Source: Nitrospinota bacterium
Lineage (GTDB): Bacteria > Nitrospinota > Nitrospinia > Nitrospinales > VA-1
DNA length: 61,625 bases
Reading direction: 5' to 3'
Assembly: GCA_009873635.1 (NCBI GenBank)
Contig: WAHY01000013.1
Span: 1 to 61,625, forward strand
The position numbers and the translations under genes were made by a program. The notes below the pieces were generated by a model, which saw nothing but the letters and a program-made list of their open reading frames with translations, ran no database searches and was not told where the DNA came from. How positions within the stretch are numbered: position 1 is the first letter of the stretch; each line of letters starts with the position of its first letter. Shown here piece after piece: positions 1-61,625 of this stretch.

Positions 1-3000
1 GATCATAAATAATGACCTCATCACCATCAGATTGAGCGGGAAAAAGTCCAAATCTGGCCTTGGGTACAATCCAGCTATTTTCTTCGGCTTTTTCAATCCA
101 GGTTTTTTCCAAATCCTGAAGTTGTTTCAGCGTCACACCTTTATGAATCCAACTGGATTTTTTACCGAACTTCCAATTCAGCGAATACAGGCTTTTTCTA
201 TCCATACTTCCTGCAAGTTTATGCAGTTTGAATTCAACTTTATGGATTCCGTATCCGTCTGAAGGACTTTCATGATGCCTGAAGCTGACTTTTCTTCTTG
301 GCAGGGTCTTTAAAAGTTCGTCCTTCTCCTCCTGAATTCCCTTCGCCTTTTGATATTCACGCAGTAGTTTTTCCTTATTTTCCTTCAACAGTCCGGGGCG
401 TTGTTCTTTGTCCATGAGAAGTCCCATAGTGTTGACACCATCCATTCCGCTACCACAATAAAAAATATTATCCAGAATTGCATTGATGTCATCATGCCCA
501 TGCATGGCTACATATCCCGCATGGCGAGAATTCACTGGAGCCCCGCCCAATAACAAGGGAATGGAGTAATTTTGTTCCATCAACATTTTTGAAACGGTGA
601 TCATGTGGTTTGAGGTTTGCACCAGCAATGCGCTCATGCCTATTGCATCAGCATTTTCCTGCCTGGCAGTTTCTATAAACTGTTCAAGCGGAACCTGAAC
701 ACCAAGGTCAATCACCCGGTAGCCATAGTTTTCAAGTAATGTTTTTGCGAGGTCTTTACCAATGCTATGCACATCCTGATAAACGGTGCCGATGACCACC
801 ACACCTTTATAGTCAATGGCCTCACCCGGCTCGACACCACTTTTAAAACGCATAAAACCTTCTAAAAACTGCATGACATGGCGCATTACATCAGCACTTT
901 TCAGTAAATGCGGCAGACTCACTTCTCCCCGGCCAAATGCATCGCCTAATTCACGCATGGCCGTCATCAGGTGTCCGCTTATAAAATGTAACGGTTCGTA
1001 TTTTTCAACAGCTTTGGCAACATCGACGACTATTCTGTCCTTATAAGGAAACTCACCACCCTCTTTTTTTATGACGCCTTCTTCCTTTTGCTTGAACCCG
1101 TCTTTGATTCTCTGGCAAATACTCTCCTCAAGTGAAAGGTCGTCATAATCAATTTTCTTTACCTGGACACCTGTTTTTTTCGTCTGCGCAATCGATTCCA
1201 ACTCTTCAAAAGCCGCCATGTCCCGATCAAGAATAACTTTACGAGCTAATTCCACATCACTTTTTTCCAGGCTCTCAAGAGGTACATAATGGTGAGGATT
1301 TAAAATGGCGCAGTCCAGACCTGCATTCCTGGCTTCATCCAAAAATACACTGGTCAAAACTTTTCTCATATAAGGCTTCGAAGCAAGTCCGTTGGTCAGA
1401 TTGCCAACTCCAATACTCGTTTTCAATTCAGGGTGAATTGCTTTGATGCGAGGCAGACAATTCAAAGTCTCAGCGCAGAAATTCAACCCTTCTACCGATT
1501 CTGATCCTATGGGATACGCATTGACATCAATTAAAATCTGGTCGGGTGTCACGCCATGGTTTTCTTTAGCCTGGCGGACAATTTCCGCGGCAAGATCATA
1601 TTTTTCATCCGCTGTCTGGCCCGGGCCTTCGAGTCCGTTCACTAGAGCAACATAAACAGGATGATGTTGTTTCGTTTGCGACAAGACGGCATCCAGTTTG
1701 CTGACACCGTCCTGATATTCCTCAAGACTGATGGAGTTGATGATCGGCCTGCCGGGATAGGATTCTATCGCCGTCTGCAATGCTTCAACAGAAAAAGAAT
1801 CGATGCACATCACCCCTTTGAAATCACTGGTCAGTTCATAGATCGCTTCCGGTAAAACCGTTTCGGTTTCGACAATATTACTGTCCATACACACATCAAT
1901 AATTTCAATCCCCAGGTCCTTTACCTGCTCTTCAACGACTTCCTCTAAAACCTCCATCTGCACCCCGTCATCACGCTCAACCGCTTCACGCACCTTCTTG
2001 CTGCCCCTCACGTTCAGCCTTTCTCCAATACGGATCAAGGCATCTGAGCCACTAAGAGTGACTGCCTCCTGCGGACCGGAAACAAAAACCTGTTTTTCTA
2101 CTTGCTTTCTGTTAGGAACAACCCCTTTCACCCGGTCAGATAAAGCACGAATATGTTCCGGAGTTGTTCCACAACAACCCCCGACAATCGACACACCTCG
2201 TTCTTTAACAAAACGTTCTACATAGTCCGCCATGGATTCCGGTTCCAGTTTGTAACAGGTCTTTCCATTTTCAGAGACAGGTTGACCGGCATTAGGGACA
2301 ATGGAGATTGGCAAACGGCAGATCTTGCTAAGTTTTTCTACTGTTTTTTCCATCAACTCAGGTCCCGTGTTGCAGTTGATGCCAAAAGTAGAAATACCCA
2401 TACCTTCAATCGCAACAAGGGCGGCATGAATATCTGTATTGAAGATTTGCATTTTTGAGAACCCATCCACCGTCACCTGGGCCATAATGGGAAGACGTTT
2501 GCCCGCTTCTTCAAAAGCTTTTCTCGCGCCCAACAACGATGCTTTTAACTCGAGAATGTCCTGTTGGGTTTCAAATAAAAGAACATCGGCACCACCTTCG
2601 ATCAAGCCACGCACCTGTCTAAAGTTGTTGTCTACAATTTGATCCCAGGTAGCCCTGTTGAGCGCCGCCTCGGTTTTGGATAAGACATAATTGGAAGGAC
2701 CAATGGAACCTGCAATGAACAATGGGCGACCATCATAGCCTGGATCATTTTTATAACTATCGATAGCTTTTCTGGCTATGCGGCAACCCTCTACATTCAA
2801 AGAATGAGTGATGGCTGAATAGTCGGATTTTTTCAAGTCGAGGTTTTGCGGAACCGCCTTGATATCGTCCAGATCGATTTGAGTAAAATCGAATTCTTTT
2901 AATCGTAAAGGTGAGGCCCCAAATGTATTGGTCTCAATCAGGTTGGCCCCGGCCTGTAAATATTTGAGATGGATGCCTTCCAAGTCATCAGGCCGGGAAA

Positions 3001-3136
3001 ATATTAACAGGTCGGTCAGCATTTTAAATGCAGGCCCACCAAAAGCAGCGTCATCCAGTTCCAGGTTCTGGACCATCGTTCCCATGGCTCCATCCAGCAC
3101 AAGGACTTGATTTCCTAAGACTTCTTCAAATTTCAA
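1..3136 (-). CDS. metH: Cobalamin-dependent methionine synthase MetH (3' end outside window)
   Basis: Transfers a methyl group from methyltetrahydrofolate via cobalamin to homocysteine; cytoplasmic. About 1045 codons are visible; the usual length is near 1230, so roughly the last 150-200 are missing. An N-terminal homocysteine-binding domain has the DGAMGT motif and zinc cysteines (GINC near residue 254, GGCCGT near 320). A pterin-binding domain follows, then the B12 domain with DVHSIGK near residue 787 (the DxHxxG cobalamin ligand motif), and the start of the AdoMet reactivation domain (FGLFPA). The only reasonable start is TTG at 3136: an in-frame stop lies upstream and GAGG sits about 11 bases before it. 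No B12 riboswitch was recognised in the 155 bases before the next gene. Family call very secure; start less so. Confidence 0.96.
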   Translation of the reverse strand, partial: MKFEEVLGNQVLVLDGAMGTMVQNLELDDAAFGGPAFKMLTDLLIFSRPDDLEGIHLKYLQAGANLIETNTFGASPLRLKEFDFTQIDLDDIKAVPQNLDLKKSDYSAITHSLNVEGCRIARKAIDSYKNDPGYDGRPLFIAGSIGPSNYVLSKTEAALNRATWDQIVDNNFRQVRGLIEGGADVLLFETQQDILELKASLLGARKAFEEAGKRLPIMAQVTVDGFSKMQIFNTDIHAALVAIEGMGISTFGINCNTGPELMEKTVEKLSKICRLPISIVPNAGQPVSENGKTCYKLEPESMADYVERFVKERGVSIVGGCCGTTPEHIRALSDRVKGVVPNRKQVEKQVFVSGPQEAVTLSGSDALIRIGERLNVRGSKKVREAVERDDGVQMEVLEEVVEEQVKDLGIEIIDVCMDSNIVETETVLPEAIYELTSDFKGVMCIDSFSVEALQTAIESYPGRPIINSISLEEYQDGVSKLDAVLSQTKQHHPVYVALVNGLEGPGQTADEKYDLAAEIVRQAKENHGVTPDQILIDVNAYPIGSESVEGLNFCAETLNCLPRIKAIHPELKTSIGVGNLTNGLASKPYMRKVLTSVFLDEARNAGLDCAILNPHHYVPLESLEKSDVELARKVILDRDMAAFEELESIAQTKKTGVQVKKIDYDDLSLEESICQRIKDGFKQKEEGVIKKEGGEFPYKDRIVVDVAKAVEKYEPLHFISGHLMTAMRELGDAFGRGEVSLPHLLKSADVMRHVMQFLEGFMRFKSGVEPGEAIDYKGVVVIGTVYQDVHSIGKDLAKTLLENYGYRVIDLGVQVPLEQFIETARQENADAIGMSALLVQTSNHMITVSKMLMEQNYSIPLLLGGAPVNSRHAGYVAMHGHDDINAILDNIFYCGSGMDGVNTMGLLMDKEQRPGLLKENKEKLLREYQKAKGIQEEKDELLKTLPRRKVSFRHHESPSDGYGIHKVEFKLHKLAGSMDRKSLYSLNWKFGKKSSWIHKGVTLKQLQDLEKTWIEKAEENSWIVPKARFGLFPAQSDGDEVIIYD

Positions 3137-3291
3137 AACTGTTTGTACCTCATTGTTCAGATTCGTTTATCTTGAGTAAATTAACGAGGACTCAAAAAGA
3201 ATTCAATGGGATAATTATTATATACTGGTTTGAAAATTACCGACAGGCCAGTGAAGATAACTCACTCAGACAATGCCAATCAAATATTATT

Positions 3292-4413
3292 ATGCGAAAA
3301 ATAGGATTATTTCTTAGTTTTATTCTGTTTTCCCAAACAGTTTTTGCTTTTTCCCTGGTGCCGCATTCTCATAAACTGGATCTTTTAGATCTCAATCTGC
3401 CTCCTGATGTCAGCATCAACGTATTCGCTTCAGATGTACCGCGTGCCAGGCACATGGCTTTTGACGATCAGGGAGTCCTTTTTCTCAGTCAGGCGAAAGC
3501 AGGAAAAGTAGTGGCCCTGCCCGATATCGATAAAAACGGCAAGGCTGATAAAACGGTTCTCGTCCTTGAAAACAGAAATGCTCCTCATGGACTGGTTTTC
3601 ATTCAACTGGATGACGGATATTACCTCTACATCGCGGAGGAAACCCAGGTAATCCGCCTGAAGCGTCTCGGCAAGCCTTTCGAGTTTGGGAAACCGGAAA
3701 CCATCATCAATAACATTCCTGGTGGGGGACACTACACCCGCACAATAAAAATAAAAAACAATAAATTATATTTGTCCGTGGGTTCATCCTGCAATGTCTG
3801 CATTGAAGATAATCCATTACGTGCCGCAATCTCACGGTTTAATCTTGATGGTTCCGGCGGAGAAGTTTTCGCAGAAGGGTTACGCAATTCCGTAGGCATT
3901 GAGTTTTCACCCTACTCAGGGGATTTATGGGGAGTCAATAATGGTCGAGACATGCTGGGAGACCACCATCCTAAAGAAGAACTGAATATTATCCGGCAGG
4001 GAAAACATTATGGCTGGCCTTACTGTTATGAATCACAAATTTTCGATGAAGATTTTAGCAGAAAATTTGACTGCTCTAAAACCGAACCTCCAGCTCACAT
4101 GTTCACCGCACACATGGCCCCGCTTGGACTGGCGTTTTACCAGAAAGGGAACCTTCCCGCAAAATATGATCACAGTGTGTTCATAGCTTTTCACGGTTCC
4201 TGGAACCGCTCTGTCCCGGCAGGGTATAAAGTAGTACGACTTAAACTTGATGCCAGTGGCAATATTCTCGGTCATGAAGATTTTATAACAGGCTGGTTAA
4301 CAGAAAGTGGTGCTCCGGATGGGCGACCGGTAGATATCGAACAGTCGCCTGAAGGCGATCTTTATCTTTCTGACGATTATCTTGGTGTGGTTTACCGCAT
4401 CACAAAAAATTAG
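3292..4413 (+). CDS. Exported PQQ-type sugar (sorbosone/glucose) dehydrogenase-like beta-propeller protein
   Basis: A 373-residue protein with an N-terminal signal peptide (hydrophobic core SFILFSQTVFA, cleavage near residue 19), so it is predicted periplasmic. The body has the blade-like pattern of the sorbosone/glucose dehydrogenase family: an early segment on DVPRARHMAF, a GGGHYTR segment, GLRNSVGIEFSP, a GWPYC segment, FHGSWNRS, and a C-terminal GRPVDIEQSPEGDLYLSDD. Known members oxidise sugars with PQQ; no PQQ synthesis gene is in the window, so substrate and cofactor are not established. The start is chosen at 3292 because the signal peptide begins there; a longer open frame upstream overlaps metH antisense and lacks coding character. 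No clear ribosome site is seen. Confidence 0.8.
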   Translation: MRKIGLFLSFILFSQTVFAFSLVPHSHKLDLLDLNLPPDVSINVFASDVPRARHMAFDDQGVLFLSQAKAGKVVALPDIDKNGKADKTVLVLENRNAPHGLVFIQLDDGYYLYIAEETQVIRLKRLGKPFEFGKPETIINNIPGGGHYTRTIKIKNNKLYLSVGSSCNVCIEDNPLRAAISRFNLDGSGGEVFAEGLRNSVGIEFSPYSGDLWGVNNGRDMLGDHHPKEELNIIRQGKHYGWPYCYESQIFDEDFSRKFDCSKTEPPAHMFTAHMAPLGLAFYQKGNLPAKYDHSVFIAFHGSWNRSVPAGYKVVRLKLDASGNILGHEDFITGWLTESGAPDGRPVDIEQSPEGDLYLSDDYLGVVYRITKN

Positions 4414-4434
4414 ACAGGCGATCTTTAACCATGA

Positions 4435-5331
4435 TCAAATATCTTTCGATTCTTTCGCCGAATCAGATTTAACTCCAAAAACTCTTTCCATAAATGGAGG
4501 GCGGTCTTTGGCGCAACGAAAACCCACATCTGCTTGACGGGCTAAAGGACTGAGGTGCTCACGGTAAGATGCGCGCGCCTTTAGTGAAACAACTTTTAAA
4601 AAATCCTTTTTGCTGAAATGTCCCACACCCATATAAGACATCCCTCTCACCACGATATGTTTCTTTTCATAAGCGGGGGATTTAAACTCGCTATCAGGAT
4701 ATGGCTGGTAATATTCCCAAACCCATTCCCAGACATTGCCGATCATGTCCTGAACCCCATAAGGGCTTGCTGATTTCGGGAAACTGCCCACGGGTTTCAA
4801 TCCCTGCCCAGTTTTCGTTCTAGGTGACAAGCTGAGATTGGCAATACCCGGTATAAAGTCATCGCCCCAGGGATAGACGAACCCGGCTCTGCCTCTCGCG
4901 GCTTTTTCCCACTCCAATTCATTAGGCAATCGCTTGCCTGCCCATTTAGCGTAGGCACTTGCATCAAAATAGCTCACCTGTGTCACCGGCATGCGATCCA
5001 TTCCTTCAGGATACTTCTGTCCCTTCCAGTAACGCGGCGGTTTATGGTCGGTTGCCTGGCAAAAAATAAAATATTGCTGGTTGGTCACCTCATACCGGTC
5101 AATATAAAAATCGGGGATGTCTATACGACGCTCAGGAGTTTCATCAGCAAACCAGGGTTTATTGAGTCCCAAAGAAAGAGCGTGGTTTTCCTCATCAATC
5201 TCACTGGATCCAATGGTAAACTCTCCTGAAGGAATTAAAATCATACCTTCAGGGATTTTTTCCACACAACCAGGAAAAACCAAAACAAAAAGAATGACTG
5301 CAAACAATGACTTTGACTGGAAGAATTGCAT
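4435..5331 (-). CDS. SUMF1/formylglycine-generating-enzyme-like lipoprotein
   Basis: 298 residues. A signal peptide ends in the lipobox FPGC (Cys about 22), so it should be a lipid-anchored envelope protein. The remainder is an SUMF1 (FGE-sulfatase) domain: GMILIPSGEFTIGS, DFYIDRYEVTN, RLPNELEWEKAARG, GNVWEWVWEYY and the terminal VGFRCA. Some family members convert Cys to formylglycine in sulfatases; others act in ergothioneine synthesis or have unknown roles, and no sulfatase is nearby, so substrate is unknown. The start at 5331 is needed for the signal peptide; its ATG interlocks with the ATG of the divergent ParB-like gene (5330). A second exported SUMF1 protein is at 37812-38525. Confidence 0.85.
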   Translation of the reverse strand: MQFFQSKSLFAVILFVLVFPGCVEKIPEGMILIPSGEFTIGSSEIDEENHALSLGLNKPWFADETPERRIDIPDFYIDRYEVTNQQYFIFCQATDHKPPRYWKGQKYPEGMDRMPVTQVSYFDASAYAKWAGKRLPNELEWEKAARGRAGFVYPWGDDFIPGIANLSLSPRTKTGQGLKPVGSFPKSASPYGVQDMIGNVWEWVWEYYQPYPDSEFKSPAYEKKHIVVRGMSYMGVGHFSKKDFLKVVSLKARASYREHLSPLARQADVGFRCAKDRPPFMERVFGVKSDSAKESKDI

Positions 5332-6295
5332 GAAAACTGTTTCCGAAATCCCTTTAACAGATATTGATGGAGAAAACCGGTTAACCGATTTTTCTTTGGA
5401 CGGTTGCCCGGAAAAATTAATGGACTCGATCAAAGTGATCGGCATCCGTCACCCTGTTACAGTTTGCCCTTCAGAAAATGGATATGCCATAGTGAGCGGA
5501 CACAAACGTTTCCAGGCCGCTTCACGATGCGGGCTCACTCATGTTCCCGCATTCATCACTGCAGAAGAACTTGATGATGCCTCCCGACTGGTCATAAACC
5601 TGAATGAAAATTTCGGACACCGGCAATACAGCGATATAGAAAAAGGCGGCATCCTCAACAAATTTTCTCAAGCAGGAGTTTCCGACAAAACCATTATAAA
5701 AGAATATATGCCTTTACTGGAACTTGAACGCAGTAAAAAAATATTTCAGGACTTGTCTAACATTAGTTTATTGAGCCAAAAGATGCAAACATTGCTTCAC
5801 CGGGCAAGAGTTCCTGTAAAAATCTTCAATACATTTTACAAATGGGACAGCCTCACGGCTGCCGAAAATATGTTTTCGACCTTGAGGCCTGGTGTTAATA
5901 AGTGGCGGGACGTGCTGGAATTGATCGATGAAGTTGCTGCAAAAGATAACACAACGCAAGCAGATATTATTTCCCGTGATGATATCCAGAAAATTCTGAC
6001 CTCATCCGACTTGCCTGTTCAACAACGCTATGATCCGATCCATAAAATTCTCCACGACCTGCGTTTTCCAGTCCTGTCAGATTTGCGAAAGCAGGTCGCC
6101 CGCGCTATTGATGAAATGGAACTGGACGATAAAACCCGTTTAAAGTTTCTGGAAACGTTCGAAAGCAACGAATTGAAACTGGAACTGAAATTCCAAAGCG
6201 AAAAAGATTTATCACAACAAGTGGAAAAAATATTCAAAGCCCTGCAAACCGGCTCTGTGGAAAAACTGGTAAATATCTTTAAAAGTATTGGATAA
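5330..6295 (+). CDS. ParB-like N-terminal domain protein (orphan)
   Basis: 321 residues. The N-terminus resembles the ParB/Spo0J nucleotide-binding domain: IPLTDID, GIRHPVTV, GHKRFQAASRCGLTHVPAFI at about residues 60-80 (the GERRxxA box reads GHKRFQA) and NENFGHRQYSDIEKG. The remaining 200 residues are helical with charged segments and could include a DNA-binding helix-turn-helix, though none is clear. ParB proteins are CTP switches, but no parA or parS-like cluster is visible, so a role as a stand-alone regulator is as likely as segregation. GGAAG lies seven bases before ATG 5330; an in-frame ATG at 5294 is possible but would push further into the divergent gene. The two divergent start codons overlap by two bases. 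Confidence 0.75.
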   Translation: MKTVSEIPLTDIDGENRLTDFSLDGCPEKLMDSIKVIGIRHPVTVCPSENGYAIVSGHKRFQAASRCGLTHVPAFITAEELDDASRLVINLNENFGHRQYSDIEKGGILNKFSQAGVSDKTIIKEYMPLLELERSKKIFQDLSNISLLSQKMQTLLHRARVPVKIFNTFYKWDSLTAAENMFSTLRPGVNKWRDVLELIDEVAAKDNTTQADIISRDDIQKILTSSDLPVQQRYDPIHKILHDLRFPVLSDLRKQVARAIDEMELDDKTRLKFLETFESNELKLELKFQSEKDLSQQVEKIFKALQTGSVEKLVNIFKSIG

Positions 6296-6346
6296 GTGCA
6301 ACTCTAAAATCTACACAGCCAACCCATTCCTCCAATAAAATATATT

Positions 6347-6455
6347 GCTGGTTGCCCTCTAGCGAGGGAGGCAATTGGCCAAGACCTGTTTAAGCCGAGA
6401 AAACTATTTGAAAACCAGAACAGGCTATTGCTATCTGAGTCCAGCGTCATGCTGG
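6347..6455 (-). repeat. Dispersed intergenic repeat, copy 1 (reverse orientation)
   Basis: Read on the minus strand this segment carries the blocks GACGCTGGACTCA, TAGCAATAGCC, TTTTCTCGGCTT, TGCCTCCC and GGGCAACCAGC. The same blocks occur on the plus strand at 42565-42690 and 48590-48751. The end carries the imperfect palindrome CCAGCGT-CAT-GCTGG. The repeat fills the gap between the ParB-like gene and the frameshifted TPR gene. Similarity is patchy with small indels, as expected of an old non-coding repeat. Confidence 0.55.
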
Positions 6456-7704
6456 TTAGTAGTTTTTACTGGGAGTGGTGACTTTTTTAAACTCGTCGGG
6501 TGTCATCTTGTATTTTTTGTAGAGTGCGTTGAGGGATTCTCGAGACCTGGCCGCTTCTTTCAGCATTTTTTTATCAGCCTGGAGTCTTTGCGCAATGATG
6601 GCATTAGTGATAGCCTTCTGGCCATTCAAGGTTTCATCATAAGCCCTACTCAGTTGTTCATAGCCCTGAATATGTTCCGGATTAAAATAAACCACCTCCC
6701 GTAATTTATCGATGATCTCTCCCGGTTTCTCATTACCGGTGATAATACCTGCTAATTGAAAAAGATTGTCGGCCAAAGTATCGTTTGCCAACTCGCTATC
6801 TGGACTCAACTCAACCGCTTTGCGTAAAGGTTCTTCAGCTGAGTGGTAGTCCTTGAGTTTCATCAGCGAAACTCCGAGCCTGAAGTAACCTTCGGAGGCA
6901 TATGTGACTGTGTCTGATTGACTTGCGCAATGGTTCGACAGCATCCTTATATTTTTTTAATTTGAAATAAAGTGTTCCCAGTCTCAAATTGGGCATGGCC
7001 GCAACGGGGTCTACCGCAATCGACTCTTTATAATGTTTAATGGCTTTTTTAACATCTTTCAGCTTGGTATACACTTCGCCATACCTGTAGTGAGCTTCTA
7101 CCGTAAGGTTCTTATCCATATTCAAGGCTTCCTTGATTTTCGCCAGGGCTTCCTGATAACGCCCCCACTCCGTATAACAGATTGCCATTGAAAGATGGGC
7201 AGGGCCAAAGTTTGGAATAATTTTGACAGCCTCTTTAAAATGGAGCTCGGCCTGCTTTTGGTTTTTGATCCTTCCAAACGCTGTAGACAAATTGCTGTGA
7301 GCCTGACAGAGAGCTTTTTTGACAGTCATGCTTTCCGGGTCCAGACGAAGGGCTTCTTCAAGGTTTTCCAGGGCGGACTCATCACGCCCCATCTCCATTT
7401 GCGCCCTACCTAACATCAAAAGTCCACTCTTGTGTTCAGGAGAATGTTTGACCAATTCACGCAAAGGGGAGATAGCATCACCATAACGATGCATTTCAAT
7501 AAACACCTCTCCCAAACCGTAAAGGGATTTAAGATCTTTAGGATTTTTTTTGACCTTCTCCTTGAGAAGTTCCGCCTGTATCTTGAGTTCAGATGGGGAA
7601 CGTGCAGGAGTCTCTTCTGCAGCGGGGCTTTTCTCTCCCTTGCTGGCAAGATCGGAAATGATTTTGCCAAAGGTTTCTTTTAACCGGGAAAACAGTTTAT
7701 TCAT
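6456..7704 (-). pseudogene. TPR-repeat protein interrupted by a frameshift
   Basis: Starts at ATG 7704 with a charged N-terminus, then regular tetratricopeptide repeats (for example YGLGEVFIEMHRYGDA and HYRYGEVYTKLKDVKKA). The frame from 7704 runs to a stop at 6835, but TPR similarity leaves that frame at about 6905-6925, just after AVEPLRKS, and continues in the next frame with YFRLGVSLMKLKDYHSAEEPLRKA to the stop at 6456. One extra base, or two missing, joins the halves into about 415 residues. The break is not at a homopolymer (a run of seven A lies 30 bases earlier, where frame 1 is still good), which argues against simple slippage. It may be a real mutation or an assembly error. TPR proteins act as protein-protein scaffolds; no partner is indicated. 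Confidence 0.75.
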
Positions 7705-7766
7705 GGAGGGAAGGATACCACAGTCACGGATAGCAAAACTGTATTGCTCCCTTGCCAGTCAGTGGT

Positions 7767-8924
7767 TTAACGCTTGAATTTTTTGACGAGGTCTTTCACT
7801 GTTCCAATCACCCGCTCAACATCACCGGTGGACATTTTCGGATACAGTGGAATACTTATCACTCTCTCAGAGTAGTTTGAAGCTATCGGAAAATCCTGGG
7901 GCTTGGTTTTAAAATTTTTCACATAATAAGGTTGCAGGTGCAACGCAACATAATGCACAGCCACTCCTATGCCGGAAGACTGAATTTCATCCAGCAACCC
8001 ATCCCGGTCTGTCGTCAAGCGGTCCAATTGGAGAGCGATAACATATATATGATGGGCAGGATCAGCATAGTCTCGCACAGCCAGAGTTTCCAGCTCCGGC
8101 ATCTCGGCAAAAGCCTTATCATACATCGAAACATATTTTTTTCGTAAAGCCATGAACCGGTCTATTTTTTTGATCTGGTGCAGTCCAAGCGAGGCATTCA
8201 GGTCGGTCATATTACATTTATGACCTGCCAGGGTTTGCTCCCAGTGGGAAAATCCGCTTTTGCCAAAACGTTTCCAGGCATCGCGGCTGATTCCCTGTAA
8301 CCTCATTACACGAATGGCTTCAGCCAGATTATCATCATTGGTTACCAGCATACCGCCTTCCCCAGTAGTGATATTTTTATTGGCATAAAAGCTGAAGGCT
8401 GTTGCATTTCCCATATTGCCAATTTTTTGTCCTTTGTATTTTGCTTCCAGCGCGTGTGCCGCATCTTCAATGATAACCAGTTTGTTATGGTCCGCGATTT
8501 CCTGAATCGGTGTCATATCACATGGGTGACCGGCAAAATGTACGGGAATGATGGCTCGAGTGCGCGGCGTGATCTTAGCTTCTATTTTTTTAGGATCTAT
8601 GGTGAGGGTGCCCGGTTCGATATCAACAAAAACAGGCTTTAATCCTTGTAGAAGAACAGCATTAGCAGTGGCGGGAAAGGTCATCGGAGTGGTGATCACC
8701 TCGTCCCCTTCATCAAAGTTTTGCAGCGCAAGTGCCAGGTTCAGTCCAGCAGTGCAGGAGTTCAGCGCCAATGCATGCTTGCAGCCTATATAATTTTTAA
8801 ATGCTTCTTCAAATTTTTGAGTTTTAGGACCCGTGGTCAACCAGCCGGATTTCAGGGTATCTTCAACTTCTTGATGCTCCTCTTCCTCCAGCCAGGACTT
8901 ATGATATGGCAGATCGACACTCAT
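7767..8924 (-). CDS. DegT/DnrJ/EryC1/StrS-family PLP aminotransferase
   Basis: 385 residues, full length for the family of sugar and nucleotide-sugar aminotransferases used in surface polysaccharide synthesis. Visible motifs: GWLTTGPKTQKFE near the N-terminus, LNSCTAGLNLAL, VDIEPGTLTIDP, the IIEDAAHALEA aspartate that contacts the PLP ring nitrogen, and FSFYANKNITTGEGGM with the PLP-binding lysine. The C-terminal substrate segment includes VHYVALHLQPYY. The nucleotide-sugar substrate cannot be read from the sequence and no sugar-nucleotide genes are adjacent. It starts five bases after the stop of the upstream exported-protein gene, so the two are probably co-transcribed. Confidence 0.93.
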   Translation of the reverse strand: MSVDLPYHKSWLEEEEHQEVEDTLKSGWLTTGPKTQKFEEAFKNYIGCKHALALNSCTAGLNLALALQNFDEGDEVITTPMTFPATANAVLLQGLKPVFVDIEPGTLTIDPKKIEAKITPRTRAIIPVHFAGHPCDMTPIQEIADHNKLVIIEDAAHALEAKYKGQKIGNMGNATAFSFYANKNITTGEGGMLVTNDDNLAEAIRVMRLQGISRDAWKRFGKSGFSHWEQTLAGHKCNMTDLNASLGLHQIKKIDRFMALRKKYVSMYDKAFAEMPELETLAVRDYADPAHHIYVIALQLDRLTTDRDGLLDEIQSSGIGVAVHYVALHLQPYYVKNFKTKPQDFPIASNYSERVISIPLYPKMSTGDVERVIGTVKDLVKKFKR

Positions 8925-8929
8925 AGAAG

Positions 8930-9673
8930 CTAGTTTTTTCCATTAAAGGCATGGCGCTGTGGATCAGGTTCTGCCAGTAAGCTGGAAGAATCAATGTGGA
9001 CATACTCCATCTTTTTCCATGCATCGTTATTATTAGGAATAAAATATAATGTTTTTCTCGAACCACTTATTGCAGAGTTGTCAATCAATACGGTTATCAC
9101 CCATTGACCATCCACCTTTTCCCAATAATCTATATGAGGGCGCATCATGTCGAACGAGATATCACCCCTGACCAAAGCAGGGTTCAAACGTTCTCTGCCT
9201 TTTAACATGATCTCTGTCATCGCGTAATTGCCATCTTCGCTGATAGATATCCGCTCAAGCGTATATCTCTTTACATAAATAAATGGGTTATCAAACCATT
9301 TGTATCTACTGGGACGGGGGAAGCCCAAGACATCCCGTTTAACTGGATTTTTCATTATATAATCAAGAGGAGGAACCATAACTCCCGAAATATGGGCCTG
9401 CATTCCGTCCCTATACCCTGATACCAGTCGGCCCTCAAAATACAGAAACTCTTCGAGTGAAATTTTTTCTTTATAGGCAGGGTGCTGAAACTGGTAAGCT
9501 CCTTTTAAATCATTACTCAAACGCTTTTTAAAATAGTCGTCTTCCAGTTTTGCCAGAATTTTAGCTTCTTTCAATACTTCATCTGAAACCTGAGCCAAAG
9601 TTTCTTCGGAGACCACGAGCATCAGCAACATTGCGCTTAAAAGATAACTCGTTATTTTTTTGATACAACCCAT
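8930..9673 (-). CDS. Exported protein of unknown function
   Basis: 247 residues beginning with a typical signal peptide (MGCIKK, hydrophobic LLSAMLLMLVV, cleavage near ETLAQ), so periplasmic or exported. After a charged helix (residues 30-60) the alternation of strands and aromatic residues (for example the WEKVDGQWVITV segment near residue 190) recalls NTF2/SnoaL-like cone folds, which often have such a C-terminal strand; this is a weak structural impression. A GGAT-like ribosome site precedes ATG 9673. It is the first gene of a likely two-gene operon with the aminotransferase. Confidence 0.75.
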   Translation of the reverse strand: MGCIKKITSYLLSAMLLMLVVSEETLAQVSDEVLKEAKILAKLEDDYFKKRLSNDLKGAYQFQHPAYKEKISLEEFLYFEGRLVSGYRDGMQAHISGVMVPPLDYIMKNPVKRDVLGFPRPSRYKWFDNPFIYVKRYTLERISISEDGNYAMTEIMLKGRERLNPALVRGDISFDMMRPHIDYWEKVDGQWVITVLIDNSAISGSRKTLYFIPNNNDAWKKMEYVHIDSSSLLAEPDPQRHAFNGKN

Positions 9674-9790
9674 TCTTTTATCCTCCAGAGTTATGCCGTT
9701 TTTCTAAAAACGCATCCTTAACAGAATATTATACAGAGGTCTTAACGGCAAAACCCAAAATTTAGTTTAGCCTCCTACTGCTGTTGGAAG

Positions 9791-9850
9791 GACTCGGCTG
9801 CTCACTAAAAGGGCGAATATCAAAGGTTTTTCAAGCCGAGTCAGTTTTTT
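9791..9850 (+). terminator. Inverted repeat with T-run downstream of uvrC
   Basis: GACTCGGCT (9791-9799) is perfectly complementary to AGCCGAGTC (9834-9842), followed on the plus strand by a run of seven T. The 34-base loop is long for an intrinsic terminator, and the T-run lies on the plus strand while both flanking genes are on the minus strand. It may be antisense termination or a degenerate element. Confidence 0.3.
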
Positions 9851-9867
9851 TGCAAAAAAGCTATTTT

Positions 9868-11700
9868 TTAAACGGGTCCAATATCATGCTGGCGCAGTTT
9901 TTCTGCCAGAGAGAGTGTAATACCCGGCAGGGACGTCAATTCCTCTACAGAGGCTTTACGTATGTTTTCCAGACTGCCAAAATGTTTTAAGAGCTGTAAA
10001 CGTCTTTTTTTGCCTATCCCCGGAATTTCCTCTAAAGGAGAACTCAAAGTCTCCTTACCTCTCAAACGGCGGTGATAAGAAATTGCGAACCGGTGAGCTT
10101 CATCGCGAATTCGTTGCATGAGAAATCTGGAGGGAGAGTTTTCTTTAAACAACACCGGTTCTTTTTTATGTACCAGGTAGACCTCATCCGTATCAAGGTT
10201 GTTACGATATTTGCCTTTGGCAATACAGGCTAAATCAACCCGGTCAATGATATCCAACGCCTCGAGGACCTCACGAGCTGAACTCAAATGTCCTTTACCT
10301 CCATCAATAAGAACCAGGTTAGGTAATGGGGTGCCCTCATCAAGGATACGCCGATAACGGCGAGTCATTACTTCTCTAAGCATGGCATAGTCATCAATGC
10401 CTTTTACTGTGGCAATCTTGTAGCGTCGATATTTTGATTTTTCCGCCAAAGCGTTTTCAAATACCACCACTGAACCCACGGCATGGCTTCCAGAAATATT
10501 GGACAAATCAAAGCCCTCGATCACTTCAGGGAAATGACTCAAACCAAGGGCTGTTTGCAATTCTTCCAAAGAACGCGTGCCCACATCACCCTTGTCACGT
10601 TCCATCCTCATGGCAAAACGGGCGTTTTCTTCCGCCATTTTTACCAGGTCACGTTTTTTGCCGATAACAGGTATTTCCAGTTTCACGCGAGACCCTTTTT
10701 TTTCTGATAACCAGTTCGCAATCAACTCCGAATCTTCAACAGGGTGCGGCAACAGTATTTCCGCCGGCAACGCCACCTCTTCCGCATAATACTGTTTGAG
10801 AAAGGAGGACAGGGTTTCGTCCTCTACCATTTCGTTGAGCGATTTCATTTTGAATATTTTTTCGCTCAGCATTTTTCCCTCACGGATTATCAGGACTTGG
10901 GCCATGGCCTGATCTTTTTCAGAACAATATGCGATGATATCCTGGTCCTGCAGGGAAGTTGAAATGATTTTCTGTTTGTCTAATACCGTTTGAACCGCCT
11001 GGATTTTATCCCTGAAAACCGCGGCTTCTTCGTAGCGCATCTCAGAGGCGGCAGATTCCATTCCTGCTTTCAGGTTTTTCAGCAGAACTGCGTTTTTACC
11101 CTTCAGGAATAGTTCCACATCCTCGACCACGGTTTTGTATTCTTCGGGCAACACCTTTCCAGCACACGGGGCCAGGCACCGTCCCATCTGGTAATTCAGG
11201 CAAGGTCGTCGAACGGGTTGTCCATCCAGTTTGTCTTTGCTTTGGCGAAGCGGAAAAATTTTGTATATCAACCTTATCGTTTCCCTGACTTCCTTGACCA
11301 TGGTGTAGGGGCCAAAATAAGTGGCTTTGTCTTTGCGCACCTTTCGCACTACCTCAAGCCGTGGAAATTTTTCCTGCGTGGTCAGACGTAAATATGGATA
11401 ATGTTTATCATCTTTAAGAAGAACATTGTAACGAGGCTGATGCTTCTTTACGAAATTGCTTTCCAGAATTAGTGCTTCAGCTTCAGTTTTGGTGGTCAAG
11501 AATTTTATATCGCGAACTTTATTCAGAAACATCCTGGTCCTAGGATGCAAATTGCGAGAACTCTGGAAATAAGAACGGACCCTGTTTTTCAGAATCTTGG
11601 CCTTGCCAATATAAAGAATTTCCGACCGGGAATCCTTCATGATATAAATCCCGGGTAACCTGGGAATAGTTTCGATAATTTTTTTTATTTTTTTATCCAA
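9868..11700 (-). CDS. uvrC: Excinuclease ABC subunit C (UvrC)
   Basis: Makes the dual incisions in nucleotide excision repair after UvrA/UvrB damage recognition. From the TTG at 11700 the protein is 610 residues, the normal UvrC length. The GIY-YIG nuclease is at residues 15-95 (PGIYIM, then LYIGKAK), a Cys-rich patch CLNYQMGRCLAPC near 165, the UVR UvrB-binding motif near 205-225 (MRYEEAAVFRDKI), the RNase H-like nuclease with GFDLSNISGS near 395 and LVLIDGGKGHL, and C-terminal helix-hairpin-helix motifs (EIPGIGKKRRLQLLKHFG). No ATG or GTG fits the conserved N-terminus; TTG 11700 has CAGGG about ten bases upstream. Transcribed divergently from the sodium symporter gene. Confidence 0.96.
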   Translation of the reverse strand: MDKKIKKIIETIPRLPGIYIMKDSRSEILYIGKAKILKNRVRSYFQSSRNLHPRTRMFLNKVRDIKFLTTKTEAEALILESNFVKKHQPRYNVLLKDDKHYPYLRLTTQEKFPRLEVVRKVRKDKATYFGPYTMVKEVRETIRLIYKIFPLRQSKDKLDGQPVRRPCLNYQMGRCLAPCAGKVLPEEYKTVVEDVELFLKGKNAVLLKNLKAGMESAASEMRYEEAAVFRDKIQAVQTVLDKQKIISTSLQDQDIIAYCSEKDQAMAQVLIIREGKMLSEKIFKMKSLNEMVEDETLSSFLKQYYAEEVALPAEILLPHPVEDSELIANWLSEKKGSRVKLEIPVIGKKRDLVKMAEENARFAMRMERDKGDVGTRSLEELQTALGLSHFPEVIEGFDLSNISGSHAVGSVVVFENALAEKSKYRRYKIATVKGIDDYAMLREVMTRRYRRILDEGTPLPNLVLIDGGKGHLSSAREVLEALDIIDRVDLACIAKGKYRNNLDTDEVYLVHKKEPVLFKENSPSRFLMQRIRDEAHRFAISYHRRLRGKETLSSPLEEIPGIGKKRRLQLLKHFGSLENIRKASVEELTSLPGITLSLAEKLRQHDIGPV

Positions 11701-11769
11701 CTTAACGACCCTGGTTTGGAAAGTATTTTCAGCAATGTGATTAACTTCTAAAAATATACTCTTATTTTG

Positions 11770-13131
11770 ATGAAGACCGAAACCAATAATAAACGTGGGT
11801 TCTGGGCCAGTCGATTGGGATTTATTCTTGCCGCTTCCGGTTCCGCTGTGGGACTCGGCAATATCTGGAAGTTTCCCTATATCGTAGGACAAAATGGTGG
11901 CGGAGCGTTTGTACTCATTTACCTTGTTTGCATCTTCATAATCGGCACCCCCATCATGTTGACCGAGTTTACTCTTGGGCGAAGGACCAACCGAAATCCT
12001 GTCGGTGCCTTTGAACAACTAAAGCCCAACTCGCCCTGGACCGGTATCGGGTATATGGGCGTTCTCGCAGGTTTTTTGATTCTTTCCTTTTACGGTGTGG
12101 TGGGCGGCTGGACCTTTGCTTACATAGTAAAAGCAATCAGTGGTTCAGTGATGGGGTTCTCGTCCCCAAAAGAAGCAGGAGAGTTTTTCGGAAACTTCAT
12201 AGGAAATACTTCCGAAGTCCTTTTTTATCATGCATTGTTCATGGGTACCTGTATCGCTATCGTATTAAGGGGTATACATGGCGGTATTGAGAAGGCCTGC
12301 GATATTCTCATGCCGACACTGGTTATCATCCTTTTCCTTTTAATGTTACGTTCTCTAACATTAGATGGAGCGATGGAAGGGGTTGCTTTTTACCTGACTC
12401 CCGACTTCAGCAAAATCAGTGCTAACGTAGTATTGATTGCGCTGGGGCAGGCCTTCTTCTCACTCAGCCTGGGTATGGGATGCATGATCACCTACGGCAG
12501 TTACCTTTCTGAAAAAGAAAACCTGACCTCTTCTACTGTTTACGTGGTGATGTTCGACACCCTCATCGCCCTTTTAGTTGGCATGGTTATTTTTCCGGCA
12601 GTATTCGCGATGGGGCTCGAACCTACAGAAGGGCCGGGTCTGGTTTTCAGCGTACTCCCCACCGTGTTCGCCAGCATGCCAATGGGTCACGGTGTCGCCG
12701 TTATATTTTTCTTGCTTCTGGCTATTGCCGCTATCACTTCTGGAATTTCTCTGCTGGAGGTTGTGGTGGCTTACTTCATCGACCAACGTGGATGGCCACG
12801 AAAAAAAGCCGTGCTTATTGTCGGATTAATGATCTTTGCTTTTGGTGTTCCCAGCGGATTATCGTTCGGGGTCATGGCAGATATCAAGTTTCTTGGAATG
12901 AACTTTTTTGACCATGTCGATAACATCGCTTCCAATTATTTCCTTCCATTGGGTGGTATGTTAACAGCAATTTTCGTCGGTTGGGTTTGGGGTACGAAAA
13001 ACGCGCATGAAGAAATTGAAAAAAATGAAAACAAATTTGGTTTTCCCTGGGCACAGTGCTGGGAGTTCCTGATCCGCTATATCAGCCCGGTAGCGGTCGG
13101 CTTTGTTTTCATCGCCAAATTCTTTCCTTGA
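11770..13131 (+). CDS. Sodium-dependent transporter, NSS/SNF family
   Basis: 453 residues with about eleven membrane segments, the usual prokaryotic neurotransmitter:sodium symporter size. The N-terminus has the family signature with the unwound TM1 sodium and substrate site (GSAVGLGNIWKFPY at residues 22-35, then NGGGAF). Members bring amino acids or related small molecules into the cell with sodium; the substrate here is unknown. The ATG at 11770 follows an in-frame TTG at 11767; no good ribosome site is visible. The stop TGA overlaps the ATG of the following cbiZ gene (TGATG at 13129), so the two are translationally coupled. Confidence 0.93.
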   Translation: MKTETNNKRGFWASRLGFILAASGSAVGLGNIWKFPYIVGQNGGGAFVLIYLVCIFIIGTPIMLTEFTLGRRTNRNPVGAFEQLKPNSPWTGIGYMGVLAGFLILSFYGVVGGWTFAYIVKAISGSVMGFSSPKEAGEFFGNFIGNTSEVLFYHALFMGTCIAIVLRGIHGGIEKACDILMPTLVIILFLLMLRSLTLDGAMEGVAFYLTPDFSKISANVVLIALGQAFFSLSLGMGCMITYGSYLSEKENLTSSTVYVVMFDTLIALLVGMVIFPAVFAMGLEPTEGPGLVFSVLPTVFASMPMGHGVAVIFFLLLAIAAITSGISLLEVVVAYFIDQRGWPRKKAVLIVGLMIFAFGVPSGLSFGVMADIKFLGMNFFDHVDNIASNYFLPLGGMLTAIFVGWVWGTKNAHEEIEKNENKFGFPWAQCWEFLIRYISPVAVGFVFIAKFFP

Positions 13132-13781
13132 TGTCCAGAATCAATATCAAGGTTCACAATAAAACCCTTGTAGTCAATTTGCCCGAAACCTGTCAAGTAT
13201 TGAGCTGGGCACCTTTTAATCCCGGCCCAACCCAGACCCGGTGTATCTTCAACCACCAGTTGGACGAAGGCATCAAAGAAAAGTTATCAGATATTTTTAA
13301 AAACCTTCAGAAAGACATTGGCTTGCCGGAAAACGCAGTGGGCCTGCTGACTTCTGCCGAAGTGGAAAAGTACAGCACTCGCTATATGCTGTCCAGCCGC
13401 CATTGGGTAGAAACGGTATGCACGGTTGGCCTGGACAACAGCCGTACAGCAGGAGAAGCAGCGGATGTAAAAAAAACCGATGAGAAGAACCCTTACGGAA
13501 CCATTAATATCATTCTTGCTACCAACGCCCTACCTCATGTCTCAGGGCAATTGGAAGCCATACAGGTTGCCACTATGGCCAAGACCCGCGCGTTATTTGA
13601 TATGGGAGTCAAAAGCCGAAAGTCCGGCACCCCTGCTACCGGCACGGGGACCGACTGCATTGTGCTGGCATCATCAGGTGAAGTGAAACAAAACTTTTGT
13701 GGCATGCATACCCGGCTTGGGGAGCTTATTGGACAGACCGTTTATGAAGCTGTTAAAGAAGGGATAAAAAATTCCTTATAA
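13131..13781 (+). CDS. cbiZ: Adenosylcobinamide amidohydrolase CbiZ
   Basis: 216 residues. CbiZ cleaves the aminopropanol side chain of adenosylcobinamide or pseudo-cobalamin to give adenosylcobyric acid, letting cells salvage and remodel incomplete or foreign corrinoids. Diagnostic segments are TVGLDNSRTAGEAAD, PYGTINIILATNALPHVSG, ATMAKTRALFDMGVKSRKSG and the glycine-rich PATGTGTDCIVLASSG near residues 165-180. Translation starts at ATG 13131, sharing its A with the symporter stop codon. The usual corrinoid uptake genes (btuFCD) are absent from the window. The product fits the B12 dependence shown by metH. Confidence 0.88.
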   Translation: MSRINIKVHNKTLVVNLPETCQVLSWAPFNPGPTQTRCIFNHQLDEGIKEKLSDIFKNLQKDIGLPENAVGLLTSAEVEKYSTRYMLSSRHWVETVCTVGLDNSRTAGEAADVKKTDEKNPYGTINIILATNALPHVSGQLEAIQVATMAKTRALFDMGVKSRKSGTPATGTGTDCIVLASSGEVKQNFCGMHTRLGELIGQTVYEAVKEGIKNSL

Positions 13782-13823
13782 CACGTGATCAATTGCTGGA
13801 AGTTTGACCTGTTTCCTGAAAAA

Positions 13824-15368
13824 TTATAAATTTTTTTCCTTATTGTATATCCCTGCAGCCCATTCTTTATCACCCAGCCTTTCGCTCAGGCTTTCGGCCA
13901 GCCAGTGAAACTCAAAACTTTCTTCCGCATTTTCCTCTGCTTTTTTATATAACCTCCGCGCCCATTGTTTATCGCCGAATTTTTCGCACAGGCTGTCTGC
14001 CAGACAACAGAAATCAATGCTGTCCTGCGCCAATGCCTCGGCTTTTCTAACAACCTGTTCGGCCCATTTTTTGTCGCCCAGCTTTTCTATCAGGCTTTCT
14101 ACAAGGCTATTTAAATCACTGCTATCCTGTGCTGTTTCCTCGGCTTTCCCATAAATCTCCCTTGCCCACTTGTCATCCCCAAATTTCATACAGATATTGT
14201 CGGCAAGTTCATAATAGTCAGAATGCTCTTTCGCCATGACTTCAGCCTTTTTGTAAACTTTGGCCTGCCAGTCTTTATCGCCAAATGTTTCAGCAATGCT
14301 GTCTGCGAGGTCACAGAGCTCTCGCACATTTTTGGGATTTTTCTCAGCCTTCTGATAGAGTTTTTTAGCCCACTCCGTATCACCCAGAATTTCCTTAACA
14401 CTGTATGCCAGCCAGTTTAGATCCAAACTGCTTTCAGCTCTGGTTTCAGCTTTATCGTATAATTTCTTTGCCCATTCCTTATCGCTGAGTGCCTCAGAAA
14501 CGCTGTATGCCAACCAGTTTAGATCCAAACAGTCTTCGGCCGTCTCTTCTGCTTTTTTGTAAACGGTTTCAGCCCATTGCTTATCTCCCGCATAGGCAAG
14601 GTGATCTCCAACCTGTTTCAGGTCACAGGCATCCTGTGCATTGGCCACTGCATCTTCAAAAGCTTTTTTCAGCCGTTCATCATTATTTAAGAATTCCGGT
14701 TCCTGTTTAGCAGCAGACACGTCTTTTTGAATGGATGATTTGCAATATTCCAGATAATGGATTTTGTCGCCGGCATAAATGAAGCTTTTTTCGTATTTAG
14801 TTTTCGGCAGATGATTACGAGTCTGTAGAAATCCTAACTCCCGGGTTCTATTTTTCAGCAAGGATTCTTCGTTAAAATATCCGCTAATTTCCCGTGCATA
14901 AGGTTCGCTGTCCGTTGCCAGATGGACGCAACCCTCCGGCGCAAGTTTTTGCGCCACCAACTTGACCAGTGCGGGTTTAACCAGCCGGCGCTTGAAATGC
15001 CTTTTTCTCGGCCAGGGATCAGGAAAGTTAATATAAACCGTGCTCAATTCTCCGTCATGGAAAAGGGAAGGGATTTTTTCCCGGACATCTCCATATATGA
15101 CACGAATATTTTTTAAGTGAAGTTCGTTAACCCGGGACAGCAAATTTCTAATGCAGTCTGGTGAGAAGTCGACCCCGACAAAATTGTTTTGAGGCTCCCT
15201 TTGAGCCATTTCAATCAGGAAGTCGCCCATTCCAAAACCTATTTCCAGTTTGACAGGGTGGTCGTTGCCAAATTGCCCTTGCCAATCCGGGTGCTCATCA
15301 ATATTTAGAAAATAAGGGTCTTCCAGAACGAAATCGGAAGAAGAAGGTCTGGCAGTCAACAAACTCAT
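13824..15368 (-). CDS. trmB: tRNA (guanine-N7)-methyltransferase TrmB fused to C-terminal 34-residue helical repeats
   Basis: 514 residues; ordinary TrmB is about 200-240. Residues 1-210 are a complete TrmB, which methylates G46 of tRNA with AdoMet: KLEIGFGMGDFLIEMA (AdoMet loop), FVGVDFSP, INFPDPWPRKRHFKRR (the DPWPKKRH signature), VHLATDSEPYA. Residues about 230-514 are eight or so copies of a 34-residue unit with consensus DKxWAxxxYxKAExxAxxSxDLxxLAxSxxExxG, ending in a partial copy. The repeat is alpha-helical by pattern, distantly like TPR or Sel1 repeats. No frameshift or stop separates the parts and repeat periodicity is clean, so the fusion looks genuine. The repeat role is unknown; tRNA or partner binding is a guess. 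It converges on cbiZ. Confidence 0.92.
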   Translation of the reverse strand: MSLLTARPSSSDFVLEDPYFLNIDEHPDWQGQFGNDHPVKLEIGFGMGDFLIEMAQREPQNNFVGVDFSPDCIRNLLSRVNELHLKNIRVIYGDVREKIPSLFHDGELSTVYINFPDPWPRKRHFKRRLVKPALVKLVAQKLAPEGCVHLATDSEPYAREISGYFNEESLLKNRTRELGFLQTRNHLPKTKYEKSFIYAGDKIHYLEYCKSSIQKDVSAAKQEPEFLNNDERLKKAFEDAVANAQDACDLKQVGDHLAYAGDKQWAETVYKKAEETAEDCLDLNWLAYSVSEALSDKEWAKKLYDKAETRAESSLDLNWLAYSVKEILGDTEWAKKLYQKAEKNPKNVRELCDLADSIAETFGDKDWQAKVYKKAEVMAKEHSDYYELADNICMKFGDDKWAREIYGKAEETAQDSSDLNSLVESLIEKLGDKKWAEQVVRKAEALAQDSIDFCCLADSLCEKFGDKQWARRLYKKAEENAEESFEFHWLAESLSERLGDKEWAAGIYNKEKNL

Positions 15369-15670
15369 TCTTTAAAACCTGATCGGGTAAGGAGTGGTGA
15401 ATATCTTGATTCATTAAATATCAATCCCGCATTCTCGGATAATTCCCGGTTCTTTTCAAGCTGGCAAGTGAGAGCAGTCCTTAATTTCCTTCCCTAAAAA
15501 AGGAAAAAAGTTATTTATAAAAATTCATACGGGGATCTTCATAACCACATGTTTTATTTGCAGAAATTTTAATAAAGGCTAAGTTTTTACCAGTGCCGAG
15601 CCTGAAAATAATAAGGGGTTTAACCGTTTTTAAAGGTTAAGGGATTAAAGTTTTTGCCGTCAATAAATGT
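15369..15670. other. Intergenic region between trmB and a hypothetical gene
   Basis: About 300 bases, AT-rich. The only structure seen is a small inverted repeat TTAACC/GGTTAA near 15618-15640. It should hold the promoters for the divergent trmB and 15671 genes, but no convincing -35/-10 pair was identified. Confidence 0.3.
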
Positions 15671-15988
15671 ATGGAAGCATTAAACCACACATGTTCATGC
15701 CTTAATCATTTGACCCCGGAACAGAAAAAACAAGCGGATGCCGTGGCCGGTGGAGATTTTGAAAAACTATTGATTGAACTCCAAATCATCAGGTCTTCCT
15801 TCAACACGAATAGAATGGAAAATAAGAGCTTTCAAAAAAGCAGCCTTCCCGAATTCAAACGACCTCAGGATATCTTGAATGTATTTCTTTCCGATGAAGT
15901 GCAAAACAGGCAGGCGGGGGATAAGCCATTTTTTCTTGAGAAAAAATTTCCCATCTTCGGACCCTCTGTCATAAAGACTATGATTTAA
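15671..15988 (+). CDS. Hypothetical small protein
   Basis: 105 residues, no recognised domain. The N-terminal third is Cys/His-containing (HTCSCLNH) with a helical stretch LTPEQKKQADAVAGGDFEKLL; the middle is charged and the C-terminus has a hydrophobic-aromatic tail. No signal peptide or membrane segment. It ends 25 bases before the convergent purM stop. Ribosome site weak. The composition is plausible for a protein and no competing frame exists, but expression is unproven. Confidence 0.5.
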   Translation: MEALNHTCSCLNHLTPEQKKQADAVAGGDFEKLLIELQIIRSSFNTNRMENKSFQKSSLPEFKRPQDILNVFLSDEVQNRQAGDKPFFLEKKFPIFGPSVIKTMI

Positions 15989-16012
15989 GGTAATGCGGTG
16001 CAGGCCCCACCT

Positions 16013-17095
16013 CTAGCTGGTAAACTTACTGCCTCTTCCGGTGAGTTGTTTTGTTGGGAGGGAGACTTCCTTGCCATCGCAGGTTTCGATCCGGCCAATG
16101 ACCTGGCATGGAAGATCGTGATCCCTGCAAATCTCTTCAATTTCTTCAACTTCTTTCGTGCCTTCAACAATGAGACAGAATCCAGTGCCCATATTGAAGA
16201 CTTCAAACATTTCCGCTTCACTCACCCCGCCCCGATCCTGAATGAGATTAAAAATTTCCGGAACCGGTTGCAAAGTGTCTATAACAAAACGTATGTTGTC
16301 AGCCGCGACGCGATTGAGATTGCAAAACCCACCACTGGTAATATGAACCATTGCCTTGAGGTCTATGCCGGCATCGAGCATTTCCATAACAGGTTGTACG
16401 TAAATCCGTGTAGGTTCAAGCAATGCTTCACCCAAAGTCTGGTCAAGAAACTCTTCATAATCATTGACTCGCGATTTTTGTTCTTCGAGGCTATCCCCCA
16501 ATAGAACCTTTCGTGCCAGGGTCAATCCGTTCGAATGCACACCCGAGGATGCCAGTCCGACAATCAGGTTACCCGGTTTGATGTCCCGGCCTGTATTGAC
16601 CTTGTCCAGAGAAACATGACCGATGCAGGCCCCGATGAGATCAATACCCGTAATAATTTCCCTGATCTGGGAAATTTCGCCACCGGAAATACTGATTCCC
16701 GATTGTCTTGCACCTTCGGCAAGACCTTGCCCCAGCTGCTCAAAAACTTCAGGGTCTGTGTGGGAGCAGGCTATGTAATCCACCATACTGACTGGGCGGG
16801 CGCCCACACAAATCACATCGTTGACATTCATCGCAATGCAGTCAATCCCTATGGTTTCATATCGGCCCAGCAACTCGGCCACTATGATCTTGGTTCCAAC
16901 ACCATCGGTACCAAAAGCAATTCCCTCACCATTACCCAGGTCTATAACGTTGGCGAAATAGCCGATGTCTGCGGCAAGGGGGTAGCGGTCACTGAATTTC
17001 CGGGTTGGCAGAACATGCTTGAGTAAACCGGAAAGAGCTGTCTCCGCCCCCTGGCTGGAAACCCCACTTTTGTCATATTCAGTTTTATCTGTCAT
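16013..17095 (-). CDS. purM: Phosphoribosylformylglycinamidine cyclo-ligase (AIR synthetase, PurM)
   Basis: Fifth step of purine synthesis: ATP-dependent ring closure of FGAM to AIR. 360 residues, normal length. Visible PurM landmarks are AFGTDGVGTK near residue 60, the IAMNVNDVICVGARP segment near 90, GGEISQ near 140, GLASSGVHSNGLTLAR near 180, the HITSGGF segment near 255 and MFEVFNMGTGF near 310. It stands alone here; purD, the other purine gene in the window, is 29 kb away. Confidence 0.97.
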   Translation of the reverse strand: MTDKTEYDKSGVSSQGAETALSGLLKHVLPTRKFSDRYPLAADIGYFANVIDLGNGEGIAFGTDGVGTKIIVAELLGRYETIGIDCIAMNVNDVICVGARPVSMVDYIACSHTDPEVFEQLGQGLAEGARQSGISISGGEISQIREIITGIDLIGACIGHVSLDKVNTGRDIKPGNLIVGLASSGVHSNGLTLARKVLLGDSLEEQKSRVNDYEEFLDQTLGEALLEPTRIYVQPVMEMLDAGIDLKAMVHITSGGFCNLNRVAADNIRFVIDTLQPVPEIFNLIQDRGGVSEAEMFEVFNMGTGFCLIVEGTKEVEEIEEICRDHDLPCQVIGRIETCDGKEVSLPTKQLTGRGSKFTS

Positions 17096-17251
17096 TCAAG
17101 GATCTCAGATTTATGGCCTATCTGGAGGCAGTTAAAACAAATGATGTTGAGGAGATATAACACGTAGCAGGAATCCAGGCAACAAATCGTTAAGACGGCA
17201 ATCGTGATTTGAAAGAGGCGATTAATTTTAAAAACCCGGCGGGGTTATCCA

Positions 17252-18682
17252 TTAAGGATAGATCCCCATTGTGCTATAACTGATGTGAATTTTTTCAATC
17301 GCAATCGACATTGCGGCAATTCGGTAGTTTGGCACTTTATCATTCGACCAGTAACGTTCCCGAATACCTTGAAATGCCCGGCGCATCGTATCATCGAGTC
17401 CTGATCGTACCAATGCCACCTCATCCGCCCCCTGGCTGAGCTTGTCAACAAGATCCTGCGGGACCTTATTGCCAGTATTTTCTATAGCTTGAATTAAAAG
17501 CTGGCTTTGCCCTTCTTCATATCTTCGGTTCATTCGACCAAAGCGTATATGCGACAGGTTTTTGATCCATTCAAAATAAGATACTGTAACGCCACCGGCA
17601 TTGAGGTAGACATCGGGAATAATAATCACCCCTTTTTCCTTCAATATGGTTTCAGCGGCAAAGGTGACGGGTCCATTCGCGGCTTCCGCAATCAGTTTTG
17701 CCTGAATTTTTGCGGCATTGCTCCGATTAATAACCGCTTCCATCGCGGCAGGTATCAGTATGTCGCATTCTTTTTCCAGCAATACTTTGCTGTCCTCAAA
17801 ATATTCAGCTTTGGAGTAACCCTTCACTCCACCTTTGTTATCCACCTTATATTGAAAAACATCTTCGACATCCAAACCGTTAGGATCATACAATCCTCCA
17901 TCCCATTCCAGAACGGCAATAATTTTAGCTCCATCTTCTTTTTGAAGAATGCTGGCAGTATGATAACCAACATTTCCCAGTCCCTGTATGATTACCTTTT
18001 TTCCTTCCAGGGAGTTCCCTTCCATTTTCGCCAGCTTGACGTCTTCAGGGTGACGAAAAAATTCGCGCAGACCAAACACCACACCCCGTCCTGTAGCTTC
18101 TACCCTTCCGCGTATTCCCCCCATTGAAACCGGTTTACCCGTCACACAACCCATGTGATCAATATCACTGGAACAATGCGCAGCATAAGTACTGACTATC
18201 CATGCCATCTCACGCTGACCTGTACCCATATCCGGGGCCGGGACATTGGTTGCGGTATTTATATAATCTTTCTGGATCAACTCAAAAGCAAAACGCCGGG
18301 TTATCCGTTCCATTTCATCCCGCTCATATTGCTTCGGATCAATCAACAGTCCACCTTTGGATCCACCAAACGGGACATCAACCAGGGAACATTTATAGGA
18401 CATGAGCGCTGCGAGAGCTTCTACTTCATCCTGATTGACATTGGGAGCGAACCGGATGCCACCTTTGGCAGGTAGTTTGTGATCACTGTGGACCGCGCGC
18501 CAACCAATGAAGGTTTCTATATCACCCTTTATCTTGACGGGAAATCGAACCTGGTAAACATTGTTGACATTCCGAATATATTTAGCCATACCATCCGGAA
18601 TATCCAGCGTGGCCATGGCCAGATCACATGAAAGATTTACACTTTCCCTGAAGCTCACTTCCTTATCAGCTGTTATGGACAT
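17252..18682 (-). CDS. Glu/Leu/Phe/Val-type dehydrogenase (probable glutamate dehydrogenase)
   Basis: 476 residues. Catalyses reversible oxidative deamination of glutamate or a related amino acid with NAD(P). The dimerisation/substrate domain has PAKGGIRFAPNV and the catalytic-lysine region YKCSLVDVPFGGSKGG, then NVPAPDMGTG. The Rossmann domain has IIQGLGNVGYHTA near residue 230, DILIPAAMEAVI and AEAANGP. The C-terminus includes AGGVTVSYFEW. ATG 18682 is chosen over an upstream frame because GGGGAG lies eight bases before it. The gene diverges from yjbQ with a 165-base gap. Glutamate is likelier than branched-chain substrates on length and motifs, but that is not certain. Confidence 0.9.
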   Translation of the reverse strand: MSITADKEVSFRESVNLSCDLAMATLDIPDGMAKYIRNVNNVYQVRFPVKIKGDIETFIGWRAVHSDHKLPAKGGIRFAPNVNQDEVEALAALMSYKCSLVDVPFGGSKGGLLIDPKQYERDEMERITRRFAFELIQKDYINTATNVPAPDMGTGQREMAWIVSTYAAHCSSDIDHMGCVTGKPVSMGGIRGRVEATGRGVVFGLREFFRHPEDVKLAKMEGNSLEGKKVIIQGLGNVGYHTASILQKEDGAKIIAVLEWDGGLYDPNGLDVEDVFQYKVDNKGGVKGYSKAEYFEDSKVLLEKECDILIPAAMEAVINRSNAAKIQAKLIAEAANGPVTFAAETILKEKGVIIIPDVYLNAGGVTVSYFEWIKNLSHIRFGRMNRRYEEGQSQLLIQAIENTGNKVPQDLVDKLSQGADEVALVRSGLDDTMRRAFQGIRERYWSNDKVPNYRIAAMSIAIEKIHISYSTMGIYP

Positions 18683-18847
18683 ATTTGACTCCCCTGGAAA
18701 ATTAGTTTTGAACCTGTAAGCAGGTTCCTCCATTATGGAAGTGCAATATTTGAAATTAATATCCTACAAAGATAGCTTGAAATAACCAAAAAGTCGAGAT
18801 AATGAAAACAATAACATGCTATATATCATAGATATTGAGGAAAAGGC

Positions 18848-19267
18848 ATGAAACAAAAGCAGTTCAGGTTTACAGTTTCAACAAAAGGTCGTGGCATTTA
18901 TTCCATCAGCAGTGAAGTACGCAATTGGGTCCACCAACAAGATATTCAGTCCGGGCTCTTAACCCTCTTTATTCCCCACACATCTGCATCATTACTTATT
19001 CAGGAAAACGCCGACCCGGATGTTCTATATGATTTAAACCAGTTTTTCAACCGGTTGGTACCCGATGGAGATTCCCTCTTTAAGCACCAGTCAGAAGGTC
19101 CTGATGACATGCCTGCGCATATACGGTCCGCACTCACTCAAACCCAATTATCCATACCGGTAGAGCGAAATGAACCGAGCCTAGGTATCTGGCAGGGGGT
19201 ATACTTGTTCGAACATCGCACCCATCCACATAAAAGAACAGTAATTTTACATTTATCAGGAGAATGA
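18848..19267 (+). CDS. yjbQ: YjbQ/UPF0047 family protein
   Basis: 139 residues, the full length of this single-domain family. Conserved stretches: IPHTSASLLIQENADPDV (residues 42-59), SEGPDDMPAHIRSALT (82-97) and the terminal GIWQGVYLFEHRTHPHKR. Family members have weak thiamine-phosphate synthase activity in E. coli, but their main role is not settled. GAGGAAAAGGC precedes the ATG, a strong ribosome site. It is followed closely by the TPR lipoprotein gene, so a small operon is possible. Confidence 0.9.
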   Translation: MKQKQFRFTVSTKGRGIYSISSEVRNWVHQQDIQSGLLTLFIPHTSASLLIQENADPDVLYDLNQFFNRLVPDGDSLFKHQSEGPDDMPAHIRSALTQTQLSIPVERNEPSLGIWQGVYLFEHRTHPHKRTVILHLSGE

Positions 19268-19366
19268 TTGACAGGCCTACGTACCCAGTCTAAAATCACG
19301 ATAAAAATCCTTAAAATAAATCTGCCTGCGCGTTTTTCATTCATACGTTTTCCAAATTTTATTGCC

Positions 19367-20191
19367 ATGAGCTTGAACCTTGATTCCTTTGAACCAGACT
19401 CAACAAAAAAGTCTCCGGCTTTCAACTTAATTTTTTTATTATTTCTTTCGATTTTTTTTCTAGTCTCTTGCGGAAATGGAGACAGTGAAAAAGAAGAAAG
19501 GCCTGACCGCGCAAAAATGGAAGAGGCACAAAAAGCCTTTGATGAAGAAAACTATGACAAAGCTAAAAGCTCGGTAGAATACTTTCTTGCCCAATATCCC
19601 AAGGATGTTCAGGCCCTTTATTTTTACGCTCAAGTCCTGGTTGCAACGGATCAACTTTTAAAAGCAAGGGAAAAAGCCAATGAAATACTGGCAATCGACC
19701 CGGAACGACCTGAAGCGCAGGCAATTTTAGGCGAAGTCCATTATGGCAGAAAAGAATTCTCCCAGGCCTTGAAACTATCCCGGCAGGCCTTAAAGAAAAA
19801 CCCGAGTTTGCAAGTTCCCTACCGTGTAATTGGCGAAATTTACCTGAAGCAAGGGCAAGTGAAGGATAGTATTAAGGTTCTTTTAGAAGCTCAACGTCTT
19901 AAACCCGATGATGTGGAAACGCTTAAAAAATTGTCTGCCGCTTATATCAAAGACAAACAATACAAAGAGGCAAAAAAATACCTGGACAAAGCCATGGAGG
20001 TCGATGAAAACGTACCGGGTGTTCATTACAATATGGCAGTCGTTTACGCCAATTTGAACAATGGTCAAAAGGCCATGGAGCACGTTGAGCTTGCCTTGAA
20101 ATACTATATTGAATTAGATACTTTTTTCTGGATAGGAAAAGCGCGAGATATGAAAAGGCTGATTGCAAGGAAATTTAAAATCTCAGAATAG
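19367..20191 (+). CDS. TPR-repeat lipoprotein
   Basis: 274 residues from ATG 19367. The N-terminal hydrophobic stretch (FNLIFLLFLSIFFL) ends in the lipobox LVSC, giving a lipid anchor at about Cys 35. After a charged linker come about five tetratricopeptide repeats, for example EEAQKAFDEENYDKAKSSVEYF, AILGEVHYGRKEFSQALKLSRQAL and VHYNMAVVYANLNNGQKAMEHVELAL. Such proteins scaffold envelope assemblies; no partner is evident. An upstream in-frame extension to 19268 is less likely because it would bury the signal peptide. A sister TPR lipoprotein lies at 27652-28383. Confidence 0.85.
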   Translation: MSLNLDSFEPDSTKKSPAFNLIFLLFLSIFFLVSCGNGDSEKEERPDRAKMEEAQKAFDEENYDKAKSSVEYFLAQYPKDVQALYFYAQVLVATDQLLKAREKANEILAIDPERPEAQAILGEVHYGRKEFSQALKLSRQALKKNPSLQVPYRVIGEIYLKQGQVKDSIKVLLEAQRLKPDDVETLKKLSAAYIKDKQYKEAKKYLDKAMEVDENVPGVHYNMAVVYANLNNGQKAMEHVELALKYYIELDTFFWIGKARDMKRLIARKFKISE

Positions 20192-20228
20192 AATATATCA
20201 CCCACTTCAGCTTGCAGAAATTCTGGGA

Positions 20229-20531
20229 TCAACCCCTTCGATCACCTTGAAACATTCCCACAATAGCAAGCACTGCCATGCCAAAACCAAACAGGGAATA
20301 AATATATAGGCCCATGCTGGTGTTGCCCAGCAAATCGATAAAATAACTTCTGTTGAAAATAAATCCCCAGAAAAATACAAACGCGTAGGACACCATCAAG
20401 CCCAGCTTATGCCTTCCAAAAAGCATACAAAGAGTCATTAACAATGTAAAAAGAAGGACTTGGCCCAAAGGAATGGTAAGCGTTTTATCAGAGAGAAAAG
20501 CGCTTATCGGATCTTGAAAATTTACTGGCAT
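20229..20531 (-). CDS. Small inner-membrane protein
   Basis: 100 residues with three predicted membrane helices (about residues 21-39, 46-60 and 72-93) and little soluble sequence. No family recognised. AGGAG about nine bases upstream of ATG 20531 supports translation. It lies tail-to-tail with the TPR lipoprotein gene and upstream of nothing on its own strand, so it is probably a single-gene unit. Confidence 0.65.
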   Translation of the reverse strand: MPVNFQDPISAFLSDKTLTIPLGQVLLFTLLMTLCMLFGRHKLGLMVSYAFVFFWGFIFNRSYFIDLLGNTSMGLYIYSLFGFGMAVLAIVGMFQGDRRG

Positions 20532-20738
20532 AACTAATCACTCCTAGAAATAATTAGATCAGCTCTTCAAGTAAAATTCATTATAAACAATAGATCAGGT
20601 CAAATTCTTAAAAAAATCCAGTCGGCTTGAAAAAGAATTTACGAATAAATGTTTTATCCCAAAAACGATAAAACGGCTCTCATAAAAAAATCATCAGGGA
20701 GGTGATGGAATACCCGGTTTTATATCAGGGGGGCTGTT

Positions 20739-21074
20739 TCAATCCCCAACACGGGGTAGTTTATATTCCGAAGCTTTTGTCAATGAGGTCTGATAGATAA
20801 ATCCACCTGCCGGTTTATTGAGTTCCCCATGAAAAAAAATGAATGAAAAAATTTCATCAGCTCTTTCAGAGTCAACGATAACTGTCAATACATCCTGTTC
20901 CGACCAGGCTCCATAATCTTTAACACTCTCAACAGTACGCAACCCTCTTCCGGTATGCACATTGGTGGAATCAATATTTTTTTCTTTGTGCAAAATTTCC
21001 ACCAGCCTGATGCCTGCCCCTTTCGGCAAAAAACAGGTGATGAGCTTTATATCTTTTGTGAGTTGGTTTTTCAT
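20739..21074 (-). CDS. PII-like regulatory protein (second of pair)
   Basis: 111 residues with a PII-type ferredoxin-like fold pattern: KLITCFLPKGAGIRLVEILHKE, a THVHTGRG-like turn, DVLTVIVDSERADEIFSFIF, then GFIYQTSLTKA. It starts nine bases after the upstream PII-like gene, in the same operon as the DUF1538 transporter. PII-like proteins near transporters usually bind them in response to nucleotides; that is inference here. The start is ATG 21074, with an in-frame TTG three bases earlier. Confidence 0.75.
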   Translation of the reverse strand: MKNQLTKDIKLITCFLPKGAGIRLVEILHKEKNIDSTNVHTGRGLRTVESVKDYGAWSEQDVLTVIVDSERADEIFSFIFFHGELNKPAGGFIYQTSLTKASEYKLPRVGD

Positions 21075-21083
21075 CAAGAGTTT

Positions 21084-21473
21084 TTATGAAGCATTATCTG
21101 CTTTTTCATCTTTATCCACCGCAAACTTTTCCAGCACGTCTGGTGGAATATAAGTAGCGGCTTTATCAAGCGGTGTAATATACATGATTCCCATTCCCGG
21201 GGTATCAAGATTACCCGCCAGATACATGCGTTCAAAAACACGTTCTACCTGTTCCTTGGAGACCACAATATCGATCACCTCTTTTTCCACTTCCACCGCG
21301 ACCCCAAGAATGCCGAGTCGCTCTCTCACACCCATGCCACGAGCGAAGTGAACGGTTGCTCCCTGAGCACCCGCTTCACGGGCCGCCTCGATAATGGTAT
21401 CCGCAACCCCGCGTTGCACAATACAAGTGATTAGGGAAATATCAGTTAAAACAGTTATCTCTCTCAAGCTCAT
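21084..21473 (-). CDS. PII-like regulatory protein (GlnB-like fold)
   Basis: 129 residues. Pattern: LITCIVQRGVADTIIEAAREAGAQGATVHFARG, then the T-loop-like GVRERLGILGVAVEVEKEV, VIDIVVSKEQVERVFERMY, and GMGIMYITPLDKA. This matches the beta-alpha-beta / T-loop / beta-alpha-beta plan of PII proteins, though the uridylylation Tyr context of classical GlnB is absent. Its ATG overlaps the transporter stop codon by four bases (ATGA), so synthesis is coupled. Likely a small-molecule-responsive modulator of the adjacent DUF1538 transporter. Confidence 0.8.
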   Translation of the reverse strand: MSLREITVLTDISLITCIVQRGVADTIIEAAREAGAQGATVHFARGMGVRERLGILGVAVEVEKEVIDIVVSKEQVERVFERMYLAGNLDTPGMGIMYITPLDKAATYIPPDVLEKFAVDKDEKADNAS

Positions 21474-23236
21474 CCAACAGCCTCCTGTCCTTTAAGAAGG
21501 TCGATCCGTTTTAAATTAGCTTGCCGGGTCTTATATTGAATCCACAGCCCCATAATCAAAACCGACAAGATTGGACAGATGGAGGCCATAGACAAAATAC
21601 CAAAACCTTCGATGGCCTCAACAGCATTACCAAACCCCAGACCCATCGCCAATACTAGAGGAACCGTTACAGGGCCGGTTGTCACACCCGCACTGTCCCA
21701 GGCAACATTCACAAACTCTTCTGAAGAAAATACAGTCAGTATAATTCCGAGGATATAGCCCGGTATTAAAAGATAAGAAATTGGAATATCAAAAATTATT
21801 TTTAAAACACCCAGGCTGATACCAAACCCAACTCCTGTTGAAACAGCCATCATGAGCATCTTTTTTCGAAACGCCCCATTTGTGAGATCTTCAACAGTTT
21901 GTCCCAATGCGTTCAATGCCGGTTCAGCCAAAGTTGCCCCAAAGCCCAGAATCCATGCAAAGAACACTGCAATAAAAACACCTATTGAATAAGCATATAA
22001 CGGAGAACCTTTTACATTCTCCAAAGTGATAAAAGCTGCTGGCACAAAACTTCCGGACTGGCTACCCAATTTGGCCAAACCATAACTCAAACCTATGTTG
22101 AAAATAATCATGCCTATCAGGGAAAGAAAAAGTCCGTAAGCAAGAATACCCGGTTCATGAATTTTTTCCCGCAATAATAACTTGAGCACCAGAAATAAAA
22201 AGAGCACCAGAGGCACAATAGAACGGGCACCTGCGATGATCTCAGCATAGGGTGTTTCCTGCATCCAGCTCGACCCGGCCTGGGTCACCACAAGCTGGCT
22301 TGCTTCAATAATTGATTCCGGACTTACCACCATGGAAACATATATTGCCAGTCCCATCACCCCAATAATTGGAAAAACGGATGCCAGGGTCACAATACCA
22401 AAACCTGACAGCGAAGAATTTCCCTTACCTGCTGCCGAGGCAATACCAATTCCCAGGGATAAAACCAGTGGCACGGTTACAGGGCCTGTTGTAACCGCTC
22501 CGCAATCCCAGGCCAATCCCAGAATTTTACTCAACTCAGGGTCCATCATACAAAACACGGTCAGCCCCAACGTAGGAAGCAGGGCGGTGTAGATCATGGG
22601 TTTGAGGCTCCAGCCATAAAGGAAACGCATGGTGCCAAGAACAGCAGCCAATCCGACACCAATCCCTACTACCAGGACAAGCTGACCTGTCCAGTTATTG
22701 AGCAGTGTATAAAGGTAAGGGGCTTTGCGGACATCAACAATGGACCCAACCGCCTGAAGGGCACCAATCGCCGGCTCGGCAAAGGTAACGCCGATACCCA
22801 GCAAAAACGCTATGAACAAAACAACTCCAAGGCTGGATTTTTTTGGCAGGGTGTGCCCGATCACTTCCCCAAAAGGCATGAGCCCAAGTTTCAAACCTTC
22901 CATGAAAATCATCAAGCCGAGAATAACCGCAATCAATCCGGCTGTGATAACACCATGCTCCAGTACATTTTGCCGAAGAATAAGAACCTGAAACAGGAAG
23001 AGATAAGCAGCCAGAGGAACAACAGCTTTAATCTGGCTCATCAGTCGTAACCCTACATAGGGACCAAGAAGACGATACATATCAATACTTCGAAGTTGTA
23101 TCTTCCTGGGATGGTAGGGAATTTCTTTTCCCTCTTCATCATAAGCAACGGGTGGCGTCAACAAATTATAAGAAAGAGAGTTTTGCTTAAGGCTGACCTC
23201 TCTGACAAAATCTCCAAATCTAATTTTATGAGCCAT
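21470..23236 (-). CDS. Duplicated DUF1538 membrane transporter (UmpAB-like)
   Basis: 588 residues, about 14 membrane helices. Two halves each carry the same signature: GVTFAEPAIGALQAVG with AWDCGAVTTGPVTVPLVL, and GATLAEPALNALGQTV with AWDSAGVTTGPVTVPLVL. This is a tandem DUF1538 protein. In Halomonas a two-gene DUF1538 system (UmpAB) was reported as a Na+(Li+,K+)/H+ antiporter; here both units are on one chain, and the cytoplasmic N-terminus of about 65 residues is extra. It heads a coupled operon with two PII-like genes. Transport of Na+ or K+ against protons is inferred from family. Confidence 0.85.
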   Translation of the reverse strand: MAHKIRFGDFVREVSLKQNSLSYNLLTPPVAYDEEGKEIPYHPRKIQLRSIDMYRLLGPYVGLRLMSQIKAVVPLAAYLFLFQVLILRQNVLEHGVITAGLIAVILGLMIFMEGLKLGLMPFGEVIGHTLPKKSSLGVVLFIAFLLGIGVTFAEPAIGALQAVGSIVDVRKAPYLYTLLNNWTGQLVLVVGIGVGLAAVLGTMRFLYGWSLKPMIYTALLPTLGLTVFCMMDPELSKILGLAWDCGAVTTGPVTVPLVLSLGIGIASAAGKGNSSLSGFGIVTLASVFPIIGVMGLAIYVSMVVSPESIIEASQLVVTQAGSSWMQETPYAEIIAGARSIVPLVLFLFLVLKLLLREKIHEPGILAYGLFLSLIGMIIFNIGLSYGLAKLGSQSGSFVPAAFITLENVKGSPLYAYSIGVFIAVFFAWILGFGATLAEPALNALGQTVEDLTNGAFRKKMLMMAVSTGVGFGISLGVLKIIFDIPISYLLIPGYILGIILTVFSSEEFVNVAWDSAGVTTGPVTVPLVLAMGLGFGNAVEAIEGFGILSMASICPILSVLIMGLWIQYKTRQANLKRIDLLKGQEAVG

Positions 23237-23385
23237 GCAATACCCTAAAAATCAGTGAGAAATTTTCTTCATGCCTAACTTTATAGAGTTTATGCGGTCT
23301 ATATTATTCCCTAAAACACTATAATATATTTTTATAGCAGGAAGGCAATCGTTAAAGACCATCCCTTAATCATAAATATTGGGTT

Positions 23386-25863
23386 TCAGCCCACACCATC
23401 CATATCAATTCTTTTGTCCGCAGTTTCAATTACAGTTTGTCGAACTTCAGGATTATCCTCAAGAAACAATTTAAAATCAGAATCGCTGAGGACAAGAAGA
23501 TCACAGAACCCCAAGGCCTTGACAGTAAAGGTTCTTGGATTGTTTGTGATCAATGCTAATTCACCAAAAAACTCTCCGCTGCCCAGTTGTACAGGTTTCG
23601 GGGAAGTCTCTACCTCAATACATCCCGAAGAAATAAAATACATATGATGGCCAATATCACCTTTTTTTACTATTGTTTCTCCCGGCATCGCCAACATGGG
23701 TTTAAGCAGACGGGAAATATGAGCCAAACGATCAGGGGGAAAACCAGAAAACATGGAAACCCCTCGCACCAGTTTTTCGGGTTCCAGGTGAAGGTCCAGT
23801 TCCGGGCGGGGTGCCATTTTCCTAACCCGGGCTTGCAAGTCAGACTCCAGACTTTTAAATACCTCGCCACTTATGACTGTTTCCCCACGCAGTTGCTCAT
23901 AATCCGCCTCTTGGATCCTTATCGCCGTATGGCTTAAATAGCGTTTTTGCAACATGGAAAAATAATCAGGATACTGCAATTGCAACATATTCAGCGCCTG
24001 TTCTGTTGTTTTAAGGCGGTAGTCCAGTAAAGACTTTAAAGTTTCTGTAGATTTTTCTCCAATAAACGGTTTCATTTTCGGTAGAGCTGTTAACAAATCT
24101 TCCCTCATTACTGTCTGGCTTGAAAGAAGAATTTCAAACCGGTCCGCAATGTGCTCTGAAAGTTTCCTGCTTATGCCCAGCTTACGATGACAGGCAAGAG
24201 CGAATCTGAATCTCCAATTGAATTCCAGAAGTTTATTAGAAATTACCTGGTATCCTTCTCGCGCGTCTCCCGTTTGCAATCCATCCAACATATCTTCTAC
24301 CTGGACTAACAGTCGTCGGATTATATAAGTAGATATAAAGCCCTCTTCAAATTGCTTGAGGTACCCCGCTCTCTCAAGAGCGCATAAATCTAAAAGACCG
24401 ACCCTGATCCAATCATTTTCAGAAAGCTCTTTCGACTGACTTAACAGCTCATCAACTTCTTTTTTATCACCCTGGTATTGCCTCAAAATATCATCTGAAA
24501 GGTCAGAGTTTATATTGTAGCTACTGGTCTTGTTCTTTAATGTATTTTGAATTTTAGTCAACGAATGCTTTAATGCTCGGTTTCTAATTATCTGGTCAAT
24601 GGGGCTTAGCAGATTCAAACCAAACAGGTTCAATAATGCCCCGATAGTTGTTGCATTGACTAACAAGGTAAACAATACAAAACCTGTCACAAGTATCCCT
24701 ATGAACCTTTGTGCGTCAGGGCCGAAAGACGCATTCTCCATGACAGATAATGCCAAAGCTAATGAAACAGCACCCCTTAAACCTCCCCAAAGCATTATTC
24801 CTTTATAAGCTTTGCTGATATTTGCGCTTGAATGCCATCTTTCAAATAAAGGAAGAACAACAAACAGGATCAAGGCTCTTGCACCAAAAGCTGCAAGCAC
24901 CAGCACCCCAAGCAAAAGCCATTCGTTCAGGCTGATGCTTCCCATAATCTTCGGAACCACCATCCCCACCAGAATAAAAATAATTGAATTGGCCCAAAAG
25001 GCAAAATGATCCCATGTCTCATGCAGTTTTTCCCAGGTTTCCGGTGAAATGGTGGAGTGACCGTATGACCCCACTACTAAAGCCGCCCCCACAACCGACA
25101 TCACGCCGGAAACATGAAAATAATGTTCAGCCAGAATGAAAGAGATATAAGCCAGCGACAAGGTTAGAGTTATTTGAACAAGAGGATATTGTCCCATTTT
25201 AGATAAAACAGAACAAAACACTCGACCGATGAAAAGTCCTGCAAGTATTCCCAGCAGGAAAACTTTCACAAAAGATTGAATGCCGGAAAAAACACTTCCC
25301 CTGGAGTCTCCTGTAAGAATGGCGGTTAATATACCGAACAGGACAATCGCCGTAGCATCGTTAAACAGGCTTTCACCCTCCACGAGTATCGACAATCTTT
25401 TTGGAGCCTGAAGCTCTTTGAAAATTGCCATCACCGCAACCGGGTCTGTTGCTGAAACTATAGCTCCCAAAAGAAGGCAAAGAATAAGTGAAGTCCCGGA
25501 AACCCAATGAAGCGTATAACCCACCATTATGGCTGAAATCAGCAAGCCGACAACAGCAAGCAGAAGAATGGGGGCGATATCATCGACCAGCCGATGCGCA
25601 TCAATACCCAATGCCGCCTCAAAAACCAATACGGGAAGAAAGATGAAAAGGACTGCATCGGAGGAAATGTGAAAGGAATTCAGGCTAACAAGAAAGTCAT
25701 GGAGAATTCCCAGGTGCTGTATATCAATTCCCCATTGAGTGGAAACTCCAAGCAGGCAACCTGTTAACGCAAGCAATACAGTGTATGGAATATTAAGGCG
25801 ATGCGATGCGGGGAACATCAGGACAGCCAGCCCTAATAAACCACTAAGTCCTAATATTGGCAA
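23386..25863 (-). CDS. CPA1-type Na+/H+ antiporter with cytoplasmic cyclic-nucleotide-binding domain
   Basis: 825 residues. Residues 1-420 are a CPA1 antiporter of about 12 helices, with FIFLPVLVFEAALGID, the ATDPVAV motif and EGESLFNDATAIVLF containing the family's ND ion-binding pair. Residues 430-680 are a helical cytoplasmic region. Residues 690-815 are a cyclic-nucleotide-binding (Crp-like) domain: MFSGFPPDRLAHIS, ETIVKKGDIGHHMYFISSG, GSGEFFGELALITNNPRTFTV. The PRTFTV part of the phosphate-binding cassette is close to the canonical RxA, but ligand binding is unproven. The first possible codon is TTG 25863, directly after an in-frame stop, with no clear ribosome site; ATG at residue 17 is an alternative but would clip helix 1. 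Confidence 0.9.
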   Translation of the reverse strand: MPILGLSGLLGLAVLMFPASHRLNIPYTVLLALTGCLLGVSTQWGIDIQHLGILHDFLVSLNSFHISSDAVLFIFLPVLVFEAALGIDAHRLVDDIAPILLLAVVGLLISAIMVGYTLHWVSGTSLILCLLLGAIVSATDPVAVMAIFKELQAPKRLSILVEGESLFNDATAIVLFGILTAILTGDSRGSVFSGIQSFVKVFLLGILAGLFIGRVFCSVLSKMGQYPLVQITLTLSLAYISFILAEHYFHVSGVMSVVGAALVVGSYGHSTISPETWEKLHETWDHFAFWANSIIFILVGMVVPKIMGSISLNEWLLLGVLVLAAFGARALILFVVLPLFERWHSSANISKAYKGIMLWGGLRGAVSLALALSVMENASFGPDAQRFIGILVTGFVLFTLLVNATTIGALLNLFGLNLLSPIDQIIRNRALKHSLTKIQNTLKNKTSSYNINSDLSDDILRQYQGDKKEVDELLSQSKELSENDWIRVGLLDLCALERAGYLKQFEEGFISTYIIRRLLVQVEDMLDGLQTGDAREGYQVISNKLLEFNWRFRFALACHRKLGISRKLSEHIADRFEILLSSQTVMREDLLTALPKMKPFIGEKSTETLKSLLDYRLKTTEQALNMLQLQYPDYFSMLQKRYLSHTAIRIQEADYEQLRGETVISGEVFKSLESDLQARVRKMAPRPELDLHLEPEKLVRGVSMFSGFPPDRLAHISRLLKPMLAMPGETIVKKGDIGHHMYFISSGCIEVETSPKPVQLGSGEFFGELALITNNPRTFTVKALGFCDLLVLSDSDFKLFLEDNPEVRQTVIETADKRIDMDGVG

Positions 25864-26022
25864 CTAGATTGGACCCAAGGGGTCTAACTTAATTAATTGG
25901 ACTTACCTGGTACCTACCAAAATCAGAGGGAAAACTTTTATTCTCTATTATTAGAGGCAGCGAAAATTAAAATATTCTATTCATATTCAATGTTTTCTGA
26001 TATTAAGAAGCATTTCTTTTGC

Positions 26023-27012
26023 TCACAAAATTACCAACAGCCCTTTCCGAATTAAGATCACCACTAGAAGAACCAGCAGTGAGACCGCCCAAAGAACCAG
26101 ATAGGTCACCATTGACTGGTTGGCCTTTTGTTTTTCAAGCCAACTGCGGGGTTTCACACCACGAACCCAGAACACAACCTTGGCGGCAAGGTTCACACTT
26201 ACGATATTGACTGCCAAAAGCAAAGCCGCCCCCAATGCAAGCCTGGGTTGACCAGCACCCATCATCAGTCCCAATGTAGCAGTAGGAGGTAACAGAGCCA
26301 CTGCCACCATCACCCCCACAAGTACACTCGCAAGCCCAGTTGTTAAAGACAAGACTGCCGCAGCCCCTGAAGCTAAAGCAAGCACCACAGAGTCTAACCC
26401 TACATCAGTGCGAGCAATCAATTCATGGCTTTCCAGGTTGATTGGATAAATAATCCCTATAATTATTGAAAGCGAAAGCGCCAGGGTAACTCCCGCTATT
26501 GTGGTTTTAGTCGCTTGCCACATCAGGGCCATATCACCCAGTGCAGCTCCCAACGCAAGAGCCATGTTCGGCCCAAGAAGAGGAGCAATCACCATAGCCC
26601 CGATGACCACCGCAACATTGTCTTCCAGCAAACCGATGGCGACAACCACAGTTGAGAGAAATACCAACAGCAGATAGGTTGAATCCAGATTCGCGTTCCT
26701 GACAACATCGTTATAGAGCTCTTCGCGGGTGGTTGTAACTGTTTTTCTGGTTTCTTCGTCAGAGGGTTCTTTCTCCTTTCTTGGTAATGCAGCTTCGAGT
26801 TGCAGAACAAGAATTCTTGAAGATTCTCCCAACAAACCCTGCAGGGCATCCAGCACGGATTGTCGTTTCGCATCGTTAACAAGAAGGCGGATCAATTGCC
26901 TGTCTTGCTGATCCGGGGCTCCTATCCAGTTAATCTCCAACTCATGCTGATCAGCAATACTGGTGACCGGACCCATATTCTGCTTATCTGTAATCACTTC
27001 AATTAATTTCAT
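26023..27012 (-). CDS. DUF389 / TIGR00341 family membrane protein
   Basis: 329 residues. N-terminal 85 residues form a soluble ACT-like ferredoxin domain; a linker and then about seven membrane segments follow. The core has VVIGAMVIAPLLGPNMALALGAALGD and the repeat-like GLASVLVGVMVAVALLPPTATLGL that typify this uncharacterised family. ACGGAG lies about seven bases before ATG 27012, a good ribosome site, and a small hairpin (ACGGG/CCCGT at 27026-27040) sits in the leader. It ends a minus-strand run of ion-transport genes; function of the family is unknown. Confidence 0.85.
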   Translation of the reverse strand: MKLIEVITDKQNMGPVTSIADQHELEINWIGAPDQQDRQLIRLLVNDAKRQSVLDALQGLLGESSRILVLQLEAALPRKEKEPSDEETRKTVTTTREELYNDVVRNANLDSTYLLLVFLSTVVVAIGLLEDNVAVVIGAMVIAPLLGPNMALALGAALGDMALMWQATKTTIAGVTLALSLSIIIGIIYPINLESHELIARTDVGLDSVVLALASGAAAVLSLTTGLASVLVGVMVAVALLPPTATLGLMMGAGQPRLALGAALLLAVNIVSVNLAAKVVFWVRGVKPRSWLEKQKANQSMVTYLVLWAVSLLVLLVVILIRKGLLVIL

Positions 27013-27090
27013 AGATCTCCGTGAAACGGGCCGTACCCGTATCGAGGTGGGAAGAAAATGTTTTCAACCTTTGACGCTTGCGCCAGGCAG

Positions 27091-27327
27091 TTAATTCATT
27101 TTCTTTGTTTGAAGGTTGGAGATGTTACGCATGATCTGCTCGTTGCATGCTGCGCATAAATACCATTCACCCGAAAAAATCCAACATTCTTCTTCAACCC
27201 AGAGGCGCGCATCTTCTTTACTTTCACAAAATTCCCCGGCCTCTTCACAACCTTCAGCAATTTTCAACTGGCAGGGAACCGCGAACCCCCCATCTCCGTC
27301 CTCTATATATTTAATTTCATCCGACAT
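27091..27327 (-). CDS. Small Cys-rich acidic protein, WIFSG family (paralogue 1)
   Basis: 78 residues, acidic, with seven Cys. The C-terminal half (WVEEECWIFSGEWYLCAACN, then MRN) closely matches the protein at 57284-57562 (WVEDECWIFSGEGWFCNECN, MRN). Spacing of the Cys pairs (GCEE...FC and CxxxxxxxxxxxCxxC) suggests a small zinc-binding fold. No known family was recognised. A role in metal or redox sensing is conceivable but unsupported. Confidence 0.7.
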   Translation of the reverse strand: MSDEIKYIEDGDGGFAVPCQLKIAEGCEEAGEFCESKEDARLWVEEECWIFSGEWYLCAACNEQIMRNISNLQTKKMN

Positions 27328-27651
27328 GGTCTTTTCCTATTCAATTATGGATACAAAGTATCCTTTTGGAGTACCTCTAAATATTGCCTTTGGCCATGAG
27401 CGACCCTTATGAAATAAAAGGACGCGAGTTGCCATAAAGTAGAATCACAGAATTAATAGTGATTCCCATTAATTATTAATCTGAGCGGCACTGAGAACTT
27501 TTCAATGCTTCAGACCATCATGATTATAATAAACTCTTACCTGTAATAAAAGCGTAGGCCCTTAATTGATGAAATTCATGAGCGCTTGCCAAATCATTCC
27601 GGATCAGGTAGAAATGGAACTAACTTGAAACATTTCAACGAGAGCAGAATT
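27328..27651. other. Intergenic region between divergent genes
   Basis: About 320 bases, AT-rich, separating the small Cys protein from the TPR lipoprotein. It should contain both promoters. No clear -35/-10 pair, hairpin or remnant gene was recognised. Confidence 0.3.
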
Positions 27652-28383
27652 GTGCCTTTTTTTTCTTCTAGACTTTTATACCGAAATTTCCTCGCCTTTA
27701 GTCTTTTAGTTTTATTCATCGGTTGCGGGGAAAGTGAAGGCCCCTCTTCTCAACCCGAAAGCCCTCAGGAACTAATCATCAATGCCACTGAAAAACAAAG
27801 AATAGGGGCTTTTAATGAAGCCGTTGAAATTTTAAACCAGGCCCTGAAGCTGAGCCCGGATTCTGTAGAGGCTTATTACAGGATGGGGCGGGTTCATGAT
27901 GAAGCCGATAATAGAGATGAGGCAATTGCCGCATTTAAAAAAGCTCTCCAGATCGAACCTGATAACCTGAAGGCCCGATTAGGACTGGGAGATGTTTATT
28001 CAAAAATGACACGGAACGATCTGGCGGTGGCAGAATTTTTAAAAGCCGAAGCTCAAAGACCAGACGATACTGAACTTCTCTTTAAAATTGCCCTGGAATA
28101 TTGGTATGACCAGAAACTCAACGAATCAGCAAAATATTACCAGAAGATACTTGCCATCGAACCAGATCATGTCCAATCCCACTTGAATTTAATAAGCGTG
28201 TACGAGAAATTGAAAAACTGGGATAAAGCCATTGAGGAAATTGAAATCTCCAAACGGTTGGGAAGGGAAACCAACAACTATCAGGCTATTGCAATTGCAG
28301 AAAGAAAATTGGCTTTTATAAAAGGACGAATGGGCATGAGTGAAAAGGACTACAAACGTAAAACCCAACCACCGTTCGACTAA
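27652..28383 (+). CDS. TPR-repeat lipoprotein
   Basis: 243 residues from GTG 27652, chosen because the signal peptide (RLLYRNFLAFSLLVLFIGC, lipobox LFIGC) then starts properly and GAGAG lies about ten bases upstream; longer in-frame TTG starts at 27586 and 27625 exist. After the lipidation Cys come about five tetratricopeptide repeats, such as AYYRMGRVHDEADNRDEA and ARLGLGDVYSKMTRNDLA, and a C-terminal basic tail. Same architecture as the lipoprotein at 19367-20191. It ends four bases before the convergent 55-residue peptide gene. Confidence 0.82.
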   Translation: MPFFSSRLLYRNFLAFSLLVLFIGCGESEGPSSQPESPQELIINATEKQRIGAFNEAVEILNQALKLSPDSVEAYYRMGRVHDEADNRDEAIAAFKKALQIEPDNLKARLGLGDVYSKMTRNDLAVAEFLKAEAQRPDDTELLFKIALEYWYDQKLNESAKYYQKILAIEPDHVQSHLNLISVYEKLKNWDKAIEEIEISKRLGRETNNYQAIAIAERKLAFIKGRMGMSEKDYKRKTQPPFD

Positions 28384-28386
28384 AAC

Positions 28387-28554
28387 TTATCTCCCGGTAG
28401 CTTTGTGAATATTTTCTTTTAAAGAGGAAGACTTGTCCGGGGTTGGGTCTATCAACGGCCAGATCAAAATAAACAGAATAAATCCGGCAACAACAATCCC
28501 GATAATAGAACCGACCCAGTCCATCAGGCCATACTTTTCTTCCTCGTCACTCAC
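28387..28554 (-). CDS. Very small single-pass membrane protein (55 aa)
   Basis: Begins at GTG 28554, overlapping the methyltransferase stop as GTGA (four bases), a classic translational-coupling overlap. It has an acidic start (MSDEEEKYGLMDW), one membrane helix (about residues 14-34), then a polar tail ending in ATGR. Frame is clean to TAA at 28387. No family recognised; coupling to the methyltransferase suggests a shared membrane function. Too short for most gene finders. Confidence 0.6.
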   Translation of the reverse strand: MSDEEEKYGLMDWVGSIIGIVVAGFILFILIWPLIDPTPDKSSSLKENIHKATGR

Positions 28555-29066
28555 AGTTCATTTTTATCCGATAAAGTTTTTGGTATCCAACGCGGCACCT
28601 GGCTTTTGTATTCCCTGTATGGTTCGCCAAACCTTTTTTCCAGGTCTGGTTCTTCCCAGGCTGGAATGAGAACCAGACACAACCCACAGAAGAACAGAAA
28701 CCACACTCCCAGTGGAACGGATCCAAAAAACAGGGCTTCTCCCAGTAATACCAGCAAGACACCTGCCATCATTGGATTTCGCATATGGATATATGGACCC
28801 TGTATCACCAGCTTCTTAGGCGGATCAAACGGAGCCGGTGTGCCCTCCCCCACTTCTGTAAAGAGAGAAACCGTCTTCCAACAGACAACTGCACCCGAAA
28901 AGATCATCAACGTTCCGGTCAAAGACCTAAAGCTATCAACAGAATAAGAAAAACGTGCAAGCACTCCTCCTGGACGCGAACACCATACCAGGAAAGCCGG
29001 GATAACCCCCATCACATTCAAAGGAAATATCAGAAACGCCTTGACCAACGAACGAGATAGTTTCAT
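28551..29066 (-). CDS. Isoprenylcysteine carboxyl methyltransferase / phospholipid methyltransferase-like membrane protein
   Basis: 171 residues with four or five membrane helices. The conserved AdoMet-binding C-terminal region is present: QGPYIHMRNPMMAGVLL near residues 89-105 and EEPDLEKRFGEPYREY near 138-153, then the VPRWIP tail. Such ICMT/PEMT-fold proteins methylate lipids or prenyl groups at the membrane; the substrate is unknown. It is the middle of a three-gene unit with a 26-residue peptide upstream and a 55-residue peptide overlapping its stop. Confidence 0.82.
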   Translation of the reverse strand: MKLSRSLVKAFLIFPLNVMGVIPAFLVWCSRPGGVLARFSYSVDSFRSLTGTLMIFSGAVVCWKTVSLFTEVGEGTPAPFDPPKKLVIQGPYIHMRNPMMAGVLLVLLGEALFFGSVPLGVWFLFFCGLCLVLIPAWEEPDLEKRFGEPYREYKSQVPRWIPKTLSDKNEL

Positions 29067-29092
29067 GTTCCCGGTTAGTTTTTATGAACTTT

Positions 29093-29173
29093 TTAACCGT
29101 AATCAAACACCATCAACACAATAAAACCTATGGTGACTATGGCCGAAAACCAAGCCATGAATTTAAGCATCAT
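29093..29173 (-). CDS. Tiny membrane peptide (26 aa)
   Basis: A 26-codon reading frame with an excellent ribosome site (GAGGTGG about six bases before ATG 29173). It encodes MMLKFMAWFSAI... ending VFDYG, one hydrophobic helix with short charged ends. It lies 26 bases upstream of the methyltransferase gene and is likely its leader peptide or a bona fide small membrane protein. No homologue recognised. Confidence 0.5.
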   Translation of the reverse strand: MMLKFMAWFSAIVTIGFIVLMVFDYG

Positions 29174-29458
29174 TTACCACCTCACAAGAGTGAAAGCAAA
29201 AATTAATACTGGCAAAGATCTCTTTCACAAGGGATCTTTCACAATACAATTGGAAACGTTATAAGGCTAATTCTTTTATAATAATTGCAACAACAGGCTT
29301 TTTGTTGGAAAATTTTTATAAAAAGTGATTTTTTTGAAGGGAAGCAGTGGCGAAAGAACATCAGCCTGAGGAAAAATGCCAGAAGCTCTGGTAAGTTTTT
29401 ATAGGTTAGTAAAATTATAAACCTACATCCAAAACCCAAAGGTTATCAAGACTGTTTT
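29174..29458. other. Intergenic region upstream of the tiny membrane peptide
   Basis: About 285 bases, AT-rich, between the peptide operon (leftward) and the helicase 3' end. It should carry the operon promoter. Several short frames exist but none has coding character or a ribosome site; no RNA gene was seen. Confidence 0.3.
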
Positions 29459-30787
29459 TTAAGCAGTTGCAACTGGTTTTGAGCCGCGGTTGCGGGATTT
29501 TTTCCCAGGTTTAACCGAAAAGTATTTTTTTCTGCTCTGGATTTTCCTCTTTTTTGCAGCTGAATTGAAATTACGCCCGGATAAATGTCTTCTCCCAGAA
29601 GCACTCTTCCGTTTTGACTTTGTGGCTACAGACTCGGAATGATAGGGATGGTCTGCCACAACAGTTACTGTCCTGTTTATCGTTTTCTCTATTTTTCGCA
29701 GATAACCCTTCTCACCGTGATCGCAAAAAGATAGAGCGATCCCCGATGCTCCCGCTCTGGCTGTCCTGCCAACCCTATGGACATAACTCTCGGCTTCATT
29801 AGGAAGTTCATAGTTGATAACGTGGGAGATTCCTTCGACATCCAAACCTCGTGACGCAACATCCGTAGCTACCAGAACACGAACTTTTCCCGAACGAAAC
29901 TTTCTCAGTGCCTCCATTCGCGAAGCCTGAGACTTGTTTCCATGAATCGTATCAGCCTTGATTTTAGCTTTCCCAAGATTTCTGACAATCCTGTTTGCCC
30001 CGTGTTTGGTTCGAGAGAATACAAGTGCCCTTTTAAAGCTGGTTTCCTGCAATACAGCTTCCAGCAAAGCGCCTTTGTTTTCACGATCTACAAACAAAAC
30101 ACGCTGATCAATTTTGTCCACAGTGCTTGCCGGTGGATTCACAGATATTCGTACCGGGTCTTTAAGAAACTGTTTTGTAAGTCGCAGGATGTCTTCGGGC
30201 AGCGTAGCCGAAAATAGCATCGACTGGCGTTTTTCCGGTGTCATCGCATATATTTTCTTAATATCCGGTAGAAATCCCATATCCAGCATACGGTCTGCCT
30301 CGTCAAGCACAAACACTTCTATATTATCCAATCTAAGGAAACCCTGTTGATACAAATCCAGCAGCCTTCCCGGTGTAGAAATCAATATGTCCACACCTCT
30401 CTTTAAAGCAGAGATCTGTAGTTTTGGGCTCACTCCTCCATAAATCACAGCCTGTTTCATATTCAGGTGCTTGCCATAAACCCGGAAACTGTCGCTGATT
30501 TGAACAGCCAGTTCTCGGGTTGGGGTAAGTATCAAGGAACGCGCACCTTTTGCGCCGGGAGTTCGCTTTTCACCCGATAAACGTTGCAAAATAGGTAAAG
30601 CAAATGCTGCTGTTTTCCCAGTGCCGGTTTGTGCGCAGCCCAGAAGGTCCCTCCCCTGCAAAAGATGCGGAATAGATTTTCTCTGTATCGGTGTTGGTGT
30701 GGTGTACTTCTCACCATCAACAGCACGTTGAAGAGGTTCGGAAAGGTTGAGAGCTTCAAAGCCCAATGCAGGTGATTCGATTGTCAT
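29459..30787 (-). CDS. DEAD-box ATP-dependent RNA helicase, RhlE-like
   Basis: 442 residues. All core helicase motifs are visible: Q-motif with TPTPIQ, motif I AQTGTGKT near residue 55, PTREL, DEAD at about 165 (VLDEADRMLDMGF), SATLP, ATDVASRGLD and HRVGRTARAG. The final 70 residues are strongly basic (RKSASGRRH, KKRKIQSRKK), a tail that binds RNA in RhlE-like helicases. Role: RNA unwinding in ribosome assembly or cold adaptation. A 17-base hairpin (30813-30829) sits 26 bases before the start codon, in what should be the untranslated leader. Confidence 0.93.
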   Translation of the reverse strand: MTIESPALGFEALNLSEPLQRAVDGEKYTTPTPIQRKSIPHLLQGRDLLGCAQTGTGKTAAFALPILQRLSGEKRTPGAKGARSLILTPTRELAVQISDSFRVYGKHLNMKQAVIYGGVSPKLQISALKRGVDILISTPGRLLDLYQQGFLRLDNIEVFVLDEADRMLDMGFLPDIKKIYAMTPEKRQSMLFSATLPEDILRLTKQFLKDPVRISVNPPASTVDKIDQRVLFVDRENKGALLEAVLQETSFKRALVFSRTKHGANRIVRNLGKAKIKADTIHGNKSQASRMEALRKFRSGKVRVLVATDVASRGLDVEGISHVINYELPNEAESYVHRVGRTARAGASGIALSFCDHGEKGYLRKIEKTINRTVTVVADHPYHSESVATKSKRKSASGRRHLSGRNFNSAAKKRKIQSRKKYFSVKPGKKSRNRGSKPVATA

Positions 30788-31135
30788 AATTTTCCTTATC
30801 AGAAACTGGATAGCCCATTGAACATGGGCATCAAACTAACTCTTGAATATACCGCTCTAAATCTCAAACTGAGATCTATGAGTTATAATTAATAAATCAG
30901 GATTTGAGCTTATTATGAGAAAATGAGGGAGAAATCAGACAACCGGTGGTCCGGGAGGCGACTCAATCTTAAAACATTACCAGTTATGGCAATACACCTG
31001 TAATTCTCTAGAAGGCTAAATCTCCTTAAGTATTTCTCATTCTAATTCAAGTCTTTATAAAACACCAGAACTTATTAATCTTAATTGGTTTAGCATTCAG
31101 GCCCTTAACAATCTCACTTTTTACAGATCAGCCTA
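30788..31135. other. Intergenic region upstream of the DEAD-box helicase, with leader hairpin
   Basis: About 350 bases. It contains the perfect hairpin GCCCAT-TGAAC-ATGGGC at 30813-30829, which would fall in the helicase leader. The rest is AT-rich with no gene remnant seen. Both the leftward helicase promoter and the rightward pseudogene promoter should be here. Confidence 0.4.
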
Positions 31136-31873
31136 ATGATTTGTCCTAAATGCCAATTTGAACAAGTCGAGTCAAAAACCTGTGTTAATTGTGAAGTTAT
31201 ATTTTCAAAATACCGTTCTTACCTGGAACGTAAGCAAAAGATAAAAGATGAAATTGCCACTGAACCTATAGAAGAATATCTTCCTACTGCAACCGTTCAT
31301 AAATTTGCATTTTTAAATCAACCCTGGAAACCCTTAACAACACCGGCATTTATTTTTCTTTCACTACTTTTTTTATGTATTTATTGTTTTTTTCTAAAAC
31401 AACACAATTCGCAGATTGGAATTTTTTTACAGGAATGATTCATAATGTGAACCTCGTCTTCCATGAAGCAGGGCATGCTCTCTATTGGAATATTCGGGAA
31501 TAATACCCTGACAGTTTTTGGAGGAAGTTTGAATTAAATACTGATCCCTGTTATTACTTTTTCATCATTTTATTACCCACGAGATAAGGTTGGTGCCAGT
31601 TTTGGCCTGTTTTGGTTTTTTGGAAATTTTATTGATGTAAGTATTTATATGTCAGGTGGGAGTTATTTAAACCTTCCCCTGATCGGAGAGTTGGATATGG
31701 AAGCTCACGACTGGCGGAATCTGTTCAATAAATTTGATTTATGGGGGATTGACCAGGTGCTTTCAAATTCAATGCTTTACCTAGGCTGGGCTGGAGTCAT
31801 TGTGTCCTGAATCTGGCTTTTTAAAAGTTGGCGGGAAGACAGCAATAAGGGGTCAAAAAATCAATTAGACTAA
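31136..31873 (+). pseudogene. Decayed zinc-ribbon/HEAGH membrane protein gene
   Basis: From ATG 31136 the frame gives a zinc ribbon (MICPKC...CVNC), a linker and a membrane helix, then loses sense near 31395-31400, in or just after a T-rich tract. Sense resumes one frame over (ADWNFFTGMIHNVNLVFHEAGHA, with the HEAGH metalloprotease-type motif) and stops at about 31501. Sense resumes again in the first frame from about 31496 with VFGGSLN-stop-ILIPVITF, FYYPRDKVGASFGLFWFFGNFIDVSIYM and YLGWAGVIVS-stop-IWLFKSW, ending at 31873. At least two frameshifts and two nonsense codons make it a pseudogene. The intact gene would encode about 245 residues with several helices, perhaps a membrane metallopeptidase; family not recognised. 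Confidence 0.75.
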
Positions 31874-32130
31874 GCAATTTTATCAACTGGTTTTTCTTCA
31901 TCTCTTTTAGGAGTAGTTTTATACAAGCCGTCGCCATCCCTCCTTCTTTTGTTTTTAATCATCGACTGAGAACACCAATCTTTACCCATATTCCCTTCCC
32001 GCGCCAGACTAAATTTTCTCACCTCATTGCATTCCGGGCAATGAACACTGATATTATTGTCTAAAGCTCGGGATACAACAAATCTCAATTCAGCTGAGCA
32101 TTGCTCACAAGAATAAACAAAAGAAGGCAT
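31870..32130 (-). CDS. Small FmdB-like zinc-ribbon protein
   Basis: 86 residues. The first 40 form a zinc ribbon (YSCEQCSAELRF then VHCPECNEV), as in FmdB-type regulatory proteins, followed by a basic tail with KNKRRRDGDG. Function unknown; such small proteins are often nucleic-acid binding. Its stop overlaps the end of the upstream pseudogene by four bases on the opposite strand. Confidence 0.65.
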   Translation of the reverse strand: MPSFVYSCEQCSAELRFVVSRALDNNISVHCPECNEVRKFSLAREGNMGKDWCSQSMIKNKRRRDGDGLYKTTPKRDEEKPVDKIA

Positions 32131-32328
32131 AAAAAATACTTAGAGGAAAAAACAAGTAAGACGATTATTTACAACTACTCGTAAAAAGATAAGATCTCAA
32201 TTTATTTTTGGCAATAATAGAGTTTAGATTTATCATCTTGAAAAACCAAAAAAATTTACCAACTTTATATCAGAAATAAAAAAAATCTGAAATAAAAAAA
32301 CACTACGATTTTTTAAAAGTTTTTCAAA

Positions 32329-32949
32329 ATGGGCGATTTAACTGAACTAATTAAAACATTTGTAATTCTTCTGGCTATTATTGACCCCATCGGTAACCTT
32401 GCGATTTACATTTCCCTGACTGCTGACAAAACCATAGAGGAACATAACTCAATAGTTTTCAAAACATGTTGTGCATCTGTAGCTTTATTGACCTTATCCT
32501 TTCTCTTTGGAAAATATATTGTGGCTTTTTTTGGTATTCAAATGCCGGCTTTCAAATTGATAGGAGGTATTTTCCTGGTTTATATAGCTTTTACTATGCT
32601 GACTGATAGTAAAACCTCATTTTTGATTTCCCAGGATACAGAAGCAAAAGAGGATATTGCCTTCATGCCAATGACCTTTCCCCTTTTTATAGGACCCGCA
32701 GCTATAAGTTCTGTAATTATTCAATCCAGTGAATTTAATTTATGGACAACCAAAATATTTTCCATAGTTGAATTCATACTTATAGGCATCCTGATCTGGA
32801 TATCCTTAAAACTTGCCAATAAAATTCTGTTGTTCCTGGGAAAAGGAGGTATCAAGTTTATCACCCAGATTATGGGACTTCTTCTGGGTAGCCTGGCCAT
32901 AGGAATAATCGCTGATGAGCTGAAGATTCTTTTACCAGGGCTATCTTAA
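32329..32949 (+). CDS. MarC-family integral membrane protein
   Basis: 206 residues, six helices. Family signatures: TFVILLAIIDPIGNLAIY at the N-terminus and the matching second-half segment PLFIGPAAISSVI near residue 120. E. coli MarC is an inner-membrane protein of unresolved function (earlier antibiotic-export claims were withdrawn). It stands alone with AT-rich flanks on both sides. Confidence 0.88.
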   Translation: MGDLTELIKTFVILLAIIDPIGNLAIYISLTADKTIEEHNSIVFKTCCASVALLTLSFLFGKYIVAFFGIQMPAFKLIGGIFLVYIAFTMLTDSKTSFLISQDTEAKEDIAFMPMTFPLFIGPAAISSVIIQSSEFNLWTTKIFSIVEFILIGILIWISLKLANKILLFLGKGGIKFITQIMGLLLGSLAIGIIADELKILLPGLS

Positions 32950-33399
32950 ATCCCCTAATACATCTTCATGGATTACATGAAAAATAGATCTGACTACATT
33001 CACTACCATTAGCGTTATTCTTATAATTCTGCTGGGATTTACGGTAAACTAGCTGAATGAGCCAAATATCCGAAAAAGTTTCGTAAACACTGTGTTCTTC
33101 GCGTTTTCCATATTATTGATTTTTTCGAGCTTTAAGATACTCTATATAGGATAAAAGTTGAAGAAGGCGTGATAACCTTTCATAGGACTTCGTGCCCTGT
33201 AAGGGTAAATCCAAAAAGAAGCGGTATCGCCACACTCCCTTCGGGAGTTCGCGATGACATCCTTAAACTTTTCTCAACTTGTTTTACAAAATGTTTAAAT
33301 ACAAATGTAGCTTATTGCACATAAAGTAAATTTCCCAATTATTTTTAATGTGTATGAGCATGTATTGCCTAAATTCAAATTAGGTGGCACAATTATTTT
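32950..33399. other. Intergenic region holding a REP-like palindrome
   Basis: About 450 bases. A frame near 32985-33050 reads hydrophobic (TTISVILIILLGFTVN) but has no start codon and may be a fragment. A nested palindrome is at 33226-33255 (described separately). The AT-rich final 100 bases should hold the ankyrin gene promoter. No other gene is seen. Confidence 0.35.
33226..33255. repeat. REP-like nested palindrome
   Basis: ATCGC (33226-33230) pairs with GCGAT (33251-33255) around an inner perfect stem ACTCCC (33234-33239) / GGGAGT (33243-33248) with a TTC loop. This resembles short extragenic palindromes dispersed in many genomes. Only one clear copy was noticed here. Confidence 0.45.
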
Positions 33400-34410
33400 A
33401 TGAACCCCGCATTAAAAATCGGGATAGCCCAAATTCTCTCTCTATCTATTTTTGGGACCGGTGTCGCTTTTGCCCTAGTGGATAAAGTTCCACCCGTGGC
33501 TGGTTCACTCTTCGATGAGTCTGACTATATTTCATCAGGCTTGCCCCAATTGCCTCCTCCTTCGACAACTAAACCGCTTAATCTGATATCGGTATATTCT
33601 CTCAACGAGGAAAAAAACCAATCGGTCCATACCGCCACTTTTGAAAAGTTATATAAAGCTATTGAACTAAATGATCTAGAGAAAGCAAAAAAGTTACTAA
33701 TAGGTTTAGATATTAATGGTCAGGACAAGCGCGGCATCACTCCGCTTTATAAATCTGTTTTCCACAATCGCACCGGATTGGTCCATTTACTGCTGGAACA
33801 AGGAGCAGATGCCAATCTCACAGATCACGAAGGCCTCAGCCCGCTTCATGTTGCCGCATTGGAAAATCTGGGAAAACTGGTACCAGTGCTACTGGATCGG
33901 GGAGCCGATTTAGAAGCTAAAGATAATTATGGTTATACTCCCCTACATCTCGCCGTCGACCAGGGTAGTACCAAATCTGCCAGTGCGTTGATTGAAAGGG
34001 GCGCTAATGTAAACAATCGTTCTGACTGGGACAACACTCCATTGCATGCTTCCGTCGCCAGCGGGAATATGAAACTCGTCAAGCTATTGCTCAAAGAAGG
34101 TGCAAAGATTGATGCAATAGACAGGCTGGGCCGCTCAGTTCTGCACTGGGTAGCGGAAAAAGGTTTTCTTAGTATTGCCAAGTTTCTGATCATTAAAGGC
34201 GCTCCCATTCACCAACAGGATAAGGATGGACATACCCCCCTTCATGAAGCGGCAAGATGGGACCAGCGCAAGATGGCCAAACTTTTTCTGTTACACGGAG
34301 CCAACGTGAACGCCAAAGGTATAGACGGTCGCGGTCCGTTGCATCTTGCCATCGCGAATGGAAATATTGATATTGCCAACCTGCTCAAACGCCATGGCGC
34401 TATATTGTAA
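33400..34410 (+). CDS. Exported ankyrin-repeat protein
   Basis: 336 residues. An N-terminal signal peptide (IAQILSLSIFGTGVAFA, cleavage near residue 26) directs it to the periplasm. After a proline-rich linker (about 50-65) come seven or eight ankyrin repeats of 33 residues, for example GITPLYKSVFHNRTGLVHLLLEQGAD, GLSPLHVAALENLGKLVPVLLDRGAD and GHTPLHEAARWDQRKMAKLFLLHGAN. Ankyrin repeats bind protein partners; a periplasmic location is unusual but known. It probably starts a run with the small membrane protein at 34461. Confidence 0.87.
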   Translation: MNPALKIGIAQILSLSIFGTGVAFALVDKVPPVAGSLFDESDYISSGLPQLPPPSTTKPLNLISVYSLNEEKNQSVHTATFEKLYKAIELNDLEKAKKLLIGLDINGQDKRGITPLYKSVFHNRTGLVHLLLEQGADANLTDHEGLSPLHVAALENLGKLVPVLLDRGADLEAKDNYGYTPLHLAVDQGSTKSASALIERGANVNNRSDWDNTPLHASVASGNMKLVKLLLKEGAKIDAIDRLGRSVLHWVAEKGFLSIAKFLIIKGAPIHQQDKDGHTPLHEAARWDQRKMAKLFLLHGANVNAKGIDGRGPLHLAIANGNIDIANLLKRHGAIL

Positions 34411-34460
34411 CAGGCTTATCGAGTGCTCCAACATCAGTCCATATTCGTTTCATATTCAGA

Positions 34461-34781
34461 ATGAAAAATTACGCAATCTATTTATTACTTTTTATCGGGG
34501 TTTCCTGTGTCTCTTTGTTTGCCATGAAGTTTATTCTCTGGACCATGTTTAATTGGGGAGGGCTGGGTGCTATCATCCTGGCCCTGATCTTTACCAGTAT
34601 TTATATTGGCGGATTTATATTGACCACTAAACTCTGGGAAAATTATGACCAACACGTTTCTCATGCTGGCATGAAATGTATATGGGTTCTTGGTTTCGTG
34701 CAGTTAGCCGTTTTAGGAATTCTCTATCACCTTTTGCCTCAGTTTTTTCCAGCCTTTATTGCTGAGTTCTTCTTCTCCTGA
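34461..34781 (+). CDS. Small inner-membrane protein
   Basis: 106 residues, three membrane helices (about 4-22, 32-56 and 70-92) separated by short loops, with an HVSHAG loop between the second and third. No family recognised. It starts 50 bases after the ankyrin gene on the same strand. Confidence 0.6.
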   Translation: MKNYAIYLLLFIGVSCVSLFAMKFILWTMFNWGGLGAIILALIFTSIYIGGFILTTKLWENYDQHVSHAGMKCIWVLGFVQLAVLGILYHLLPQFFPAFIAEFFFS

Positions 34782-34825
34782 GTCCATAAAACCCTGAGCC
34801 CGACTCGTTATGCATTAGGCTCTAC

Positions 34826-35128
34826 ATGATCTTCCTCTACAGGAATCAATACATACGCAGAGCTACATCCCTGACTTTGGCTGAAAAGAAAACATTCGCA
34901 AATATAGAAGAAGAAATAAAGCACGATATACAACAAGTCCTTTTGGGAATGTTCATGGTGTGCCAATTTCAATTTATTATAGGAAAATCTGAGACATGTT
35001 CGAAAGACGGCTTAAAGAAGAAATCCACCGATGGTTGGAAAGTCAATGAAGACTCGGAAATGAAAAAGAAATTTGAAGATTATGATCTTTATATTGATCC
35101 CAAAAAAATACCAGGAACAACCTGTTAA
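34826..35128 (+). CDS. Hypothetical protein, doubtful
   Basis: 100 residues with a weak hydrophobic patch (LLGMFMVCQFQFII) and a lysine-rich C-terminus (DGLKKKSTDGWKVNEDSEMKKKFEDYDLYID). The C-terminal half looks coding in composition; the N-terminal 25 residues do not, and no ribosome site is visible. It could be the 3' part of a degraded gene. Confidence 0.35.
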   Translation: MIFLYRNQYIRRATSLTLAEKKTFANIEEEIKHDIQQVLLGMFMVCQFQFIIGKSETCSKDGLKKKSTDGWKVNEDSEMKKKFEDYDLYIDPKKIPGTTC

Positions 35129-35268
35129 TCACAGCCAAACATAAAAACTCTGGAACCACGTGGGAGATAACCCACAAAGGGAAAAAATCCCTTAAAGAAT
35201 CAAAAAATAAAGTTTCAGAGAAAACTCAAATTTAAAAAACCTCGTTCAGCGGAGAGGGAAGAAAAAAA

Positions 35269-36552
35269 TCAATGGCCTGAATTCACATCAACAGCCATCA
35301 CTGTGGCTTGAGGGAATACCGCTCCTGACCCTCTCAGAATAAGATCCACCTTTGAGCTTAATTGCCTGGTGAAATCCCGTACCTCCACAAATCCGTTCCT
35401 CTCTTTGAATGCTTGTACAGGGACTATATGTGCTTTACCTTCCTTAACAATATATACGGCTGTCCCCTGTTCAGAAATAACCAGGGCTGTAGCAGGAACA
35501 TGCAGCACATTCCTTCGCTTACCCATAAAAAGTTGAGCTTCAAAAGTAAGGCCGGGAAACAAATTTGAATCTTTACCATCCAAGTCTATCCAGAAATTAA
35601 TATTACCTGAATAGATATTAGCATCCGGGATAACTTGAATACGCTTAGCATGCTTCTTATCTATAAAAATTTTGGCACCAATTTCTTTTATAAATATTTC
35701 GATACTTTCCAATTTGTTTAACTTTTCACGGTACCCTTGAGGTAATGTCATGACCGCTTTCAATCCCTGAGACGAAACCATCTCTGTAACCGGGGTGCCC
35801 CGTTTAACAAACGTTCCCTGCTCAACAAGTTTATTAATGACCACCCCATCAAAAGAAGCTCGAATGGATGTTTTACTCAAGTTCAACAAAGTCTGGTCAT
35901 ATTGCTTCTTAATGGCTTCCACTTCCGCAATACGTTTAGCGATATCTTCTTCCCTGGCTTGCAAGCCCGCTTTCCGGCTACTTTGACGGGCCTTCAATCG
36001 CTCTTCCGCACGGCGGACCTCGTCAATGATATTATCAAGGGAAGACTGTGCCATCACTCCATCCTTGACCAACCGCTCAATCCTTTTCCGTTTTATCAAA
36101 GCCAGGTCCAGACTGCTTTGCGCGGCATCTTCCCGGGTTTTAAGTTTCTTCTGCTCTTCAGGACGCAAACCCATTTCTGCTATCTCGAGTTCCTTTGATG
36201 CAGAATCAAGCCTGTGCTGCAAACGCTCAACTTCCAGTTGATAGTTTTCAGGATCAATTTTTGCCAGAACATCACCCTCTTTGACATGCATTCCTTCTTT
36301 GGCGGAAATTTCAATAATTTTTCCATCGACTTCAGCAGAAAGGAAAACACGTTTAACCTCGAGAACAGTGCCAACAGTCCGCACATGATCTTTCACGTCC
36401 ATTCTCACCACCTTGCCAAGCTCAACCGGCAGGGAAAACCCTTTGGGTTTTTTGGCCTCAACAGCATCTTTTTGCACGGAACAACCCGAAAACAAAACAG
36501 CCAATGTATATATAAAGGGAATGAAACTTCTATGGCTTGAAAATTTAAACAT
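35269..36552 (-). CDS. RND-type efflux periplasmic adaptor (membrane-fusion protein), orphan
   Basis: 427 residues from ATG 36552, which gives a lipoprotein signal (SFIPFIYTLAVLFSGC). Order: N-terminal barrel/lipoyl strand (RTVGTVLEVKRVFLSAEVDGKI, AKEGMHVKEGDVLAKIDPENY), a long coiled-coil hairpin with a glutamine/lysine-rich turn (residues 105-215), the second lipoyl half (TSIRASFDGVVINKLVEQGTFVKRG), then beta-barrel and membrane-proximal domains (LHVPATALVISEQGTAVYIV). It should bridge an inner-membrane RND pump and an outer-membrane channel, but neither is adjacent. Confidence 0.88.
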   Translation of the reverse strand: MFKFSSHRSFIPFIYTLAVLFSGCSVQKDAVEAKKPKGFSLPVELGKVVRMDVKDHVRTVGTVLEVKRVFLSAEVDGKIIEISAKEGMHVKEGDVLAKIDPENYQLEVERLQHRLDSASKELEIAEMGLRPEEQKKLKTREDAAQSSLDLALIKRKRIERLVKDGVMAQSSLDNIIDEVRRAEERLKARQSSRKAGLQAREEDIAKRIAEVEAIKKQYDQTLLNLSKTSIRASFDGVVINKLVEQGTFVKRGTPVTEMVSSQGLKAVMTLPQGYREKLNKLESIEIFIKEIGAKIFIDKKHAKRIQVIPDANIYSGNINFWIDLDGKDSNLFPGLTFEAQLFMGKRRNVLHVPATALVISEQGTAVYIVKEGKAHIVPVQAFKERNGFVEVRDFTRQLSSKVDLILRGSGAVFPQATVMAVDVNSGH

Positions 36553-36825
36553 ATTAAACAAAATCCAATTATAGATTACCCGATCTGTTCGTATCGGTTT
36601 TTTCACTCAGTTTCATTAGACCAACACATTCATTTATAAATCTTTACGCCACTCCTCCTGCGCACGCCTCAGAGGGTATTTCTTTATCACTCTATACAAG
36701 CTATGATCGATTTTAATAAACAAAGAATATTATTAGATTAAAAGTGTAGCCGGAACAACAATATAAAACAGACAAATTATTTTTAACTAATCGTTAATAT
36801 TAATCTTTTGATATCGGAGTTAAAT

Positions 36826-37056
36826 GTGAATAAAACGGACCGGATTCTCTTACTATTTTTAATAACAGGAATTTGGGTGCTTATAGGAACGCTTTGGTTT
36901 AGACCAGATATGGTTGTTGCTGATCCTATCAAAAACACGCCAGATCATGTTACAGGAGAACACAAACACAGCACCAATGACATTACAAAGTTTAAATGGA
37001 AGGTAAGACGAATTGTCGAGGATTGTTCGGTGTCTGAAGAAGAAATATTCTGCTAG
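36826..37056 (+). CDS. Small single-pass membrane protein
   Basis: 76 residues from GTG 36826, with GGAG about seven bases upstream. One membrane helix (residues 6-24: ILLLFLITGIWVLIG), then a His-containing segment (GEHKHSTND) and a C-terminal VEDCSVSEEEIFC with two Cys. No family recognised. A TTG start 18 bases earlier is less likely because the ribosome site would be lost. Confidence 0.6.
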   Translation: MNKTDRILLLFLITGIWVLIGTLWFRPDMVVADPIKNTPDHVTGEHKHSTNDITKFKWKVRRIVEDCSVSEEEIFC

Positions 37057-37230
37057 AAGGATATCAACGTAAAAGCCGGCAAAAATTAATCCTTGATATA
37101 AATTATAATGGTTTGATAAAACAGACAAATTGCTGTGGAAAGTATTGCTTGAAATAATCATTTCATGCGAGTGTGTTTATTTAGTAAAATACAACTTTAA
37201 TAATTAAAAAGGTAATATGAGGTCTGAGAA

Positions 37231-37371
37231 ATGTCTATGCCGGATAAAGCAAATTACATCCTCTATAGTATAGTTTATATCGTTATAGGGGTTGCTATAT
37301 TACGTGGGTTTTTCAAGGTTTCAGGTTCTTCAAAAAAATTTCCGCGATCGATAAAAGAAGAAAAAGAATAA
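37231..37371 (+). CDS. Very small single-pass membrane protein (46 aa)
   Basis: ATG 37231 with GAGG about nine bases upstream. Encodes MSMPDKANYILYSIVYIVIG... with one helix (residues 10-26) and a basic/acidic C-terminus (KKFPRSIKEEKE). The frame is clean to TAA at 37369. No family recognised; it lies 17 bases before the next exported-protein gene and may share its transcript. Confidence 0.5.
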   Translation: MSMPDKANYILYSIVYIVIGVAILRGFFKVSGSSKKFPRSIKEEKE

Positions 37372-37388
37372 TATCTTTTCCACTGAGA

Positions 37389-37754
37389 ATGCTGAATCAA
37401 GCTGCACTCATTGCAATCTTTTTCGCGCTCTTTACCGCAAATATTCATGGAAATGAATCTAAGATGGTTGTGATTCCCGCCGGGGAATCTAATCCTGGAG
37501 CTTCAAAAAGTTCGACCATTATAGAAATTGATCACAAGTGCCACTACCCTTTTAATCCATCCAGCATGATCACGATTTTACTTTTCAAAAAAGACGGGCT
37601 CGAATACATTTCTTCTTTCGGAGAGGAAAGATGTGCCTGGCACTTTGCCAAAGAAATAGAAACAACTATACGTAATTCAATAATCCCCAAAAGCTTCAAG
37701 CAGGAATTATTAGGAGAAATCAAAAAAGCAAAACAGAAACGTTCTGCTATTTGA
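37389..37754 (+). CDS. Exported hypothetical protein
   Basis: 121 residues with a signal peptide (MLNQAALIAIFFALFTANIHG). Just after cleavage it reads KMVVIPAGES, which resembles the opening strand of SUMF1 domains (MVLIPSGSF in the next gene), but no further SUMF1 motif follows. The rest is mixed, with two Cys. It may be a small protein in its own right or a fusion of an SUMF1 start with another sequence. It is directly upstream of an SUMF1 gene. Confidence 0.6.
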   Translation: MLNQAALIAIFFALFTANIHGNESKMVVIPAGESNPGASKSSTIIEIDHKCHYPFNPSSMITILLFKKDGLEYISSFGEERCAWHFAKEIETTIRNSIIPKSFKQELLGEIKKAKQKRSAI

Positions 37755-37811
37755 AAATTATATTCTTTGCAAGTTTATACTGCCTTGTTCAAGGAATAGC
37801 TTTTTTATATT

Positions 37812-38525
37812 ATGCGCTGTTTTGAAAAGTTTTTATTTATTTTTCTGTTCTTTATGCTTTCCACGCTTTTCCCGGGTCTATCTTTGTCGAGCAACAGAGA
37901 AATGGTATTAATTCCTTCTGGTAGTTTCAGGATGGGTGCCGACCTGGAACCTGACCAATCGCCGATTCATGAGGTATTTCTGGATTCTTTTTACATTGAT
38001 GTTTATGAGGTAACACAAGAAAATTTTGAAAGTATTATGAAATATAATCCTTCAAAGCATAAAGGCCCCAATCTACCCGTCGAATTTGTTGACTGGTTTG
38101 AAGCTAATGAGTATTGCCGAAAAATAAATAAACGATTACCCAGTGAGGCGGAATGGGAAAAAGCAGTCCGAGGTAACAATAATTCCAGGTTTTATTGGGG
38201 AAATACAATAGATGGGAGGTTTGCCTGGTTTAAGTCGAACTCACAAGGCAAAACACATCCAGTAGGAACCAAACAGCCGAATTCATATGGAATCTATGAC
38301 ATGTCTGGCAATGTTTGGGAATGGGTTTCTGACTGGTACGAAGAAAGTTATTATAGCAACAGCCCATATTCCAACCCGAAAGGTCCTGAAACCGGAAGGT
38401 TTAAAGTGCAAAGAGGGGGTTCCTGGTCCAACCTGGCTGACTATCATTCCTCAAGTTATCGAATGGTGTATGGGCCTACTGGCAAAGATGAGTTTAATGG
38501 TTTCAGGTGCGCCAAATCAAAATAA
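37812..38525 (+). CDS. Exported SUMF1/FGE-family protein
   Basis: 237 residues with a signal peptide (FLFIFLFFMLSTLFPGLS). The SUMF1 core is complete and compact: MVLIPSGSFRMG near residue 31, FYIDVYEVTQ, PVEFVDWFEANEYCRKINKR, LPSEAEWEKAVRG, YGIYDMSGNVWEWVSDWY, VQRGGSWSN and the terminal GFRCAK. It is shorter than the lipoprotein paralogue at 4435-5331 and lacks a lipobox. Members act as formylglycine or sulfoxide synthases or as structural carbohydrate-binding-like domains; activity is unknown. Confidence 0.85.
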   Translation: MRCFEKFLFIFLFFMLSTLFPGLSLSSNREMVLIPSGSFRMGADLEPDQSPIHEVFLDSFYIDVYEVTQENFESIMKYNPSKHKGPNLPVEFVDWFEANEYCRKINKRLPSEAEWEKAVRGNNNSRFYWGNTIDGRFAWFKSNSQGKTHPVGTKQPNSYGIYDMSGNVWEWVSDWYEESYYSNSPYSNPKGPETGRFKVQRGGSWSNLADYHSSSYRMVYGPTGKDEFNGFRCAKSK

Positions 38526-38674
38526 CTTTTCAAATTTCATGGCAAACGATTCGTAAAGGTTTTACAAATATAGAAAGCCCATTCAGCGTTTCGATATGAT
38601 GTCACGATTATGAGTCCAGCAATCTTGAAGAATCTGTAAAATTAAATACTTTCAGTTGAGAGAGATTGATAACA

Positions 38675-39142
38675 ATGAAAAAATTTCAATTATTATCCCT
38701 ACTTTTTCTAGGCTTTTTAGCAATGGTTTTCTGGAGGGTTTCTGTAATGGAAAAAACCATGGATGCGGAAGACTATCTGAGCCTTGGAATTGAAAAAGGA
38801 AGCCAGGGAATGCACGACGAGGCTATAAACCTTTTCAAGCAGGCCTTGACTATAAACCCAGACCTTGTGCCTGCATATTTAGCTTTGGGCAATGCCTATG
38901 GTAATACCAGGAACTATAAGAATTCCATAAACGCTTATAAAGAGGGAATACAATTAAACCCTCGTCATAAAGATGTGCCGCGGATGGAAATGAATATTGC
39001 CTGGATTTCACATGTAGCTCATGACGATGAAACAGCAATTCTTTATACAAAAAAAGCTATTCAGTCCTACACTGATCGTAATGATTATAAAGGGGTGGCT
39101 GAAGCAGGTTTCAGGTTACGTATGTTTGAAAATAAAAAATAA
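38675..39142 (+). CDS. Membrane-anchored TPR protein
   Basis: 155 residues from ATG 38675. One N-terminal helix (LLSLLFLGFLAMVFW) probably anchors it, then two to three tetratricopeptide repeats (YLSLGIEKGSQGMHDEAINLFKQAL, AYLALGNAYGNTRNYKNSINAYKEGI). No partner apparent. An upstream TTG at 38666 is the same frame but has a weaker ribosome site. Confidence 0.75.
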   Translation: MKKFQLLSLLFLGFLAMVFWRVSVMEKTMDAEDYLSLGIEKGSQGMHDEAINLFKQALTINPDLVPAYLALGNAYGNTRNYKNSINAYKEGIQLNPRHKDVPRMEMNIAWISHVAHDDETAILYTKKAIQSYTDRNDYKGVAEAGFRLRMFENKK

Positions 39143-39309
39143 TTCACCGCTACATTATTCTCAGTACTGTATCCGCCGCAAACACTCAACCAGACTGATT
39201 CCCTTATCCATATCAGCGCGAATTTGATAATAATGAATTAATTGCTGTTTTATGGTTAAATAGTTCAGGCGAAAAAATTAATAATCTTATTTTCTTGAAG
39301 GTTTGTTCA

Positions 39310-39915
39310 GTGAAAAAATTATACCTGGTTTCTATAATATTTTGTTTCACACTTATACCCTGTTTGGGGTTTGCCAACGAACTTCTTGTACTAAGTGGTG
39401 ATAAATCTCAAAACTCTAAAAGATGGCGGGAAGAAGTTCTTCCCGAATACAATACAAGTAATTCCGGTCAAAATCTTCCTGTAAAAATTGTCCCCGTTAA
39501 AGGGAAACTGTTCCCGGAATGGTTTGCAAAAGCAATCGATGATGGAAGAGTAGGAGAAATCTTAGGAACCCCTACCTTCCTGATCTGGGATCCAAAAGAA
39601 GAAAAAGAAGTCGGTCGCATTGAAGGTTACACACAGAAAAGCCGGTTCTATTCTCAACTAAACGAAGCCATAGACCTTATTAAACAAGGTCAACACCCTG
39701 GGAAGAGAGAAGGTTCCGGAGGTCACAAGGATGAAGGTTCAGGCGGAGATCAGCGACAGGATGAAGGCTCCGGCGGCAAACATAATATAATGGATCATAT
39801 TTACAAAACTCCCGAAGAAGCGAAAAAAGCCTCTCAAATGCTGGGCCTGGGAGGCGAAATCCATACTCATGAAACCGCGGATGGAACTATTTATATGCCC
39901 GGATCCTCAATGTAA
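39310..39915 (+). CDS. Exported thioredoxin-fold protein lacking the CxxC motif
   Basis: 201 residues from GTG 39310 (GAAGG about nine bases upstream). A signal peptide (SIIFCFTLIPCLGFA) is followed by a thioredoxin-like domain of the SoxS/SoxW kind: ELLVLSGDKSQNSKRWREEVLPEY, then GTPTFLIWDPK with the cis-proline. Where such proteins have CxxC, this one has SQNS, so disulfide chemistry is lost. The C-terminus has three EGSGG motifs in a Gly/Asp/His-rich linker (residues about 138-160) and a final IHTHETADGTIYMPG segment. Perhaps a binding rather than redox protein. Confidence 0.75.
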   Translation: MKKLYLVSIIFCFTLIPCLGFANELLVLSGDKSQNSKRWREEVLPEYNTSNSGQNLPVKIVPVKGKLFPEWFAKAIDDGRVGEILGTPTFLIWDPKEEKEVGRIEGYTQKSRFYSQLNEAIDLIKQGQHPGKREGSGGHKDEGSGGDQRQDEGSGGKHNIMDHIYKTPEEAKKASQMLGLGGEIHTHETADGTIYMPGSSM

Positions 39916-40240
39916 TTGATTTCATCTCAAATCATTTTTATTTAAAAAAATTTAAACCGGACTGGCACGACGATGAACCAGGCAGTCATGGAGTCAAATA
40001 TCGAGGAATGAGGCATGAAGCCGCAATCACCATTGCCATAAGCAGTCATCACTCCTCATGCTTAGCCTCCCTTTCATCTATCTCACGCAAGCATTCAACA
40101 AGGATAACTATGCTCTGACATTAGTTGAACTTAAAGTGACAATAGTTTTTCTAGTGAAGTGAAAATTATTTTAGTAAAAAGTTTTGATCTGATTTCAAAA
40201 TTTGATCAAAGTACTTGTAGCACCAAACCATATATTTGCC

Positions 40241-40269
40241 GGGGGGTGGTTTCTTGGGGGTGGGGGGGG
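40241..40269 (+). other. Potential G-quadruplex tract
   Basis: Within 29 bases there are runs of six, two, five and eight G, separated by short loops (GGGGGGTGG TTTCTT GGGGGTGGGGGGGG). This satisfies common sequence rules for an intramolecular G-quadruplex. It lies about 95 bases beyond the 3' end of tRNA-Thr. Confidence 0.5.
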
Positions 40270-40324
40270 TACCTAATAGGGAAAACGTTAAAATTGCTAC
40301 CCCATACGCTACCCAAAGCAACAA

Positions 40325-40352
40325 ATGGGCTACAGCCTAAACTGTAACCCAT
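40325..40352 (-). terminator. Hairpin downstream of tRNA-Thr
   Basis: ATGGGCTACAG (40325-40335) pairs with CTGTAACCCAT (40342-40352), an 11-bp stem with one G-T wobble and a six-base loop, ten bases past the tRNA CCA end on the minus strand. It is followed by TTGTTG rather than a solid T-run, so termination is possible but weak. Confidence 0.45.
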
Positions 40353-40361
40353 TGTAAAATA

Positions 40362-40436
<75 letters not shown>

Positions 40437-40733
40437 CTAGTTCGCGATGGTCGGAAATGACATACTTTACACGCTCTGCCCGGTAAAAATCAACCCCCCT
40501 GGCAGTGGATACTTCAGCAATGTTTATCGTTAAATCCCAAACCCGTATTTTCTACCATAACTGTTCATTCCCATCCAAATACCTGCGAAAATGGTATTGT
40601 GAACTTTTCTTAACTGCAAAAAACTTAATGTATTCATACAAGTGGGGTTATACTAAATTTCCACAACACGGGTTTGTTATTTTCCAACCTGCCCTTCACT
40701 GAAAACCTGTAATATTTTAACAGACGTGAACGG
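40437..40733. other. Intergenic region upstream of tRNA-Thr
   Basis: About 300 bases. It should contain the leftward tRNA promoter and the rightward promoter for the cyclic-nucleotide-binding gene. A 65-codon frame at 40505-40702 lacks a ribosome site and protein-like composition. Confidence 0.3.
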
Positions 40734-41183
40734 ATGGCTGACGAGATAACCAAAGAAGAGTTTGCCTGGATATATGAGGTGTTTAAAAAGGTCGAGGTTT
40801 TTACCGGACTGAACTACGCAGAACGGGAAACTTTGATCGAAGAGATGTATAAGCTGAGTTACAAACCTGAAGACAACATCTTTAAAGAAGGGGATGCCCC
40901 CAATGCCTGCTTTTTGATTTATAAGGGTAATGCAAAGGTGATTAAAAACAAAAGGCTGGTTATTAAAAAAGAGGTCACCACTATTGGTCCCGGTTCTTTT
41001 TTTGGGGAAATGGCTTTTCTCACCTACGCGCCTCGCGTCGCTAGGGTGACTGCCGAAACGGACCTGGTTTGTTTCGTTCTACTCAAATCAACGTTTCAAC
41101 GTTTACTGGAAAAAAACTCTGCCTTCAAAAGCTGGCTCGAAACTCTCTCCGCCAAACGCATGGTCAAACTCGATAGCATCTAA
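40734..41183 (+). CDS. Cyclic-nucleotide-binding domain protein (no effector domain)
   Basis: 149 residues, one Crp-like domain: FKKVEVFTGLNYAERETLIEEMY, EDNIFKEGDAPNACFLIYKG, the cassette GPGSFFGEMAFLTYAPRVARVTAETD, then helices. The phosphate-binding Glu and Arg (FGEMA...PRVARV) are present, so cAMP or cGMP binding is plausible. There is no DNA-binding helix-turn-helix, so it would act by protein contact. A second such domain in the window is at the C-terminus of the antiporter at 23386-25863. Confidence 0.85.
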   Translation: MADEITKEEFAWIYEVFKKVEVFTGLNYAERETLIEEMYKLSYKPEDNIFKEGDAPNACFLIYKGNAKVIKNKRLVIKKEVTTIGPGSFFGEMAFLTYAPRVARVTAETDLVCFVLLKSTFQRLLEKNSAFKSWLETLSAKRMVKLDSI

Positions 41184-41199
41184 GTGGCGAGTCGCCACT
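41183..41199. other. Hairpin at the end of the cyclic-nucleotide-binding gene
   Basis: AGTGGCG-AGT-CGCCACT, a perfect seven-bp stem with a three-base loop starting at the stop codon of the gene. No T-run follows. It may slow transcription or protect the 3' end. Confidence 0.4.
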
Positions 41200-41252
41200 G
41201 CCAAATAGCAAAAACTTTTAACGGGTCAGAACAATTCATCTCGGCTTAATTT

Positions 41253-42065
41253 TCAATTTCCAGTCGCGTGAGCGACCATTTCGCTGGCGGTCCAGGCCAT
41301 GTCTTTGTTCGACCCTCCAGCAAACCCGAGTTTGCTGACGACGATGATTCCAAACGCGGTGGATTCTTTAAACCACCCTATCACCGTGGGAACAATGGAA
41401 TTCGGATCGATACCCTGCTCAATAAGCTGATAAGCACGCAAAGCGGTCACCTTCATGGCGATGGCTTCACCGTCACCCGTGGCGGCAACGGCTCCTTCCG
41501 GCCCGGCATAGAGTCCGCACCCGATTAACGGGACATCACCGACTCGGCCTGGAATGGCTTGATCGATACCCCCTGTGCTGAGTGCCGCGGCGAATTCATC
41601 ACCGGACCGCGCAACACACCCAACCGTGTCGGTTGTTGAAAAATCTTTCCCGGTATTTGCAATTTCATCAGGTGTTATTGGCAGGCAACCTTGATTGAGC
41701 GCAAACTCTGCCGCTCCCCTCCCCGCCAACACCCGGTATTCAGATTGACTGACAATACGCGCGACATTAATAGGGTTTTTATATCCTCTCAACGCGGCCA
41801 CAGCACCAAAGGTTCCGGAACTTTCCATGCATGAAGCATCCATCTCCACCGTATCGTCAATGCGTTTATGCGAACCAACTCCTGCGTTGAAGCGTCCGTC
41901 ATCTTCCAAAGCGGCAACCGCCTGGCAGGCCGCATCGATAACAGGCTCACCCGTCTGCAGGGACATCATACACATTTGCCCGGCAATGGCGGTTCCATCG
42001 GCATAGGCCGGATCGGAGCCCGCACCACCGTGGGTCAATACAACCAGTTTTTTTCCTGTTTCCAT
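41253..42065 (-). CDS. Isoaspartyl peptidase / L-asparaginase (Ntn hydrolase)
   Basis: 270 residues from ATG 42065 (AAGGGATG ribosome site). A type 2 asparaginase: the proenzyme self-cleaves before a threonine that becomes the nucleophile. Seen: VVLTHGGAGSDP, DGRFNAGVGSHKRIDDTVEMDAS, and the cleavage site TTDTVGCVARSG with the nucleophile Thr near residue 162, then STGGIDQAIPGRVGDVPLIGCGLYA. It cleaves isoaspartyl peptides or asparagine. A longer start at 42149 is in frame but adds non-conserved residues. Confidence 0.9.
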   Translation of the reverse strand: METGKKLVVLTHGGAGSDPAYADGTAIAGQMCMMSLQTGEPVIDAACQAVAALEDDGRFNAGVGSHKRIDDTVEMDASCMESSGTFGAVAALRGYKNPINVARIVSQSEYRVLAGRGAAEFALNQGCLPITPDEIANTGKDFSTTDTVGCVARSGDEFAAALSTGGIDQAIPGRVGDVPLIGCGLYAGPEGAVAATGDGEAIAMKVTALRAYQLIEQGIDPNSIVPTVIGWFKESTAFGIIVVSKLGFAGGSNKDMAWTASEMVAHATGN

Positions 42066-42166
42066 AACATCCCTTTTAAATACAGTTTTTCTCCGGGCAC
42101 GGCCCGGTTGTGTATCAATTATAAATGAGGTAAGCTTAAGACCAACCAAAAATCGACAGGAAACCG

Positions 42167-42550
42167 ATGGTCAAGTTTTGCTTGCAGTGTAAAAACGCGT
42201 TCTGGGGTGGACAGTATTGCCCGAAATGTCCCGGTGAAATTGAACTGCTCGATGCCGCCCTGCCTGAGAACAAAAAATATTTGCCGGAACTCAATATTGA
42301 TGTCCGGCCAAAATATTACGCCCGCAGTTCCATGCTGCTTTCCTGTTTCGGATTCGTGATGGCCCTGCCGCTCGGTGCGTTTTTGTTTTTGCGCGGCATG
42401 TCTTCTTCCAACAACATTTTACTGTGGGCCAGTATTGGCATTGGTACCGTTGTTGCCGTTTCATGGGGATGCTGGTTTCTCGCCCAAAAACTCTTCAACA
42501 AACAAATGGAAGATGTTGAGGTTGAAAACAAAGAACCTCAACTAGACTGA
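42167..42550 (+). CDS. Zinc-ribbon small membrane protein
   Basis: 127 residues: an N-terminal four-Cys zinc ribbon (FCLQCK, then YCPKCPGE), a soluble segment, and two membrane helices (about 55-75 and 83-108), ending in an acidic tail. No specific family recognised. It diverges from the isoaspartyl peptidase gene with about 100 bases between. Confidence 0.65.
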   Translation: MVKFCLQCKNAFWGGQYCPKCPGEIELLDAALPENKKYLPELNIDVRPKYYARSSMLLSCFGFVMALPLGAFLFLRGMSSSNNILLWASIGIGTVVAVSWGCWFLAQKLFNKQMEDVEVENKEPQLD

Positions 42551-42564
42551 CCACTAGGCGTGGA

Positions 42565-42690
42565 GCCAACGAGCAATAACCCATTTGTGTCAGCAACAGG
42601 TTTACTCGGCTTTAAGAGCAATGCTATCTGCCTCCCCCTGCAAGGCCACCAGGCGCCAGCGTGACGCTGAACCCAAAGAGCAATAACCCA
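42565..42690 (+). repeat. Dispersed intergenic repeat, copy 2
   Basis: Blocks shared with copy 3 at 48590: GCCAAYGAGCMATAACYCATTTGT, AACAGGTTT-CTCGGCTTTAA, TATCTGCCTCCCCC and CCAGCGT. The start block recurs at the end (CCCAAAGAGCAATAACCCATT, about 42671-42691), so copies may be tandem or overlapping units of about 105 bases. Confidence 0.6.
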
Positions 42691-42836
42691 TTAACTGAGG
42701 CAGGAATACTGCCAGATCTGCTACTTTTTTCCCCTCCCTAAAAACTTTTTTCAAAAAAAATCTAAAAAATTATCCTTATTTTTCAATATTTTACAAAAAT
42801 AATAGAACAAATACGCATTTTTTGTTTAATTATCTA

Positions 42837-42864
42837 TTGACAAATCTATAATAGTGTCTAAAAT
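42837..42864 (+). promoter_or_regulatory. Sigma-70-type promoter for the exported-protein/MerR-B12/CbiX-like operon
   Basis: TTGACA (42837-42842), 16 bases, then TAAAAT (42859-42864), a near-consensus pair about 55 bases upstream of ATG 42920. The spacer has a second TATAAT-like string. MerR regulators, including CarH types, bind at or near such spacers; that the neighbouring MerR protein acts here is inference. Confidence 0.55.
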
Positions 42865-42919
42865 TAAACTTATACATAATGTTAACTTTTAATTATAATT
42901 TTAATTAGGAGATTAAAAA

Positions 42920-43618
42920 ATGAAATCACATCGAATTGTTCTCAATATACTGGCAATCACCGCAATGACAATTTTTACCTCAGCCACAGTCATGGCGCAT
43001 TCCAATCGCGATCATTCCAAGGTTCCTTTTAAGTGGGAATTATCTGAAAAGTTGAATTCAAAAATTGAGAGAGATCTCAATTCAAACAATCCATCTGGAT
43101 TTGTAGGATTGAGTCTAACTGAACAGAAAAAGTTTGATAACTACGTAATCAATGTTGGAAATAAATTTGAAGCCAGAGTTCGAAATGTTGATGTGATCTT
43201 CGAGCGAACATCTGGAGGACTGAAAATTGTTGATGCCTCCAAGGCTAAAAAGGAAACAGAGAATGTTGTTCCCATAAGAAATATTTCATCCATCTCAAAA
43301 GTTTCTACTCAAGGGCTTTCTCATATCGGTCACAATCATAAAAGACTTCCTGTTGAATGGAAATTCGGACCTGCTACCAATTCAAAAATCGTAAAACGTA
43401 TGTTTGAAACCAGGGGTAACATTTTTGTTGGCTTGAATCCCATTGAGCAGGACATGTTGAATGATTACAAGGTCAAAGTTGGCAACCGGTTTCAGCTTTC
43501 AATTTCTGGCCACAGTTTTCTTGTTGAAAGAGCTTCTGGCGGGTTAAAAGTCATTAACCATGCTACAAGTTTAGACGTTGTTCAGTTGAACAAAGAAACT
43601 AATGATGACAATATTTAA
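42920..43618 (+). CDS. Exported protein of two tandem homologous domains with His-rich motifs
   Basis: 232 residues. A signal peptide (LNILAITAMTIFTSATVMA) is followed by two homologous units of about 75 residues: the first begins HSNRDHSKVPFKWELSEKLN, the second HIGHNHKRLPVEWKFGPATN. Both contain IxVGLx(L/P)xEQ, a YxxxVGNxF segment and end in (F/V)ERxSGGLKxVx. Each unit is opened by a His-rich string, suggesting metal binding. No known family recognised. AGGAG sits eight bases before the ATG. Next genes are the MerR-B12 regulator (29 bases on) and a CbiX-like chelatase. Confidence 0.8.
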   Translation: MKSHRIVLNILAITAMTIFTSATVMAHSNRDHSKVPFKWELSEKLNSKIERDLNSNNPSGFVGLSLTEQKKFDNYVINVGNKFEARVRNVDVIFERTSGGLKIVDASKAKKETENVVPIRNISSISKVSTQGLSHIGHNHKRLPVEWKFGPATNSKIVKRMFETRGNIFVGLNPIEQDMLNDYKVKVGNRFQLSISGHSFLVERASGGLKVINHATSLDVVQLNKETNDDNI

Positions 43619-43647
43619 TCCTTAGTTCAACAACACAAAGGATCGCA

Positions 43648-44601
43648 ATGACCCAAACAGACAACATGGATAATCTTATTTCAATAGGCGAACTTTCTCG
43701 GCTAACAGGAATAACCACGCATACGTTGAGAGTGTGGGAAAAGCGATACGGCACACCCCTCTCTCAACGATTGCCATCTGGACACCGCCGGTATCCCAAA
43801 GAAGATGTTCCAAGGCTGCGGGCAATCGCTAAAGCCCTGGAGTCGGGGTACCGGGCAAGTAAAGTCGTATCGGGAACCCTGGAAGAATTGCAGGGGCTGT
43901 TGGGTTTGAAAGAGTTTATTGAAACCGGTTCCAGCGTTTCATCAACCGGGGAAAAAGATAGTTCATCCAAAGAAATGACGCTTGAGCGGTGGGTCAAATC
44001 AATTCACGAATACGATGATGACTTCCTTATACATGAATTTCATCAACATTGGAATCGTGTTGGTCCTTTGAAATTTATAGTTGACTTTGCCAGCCCCTTA
44101 ATTGAAAGAGTGGGTATCGGTTGGGAACAAGGAGAGTTGTCTGTATCCCAAGAACATTTCGCAACAGAATGCTTAACCAGTTTTCTCACCAACAAATGGC
44201 GGCAGCTCAACAAGAGAAAAAATGAATGGACCATATTGATGGCAACACTGCCTGGAGAAACGCACAACCTGGGCTTACTCATGAGTTCGGTAGTCGCTAG
44301 CCTCACTCATGCAAAAATAATATATCTGGGTCTTAATAATCCAGTTGAAAGTTTAATTAAGACCGCAAAGAATCATAAACCGCAAATTATTTGCTTGAGT
44401 ATTTCTTGGCTTTTTATAGAGAAGCCGTTAGATACGGAAAATTATCTTATTCGAATAAAAGAAGAATTGGGTAACGATACAAAGATTATTTGTGGAGGTA
44501 AGGGAGCCCCTGATAATTTAACAGGTATTATCAAGCTTAAAGATTTTATTAAATTTAATAATTGGTTGGGAGAATTTGAAAACTCCCTCATTTTAAACTA
44601 A
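43648..44601 (+). CDS. MerR-family regulator with cobalamin-binding domain (CarH/LitR type)
   Basis: 317 residues. Residues 10-80 are a MerR helix-turn-helix (ISIGELSRLTGITTHTLRVWEKRYG, then PSGHRRYPKEDVPRLRAI). Residues about 115-210 are the helical cap with GWEQGELSVSQEH, a W-x9-EH signature. The Rossmann B12 domain has LPGETHNLGLL at about 205-215, that is ExHxxG, whose His ligates cobalt, and LGLNNPVESL. In CarH proteins adenosylcobalamin makes tetramers that repress DNA and light breaks them, so this is a candidate light and B12 sensor. All key residues are present. AAGGA precedes the ATG. It sits between the exported protein and the CbiX-like gene. Confidence 0.9.
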   Translation: MTQTDNMDNLISIGELSRLTGITTHTLRVWEKRYGTPLSQRLPSGHRRYPKEDVPRLRAIAKALESGYRASKVVSGTLEELQGLLGLKEFIETGSSVSSTGEKDSSSKEMTLERWVKSIHEYDDDFLIHEFHQHWNRVGPLKFIVDFASPLIERVGIGWEQGELSVSQEHFATECLTSFLTNKWRQLNKRKNEWTILMATLPGETHNLGLLMSSVVASLTHAKIIYLGLNNPVESLIKTAKNHKPQIICLSISWLFIEKPLDTENYLIRIKEELGNDTKIICGGKGAPDNLTGIIKLKDFIKFNNWLGEFENSLILN

Positions 44602-44616
44602 TGCATGGGGAAAATA

Positions 44617-45150
44617 ATGGAAGCTATAACACAAGCAGTACTTTTAGTTGGACATGGAGGGTTGCCAAAGGACATCCCGCAAGAGATCGTTGAAAATTTT
44701 ATGAGGGTTCATAAACAACGCGTTCGGTCAGGAAATGCGATAACGGCCCAGGAAAAAGAATTGGACTCCACCATTAGAAAGTGGAAGCGAACCCCTGAGT
44801 CCGATCCCTATCAAGCAGGACTTGAAAGTCTAGCCTCACATATGCAGCCATTATTGAGTGATTATATTCTCAAAGTTGCCTACAACGAATTTTGTCACCC
44901 GACTATTGAAGCCGCAGTCGATGAATTGGTTGAGCAGGGTATCACTAAAATAATTCTAGTCACGACCATGATTACGCGGGGAGGATCTCACTCAGAAACT
45001 GAGATCCCTGAAGAAGTCAATGAATTGCGAACGAAATACCCCGCGATCGACTTCCAATATGCCTGGCCTTTCAGCATGGTTTCATTTTCAACATTTTTAT
45101 CGAATCATATCAAAAGTTTTCAACCCAAAGCTGCAGTAAACATCGATTAG
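44617..45150 (+). CDS. CbiX/SirB-like sirohydrochlorin chelatase-family protein
   Basis: 177 residues from ATG 44617 (GGGGA about eight bases upstream); ATG 44605 in the same frame is the alternative. CbiX inserts cobalt, SirB iron, into sirohydrochlorin. Here the chelatase pattern is clear: AVLLVGHGGLP at the start (His 1), CHPTIEAAVDELVEQGITKIILVTTMITRGGSHSETEIPEEV (His 2 in GGSHSETEIP). The middle region (residues 30-75) is longer than in short CbiX. Directly downstream of the B12-binding regulator, so a role in cobalt or tetrapyrrole handling is likely, though the substrate is not proven. Confidence 0.8.
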   Translation: MEAITQAVLLVGHGGLPKDIPQEIVENFMRVHKQRVRSGNAITAQEKELDSTIRKWKRTPESDPYQAGLESLASHMQPLLSDYILKVAYNEFCHPTIEAAVDELVEQGITKIILVTTMITRGGSHSETEIPEEVNELRTKYPAIDFQYAWPFSMVSFSTFLSNHIKSFQPKAAVNID

Positions 45151-45159
45151 AGATTTAAA

Positions 45160-45666
45160 ATGAAAAATCAAAAATATTTATATAAAGGAAGAGATTTTAT
45201 CAAACTTCGAAAAACTGTTGGCAAACTATTGATAGCCACTCTCTTTTCTATTGCCTTGTTATTTTTTTCCAGCATTCATCCTGTTTTTGCCCTTGATTGG
45301 AGCGATAACGAATGGACAAATTGTCCAAAAACAATCGAAGGCACCTGGGTCTCTGAAAAAACAAACCCTGTTAATAATAAAAACCTGAATGTGCGGAGAA
45401 ATACAATAAGCATAACTCAAAAAGATAATGTATTAGCATCTGGAACTGCTTTTGAAAAAAAAGGCAGTTTTTTTGAAATGGTTCTTCAATCCATTGAAAA
45501 CGGAAAAGACACCTATTTTAAAATTCGGCCTCACCTGGTTCAGTCGAACCCGGGAAATAATAATAAATCCGATTGCTGGATCAAGGTATTCCAGTTCAAT
45601 TCTCAGGCACACGCAAAGTTTGACAAATATTCGAATTGGGACATTTATCAATTAAAACCTGATTGA
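45160..45666 (+). CDS. Exported protein of unknown function
   Basis: 168 residues. After a basic n-region of 22 residues there is a hydrophobic core (LLIATLFSIALLFFSS) with cleavage near PVFA. The mature part is a small beta-rich protein with two Cys (NCPKTIEGTWVSEK, DCWIKVFQF), compatible with a lipocalin-like or immunoglobulin-like strand pattern. Ten bases after the CbiX-like gene, so probably the same operon. Confidence 0.6.
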   Translation: MKNQKYLYKGRDFIKLRKTVGKLLIATLFSIALLFFSSIHPVFALDWSDNEWTNCPKTIEGTWVSEKTNPVNNKNLNVRRNTISITQKDNVLASGTAFEKKGSFFEMVLQSIENGKDTYFKIRPHLVQSNPGNNNKSDCWIKVFQFNSQAHAKFDKYSNWDIYQLKPD

Positions 45667-45708
45667 TTAAAGAAGTGACCTGATTCACCTTTTGAAAGAT
45701 ATAGGGCT

Positions 45709-46026
45709 ATGGTTTTTGAATGCAAGATATTTGATAAAAAGGGAAAGCTGAAAAAGGTTTTGCGGGGAAACGAAGCCGTTTCAAAAAAAACTGAAAGCTT
45801 CTTCGAACAAAAATCCACAAAAAAAGCGGCTTCCTTTATAAAAAAGTTAAGGGAACCGCCAAAAGAAAAAAACCATGAGACAAAATTTTATAACAACGTA
45901 TGCGTGGTTTGCGGAAGACAGTTTCACCCACGCCATCCACAATCAAAGTACTGTTCTCATGAATGTCAGAAAAGTTTATATTTAAAAAATAGACGGTTAA
46001 AAAAAGAGAAGCAATCGCAAAAATAA
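45709..46026 (+). CDS. Small zinc-finger-like basic protein
   Basis: 105 residues, strongly basic. The C-terminal half has a four-Cys knuckle (VCVVCGRQFHPRHPQSKYCSHECQ) followed by a lysine/arginine tail (RRLKKEKQSQK). Such a finger is usually nucleic-acid binding. The N-terminus begins ECKIFDKKGKLKK. No family recognised. Confidence 0.65.
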   Translation: MVFECKIFDKKGKLKKVLRGNEAVSKKTESFFEQKSTKKAASFIKKLREPPKEKNHETKFYNNVCVVCGRQFHPRHPQSKYCSHECQKSLYLKNRRLKKEKQSQK

Positions 46027-46030
46027 ACTG

Positions 46031-46124
46031 GGATGCCCGGTGACTAACCTCAGAGCTTGGGGGTTAACCGGTTTTCTAAAAAGTCACTTCAACGAGCTTA
46101 CGAGAACCGGGTCACCGGGTATCC
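46031..46124. repeat. Foldback element with 14-bp terminal inverted repeats
   Basis: GGATGCCCGGTGAC (46031-46044) is complementary, with one G-T mismatch, to GTCACCGGGTATCC (46111-46124). Inside, CGGTTTTCT faces AGAACCG, so the 94-base unit can fold on itself. Looks like a non-autonomous MITE-like element between the zinc-finger gene and the purD end. Target-site duplications were not clear. Confidence 0.45.
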
Positions 46125-46137
46125 TGTTTATTAACAT

Positions 46138-46158
46138 CAGGGTCAAGAGCTGACCCTG
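46138..46158 (-). terminator. Hairpin spanning the purD stop codon
   Basis: CAGGGTCA (46138-46145) pairs with TGACCCTG (46151-46158) around a five-base loop; the stop codon is within the stem. On the minus strand the stem is followed by ATGTTAATA and no T-run, so if it acts it does so by attenuation or RNA stabilisation rather than classic termination. Confidence 0.3.
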
Positions 46159-47411
46159 TGGCCGATGTCTTTGCGATAATGAATTCCATCCCATTGAATT
46201 TTTTCAACAGCAGCGTAGGCTTTTTTTATAGCAGAAGGTGCATCCGGCCCCGTAGCTGTGACTCCCAAAACTCTACCACCACTGGTTAAAACTTTATTGT
46301 CATCGGTTTTTGTTCCGGCATGGAAGACCACAACATCCGTTAAAGCTCCTGCTTCTTCCAGGCCTTTAATCATTTTACCTTTTTCATAGGACCCCGGATA
46401 ACCTTTAGCCGCCATCACCACACAAACAGATGATTCCGGTTTCCACTTCAATTCATGCTGATCAAGGGTACCGTCGATACAGGCTTCAAAGAGTGGAACA
46501 ATGTCGCTCGCCATGCGAACGAGAAGCGGTTGTGTTTCCGGGTCACCGAAGCGGGCATTAAATTCCAGAATTTTCGGTCCGTGTTTTGTGAGCATCAATC
46601 CAGCGTAAAGAATTCCCTTATAGGGTCGGCCCTCGCTCTTCATGGCGCGAACCAGGGGAAGCATTATTTTGTCACGCACCTTCTGTCTCAGGAGGTCGGT
46701 GAAAACGGGAGCCGGGGAATAAGCCCCCATGCCACCGGTGTTTGGTCCTTTATCTCCATCAAGAGCGGCCTTATGATCCTGCGCCGAATCCATAAGGAGC
46801 ACCGTGTTCCCATCAGAGAATGCCAACACTGAAACTTCCTGACCTTCCAGGAACTCCTCAATCACAACCTGATCGCCCGCTTCGCCGAACGATTTTTCTT
46901 TCATGATGGTATCGACAGCACTCAATCCCTCTTCCCTGTTTTGACAGAGGATGACACCTTTACCCGCAGCAAGACCGCTGGCCTTGACAACAAGCGGCTG
47001 GTTTTTTTCATCAATATATCTTTGGGCCATCTCACGTGAAGTGAAGGTTTCATACTCAGCCGTTGGCAGACCGTATTTTTTCATGAGATCTTTAGAGAAT
47101 GCTTTGCTTCCCTCAAGTTCTGCGGCTAGGGCAGTCGGTCCAAAAATACGCAATCCTTTCTCCTGAAATCGATCTACAATGCCCAGCACCAGGGGTTGTT
47201 CGGGTCCTACCACGGTGAGTCCGATTTCATTTGTCTCGGCAAATTCCAGAAGCTGATCAATTTGATCTGCAGCAATTGGTACATTATTGGCTATTTCAGC
47301 GCTACCCGCGTTGCCCGGTGCACAATAGATATCTGTAACTATTGGGCTCTGGCTGATTTTCCAGACCAATGCATGCTCTCTTCCTCCCCCTCCTATTACC
47401 AGTACCCGCAT
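46143..47411 (-). CDS. purD: Phosphoribosylamine-glycine ligase (GAR synthetase, PurD)
   Basis: Second step of purine synthesis, joining glycine to phosphoribosylamine with ATP. 422 residues, normal length. Start MRVLVIGGGGREHAL, then the ATP-grasp core: TVVGPEQPLVLGI, FGPTALAAELEGSKAFSKDLM, KASGLAAGKGVILC, EEFLEGQEVSV, NTGGMGAYSPAP near residue 222 and LEFNARFGDPETQPLLVR near 280. Nothing odd. Confidence 0.97.
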   Translation of the reverse strand: MRVLVIGGGGREHALVWKISQSPIVTDIYCAPGNAGSAEIANNVPIAADQIDQLLEFAETNEIGLTVVGPEQPLVLGIVDRFQEKGLRIFGPTALAAELEGSKAFSKDLMKKYGLPTAEYETFTSREMAQRYIDEKNQPLVVKASGLAAGKGVILCQNREEGLSAVDTIMKEKSFGEAGDQVVIEEFLEGQEVSVLAFSDGNTVLLMDSAQDHKAALDGDKGPNTGGMGAYSPAPVFTDLLRQKVRDKIMLPLVRAMKSEGRPYKGILYAGLMLTKHGPKILEFNARFGDPETQPLLVRMASDIVPLFEACIDGTLDQHELKWKPESSVCVVMAAKGYPGSYEKGKMIKGLEEAGALTDVVVFHAGTKTDDNKVLTSGGRVLGVTATGPDAPSAIKKAYAAVEKIQWDGIHYRKDIGHRVSS

Positions 47412-47512
47412 ATTTCTCCTTATTACTTTGTGTTATTCAAGCTGGAATTTATATAAAATGCAAGCGTCTTGCAACTCTTTCATGAGCTTCATTGCAAAAG
47501 GTTATTTAACAG

Positions 47513-48604
47513 ATGGTAATACTGGACTCTATCAGTAAATCATTTGGCAGTAATGCCGTAGTGAAAAACATCTCGCTTGAGATCAAGGCAGGCGAACGTT
47601 TCATCCTGCTTGGTAGAAGCGGGTGTGGAAAAACCACCCTGTTAAGAATGATCGCAGGATTCGAAACACCAGATACTGGTACCATCGCAATTGAGGGTCA
47701 GGATGTTGGGTCTTTGCCCATTGAAAAAAGGCCTGTTGGGCTGATCTTTCAAAACTACGCCCTGTTTCCGCACATGAGCGTATACGATAATATTGCGGTC
47801 GGTCCAAGAATTCGCAAACATTCGGAGTCTGATATCTCCAAAAGAATTGATGAGCTTCTTGAAATCACTCATCTTAAGGCTTTGCGCGATGTTTATCCCG
47901 GCCAAATAAGTGGCGGCGAAGCTCAAAGGGTGGCCCTGGCTCGAGCTGTCATCAATCGTCCTAAAATTCTTTTGCTGGATGAACCTCTTTCGGCACTTGA
48001 CCTTAGCCTGCGTCAGCACTTGCGAGAAGAACTCGTTGAAATGCAAAAAGCATTGGGAATCACCTTCCTGTTCGTCACTCATGACCAGGAAGAAGCCATG
48101 GGACTGGCCACCCGCATGGGAATCATGGATAAAGGTTACCTGCAACAGGTTGGTACACCTGTTGAGTTATATGAAAAACCGGAGACTAGCTTCATCGCCG
48201 AATTTCTTGGTGAGGTAAACAGTCTTGATGGAAAAGTAATACAAAGGGCGGGTAACCAGATAACCGTTTCACTAGGGGATGCCGGAAATATCCAATGTCT
48301 ATCTGATGTTTCCGGATTGGAAAACCAAAGCATCACCTGCTATGTTCGTCCTGAAAAAATATTTTTTGATGTCGGTCGAACTCAATCTGAGCCTGTTAAC
48401 ATTTTGCAGGGTACTTTACATGAAATAAATTATTATGGCAGTCATTCTCGTTACCAGGTGAAACTTTCAGGGGGACAAATATTAACTCTTTCAACCCAGC
48501 ACCGTAAAACTCATTATTCCAGTAATTCCATTGGTGACCGTGTTCGTATTTTATTTGCTGTGTCCGATACTTTCATCACTAAGCGTGAGGCCAATGAGCC
48601 ATAA
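47513..48604 (+). CDS. ABC transporter ATP-binding protein, PotA/FbpC-like with TOBE domain
   Basis: 363 residues. Walker A is GRSGCGKTT near 32-40, Q-loop FQNYALFPHMSV, signature SGGEAQRVALARA near 133, Walker B ILLLDEPLSALD, H-loop VTHDQEEA. The final 110 residues form a TOBE regulatory domain. This layout is typical of polyamine, iron, sulfate and sugar importers, not of GlnQ-type amino acid importers. A solute-binding protein and one permease of amino-acid type follow on the same strand, so the three may form one importer. The 3' end overlaps the start of repeat copy 3. Confidence 0.9.
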   Translation: MVILDSISKSFGSNAVVKNISLEIKAGERFILLGRSGCGKTTLLRMIAGFETPDTGTIAIEGQDVGSLPIEKRPVGLIFQNYALFPHMSVYDNIAVGPRIRKHSESDISKRIDELLEITHLKALRDVYPGQISGGEAQRVALARAVINRPKILLLDEPLSALDLSLRQHLREELVEMQKALGITFLFVTHDQEEAMGLATRMGIMDKGYLQQVGTPVELYEKPETSFIAEFLGEVNSLDGKVIQRAGNQITVSLGDAGNIQCLSDVSGLENQSITCYVRPEKIFFDVGRTQSEPVNILQGTLHEINYYGSHSRYQVKLSGGQILTLSTQHRKTHYSSNSIGDRVRILFAVSDTFITKREANEP

Positions 48605-48751
48605 CTCATTTGTATAAAAAACAGGTTTTCTCGGCTTTAAAAGTTATTACTATCTGCCTCCCCCAGATAGGGGGGCACCAGCGTTACCTCTTCGGGGCAT
48701 GAAGTCTAATGATGGAAATATTACAGACGCCGGACTCAAAGAGCAATAGCC
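48590..48751 (+). repeat. Dispersed intergenic repeat, copy 3
   Basis: Shares blocks with copies 1 and 2: GCCAATGAGCCATAACTCATTTGT, AACAGGTTTTCTCGGCTTTAA, TATCTGCCTCCCCC, GGGGGGCACCAGCGTTAC, and GACGCCGGACTCAAAGAGCAATAGCC at the end. Its start is inside the last codons of the ATPase gene (encoding ANEP, then stop), so the repeat has contributed coding sequence or the gene end has been replaced. Confidence 0.6.
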
Positions 48752-48798
48752 TTGATATGAAAACAATTGTCGCCTCGACTTTAACAAACATGTTTAAT

Positions 48799-49566
48799 AT
48801 GAAAAAACTTCTGATATTTATTTTTGCTCTCTTCATGATGGGTTGTGATAGTTCCCCGAAAGGAAAAACCTATCTGGTAGCGACCGATGCCACCCTGGTA
48901 CCCATGTCCTTCATGAGTGTTGGTAACGATATAACGGGGTTTGAACCCGATCTCATGCGGGCCGTGGCTAAAGAGGCGGGGATTGACATACAGCTTGTTA
49001 ATGTTGAATGGGCAGGATTATTTGGCGGACTCATTACCCAAAAGTTTGATATGGTCATCAGCTCCGTCACCGTTCTGGAGGAGCGCAAAGAGAGAATGGC
49101 CTTCAGCATTCCTTACCTTAAAAGCGGACTGGCTCTGGTGGTCCGCAAAGATCAGGAGGGCATCAACTCTTTTGAAGGCGCGAAAAACAAGAATTTATTA
49201 ATTGGCGCACAGGTAGGAACCACCTCCTATTTTTTTCTGGAGAAAGACCCCGCCGTTCGCAAGAAAGGTTATCAGCAATACGGACATGCTGTGAGTGATC
49301 TTGTTAACGGAAAAGTTGACGCGGTATTGGGAGAAAGCACCGGAACTCTTTTCTACCAGAATCAAAACAAACCTATTTTTGAAAAAATCAAGATGGTTGG
49401 AGAAATTCTGACCAATGAGCATTACGCTATCGTTTTTCGTAAAGAAGAAACGGAACTATTAAATAAGGTGAATACCGCACTTCGGAAAGTTCTCGCAGAC
49501 GGAACGGCCGCAAGCCTGCATAAAAAATGGGACCTGGGTCAGGCCGCCCAGGTTCCAGATAAATAG
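48799..49566 (+). CDS. Solute-binding lipoprotein of ABC importer (polar amino acid type)
   Basis: 255 residues from ATG 48799; lipobox FMMGC gives a lipid anchor, typical of Gram-negative or Gram-positive binding proteins held at the membrane. The SBP family 3 plan is clear: YLVATDATLVPMSF, GFEPDLMRAVAKEAGIDIQLVNVEWAGLFGGLITQKFDMVISSVT, ERKERMAFSIPYLKSG, and YAIVFRKEETELLNKVNTALRKV. Ligand is likely an amino acid or similar small polar molecule. An ORF extension upstream (48709) is in frame but lacks a signal. It ends 17 bases before the permease start. Confidence 0.92.
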   Translation: MKKLLIFIFALFMMGCDSSPKGKTYLVATDATLVPMSFMSVGNDITGFEPDLMRAVAKEAGIDIQLVNVEWAGLFGGLITQKFDMVISSVTVLEERKERMAFSIPYLKSGLALVVRKDQEGINSFEGAKNKNLLIGAQVGTTSYFFLEKDPAVRKKGYQQYGHAVSDLVNGKVDAVLGESTGTLFYQNQNKPIFEKIKMVGEILTNEHYAIVFRKEETELLNKVNTALRKVLADGTAASLHKKWDLGQAAQVPDK

Positions 49567-49583
49567 AAGCTCTAAAATCTAAA

Positions 49584-50339
49584 ATGAACCAATCATTAAA
49601 AATAAAAACCCAAAGCTGGGCGTGGAACCTGGCAGTTTTGATGAGCTTTGTGTTTTTGGTTTATTTACCCGCACAGGAAGCCTTCACAAGCAAAGAACAA
49701 TCCGGCGGTTATATGGAATTACTTTCGCTTTTACCCTACGGAGTGTTCTACACGCTTTTAGTCACTTTGCTTGGAAGCGTCAGCGCAATCATTATCGGAT
49801 TATTGGTGGGGCTTGGAAAACTTTCAGACAACCCATTAATCCGGGTTCCGGTTTCTTTCTATACCGAGGTACTACGCGGAGTTCCTCTACTCGTACTCTT
49901 ATTTTATATTTATTACGCGTTGGGAGAGTTCATCCATATGCCGGCCCTGGTTGCGGCAGTCGCGGGTTTCGGCTTCAGTTATGGAGCTTACATGGCCGAT
50001 GTATTCCGCGCTGGCATTGAAGCAGTTCCTAAAGAACAACGAGAGGCTGCGCGTAGCCTTGGCATGAATGAAAAGCAAGCCATGTTTCAGATCGTTCTGC
50101 CACAAGCTTTGCGCACCATCATTCCCGCTATAGGGAATCAGACACTGGGGATGCTGAAAGATACGAGCCTTGTTTCGGTACTTGCCATTTCCGACATTCT
50201 TCGTGTGGGCAACGAATATGCCACCAAACATTTCAATTATTTTGAAACATACACTTATGTTGCCTTGACCTACCTGCTACTTACCCTTTTGTTGGCGCGA
50301 GTGGTGCAGCAATTGGAAAACCATTACCGTCCGGCGTAA
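49584..50339 (+). CDS. ABC transporter permease, HisM/GlnP type
   Basis: 251 residues, about five or six membrane helices. The EAA loop for ATPase contact is present: EAARSLGMNEKQAMFQIVLPQALRTIIPAIGNQ, near 155-190. Other landmarks: FYTEVLRGVPLLVLLFYIYY and LKDTSLVSVLAISDI. Only one permease is present, so the importer would use a homodimer or a partner outside the window. Co-transcribed with the binding protein. Confidence 0.93.
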   Translation: MNQSLKIKTQSWAWNLAVLMSFVFLVYLPAQEAFTSKEQSGGYMELLSLLPYGVFYTLLVTLLGSVSAIIIGLLVGLGKLSDNPLIRVPVSFYTEVLRGVPLLVLLFYIYYALGEFIHMPALVAAVAGFGFSYGAYMADVFRAGIEAVPKEQREAARSLGMNEKQAMFQIVLPQALRTIIPAIGNQTLGMLKDTSLVSVLAISDILRVGNEYATKHFNYFETYTYVALTYLLLTLLLARVVQQLENHYRPA

Positions 50340-50430
50340 CCGCCGGAAGCGAAGGGCAAAGAAAACTTGTTGCCATCTAAATCAACTATTGCGAACAGGA
50401 TCCGCGTCTGGAGGAAGGAATTTACAAATA

Positions 50431-50471
50431 AAAAAGCCGCAACCGGAAAACACATGACCCGGAGGCGGCTT
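50431..50471 (-). terminator. Rho-independent terminator for the 50499-50996 gene
   Basis: On the minus strand AAGCCGCC-TCCGG and CCGG-TTGCGGCTT pair around an AT-rich loop, followed directly by TTTTTATTTG. The position, 28 bases after the stop codon, and the T-run make this a good terminator. Confidence 0.75.
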
Positions 50472-50498
50472 GATTAGAAATCCAGGGATATATAAATT

Positions 50499-50996
50499 CT
50501 ATTTTAAAGGCTTTAATTTACAGGTGTCATTCAGGGAAACAACTCTGACTGGACCAGGGAAGTGGGACCATTGCTTTCGATTTAACTGGTTAATTTCTTC
50601 TTCCAAGGCCGTAATACCATCTTTATCAATGCGGTTTGTGTAAAAAAGTTTTCCTACTGCCCAGCAATCGGCGTTTTCAACCTGGTCGAAGTGTTCCTGA
50701 ATACTTTCGGCCCCTTTAACGAGATGCCCCAGAACAAGGCGGGCGCATGAAAAGTTGACCGCGAAAGAACGCGCATTGTTTGAAAGGTCGTTGAGCTGAC
50801 CCGAATTGATTCGTATAACAGACCCACCCCCTGCGGTCGTATTCGATTCAGAGAGTTTCCTGGCCGATGAGTCAGAGACCACTTTTACAGGTGTACTGTG
50901 GTAATCACTACAATACATATTATCAAAGGACTCTTGAGCCCATGCGGGTAAAGAAAAGGCAATTAAAAAAATTGTGGTCCAGATCAACCTTTGCAT
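50499..50996 (-). CDS. Exported hypothetical protein
   Basis: 165 residues with a clean signal peptide (LIWTTIFLIAFSLPAWA, cleavage before QESF). Four Cys in the mature part could form disulfides; a long polar/helical stretch (ALEEEINQLNRKQW) is near residue 130. No family recognised. Followed by a good terminator, so it is a single-gene unit or the end of one. Confidence 0.7.
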   Translation of the reverse strand: MQRLIWTTIFLIAFSLPAWAQESFDNMYCSDYHSTPVKVVSDSSARKLSESNTTAGGGSVIRINSGQLNDLSNNARSFAVNFSCARLVLGHLVKGAESIQEHFDQVENADCWAVGKLFYTNRIDKDGITALEEEINQLNRKQWSHFPGPVRVVSLNDTCKLKPLK

Positions 50997-51220
50997 AAAA
51001 TTCCTTTCTAGATTAGAAGTTTAGTCCATTGATAAATAGACCATAATATACAATTAGGATTCAAGGTGAACTAATAAAAACCCTCTTTAGGCTCAATTAA
51101 TACACATTTATTATAAGTTTTTCGGTTAAAATTTGAAAGTCTATTTCCTGATGTGTTTTCTCATGTAGTTCGTGACTTGAAGTTCGGGAGGTTATATATT
51201 GGTAGAGAAAGGAGGAAAAA

Positions 51221-51499
51221 ATGAATACAACCGTAGAAAATGACAAGTCAATAGCCACGGAAGACTATTTCCTGCTGGCAGTCAGAAACTGGGATAACAA
51301 GCTGGAGGATTATTTACCTGTTGACGACACCTCAACAGTAACTCAAGCCTTCAACGAGTATGCGGACGCGGAAACCGCCTATTTTTCAATGAAATACGAT
51401 GAGTGCCCTCAGGCTGGCGGAAAAGATGTCAAAATTGAATTGCTGCATATGCGTTTTGGAATCCCGCATATGGTCCGAAACCGCATTCTGTTCCCTTAA
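51221..51499 (+). CDS. Hypothetical small acidic protein
   Basis: 92 residues, acidic; strong ribosome site (AAGGAGG about five bases before the ATG). The helical middle (FNEYADAETAYFSMKYDE) and an IHMRFGIPHMVRN-like end have no recognised family. Its 3' end overlaps the convergent TPR protein gene by four bases. Confidence 0.65.
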   Translation: MNTTVENDKSIATEDYFLLAVRNWDNKLEDYLPVDDTSTVTQAFNEYADAETAYFSMKYDECPQAGGKDVKIELLHMRFGIPHMVRNRILFP

Positions 51500-53577
51500 G
51501 TAGCCTGCTTGTTTTCCAGTTCCTGAATCAATGAACGTATGGGTTCTGCTCTTTGCTGGTTTGGGTCCAAACGGAGGGATTCTTTCAAGTGTTTCAGGGC
51601 TTTTTCGGAATTTCTCTGGAATTGATGGTAAATCATCCCCAGACTCAAATGAACACTTGGCATGTTCGGGTTGATGCTTAATGCTTTTTCAAAATTTTCA
51701 ATCGCAGCAGGAATGTTTTTAGTCTGCATTTGAATATTGGCAATATTCAAATAAGGAATAGCAAAAGTAGGGTCTAACTGGGCAGACTTTCGATACTCCG
51801 CCAAAGCCATATCCAATTGTCCTTTCATCATGAAAGCATTGCCCGCCCCAAAGTGGGCTTTCGAATGGTTGGGTTGCATGGCAAGGAATTTCTCAAAGTT
51901 CTCGAGTGCTTCATCAAACAAACTGAGCTCCATAGCCAGGTAAGCCAGATTATAAAATGCCTGCTCAAAATAGGGATTTGATTTAATAGATTTTCGATAT
52001 GACTCAGCCGCTTCCTGACGCTTGCCGGAAAGATGCAATGCACGGGCAAGATTATAATGTGCAGGACTATAGTCCGGTTTCTGTTTCAGTGCTTTTTTGA
52101 AGTAATCAATTGCTTCCGGCAACTTTCTCTGCTTTCCATAAATATTACCCAGATTATTAAGTCCAAAAAAATAGTTGGGGTTTATTTTTAATGCCTCCTT
52201 AAACTCAATGATAGCTTCATCATACTTTCCAAGTTTGTCATAAGCCTCTCCAACATTGTTATAGGGGCGCACCAGTTTGGGAGATTTCTTTTTTGCGTCG
52301 CTCCATAAAGTAATCTCATCTTTCCAATCTTCATTTCGAGTTATTACCCCAATAGAAAATAAAATCAGTATTAACACCATACAAACATTAACCAGATTTA
52401 TTTTGGAAATCGAGGTTTTTGGGTAAATATCATCAAGGCCCGCTTTTAACCGGCTAAAGCATCCCGCTACAAATAAGGCATACCCGACCATGGGTAGATA
52501 TGTTCTATGTTCTACCGCTACATCCAGCAAAGGAATAAAGCTGGACGTTGGCAATAAAGTGAGCAGTATCCAGGCTATTCCAAAACCTGTTATTCTCCTC
52601 CCGACTTCATCAACTTTAGACACAGAAGTGGAAACTCTCATCCAGAATAAAATAAAAATTCCCAACGCAAGCATTCCCAGCCAGTTCACCGGTTGTAACC
52701 AGTTTTCAAGTACCGGAAAATCAATATCAATATTCATATTGAACGGGAACAGCATTTTTCTTAAATATTCAAAAGGAACCACTGAAGTTTGTGTCAATAA
52801 CCACGTACCTGGTTTTAGATATGCATTGGATGCGGACAACAGCCCACCCGCTAAAAGCTGTTTGTAGCCCACATATGCAAGCAATGGAATGAACAAAAGA
52901 AAAATCCATTTGGAATAGGTAATAACCCAGTCTTTCGGACTTTCACGCGATATAAAATAAAAATGAAAAACAAACAGCATTGCCGGAAACGTCACAATAG
53001 TTTCTTTCGACAAACCTCCCAGAAAAAAACATATTCCAGATAAAATGAAATAACCCCAGCTTTTCTTCCCTGTTTGTTTCCATTTTTTGAATCCATCAAA
53101 AAATACAATCAAGGCAACCAGGTAAAACGCAGTCGCCATTATTGATGAACGGCTAGATATATATGTAACAGACTGAGTGTTGAGAGGATGTAACGCAAAA
53201 ACCATGGCCGCAAAAAAAGGCGCATTGGATAAACCTGATTTAGCTGAAAAATCATTTAGAAAACTCAGAACCCTTTGAGCAAGCATAAAAACCAGTAGTG
53301 TCGTGATTGCGTGGAAAACGATATTGAATAAATGGTAGCTCCACACTGCAAATTCGCTGATTGCATAATTAATATTGAAGCTTAAAATAATCAGAGGTCG
53401 TTGAAAGAGCCCTTGCCAATTCAGGAATTGGGGGATTTTATCTAAACCTCGAATCCAGGGTTTTTCGAGAATAGAAGGAATATCATCAAAATGGAATGAG
53501 TTCAGAAACGTGTTGCTATACACCAACCCAATCAAAACTATTAAAATCAATCTAGGAAAAATCAGTCCGGGGTTCAT
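51496..53577 (-). CDS. TMTC-like membrane protein with C-terminal TPR repeats
   Basis: 693 residues. The N-terminal 410 residues have nine to eleven helices; an early FHFDDIPSI is a GT-C-type acidic motif, with ALHPLNTQSVTYISSRSSIM and SKETIVTFPAM that match the TMTC family, whose animal members O-mannosylate cadherins. The remaining 270 residues hold seven TPR repeats (VGEAYDKLGKYDEAIIEFKEAL, LGNIYGKQRKLPEAIDYFKKAL and so on). Likely transfers a sugar or modifies exported proteins, but donor and target are unknown. The next gene upstream is a GT4 glycosyltransferase on the same strand 46 bases away. Confidence 0.87.
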   Translation of the reverse strand: MNPGLIFPRLILIVLIGLVYSNTFLNSFHFDDIPSILEKPWIRGLDKIPQFLNWQGLFQRPLIILSFNINYAISEFAVWSYHLFNIVFHAITTLLVFMLAQRVLSFLNDFSAKSGLSNAPFFAAMVFALHPLNTQSVTYISSRSSIMATAFYLVALIVFFDGFKKWKQTGKKSWGYFILSGICFFLGGLSKETIVTFPAMLFVFHFYFISRESPKDWVITYSKWIFLLFIPLLAYVGYKQLLAGGLLSASNAYLKPGTWLLTQTSVVPFEYLRKMLFPFNMNIDIDFPVLENWLQPVNWLGMLALGIFILFWMRVSTSVSKVDEVGRRITGFGIAWILLTLLPTSSFIPLLDVAVEHRTYLPMVGYALFVAGCFSRLKAGLDDIYPKTSISKINLVNVCMVLILILFSIGVITRNEDWKDEITLWSDAKKKSPKLVRPYNNVGEAYDKLGKYDEAIIEFKEALKINPNYFFGLNNLGNIYGKQRKLPEAIDYFKKALKQKPDYSPAHYNLARALHLSGKRQEAAESYRKSIKSNPYFEQAFYNLAYLAMELSLFDEALENFEKFLAMQPNHSKAHFGAGNAFMMKGQLDMALAEYRKSAQLDPTFAIPYLNIANIQMQTKNIPAAIENFEKALSINPNMPSVHLSLGMIYHQFQRNSEKALKHLKESLRLDPNQQRAEPIRSLIQELENKQAT

Positions 53578-53623
53578 GGTGTAATTATTTTATAAAAAAA
53601 CACAAAGGGTTATAGTGCAAGTA

Positions 53624-54850
53624 TCAGGTCGTTACTTCGATATATTCCTTTTCGATTTTTTCTACCACCGTGTTCCAGGAATATCGAGTTTCAGCAATAT
53701 CTCGGCATTTGGTGCTCATCCCATAAAATAGTTCTGGATCCTTCAAAAAACTTTCAATGCCTTCTGCTAATGATTCCGGTGATGTATTTTGAAAAAGAAG
53801 CCTGTCGTCAACTTGTTTTAAAATTTCAACCGTAGCTCCTATTGGGGTCCCCATTACTGGAAGTCCACTTGCCATTGCTTCAGCGGTAACCAGTCCAAAT
53901 CCTTCAATCGCAGTTGTTGGCAGAACAAACAAGTCTGCGCAACGAAAATAAAGCGGCAACGTTTCCCGCGGTACCAGCCCGACAAGTCGTATGCAATGGG
54001 AAACGCCCTGCTCTACGATTAATTCTTCCAAGCTGGATTTCAGTCTTCCCCTGCCTGCAAGCACTATTTGAAACTTCAGATCAGGGCTGCGGCGTTGAAG
54101 AATTCCCGCCGCACATATCAGGTTTTCCAATCCCATCCTTTGTTCCAAACGACGAACCGTTAATAAGATAGTAGTATCGACCGGCAGTTTTAACTCTTCG
54201 CTGATGAGTTTTATCTGTTCTATGGAATTTGGTGGCTTGAATTCTTCTGTATCCACTCCGCCAGGGATCACAGACAGCTTTGGTTTTGCAAAAGGATAGT
54301 ATTTAATAAAACGATTTTTAGAGTATTCGCTTAAAAAGAAAATGGTATGAGAAACCGCATAACCAGTCCATTCCATTAAGCGGATAAGCTCAAGCTGGAA
54401 TTTTAATTTCCAGGTTATTTCTGTAGTTTCAGTACCTACCTGATTGATTCTTTCTTCATCAAACCAGGAACTATGGAAGTGACATACTTTGGGCACATTC
54501 CACAGTTTAGGAAGCAAAATCACCGCAAAACCAACTAACGGGTTATGAATATGTATCAGATCGATTTTTCCAGACTTAAGAATGTGATTTACTTTTTTTC
54601 GCGCCGTTCTCCAGATTGAAATCACACTCTTGCTATCTTTTACAGAAATGCGATGGAAAAAAACCCCATCGATCTTTTCCTCATTTGGCAGTGATTCTTC
54701 TGGTTTACATGTTATTAAATGCACTTTCTGGCCCCTATCGGCCAGGCGCTTATTAACTTCATGGGTCAATCCCCATGCACCACCGACTTCATCAGGATAA
54801 CAATGGTATTGCAGAGAAAGTACCGTGAGTTTTTTTTCAGAATCATTCAT
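53624..54850 (-). CDS. Glycosyltransferase family 4 protein
   Basis: 408 residues from ATG 54850 (a TTG three codons upstream is possible). Two Rossmann halves: N-terminal acceptor-side GGAWGLTHEVNKRLADRGQKVHLITC and IDLIHIHNPLVGF, C-terminal donor side with ILLTVRRLEQRMGLENLI, RLVGLVPRETLPLYFRCADLFVLPTTAIEGFGLVTAEAMASGLPVMGT, whose EGFGLVTAEAMASG is the EX7E motif. A retaining sugar transferase for cell-surface glycans; the sugar is unknown. Probably co-transcribed with the TMTC-like gene that follows. Confidence 0.92.
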   Translation of the reverse strand: MNDSEKKLTVLSLQYHCYPDEVGGAWGLTHEVNKRLADRGQKVHLITCKPEESLPNEEKIDGVFFHRISVKDSKSVISIWRTARKKVNHILKSGKIDLIHIHNPLVGFAVILLPKLWNVPKVCHFHSSWFDEERINQVGTETTEITWKLKFQLELIRLMEWTGYAVSHTIFFLSEYSKNRFIKYYPFAKPKLSVIPGGVDTEEFKPPNSIEQIKLISEELKLPVDTTILLTVRRLEQRMGLENLICAAGILQRRSPDLKFQIVLAGRGRLKSSLEELIVEQGVSHCIRLVGLVPRETLPLYFRCADLFVLPTTAIEGFGLVTAEAMASGLPVMGTPIGATVEILKQVDDRLLFQNTSPESLAEGIESFLKDPELFYGMSTKCRDIAETRYSWNTVVEKIEKEYIEVTT

Positions 54851-55019
54851 AAGCTGCAAAGAGGATAAAACCTAAGTAGAAGATTTGCAAGAAAACAGCT
54901 AATTTAAGGACTGTTCCAGACACTTTACCATCTTGAAAATTGAAAACAGAAGCTGAGCCCATTGAATCCCAAGGTGTTATACTGTACATTAATAATAGCT
55001 GATACCTCACTCAATTTTT

Positions 55020-55377
55020 GGGGGCGATCTGGTTTCGACGGGAGAGCTGATACAAAGGTTGCATGCACGGGACGCCGTTGGCCCGTTAAAAAACGGCTTT
55101 TACATAATCGCCAACGATTATGATGTAGCTGTAGCCGCTTAATTTAACCGGTTACCGTCCGCCGTGTCCATGTTCGCGGGATACGGGTCGGACGTCACTC
55201 AGCGGACTGGTTTGGATCGCATGTTCCGGGCGAGCCAAATGAGATTTTCAGGAACTGGCTTAGGCCAAATCCTGCCTTTGGAGTTTGCCTAAGTAAGACT
55301 CAAATCAAAGGATAAGCATGTAGACGCCTTTGCTTGAAACCTTTCGGACGGGGGTTCGATTCCCCCCGCCTCCACCA
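55020..55377 (+). ncRNA. ssrA: Transfer-messenger RNA (tmRNA, ssrA)
   Basis: About 358 bases. The 5' GGGGGCGATCTGGTTTCGACG and the 3' T-arm GGGGGTTCGATTCCCCCCGCCTCCACCA form the tRNA-like domain with encoded CCA; the acceptor GGGGGCG pairs with CGCCTCC with one G-U. The tag frame starts at GCC 55110 and reads A-N-D-Y-D-V-A-V-A-A then TAA at 55140-55142. It rescues stalled ribosomes. Its 3' end is a common integration site and a broken integrase begins 100 bases on. Confidence 0.97.
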
Positions 55378-55415
55378 AAATAATTGTAAAATAAAGAGTT
55401 ATATAGCTTTTATAT

Positions 55416-55469
55416 CCTGTATTTGAGGATTTGTCCAAAAATGGGCTCAATAAGTTGTCCAAATACAGG
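55416..55469. repeat. Inverted repeat upstream of the integrase remnant
   Basis: CCTGTATTTG (55416-55425) is perfectly complementary to CAAATACAGG (55460-55469), and TTTGTCCAAA-type strings lie between. Such arms next to an integrase start are typical of recombinase-binding or operator sites. Confidence 0.45.
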
Positions 55470-55477
55470 AGATCAAA

Positions 55478-55761
55478 GTGGCAAAAATGAATAAACCCCT
55501 CCCTCGTTATATCTTGATACTTTAGAGAAGATAGCGGTTGGTGGTTACTCAGATGGGTTTTCAAACTCCACAGAGAATAAATCTGTCTTTGATTTATTCA
55601 TGGAGATCTCAGGTGATCTTCCTATCAATCATTATGATCACCAAACAATAAGACAATACAAAGAAACTTTAGGAAAGCTTCCAGCGAATAGGAACAAGAT
55701 AGAGAAATACAGAGATAAGACTATGAATGAATCGCCAGGTAACAACGCCGGGTTTCGATGA
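55478..55761 (+). pseudogene. Truncated, frameshifted tyrosine-recombinase (integrase) fragment
   Basis: GTG 55478 has AGGAG six bases upstream and reads VAKMNKPLPRYI before a stop at 55514-55516. The continuation is in another frame: LDTLEKIAVGGYSDGF, FDLFMEISGDLPINHYDHQTIRQYKETLGKLPANRNKIEKYRDKTM, matching the core-binding region of phage-type integrases. Sequence after NE at about 55733 is unrelated. The C-terminal catalytic domain is missing. It is the scar of an element integrated at ssrA. Confidence 0.75.
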
Positions 55762-55868
55762 TGATTGATATTTTTAAGTTTGTAGTGGTGAGTTGCCTCC
55801 TCACCTCGTTTCTAATTCAGTTTGCCTTTTTTCTTGTTTGTGCTGAATTAAGATTTTATTCTAAATAA
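55761..55868 (+). CDS. Possible tiny membrane peptide (35 aa)
   Basis: ATG 55761 to TAA 55868 encodes 35 residues, mostly one hydrophobic helix (VVVSCLLTSFLIQFAFFLV). No ribosome site is evident and it follows an integrase fragment, so it may be chance. Reported only because the hydrophobic pattern is clean. Confidence 0.25.
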   Translation: MIDIFKFVVVSCLLTSFLIQFAFFLVCAELRFYSK

Positions 55869-55904
55869 TATCAGTCATTTTACTAATTCAAACAAGAGGG
55901 GAAT

Positions 55905-56483
55905 ATGAAAGCGATTAAACAAAGAAAAAATACATTGATTTTTTTCCTTTTCTGTTTTTTCTTCGTCGCAATAAATGGAGTAGCGAATGCGAAAAACAGA
56001 AGCTCAGATCTTTTGAAGGTGGGGAAACCATTGCCCGAAGCAAAACTGAAAGCCTATGGAAACCCGGATGTTGAAATCAAAGACTTAAAAGGAAAAATTA
56101 AAATAATCAGTATCGTGCCAAAGTTGAATACCCCTGTCTGCGACAAGCAAACCCATGAATTTAGCGAAACCAATGGAGGATTGGATAAATTCATAGATAT
56201 CATCACCCTCAGTACAAATACAGCTGAGGATCAGCACAAGTTCGCCGAAAAGGCCAATATACACAATCTGATTTTCCTTTCAGATAATCCAGAGTTTCTA
56301 TTTGGTAAAAAGTCAGGACTGCTGATTAATGGATTGGGGGTATTACGCAGAACGGTTTTGGTTGCCGACCAAAATAATATCATTCGCTACGTCGACCTTG
56401 TTCCGAATGGAGGGCTTCCAAATATAAAAAAGGCTTTGGAAGCAGCTGGTGATTTATTGAGAACCTCTCAGTCAAAAAGTTAG
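55905..56483 (+). CDS. Exported thiol peroxidase-like (Tpx) protein
   Basis: 192 residues, GAGGGGAAT ribosome site. A signal peptide (FFLFCFFFVAINGVANA) is followed by a peroxiredoxin fold of the Tpx subgroup: LKVGKPLPEAKLK, KGKIKIISIVPKLNTPVCDKQTHEF with the peroxidatic Cys at about 81, and the C-terminal LRRTVLVADQNNIIRYVDLVP. The usual second (resolving) Cys of Tpx is not seen near the expected helix (residues 100-120). It would be a periplasmic one-Cys peroxidase that needs an outside reductant, an unusual location for Tpx. Confidence 0.85.
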   Translation: MKAIKQRKNTLIFFLFCFFFVAINGVANAKNRSSDLLKVGKPLPEAKLKAYGNPDVEIKDLKGKIKIISIVPKLNTPVCDKQTHEFSETNGGLDKFIDIITLSTNTAEDQHKFAEKANIHNLIFLSDNPEFLFGKKSGLLINGLGVLRRTVLVADQNNIIRYVDLVPNGGLPNIKKALEAAGDLLRTSQSKS

Positions 56484-56771
56484 TTCCAAAGAATTAAATA
56501 TTCATAAACTTCTATGATTTAACCGAAGTTTGATTATTTTCTAATGAATACCCGGCATTACAAAAATCTAATTAAAAAAATCCAGATTTATAATCAATAA
56601 GTGATCCGCAAGTTTTTGATTAATAATCCTACCCTTAGCAGTGATCGACACCCGTTTATTTGGGCCGGGCTATGGCAAATACCTGAAATCAACAACTATC
56701 AGGATGACCCATTGAATGGAATTCAAAAACAGAGAAAGCTATTAATTTGTTATATCTGTTGAACTTTGTAG
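56484..56771. other. Intergenic region with a possible gene fragment
   Basis: About 290 bases. A GTG-started frame at 56601-56762 reads 53 residues with RHPFIWAGLWQI, reminiscent of the C-terminal tail of CHAT peptidases; it has no ribosome site and is probably a remnant or coincidence. Nothing else seen. Confidence 0.25.
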
Positions 56772-57191
56772 TTAATCTTTATTTTTTAAACAGTCTTCAT
56801 AGCCTGGCAAAAGGATTTCAAATTTTTTAAATAAATTTTTCATAACTTGAATCTGTTTAGCACAGTTTTCCCCTCCATCCGCTTTCATGGTTTTTCTAAA
56901 TTCCCGCGAGCAATCGAACCCCAGGTTTTCCTGCTTAACCATTTGCACACATGTTTTCAGTCTGTTGGACCGGTATTTTAAATTGCTGAACACCTTGTCA
57001 CGAAATTTTGCAGCGGGTCTTGCACAAAACTCGACCTCTTCAATACGTTGAATTAACTGGTCGGCCTTTTTATGGAGCTTGATTTTTTTGTTATCACAGT
57101 TACTTTTCACGGCCCAGGCAGGAGAATAAAATATCAGCGCTAGGATTTGCAGAAATAAATAAAAAAAAATTTCTGGAATTATTGTATTCAT
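56772..57191 (-). CDS. Exported Cys-rich hypothetical protein
   Basis: 139 residues with a signal peptide (FFYLFLQILALIFYSPAWA). The mature part is helical, lysine-rich, with six Cys (SNCDN, FCARP, TCVQM, FDCSRE, NCAKQ, EDCLK) spaced as in disulfide-stabilised helical hairpins. No family recognised. Confidence 0.65.
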   Translation of the reverse strand: MNTIIPEIFFYLFLQILALIFYSPAWAVKSNCDNKKIKLHKKADQLIQRIEEVEFCARPAAKFRDKVFSNLKYRSNRLKTCVQMVKQENLGFDCSREFRKTMKADGGENCAKQIQVMKNLFKKFEILLPGYEDCLKNKD

Positions 57192-57283
57192 TGACTAATA
57201 CTATAGATGATTTTCAAAAAATGTTTGAAAATCTTATTGTATTCCAGTAGCCGGTCGAATTTAAACGAAAAAAGGATTTAACA

Positions 57284-57562
57284 TTGATCATAGAGAAAAA
57301 TAATAAGTTTTCCCTGGTATGCGATGCACGGGTCGCTGAGGAATGTTCTGAAAACAGCAAATGGTGTGACAGTGAAGAAGAGGCTCAGGAATGGGTGGAA
57401 GATGAATGCTGGATATTTTCAGGAGAAGGTTGGTTTTGTAATGAATGCAATTCCCACTTCATGAGAAACCTTTCCCAAACCCGGAGGGACAAGGGAATGG
57501 ATTCATTATTACCAGATGGTTGGGACGATGACCTGGAAACAGGCATAAATACCGTTAGGTAG
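57284..57562 (+). CDS. Small Cys-rich protein, WIFSG family (paralogue 2)
   Basis: 92 residues from TTG 57284 (AAAGGA about nine bases upstream, no better start). The segment WVEDECWIFSGEGWFCNECN and MRNLSQTRRD match the protein at 27091-27327 (WVEEECWIFSGEWYLCAACN). The N-terminus SLVCDARVAEECSE parallels the other's PCQLKIAEGCEE. The C-terminus is a unique acidic tail. Two copies in 30 kb suggest a lineage-specific family. Confidence 0.68.
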   Translation: MIIEKNNKFSLVCDARVAEECSENSKWCDSEEEAQEWVEDECWIFSGEGWFCNECNSHFMRNLSQTRRDKGMDSLLPDGWDDDLETGINTVR

Positions 57563-57721
57563 TTCCCCCTCCACTCCATCTTCCCCGGCAGCAGACTTAA
57601 TATCGTAATGATCTGGCCTGGATACTCCTAATTTACGGCAGGATTCAGATATATTGCCCGGGGTTTCACCGAGTTCCAGGATATTCAGCTTTCTTCAGAT
57701 AACGTATTGATCTTGAGTCAT
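57563..57721 (-). pseudogene. N-terminal fragment of an IS481-type transposase
   Basis: From ATG 57721 (GGAG upstream) the frame reads MTQDQYVI-stop-RKLNILELGETPGNISESCRKLGVSRPDHYDIK, the helix-turn-helix start of IS481-like or IS3-like transposases, with a nonsense codon at position nine. It ends abruptly at the stop of the Cys-rich gene. Only about 50 residues remain. Confidence 0.65.
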
Positions 57722-57856
57722 TGGTTTCTCCTTCAAGTTAATAAGTCTTTAACAAACTTATCTTAACCGAGAAACCGGGGCTCTTTTACTTTGAAGAATC
57801 TAAATCTTTAAACGCTTTTCGTTAAATGTGAAGATATTAAAAACCGCTTAGCATCT

Positions 57857-57876
57857 CCCCGCCGCAATTGGCGGGG
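57857..57876 (-). terminator. GC hairpin downstream of the 58-aa basic protein gene
   Basis: CCCCGCC (57857-57863) pairs perfectly with GGCGGGG (57870-57876) around a six-base loop, 17 bases past the stop codon at 57893. No clear T-run follows; it may still end or stabilise transcripts. Confidence 0.4.
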
Positions 57877-57892
57877 CATATATTGCGTCTTG

Positions 57893-58069
57893 TTATAAAC
57901 TATTTTTCTTTTCCTGGATTTCAGCTCTTCGAACCTTAGCCAGCTTTCCAAGTTCACCTAAAGCTTTGCGTGCACGGGCAGCAGCAGCTTTTATATTTTT
58001 AGTTTCAAAACTTTCATTTTCAGCAAGATAATTTTCATAAGCAGAAACAATTTGTTCATGTGTTGCCAT
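57893..58069 (-). CDS. Small basic helical protein (58 aa)
   Basis: Too short to be caught by common thresholds. ATG 58069 has CAGGAG about seven bases upstream. The protein is helical and basic: an N-terminal MATHEQIVSAYENYLAENES, then AAAARARKALGELGKLAKVRRAEIQEKKN. The alanine/lysine/arginine repeats resemble histone H1-like or nucleoid-associated proteins, but the family is not recognised. The reading frame is clean with a hairpin after it. Confidence 0.65.
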   Translation of the reverse strand: MATHEQIVSAYENYLAENESFETKNIKAAAARARKALGELGKLAKVRRAEIQEKKNSL

Positions 58070-58474
58070 GTTTAACTCCTGGATTTTAAGGTTGAAGCAT
58101 CAAAATAAAATAAAGAATTAGCACACTACCTTCAACAAATACAACTTAATTATAAAAATTAAGGAACAAATGACTTAGCTTTCATTTCGGCTCTTACCAC
58201 ATTTGCGATAATTGTCGGCAGGTCTTAGCAGGGAAAATTTTTAGAACTACCGGATTATCAATAGGAATAAAAAATTATGGTCTAAAATGACAATATTTAC
58301 ATTTCGATTGATTTGTAAAGCTGAATCCTTATATTTAAATATCCATCAACCAAAATTATACCCTTTTTAGAGTATAGACAATTATCAATAAATGCTTTAA
58401 ACCAAAGATATCGTATTAGACCATAGATTCTGTGATATATTTCAAAATACATATTAACCTTAAGGTTACAGATA
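58070..58474. other. Intergenic region with 14-bp palindrome
   Basis: About 400 bases, very AT-rich. It should hold two outward promoters. The only structure is the palindrome at 58455-58468 (described separately). No RNA gene or remnant recognised. Confidence 0.35.
58455..58468. promoter_or_regulatory. 14-bp palindrome immediately upstream of the 58475 gene
   Basis: TAACCTTAAGGTTA is perfectly symmetrical and ends six bases before ATG 58475. It could be an operator for a dimeric repressor; it would overlap the ribosome site. No regulator is assigned. Confidence 0.35.
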
Positions 58475-58897
58475 ATGTCTGAAATTGGTAGACGTTTTTC
58501 ATTAGATAAGCCAAAGATAGACCCAAAGCTTAAAAATAAGATATTTTCAGCCGATGGGGATGAGCACGTCGGTGATTGGGACGGGGAATGCATTGATGAC
58601 CTGATAAAAGAAATCGATCGTATTGAAGAGCGGATTGACCCAAACTACTCGAGCCTTCCCCATTCAGACAATATCCCCGATGATTTAAAAGAAGAAATCG
58701 GAAAAGATTATCCCATTTGGACCTGTGACAAAAAAGGACGTTGTCTGGTAGGGGATTCAGGATCTGAGGTCATGACAACCGATGAAATCAGAAATCATTA
58801 TATTAATAAATTTGGAAGTGTCGAAAAGTTTAAAGAAAAGGTAAGAATTGATCGGGAAAAATTTATTCAAGAAGTTAAAAGCAGGTCTGAAGACTAG
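58475..58897 (+). CDS. Hypothetical acidic protein
   Basis: 140 residues, acidic and highly charged, no signal or membrane segment. Segments GDEHVGDWDGECIDDLIKEIDRIEERI and IGKDYPIWTCDKKGRCLV have two Cys and a Trp; no family recognised. It is followed by two signalling genes on the same strand. Confidence 0.6.
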   Translation: MSEIGRRFSLDKPKIDPKLKNKIFSADGDEHVGDWDGECIDDLIKEIDRIEERIDPNYSSLPHSDNIPDDLKEEIGKDYPIWTCDKKGRCLVGDSGSEVMTTDEIRNHYINKFGSVEKFKEKVRIDREKFIQEVKSRSED

Positions 58898-58945
58898 AGT
58901 TTATTCTTGTAATTATTGATCTGTTCCATAAGATCAGTTAAATAG

Positions 58946-59388
58946 ATGAATAATTTACATAAAAACTACAATATTGTGGTCGCTGAAGATGATGAAGATA
59001 ATTATTTATTAATCACCGAGGCCCTAAAGGGGTTGGATAATATAGGTCACATTCACTGGTCTAAAGATGGAGATGAACTGTTAAGTTATCTGGATGCTTG
59101 TGAACATTCAGATACAGTTAGAGAGAAAACCCCCGGCCTTATTATTCTTGACTTTAATATGCCAAAAAAGGATGGCCGCGAAGCTCTTGCAGAAATAAAA
59201 AACCACCCTGAGCGCAAAAAATTCCTGTCATCATATTAACCACTTCGCAGGCTAATTCCGACATTGATCAGGCATATCAATTAGGAGCCAACTCATTTAT
59301 TCAAAAACCATTTAAGTATGTAGATTTCAAATACGCAATGGAAATCCTGCTAAAGTACTGGTTAAAGATCGTAAAATTAAACTCCTGA
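58946..59388 (+). pseudogene. Response regulator (receiver only), frameshifted at a poly-A run
   Basis: The frame from ATG 58946 gives a receiver domain: VVAEDDEDNYLL, then IILDFNMPKKDGREAL with the phosphorylatable Asp near residue 73. At GCGCAAAAAATTCC (about 59215-59228) sense moves frame: the first frame stops at 59237, the next reads IPVIILTTSQANSDIDQAYQLGANSFIQKPF with the switch Thr and Lys, ending at TGA 59386-59388. Adding one A to the run of six restores a 148-residue Rcp1-like regulator. Real mutation, sequencing slip or programmed slippage cannot be separated here. Confidence 0.7.
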
Positions 59389-59400
59389 ACTATCCTCTCA

Positions 59401-59727
59401 ATGACTCAAGAACCTCTTAAAATTCTTTTGATTGAGGATGACGAAGATGACGCCCTTTATATTAAAGATCTCCTTAATGTAGGTCTTGGAAAACCAACTC
59501 CTTTAATAGATCATTACTCTTCAATCGGTAGTCATTTCAAAAAACTGGATCCTTTCGATTATAATTTGGCCATGTTTGATTTCCGGTTGGGACCAATAAA
59601 TGGTATTGAGCTATTACGAAATTTTCGCGAACAGGGTGGTAATCTTGAAGTTGAAAGCGAACCAGGCCTTGGTACTACTGCCATCGTTGATTTCCCGATC
59701 CACATTGAACATTCGACCGCAAAATAA
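59401..59727 (+). CDS. Receiver domain fragment fused to a histidine kinase tail
   Basis: 108 residues. Residues 1-72 are the first two-thirds of a receiver: ILLIEDDEDDALYI, then LAMFDFRLGPINGIELL with the phospho-Asp near residue 60. At about 77 the sequence becomes GGNLEVESEPGLGTTAIVDFPI, the final strand region of HATPase_c kinase domains. The end of the receiver, any PAS and HisKA domains and most of the ATPase are missing but the frame stays open, as if an internal deletion of a hybrid kinase fused the ends. Unlikely to fold as a working receiver. Confidence 0.6.
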   Translation: MTQEPLKILLIEDDEDDALYIKDLLNVGLGKPTPLIDHYSSIGSHFKKLDPFDYNLAMFDFRLGPINGIELLRNFREQGGNLEVESEPGLGTTAIVDFPIHIEHSTAK

Positions 59728-59750
59728 TCAATCTGCTTTTATTTTAGTTT

Positions 59751-61271
59751 TTATCGAAGAAAATCCAATAAGGTAGGTTGCAGGACCTGAGCCGTTGCGC
59801 TCAAGGTTGCCTGGAGAGCAAACTCTAAATTAGCGAGATCCGAAGCACTTTTTACAACATCTGCATCCTCAATACTTGCCAACTGTTGTGCTTTATTCAC
59901 AATATCCTGATCATGAATAGTACTTGATGCATTAACACGACCTAATGAAGCCCCAACTATAGCCCGGTTATTATTGATAGAGGCCAGGCTCGAATCTAGA
60001 TTTTCCAAAGATGCCAGAATCGCTAATCCGTCATTCTTATTGAGGGCATCCCTCAATTTAAACAAAGTTGTAAATACATTCTTACCACCGCCGAGCCCCA
60101 GATTTTCTGCCGTTTCATCAGTTCCAATATTTTTTACTATTGCAACCGTTGTCGGATCGTTAGAGGTGACCAAAAGTGAGTTCCCCGCGCTATTAATAGA
60201 TGCTGTGACATTGAACGAAGAATTGTTAATTTGATTGATAACATCTCCAATAGTTGTAGCCGAACTTAATGTTACCGTTCCAGAAGCAGCACCATTCACA
60301 ATGTTTATTTCATTTAGCGTCAATCCATCACCACCCTTTAAGTCTGATATTAAAGTCGATGAGGTAATCACTGGGTTCAGGTCTGAACCGCTTATATTTC
60401 CATCCCTCTGACCAAGAATTCCAAGTTCTTCAGCCGCGCTACCTCCCGAAACCTCTGCCACTGTCAAAGCCTGAGTAATGACAGAACTGCTATCGGTTAA
60501 TTGAAGACCCGAACCTTTTGAGTTGATTGAGGCAGTCACATTTCCAGATAGCCCGTTAATTTTTGAAATCAAACTGGCAATAGTGTCTGAAGAAGTCACA
60601 CTCACCGTTCCCGTGTTTCCCGCTCGATCTGTTATCGTTATGGACCCGGGTGTAACTCCGGAACCCGCATTTAGAGAAGCAAGCCCAGTCGAGCCTGTTA
60701 ATTGAGGGTTTAGATCATTTCCTAAAACTTCTGAACCGGGAAGGGTAAAGTCTGCATTTGTGTTTGATCCCACTCCAATTTCAAACCTTTCAGAATTACC
60801 AAAATAAACCGCTCCTGATGAAGCTTGTCCAAATGGTTGGGTTCTAAAGTCTGTACCTGAAAAAACAAACTGGTTCTTAACTTTTATATTGGCAGACTCA
60901 AATGTCTGAGAAATTATCTGATCCAATTCATTTGCGGCAAAACCTCTTGTCTCAGCAGTTGCTAACCCACCCAATTCACTCACAGTGAGCTCTTTAGCCC
61001 TGATCAAATTAATATTAAAAGACTCTAGAGCAGAATCGCTTGCCTGTAAATATATGCGATTACTATCAATATTTCGCACAAATTGATTTGAACGAGAAAT
61101 GTTTGTCTTCAGTAAAAGAGCATCACGTATACCTGCTGGATCATCCGAAGGTTTTGTTATACGCCTTCCAGAAGCAATCTCCTGTTGTGCTTTAAAAAGG
61201 TTTTCCGTAATTCGAAATATGTTTTGTAACGAATTGGCTTGTTGCGCTTGATTGGTAACGCGTGTGACCAT
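59751..61271 (-). CDS. flgL: Flagellar hook-associated protein 3 (FlgL) with enlarged central region
   Basis: 506 residues against about 300 for typical FlgL. The N-terminal flagellin-like domain (RVTNQAQQANSLQNIF, LFKAQQEIASGRRITKPSDDPAGIRDAL) and the C-terminal helix (ALQATLSATAQVLQPTLLDFLR) polymerise at the hook-filament junction. The centre has two flagellin hook IN-type repeats: ISKINGLSGNVTASINSKGSGLQLTD and INQINNSSFNVTASINSAGNSLLVTS, giving a longer surface domain. AGGAG precedes ATG 61271. Downstream of flgK on the same strand, 24 bases apart. Confidence 0.93.
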   Translation of the reverse strand: MVTRVTNQAQQANSLQNIFRITENLFKAQQEIASGRRITKPSDDPAGIRDALLLKTNISRSNQFVRNIDSNRIYLQASDSALESFNINLIRAKELTVSELGGLATAETRGFAANELDQIISQTFESANIKVKNQFVFSGTDFRTQPFGQASSGAVYFGNSERFEIGVGSNTNADFTLPGSEVLGNDLNPQLTGSTGLASLNAGSGVTPGSITITDRAGNTGTVSVTSSDTIASLISKINGLSGNVTASINSKGSGLQLTDSSSVITQALTVAEVSGGSAAEELGILGQRDGNISGSDLNPVITSSTLISDLKGGDGLTLNEINIVNGAASGTVTLSSATTIGDVINQINNSSFNVTASINSAGNSLLVTSNDPTTVAIVKNIGTDETAENLGLGGGKNVFTTLFKLRDALNKNDGLAILASLENLDSSLASINNNRAIVGASLGRVNASSTIHDQDIVNKAQQLASIEDADVVKSASDLANLEFALQATLSATAQVLQPTLLDFLR

Positions 61272-61295
61272 TCAGGTTCTCCTATTAATACAAAG

Positions 61296-61625
61296 TTAGA
61301 CCTGAGAGATTATTGTATCCAAAAGCTCATCTGCGACCCCTATTAACCGTGCAGAAGCATTATAAGCCTGTTGGAACTTAATCATGTTAATCATTTCCTC
61401 ATCAATCGATACACCGGCTATGCTCTCTCTCCTTACATCGAGCTGCAGTAGAATTCCCTCTTGTTGCGACAGGGTTGACTGAGAGGCAAAAGATTCTATT
61501 CCCACCGTACTGACCAGCGAACTATAAAACTCATCAAATGTGAATGTACCTGAACCTGAAGAATCTAAAGTTATGCTGTCGAAGACAAGCTTGGACTGAA
61601 GCTCAACCAGTTGCAGAGCATTTCC
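61296..61625 (-). CDS. flgK: Flagellar hook-associated protein 1 (FlgK), C-terminal part
   Basis: The gene runs off the right edge of the window; about 110 residues of the C-terminus are visible. The end has the FlgK pattern GTFTFDEFYSSLVSTVG, SQQEGILLQLDVRRESIAGVSIDEEMINMIKFQQAYNASARLIGVADELLDTIISQV. Joins hook to filament with FlgL. Order flgK-flgL is the usual one. Confidence 0.92.
   Translation of the reverse strand, partial: GNALQLVELQSKLVFDSITLDSSGSGTFTFDEFYSSLVSTVGIESFASQSTLSQQEGILLQLDVRRESIAGVSIDEEMINMIKFQQAYNASARLIGVADELLDTIISQV

Follow-up and report, generated by a model that had tools for sequence, protein, structure and literature searches.

A second TrmB-type methyltransferase joined to a TPR-like helical array in Nitrospinota

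Architecture of the fused gene

The window, by which we mean the whole 61,625-nucleotide stretch analyzed (contig WAHY01000013.1 of assembly GCA_009873635.1, from a Nitrospinota bacterium), carries at positions 13824-15368, on the minus strand, an open reading frame that begins with ATG and encodes 514 aa with zero internal stops. An earlier note, made from the sequence of the window, had described an intact TrmB domain followed by eight helical repeats without stop or frameshift, and the single frame is indeed uninterrupted. Its length is unusual, because stand-alone TrmB frames of the same class (n=54) measure 180-248 aa from stop to stop. The parts of the gene are as follows.

13824..15368, minus strand: trmB-solenoid fusion gene, 514 aa, one open frame, with orthologues in 30 of 77 Nitrospinota genomes, its own included
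14730..15368, minus strand: TrmB methyltransferase domain, residues 1-213, Rossmann fold (TIGR00091, match to 3dxz, comparison of key residues)
14688..14729, minus strand: linker, residues 214-227, of low model confidence (pLDDT) and variable sequence (variable alignment columns)
14586..14687, minus strand: unit 0, a divergent first helical unit, residues 228-261 (model helices 229-242 and 247-259)
13872..14585, minus strand: seven complete 34-residue units, residues 262-499 (exact 34-residue spacing, model helices)
13824..13871, minus strand: C-terminal half unit, residues 500-514, and stop codon (model helix 501-513)

The motif D-x-x-W occurs eight times at a spacing of exactly 34, beginning at residues 262, 296, 330, 364, 398, 432, 466, and 500. 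The count of eight repeats therefore holds for motifs and somewhat overstates the full units, since the eighth motif of the window protein sits in the 15-residue half unit, leaving seven full units preceded by the divergent unit 0. The number of full units per fused protein depends on the lineage and runs from about 6 to 9.

The N-terminal part scores 153.7 bits against NCBIfam model TIGR00091 (cut-off 112.65) and matches Pfam family PF02390. Its predicted methyltransferase fold matches E. coli TrmB 3dxz over 194 residues with rmsd 2.3, and is common to bacterial TrmB as represented by E. coli (3dxx, 3dxy, 3dxz) and B. subtilis (2fca, 7nyb), with Z scores of 25.9 (to 3dxz) and 23.9. PMC10130221 names E. 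coli TrmB residues whose alanine mutants lose activity, and implicates R155 and T217 in tRNA binding. Of the mutation-tested residues, seven could be placed and compared (R26 was left out); the equivalents of D144, H151, R154, R155, D180, T217, and E220 are all found in the window protein, as D117, H124, R127, R128, D153, T190, and E193. By family models, fold, and the seven placed residues alike, the description of the TrmB domain as intact is borne out, and these residues are common to the fusion and to bacterial TrmB generally.

For the remainder of the protein, structure prediction, proposed in the earlier note, returned a high-confidence solenoid: the AlphaFold model shows a run of 17 solenoid helices from residue 229 to the C-terminus, and the array modeled alone has a mean pLDDT of 94.4. 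Helix-turn-helix units of 34 residues, like those seen here, are the building blocks of the TPR, PPR, and HAT alpha-solenoids. No TPR sequence model matches the window array at E 0.01, and no PPR or HAT model is among the families listed at that same threshold; across the fused proteins, TPR_2 matches 11 of 29 members (best E 1.8e-8), and a designed TPR chain, 7obi, matches at E 2e-5. The best Foldseek matches of the array are designed RNA-binding PPR proteins (6een, E 1.4e-6), and Foldseek also matched consensus TPR 8chy and SART3 HAT-C; VIA matches have Z 11-14.5. Fold matches to SART3, CstF77, and spliceosomal chains fall at Z of about 11-13, and many others at Z 11-14 include TPR, HAT, retromer, and designed repeats. 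Because Z 11-14 is the range in which the tool warns about helical repeats, we claim no solenoid subtype.

Distribution, paralogy, and origin

A search of 77 Nitrospinota genomes with a profile of the array found exactly one match in each of 30 genomes, and no array free of TrmB in any of the 77. Carriers make up 12 of the 16 genomes of the window's own genus (designated g1), 8 of 9 in g6, 8 of 8 in g7, and the only genome in each of g9 and g16, while the same search found no fusion in the other 19 Nitrospinota genera. Analyses below use 29 copies, leaving out a piece at a contig end in G014; the copy in G010 runs to the edge of its contig. The gene is thus well represented in sister genomes, a point on which the earlier note had called for a check. 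Mis-assembly is ruled out by the presence of the fusion on contigs of 30 genomes, together with a position-wise correspondence of units between genera.

A scan with patterns for units 1 and 2, which covers only arrays bearing these two patterns, gave 30 loci from 52 matches, filed under Nitrospina, Nitrospinaceae, or Nitrospinota except for one contig filed under Emcibacteraceae. We take this alphaproteobacterial copy (L159, JAJFIR010000037.1) to lie on a mis-binned contig of a public MAG, because it is 90% identical to a g6 copy and adjoins an SNF transporter 87% identical to the window's. Among the TIGR00091 matches listed from a 387-genome search, twelve extended TrmB frames (those of more than 400 aa outside Nitrospinota, in G116, G261, and G378, and nine of 317-377 aa) were inspected by eye, and in none is this repeat visible. 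Three other candidate explanations were set aside. For a phage origin, a scan of viral contigs gave no relative; for a plasmid origin, a tblastn search of plasmids hit 65 records, through TrmB alone or remotely through the repeat alone, and no hit reached 80% query coverage; and for a defense role, the one PADLOC match (mad2) spans residues 41-183, within the methyltransferase part, and is read as a shared methyltransferase fold.

Of the 29 genomes contributing a fused copy, 23 also encode a stand-alone TrmB of 214-248 aa. The six that lack it are incomplete (59-89%), and both copies are present in nine of nine fusion genomes with a completeness of 90% or more. The genome of the window has its stand-alone gene at C17:36294-36902, with a product 63% identical to the fused copy. 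Since an ordinary TrmB occurs in the same genome, the fusion, unlike bacterial TrmB as usually encountered, is a specialized extra copy beside the normal one. The earlier note had held that separate genes in the closest relatives would count against the fusion; relatives carry a stand-alone TrmB too, but as a further paralogue, and a separate array gene was found in none of the 77 genomes. The fused gene is dispensable, given its absence from four of the 16 g1 genomes, two of them 94-97% complete. In one of these, G006 (94% complete), the sequence past the SNF transporter runs on unbroken with no fused gene in it, which makes this a genuine absence. Another g1 genome, G004 (1.7 Mb, 97% complete), lacks both the fused TrmB and its usual SNF transporter neighbor.

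In a tree built from the methyltransferase parts of 29 fused and 54 stand-alone copies (83 in all), the fused copies form one clade (support 100/95, recovered in 100% of 200 bootstrap trees), which joins the g1 and g6 stand-alone copies (100/99). Forcing the stand-alone copies of g1, g6, g7, and g9 into a clade is rejected at p-AU 0.00085, a value somewhat too low because the group was named after the tree was seen; a single group of these copies together with the fused ones is not rejected (p-AU 0.286). The GyrA tree, built from 23 of 26 chosen genomes (two with a weaker match only, and G052 with none, were left out), places g7 and g9 apart from g1 and g6, and the fusion-free genera g2, g3, g5, and g8 nearer to g1 and g6; support is 95/95 for the whole group and only 81/83 and 80/77 for the inner forks. 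In g1 and g6, wherever the contig is long enough, the fused gene lies between the SNF transporter and purM, with uvrC beyond, and it lies at other places in g7, g9, and g16. The simplest account is a duplication and fusion on the stem of g1 and g6, followed by transfer to other lineages; the gene trees suggest horizontal spread within Nitrospinota. An older duplication with several losses may instead account for the pattern. The G052 fused copy is carried by a 6 kb contig that may have been binned wrongly.

Gene neighborhoods differ among lineages. In the window, a gene for CbiZ (adenosylcobinamide amidohydrolase) at 13056-13781 adjoins the fused gene, and CbiZ is near the fusion in only two other searched loci, L101 and L114 (short match). 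In six g7 loci (L115, L118, L120, L123, L125, L127), the fusion belongs to a conserved neighborhood that also contains Lcl_C-domain, NHL-repeat, TPR, leucine-rich-repeat, and radical-SAM genes; across the ten loci compared, 21 genes fall into the Lcl_C-type cluster. Four loci, each from a different genus, have a gene for a BesD/Halogenase D-like 2-oxoglutarate/Fe(II) enzyme nearby.

L116:4440-5318, minus strand: BesD/Halogenase D-like 2-oxoglutarate/Fe(II) enzyme, g9
L117:4967-5791, minus strand: BesD/Halogenase D-like 2-oxoglutarate/Fe(II) enzyme, g16
L010:1673-2485, minus strand: BesD/Halogenase D-like 2-oxoglutarate/Fe(II) enzyme, g1
L119:9919-10620, minus strand: BesD/Halogenase D-like 2-oxoglutarate/Fe(II) enzyme, g6

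The gene matches PF23169 and PF13640, and the nearest solved chains are Halogenase B (E 1.4e-5), then lysine hydroxylase and BesD. Its product has a conserved H-F-D, the arrangement of hydroxylases of this fold; halogenases are without the acid. It is directly upstream of the fusion on the same strand in g9, g1, and g6, and one frame further upstream in g16. It occurs in nine of the 77 genomes, all nine among the 30 with the fusion (Fisher p 8.9e-5, with kinship ignored), and so provides a lead to a candidate partner or pathway. This co-occurrence and the four adjacent loci, with the horizontal spread suggested by the trees, might indicate that the fused gene is an accessory mobile module, moving between lineages sometimes together with that neighbor and serving its pathway, for example in self-protection. 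We regard such a role as very unlikely: the companion is absent from 21 of the 30 fusion genomes, the window's included, and from eight of the nine that are at least 90% complete, it lies on another contig in five of its nine genomes, and the fused gene keeps a stable place in g1 and g6.

Conservation of the enzyme and of the array

Ten g1 genomes carrying both copies give 45 pairs. Mean pN/pS over these, a rough measure since pS is near saturation (mean 0.60-0.71), comes to 0.12 in stand-alone TrmB, against 0.22 in the methyltransferase part of the fusion and 0.25 in its array. Purifying selection acts on the fused copy, whose rate of evolution is roughly double that of the stand-alone copy. 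Its key residues are nonetheless retained. D117, H124, R128, D153, and E193 are present in all 29 fused copies and R127 in 27, while position 190 is Thr in 26 and Ser in three; in stand-alone copies the same column is Thr in 38 and Ser in 16. Retention of the catalytic residues in nearly all of the 29 makes it most improbable that the fused protein is a decayed TrmB serving as a non-catalytic, binding-only scaffold, a notion to which the faster evolution and the loss of four otherwise invariant residues might lend themselves.

Those four residues cluster. Over 52 of the 54 stand-alone copies (the distant g17 and g18 copies were left out), 69 columns are conserved, and six of these are kept in fewer than half of the 29 fused copies. 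Y69, H70, K71, and R74, which share a single loop and helix following the second strand, are found in 52, 52, 50, and 52 of the 52 stand-alone copies, as against 2, 2, 2, and 9 of the 29 fused copies; the remaining two columns are a Leu near the start, deleted in fused copies, and K121, mostly Arg. All four letters are retained by the g9 fused copy, and Y69 and K71 by that of g16, and the change is thus likely to have arisen inside the fused clade. The altered Y-H-K...R loop, a further difference from bacterial TrmB, suggests that substrate handling shifted in most lineages. Taken further, loop change and faster evolution would fit an enzyme that has moved to another substrate, methylating guanine N7 in rRNA, tmRNA, mRNA, or a subset of tRNA reached through the docking arm. 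We find a change of this kind rather unlikely, because, of the placed residues implicated in tRNA binding, the equivalent of R155 is kept and that of T217 is Thr or Ser, and because the g9 copy has all four letters.

Units of the array correspond by position across genera. In ten genus pairs, units at the same position are 0.52-0.63 identical and units at different positions 0.39-0.47, with 0.43 between units inside one protein. The best match is the same-position unit in 423 of 528 comparisons of g1 with g6, and in only 32 of 75 for g1 with g16. Conservation is concentrated in units 0-4, where helix-A positions 2, 5, and 6 have mean conservation of 0.98, 0.92, and 0.99, with letters that change along the array; at positions 5-6 they are N-W in units 1 and 2, C-D in unit 3, and Y-E in unit 4. 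In TPR domains, such helix positions line the ligand groove. We take positions 2, 5, 6, and 9 of the array to be groove-facing, on TPR numbering mapped by hand without coordinates and off by one in unit 0. This putative groove set has conservation of 0.83 in units 0-4 against 0.50 in units 5-7, compared with 0.82 against 0.71 for core positions and 0.70 against 0.54 for the remaining positions. Part of the drop in units 5-7 reflects a unit number that differs between lineages and a less certain alignment in that region. Positions that are near-invariant and yet specific to their unit are as expected of a groove for one specific ligand, but they could instead serve packing against the methyltransferase domain.

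The array of the window protein is acidic, with net charge -21 and pI 4.7. Arrays of the 29 fused proteins average net -18.5 and pI 4.9 and are negative in every case, those of g7 being less so (net -2 to -19), and the methyltransferase part is near neutral. Unit-specific conservation in so strongly negative an array points to a ligand that is a protein or peptide, and the acidity disfavors direct RNA binding. The docking arm proposed in the earlier note is therefore upheld in part: a solenoid, unit-specific positions, and retained catalytic residues speak for it, while, of the ligands that the note suggested (tRNA, ribosome, or a protein partner), direct binding of the array to RNA is disfavored. 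The PPR and HAT fold matches nevertheless leave room for contact of the array with RNA. Furthermore, although residues 214-224 of the linker have pLDDT below 50 in the full-length model, pTM for that model is 0.83, high for two domains on a loose linker, which hints at a fixed predicted arrangement of arm and enzyme. Both points, along with the scaffold role of WDR4 described in PMC10590456, suit a second m7G46 enzyme with a built-in helper, its array contacting tRNA or cradling the methyltransferase. Such an enzyme would resemble Trm8-Trm82 or METTL1-WDR4, in which tRNA binding is scaffolded by a repeat protein that is itself non-catalytic. We consider this unlikely, given a net charge negative in 29 of 29 arrays, and given that an m7G46 enzyme with only a redundant role should not persist next to the stand-alone one in all nine fusion genomes of at least 90% completeness.

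A proposed partner-docking methyltransferase and its relation to known enzymes

The best reading of the sequence evidence is that the fused protein is an active, specialized m7G methyltransferase with a TPR-like docking arm. We judge it somewhat more probable than not that this is a second, catalytically competent TrmB of Nitrospinaceae, derived by a single duplication and fusion, whose solenoid arm docks a partner and thereby places the enzyme at a particular site or substrate pool. The housekeeping trmB would have been duplicated once, with one copy becoming fused to a TPR-like alpha-solenoid. The first four or five units would form a groove for a conserved partner; the strong acidity of the array makes a protein or peptide the likeliest one. 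Once docked, the enzyme would act at a given site or on a given pool of substrate. Judging from its residues, the enzyme part would move a methyl group from SAM to guanine N7, and the stand-alone TrmB, by its ordinary sequence, would supply the bulk of m7G46. We infer methyltransferase activity, a groove with a protein partner, and a special substrate pool each on this basis. More tentatively, the protein may be a partner-addressed guanine-N7 methyltransferase whose acidic solenoid binds a specific protein through a conserved, unit-specific groove, which acts on an RNA or a subset of RNA other than bulk tRNA G46, and which moves horizontally as a module among marine nitrite oxidizers.

Close parallels are Trm8-Trm82 and METTL1-WDR4, in which an m7G46 methyltransferase works with a repeat protein; the fold match of the fusion to METTL1 has Z 22.0. 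The partner in those systems is a separate WD-repeat propeller, whereas the fusion has an alpha-solenoid on the same chain, and no WD-repeat propeller was found within the fused protein, the models showing an added part that is all helical. Compared with bacterial TrmB, the fusion adds about 300 residues of helical repeats. The thermophilic TrmB of Aquifex aeolicus likewise has a C-terminal addition, which is reported in PMC6320965 to affect stability and the choice of G46. We take that addition to be far shorter than the array.

TrmB fusions as such are already known from NCBIfam, which has NF010719 for a longer TrmB and NF002421 for a PrmC-TrmB fusion. The fused protein matches these only weakly (72.8 and 60.3 bits, far under cut-offs of 402 and 567), and the added domains differ; the organisms concerned are presumably Campylobacterota and Rickettsia. 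Our search of the openly licensed literature turned up no TrmB bearing a TPR-like array, in keeping with the earlier note, which did not recognize the fusion as described, and a fusion of the solenoid type appears to be new.

To our knowledge, bacterial TrmB is a small enzyme that works without a partner protein. The eukaryotic m7G46 enzyme, in contrast, depends on a scaffold made of a repeat protein. Kept beside the normal enzyme, a bacterial form with a covalent solenoid would be a natural test of what a scaffold contributes, whether to localization, substrate choice, or regulation. The array offers a defined, conserved surface for direct partner fishing, and the carriers of the fusion belong to an ecologically important and mostly uncultured group of marine nitrite oxidizers.

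Follow-up and report, generated by a model that had tools for sequence, protein, structure and literature searches.

The operon at 42920-46026 of the window, by which we mean the whole 61,625-nt stretch of Nitrospinota DNA that was analysed, is likely to be a light-induced photoprotection unit with a CarH/LitR-type B12 photoreceptor as its repressor. Evidence for this reading comes from gene order, the residues of the regulator, an operator-like site over the promoter, the fold and catalytic histidines of a chelatase, and the light-stress genes that accompany the operon's relatives, all of them read from sequence. The promoter, duplicated exported protein, CarH-type regulator and chelatase described in the initial annotation were all recovered, in a unit of five tightly spaced genes instead of the three originally proposed.

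Organization and distribution of the operon

The source genome (2.62 Mb, 95% complete) is that of a marine nitrite oxidiser of the Nitrospina family and has Nitrospina and Nitrospinaceae assemblies as its nearest named relatives. The promoter, the operator-like sites and the five genes lie on the + strand. The first gene (42920-43618) encodes an exported two-domain protein of 232 aa, the second (43648-44601) a CarH/LitR-type MerR regulator of 317 aa, and the third (44605-45150) a CbiX-like class II chelatase of 181 aa, whose start is perhaps the second Met at 44617, which aligns with the start in relatives. They are followed by a second exported protein (45160-45666, 168 aa), which carries a conserved motif (WxDxxW...CP...GxW...RPHL...C.IKV) and had no match in a Pfam search, and by a 105-aa zinc-ribbon protein (CxxC...C...C; 45709-46026) that is weakly DUF2256-like and conserved in position. 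These last two genes were assigned to the unit because most of the chelatase-bearing Nitrospinota loci have them in the same place. Intergenic gaps are 29, 3, 9 and 42 nt, and the operon ends at a convergent purD.

The exported gene and the CarH gene are adjacent in about 30 loci, which bears out the conservation of gene order that had been named as a check and excludes chance grouping. The order CarH-chelatase-P0004 is conserved as well.

A second copy of the module is present in the same genome (L118, contig C25:22301-23927), where an exported paralogue, 44% identical, is accompanied by a small exported gene and then a CarH gene truncated at the contig end. Two module copies were also seen in genomes G003, G020 and G032. 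Among same-genus genomes (G001-G015), the exported gene and CarH occur in only 4 of 15, and six other congeners, each at least 92% complete, have neither; this patchy distribution may track light or depth ecotype.

The CarH/LitR-type regulator

The regulator comprises MerR DNA-binding, B12-binding_2 and B12-binding domains, all above the Pfam cut-off, the latter two being of the four-helix-bundle and Rossmann types, and it aligns with PDB entries 5c8d and 3whp. In alignment with Thermus CarH, the Wx9EH motif is formed by W159, E169 and H170, and ExHxxG includes E204 and H206, and nearly every homologue from Nitrospinota retains these residues. Wx9EH forms a cap over the adenosyl group, and B12-independent CarA lacks it (PMC8156234). 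The GxxW, EH, GxxH and GxxxP elements that make up the light signature of CarH-type proteins (PMC11796333) are also found, at G156-W159, E169H170, G203-H206 and G228-P232. Within the extended pattern ExHx2Gx41SxV/Tx22-27GG, ETHNLG and the 41-residue spacing are present, SIS stands in the place of SxV/T, and 29 residues lead to GG where the literature gives 22-27 (PMC8156234). The 'complete CarH signature' previously assigned to this protein says a little too much: Wx9EH and ExHxxG fit it, with departures at SxV/T and in the run to GG. SxS is common to nearly the whole regulator clade.

Glu160 occupies the position of Thermus CarH His132, and His was found there in 0 of 39 Nitrospinota homologues. 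In Thermus CarH, His132 becomes the upper cobalt ligand in the light, and an H132A substitution largely blocked monomerisation (PMC10442372); a CarH-like protein with Arg at this position is still light-responsive, so that His132 is not universal (PMC11796333). With Glu160 in its place, the exchange of cobalt ligands in the light is probably not the same as in Thermus CarH. Against the NCBIfam CarH equivalog model the regulator scored 105 bits relative to a 400-bit cut-off, which marks it as a distant family member and not as an orthologue of the same name. Taken with the operator-like site over its own promoter, the key residues support in silico the earlier proposal of a light- and B12-responsive regulator.

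The lower axial His of ExHxxG is replaced by Tyr in six relatives (L128, L129, L130, L133, L136 and L138) and by Gln in another (L125). Wx9EH is kept in all seven, and an altered mode of cobalamin binding is possible in these proteins, judging from the substitution.

Operator-like sites at the operon promoter

Upstream of the first gene lies a sigma-70-like promoter, TTGACA-16-TAAAAT (42837-42864), which has 11 of 12 matches and is the best in the region. An operator-like sequence, TTGACA-N12-TGTCTA (42837-42860), spans its -35 hexamer and extends into the -10, an overlap with the promoter that is known for CarH operators (PMC8156234). The N12/N13 spacing is conserved in relatives, and a LitR-box-like site over the promoter is conserved across the order. 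The site in the window has the same spacing as the consensus for class II LitR, T(G/A)TACA-N12-TGTA(C/T)A (PMC9758184). Two further elements flank it: a degenerate distal LitR-box-like site, AGAACA-N13-TGTTTA (42804-42828), which is weak in the window and appears at the same position in congeners as TAGACA/TATACA-N13-TGTCTA (12/12), and a third half-site, TATACA (42871-42876), 3' of the -10, where (C/T)TTATACAAGG is conserved in congeners.

Hexamer pairs of the TAKACA/TGTMTA type were scored at spacings of 6 to 19 in 33 regions upstream of the exported gene. Pairs with 11 or 12 of 12 matches occurred in 11 regions at N12 and in 19 at N13, compared with just 0-2 of the 33 at any other spacing, counts that are not independent evidence since the regions come from related genomes. 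A match of at least 10/12 was reached by 97% of real upstream regions and by 14% of shuffled sequence. A search of the source genome for TTGACA-N11-14-TGTCTA returned six sites, as opposed to one with a reversed control, and only those in the window and at the C25 paralogue precede module genes. Two of the other four (L140 and L143) were inspected and look unrelated; L140 (C2:5931-5955), a TTGACA-N13-TGTCTA sequence between an aminotransferase gene and CobT, is probably due to chance.

The gap 5' of the operon also contains a direct repeat, GAGCAATAACCCATT, at 42571-42585 and 42678-42692. In most congeners this gap holds a divergent TudS-like gene (c14, 166-167 aa), which is missing here. Farther upstream lies a cNMP-binding gene (40734-41183), whose product was rejected as a candidate LdrP-like co-regulator, as the cNMP domain matched alone, without an HTH.

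The CbiX-like chelatase and the tetrapyrrole genes of the genome

The chelatase matched Pfam CbiX at 55.3 bits (cut-off 22) and SirB at 1e-11 by profile, and among PDB entries SirB proteins are closest to it in sequence. Its AlphaFold2 model (pLDDT 91.7) gave CfbA as the best fold match (TM 0.78), followed by ferrochelatases. H17 and H129 are invariant in the 25 relatives compared, so that the claim of a chelatase with both catalytic histidines is confirmed by residues, by CbiX family membership and by a predicted class II fold. The variable position of AYNEFC(H/A/D/Y) was tried as the second catalytic His and rejected in favour of the invariant GGSH. The same 25 relatives share the family motifs GHGG, DPY, AYNEFC, GGSHS and YAWP together with a helical insert of about 50 residues; on sequence grounds, the insert and the invariant DPY, AYNEFC and YAWP suggest another substrate or partner.

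TP-methylases are represented in the genome by just two genes, CobA-HemD and RsmI, which implies that no corrin ring is synthesized, and a role of the chelatase in cobalt insertion for B12 biosynthesis was rejected for this reason. A separate two-domain SirB-like chelatase of 261 aa is encoded elsewhere. The genome search recovered a CobA-type adenosyltransferase and CobT, and no PduO-type adenosyltransferase; with the former two, adenosylcobalamin can be made and B12 salvaged. These findings accord with reports that Nitrospira marina and several strains of Nitrospinae are auxotrophic for B12 (PMC8115632).

The exported HxxHxH protein

The product of the first gene is duplicated internally, as had been noted: its halves are 31% identical (BLASTP E 5e-18, profile-profile E 1e-38) and form two domains of about 90 residues, at approximately 27-120 and 130-225, opened by the HxxHxH-type clusters HSNRDHS and HIGHNH, respectively. 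The signal peptide (residues 1-26) ends in AxA|H, so the mature chain is predicted to begin with His. Relatives share the consensus HSxHDHS...W in domain 1 and HxGHDHxxLPxEW in domain 2, and the clusters resemble metal ligands. In the window copy, the conserved His at position 30 is Arg and there are 7 His in 206 residues; the description 'His-rich' suits the relatives better and was overstated for this copy. In one relative (L126:7798-8589) the first cluster has decayed to AQPNDDRS from AHSNHDHS, and its metal-ligand residues may possibly have been lost.

Searches of Pfam, NCBIfam and the PDB returned no sequence relative of the exported protein. Its AlphaFold2 model is weak (pLDDT 58), with the same predicted order of helices and strands in both halves, and a PDB fold search with it gave no significant match. 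Within the phylum the family was found in 27 of 77 genomes searched, all belonging to the order of the window, and in 0 of the 13 outside that order.

Light-stress genes in related loci

In Nitrospinota loci the pair of exported gene and CarH is constant and the remaining genes vary. They include an SDR with DUF1731 and polyketide-cyclase-like domains (TIGR01777-type), an NmrA-type SDR, an AhpC/TSA protein (peroxiredoxin), a lipocalin, DUF4149 and TudS/RudS, and in congeners TudS is adjacent to the module. RudS takes the photoreactive s4U out of tRNA and has been described as a member of LitR/PhrB light operons (PMC11417400).

A scan of genomes with the chelatase profile yielded 80 loci, mostly from Nitrospirota. 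Counts for the Nitrospirota group refer to the 49 loci with a called chelatase gene, many of them cut by contig ends. Within 10 kb of the chelatase, RudS lies in 40 of the 49, the SDR in 33, and a photolyase in 27, the last at a distance of 1.0-5.9 kb. A divergent CarH with both motifs is located 7-10 kb from the chelatase in five loci. The Nitrospira orthologue sits in a photolyase-RudS-SDR-lipocalin cluster, and in some of the clusters genes for CFA synthase, DUF1365, flavin amine oxidase and DUF1295 come next. The interval that separates CarH from the divergent cluster in Nitrospira contains repeated ACATTGGACA-like units close to TTGACA. These neighbourhoods, from Nitrospinota and Nitrospirota together, indicate that light-damage genes accompany the chelatase in both phyla.

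Photolyase was not found in the Nitrospinota chelatase loci examined. The photolyase/cryptochrome FAD domain was likewise not found in the 95% complete source genome, despite its two CarH modules. The photolyase/chelatase cluster of some Nitrospira loci, among them L187, L204 and L209, opens with FGE-sulfatase (SUMF1-like) paralogues, of which there are often two or three.

Discussion

Under the proposed photoprotection model, the regulator would bind adenosylcobalamin derived from salvaged corrinoid and, in the dark, occupy sites of the TGTCTA/TAGACA type. As these overlap the -35 and -10 of its own operon, transcription would be blocked. Light would cleave the Co-C bond and release the regulator, allowing expression of all five genes, including that of the sensor. 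The chelatase would then metallate a free tetrapyrrole that could otherwise act as a photosensitiser, or draw flux away from it. The closest precedent from experiment is CbiX of Rhodobacter capsulatus, which showed strong induction under photo-oxidative stress and for which a role in limiting porphyrin-type photosensitisers has been proposed (PMC7074977); by analogy, we tentatively regard a photosensitiser-draining role as possible for the enzyme described here. The exported HxxHxH protein would be periplasmic and perhaps bind a transition metal, keeping it from photo-oxidative chemistry, a weak inference.

Other substrates and signals can be considered. Siroheme supply has also been put forward to account for CbiX in R. 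capsulatus (PMC7074977), and a chelatase acting as a second sirohydrochlorin ferrochelatase, which raises siroheme under light stress within an otherwise unchanged photoprotection operon, would suit an enzyme with SirB as its best PDB sequence relatives and CfbA as its best fold relative. The genome's own SirB-like enzyme, and an insert and motifs that suggest a different substrate or partner, argue against this reading, which we judge unlikely. It seems quite unlikely, too, that corrinoid status or a partner protein switches the regulator, with light sensed elsewhere, by another protein as in class II LitR-LOV, or irrelevant. Glu at the light-ligand position, the effect of H132A in Thermus CarH and the loss of the lower axial His in some relatives are compatible with such a switch, but the adenosyl-capping Wx9EH is retained in nearly all homologues and the Arg-containing CarH-like protein responds to light without His132.

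In the initial annotation, a link between corrinoid or light status and the handling of cobalt or iron had been suggested for the operon; the chelatase would insert Co2+ into sirohydrochlorin, and metal would be captured by the exported protein. CbiX family membership, the conserved HxxHxH clusters and a B12-type regulator agree with that idea, and little besides the His clusters favours metal homeostasis. Cobalt-sirohydrochlorin would be a dead end without corrin-ring methylases beyond CobA-HemD, a separate SirB is present, and the neighbours in relatives are light-stress genes and not genes for metal transport or cobalamin. We therefore see no support for the metal- or corrinoid-handling link and consider it very improbable.

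Read as a photoprotection unit, the operon resembles several described systems. CarH of Thermus thermophilus, Bacillus megaterium and Myxococcus xanthus and class I LitR likewise combine MerR and AdoCbl-binding domains and share Wx9EH, ExHx2Gx41 and operator-like sites that overlap the promoter; the system described here differs in having Glu for the light-ligand His, SIS, a longer GG run and no pigment genes alongside. Class II LitR controls phrB, SDR, FAD oxidoreductase and ufaM genes (PMC9758184). The Pseudomonas class II LitR regulon (PplR/PmlR) also pairs a MerR-B12 regulator with light-damage genes and has a TRTACA-N12-type box in common with our operon, and its theme of RudS, SDR and CFA/FAD genes reappears in the Nitrospira clusters. 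In contrast, our regulator carries Wx9EH, a class I motif, the genome has no photolyase, and neither the chelatase nor the exported HxxHxH protein is described as part of that regulon. The chelatase shares its predicted fold and both catalytic histidines with CbiX, SirB and CfbA, and an association with photo-oxidative stress with R. capsulatus CbiX. It differs as a single domain of 181 aa with an additional helical insert and family-specific motifs, under a B12 photoreceptor in a genome that has no cobalamin pathway.

The regulator class and the concept of a LitR/CarH photoprotection regulon are already known. As far as we found, three elements are new: in nitrite oxidisers this chelatase is associated across phyla with photolyase or CarH, the operon opens with an exported HxxHxH protein specific to the order, and Glu occupies the light-ligand site in a clade of CarH proteins; a limited literature search found no paper pairing Nitrospina with CarH. 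A more general proposal, which we regard as rather doubtful, is that nitrite oxidisers of both phyla use a dedicated class II chelatase family for photosensitiser metallation induced by a B12 photoreceptor, in bacteria that are auxotrophic for B12 and prone to photoinhibition, with the periplasmic HxxHxH protein as an additional, order-specific effector induced by light.

Nitrification is subject to photoinhibition, and light is among the factors that decide where in water columns nitrifiers live (PMC9239080). If correct, our reading would provide a specific and testable light-response circuit in Nitrospinaceae and a functional context for a CbiX-like family otherwise annotated by name as part of cobalamin or siroheme synthesis. 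As the circuit would need B12 from neighbours, it would tie light tolerance to the supply of this vitamin. Its main relevance would be to the photoinhibition of nitrite oxidisers.
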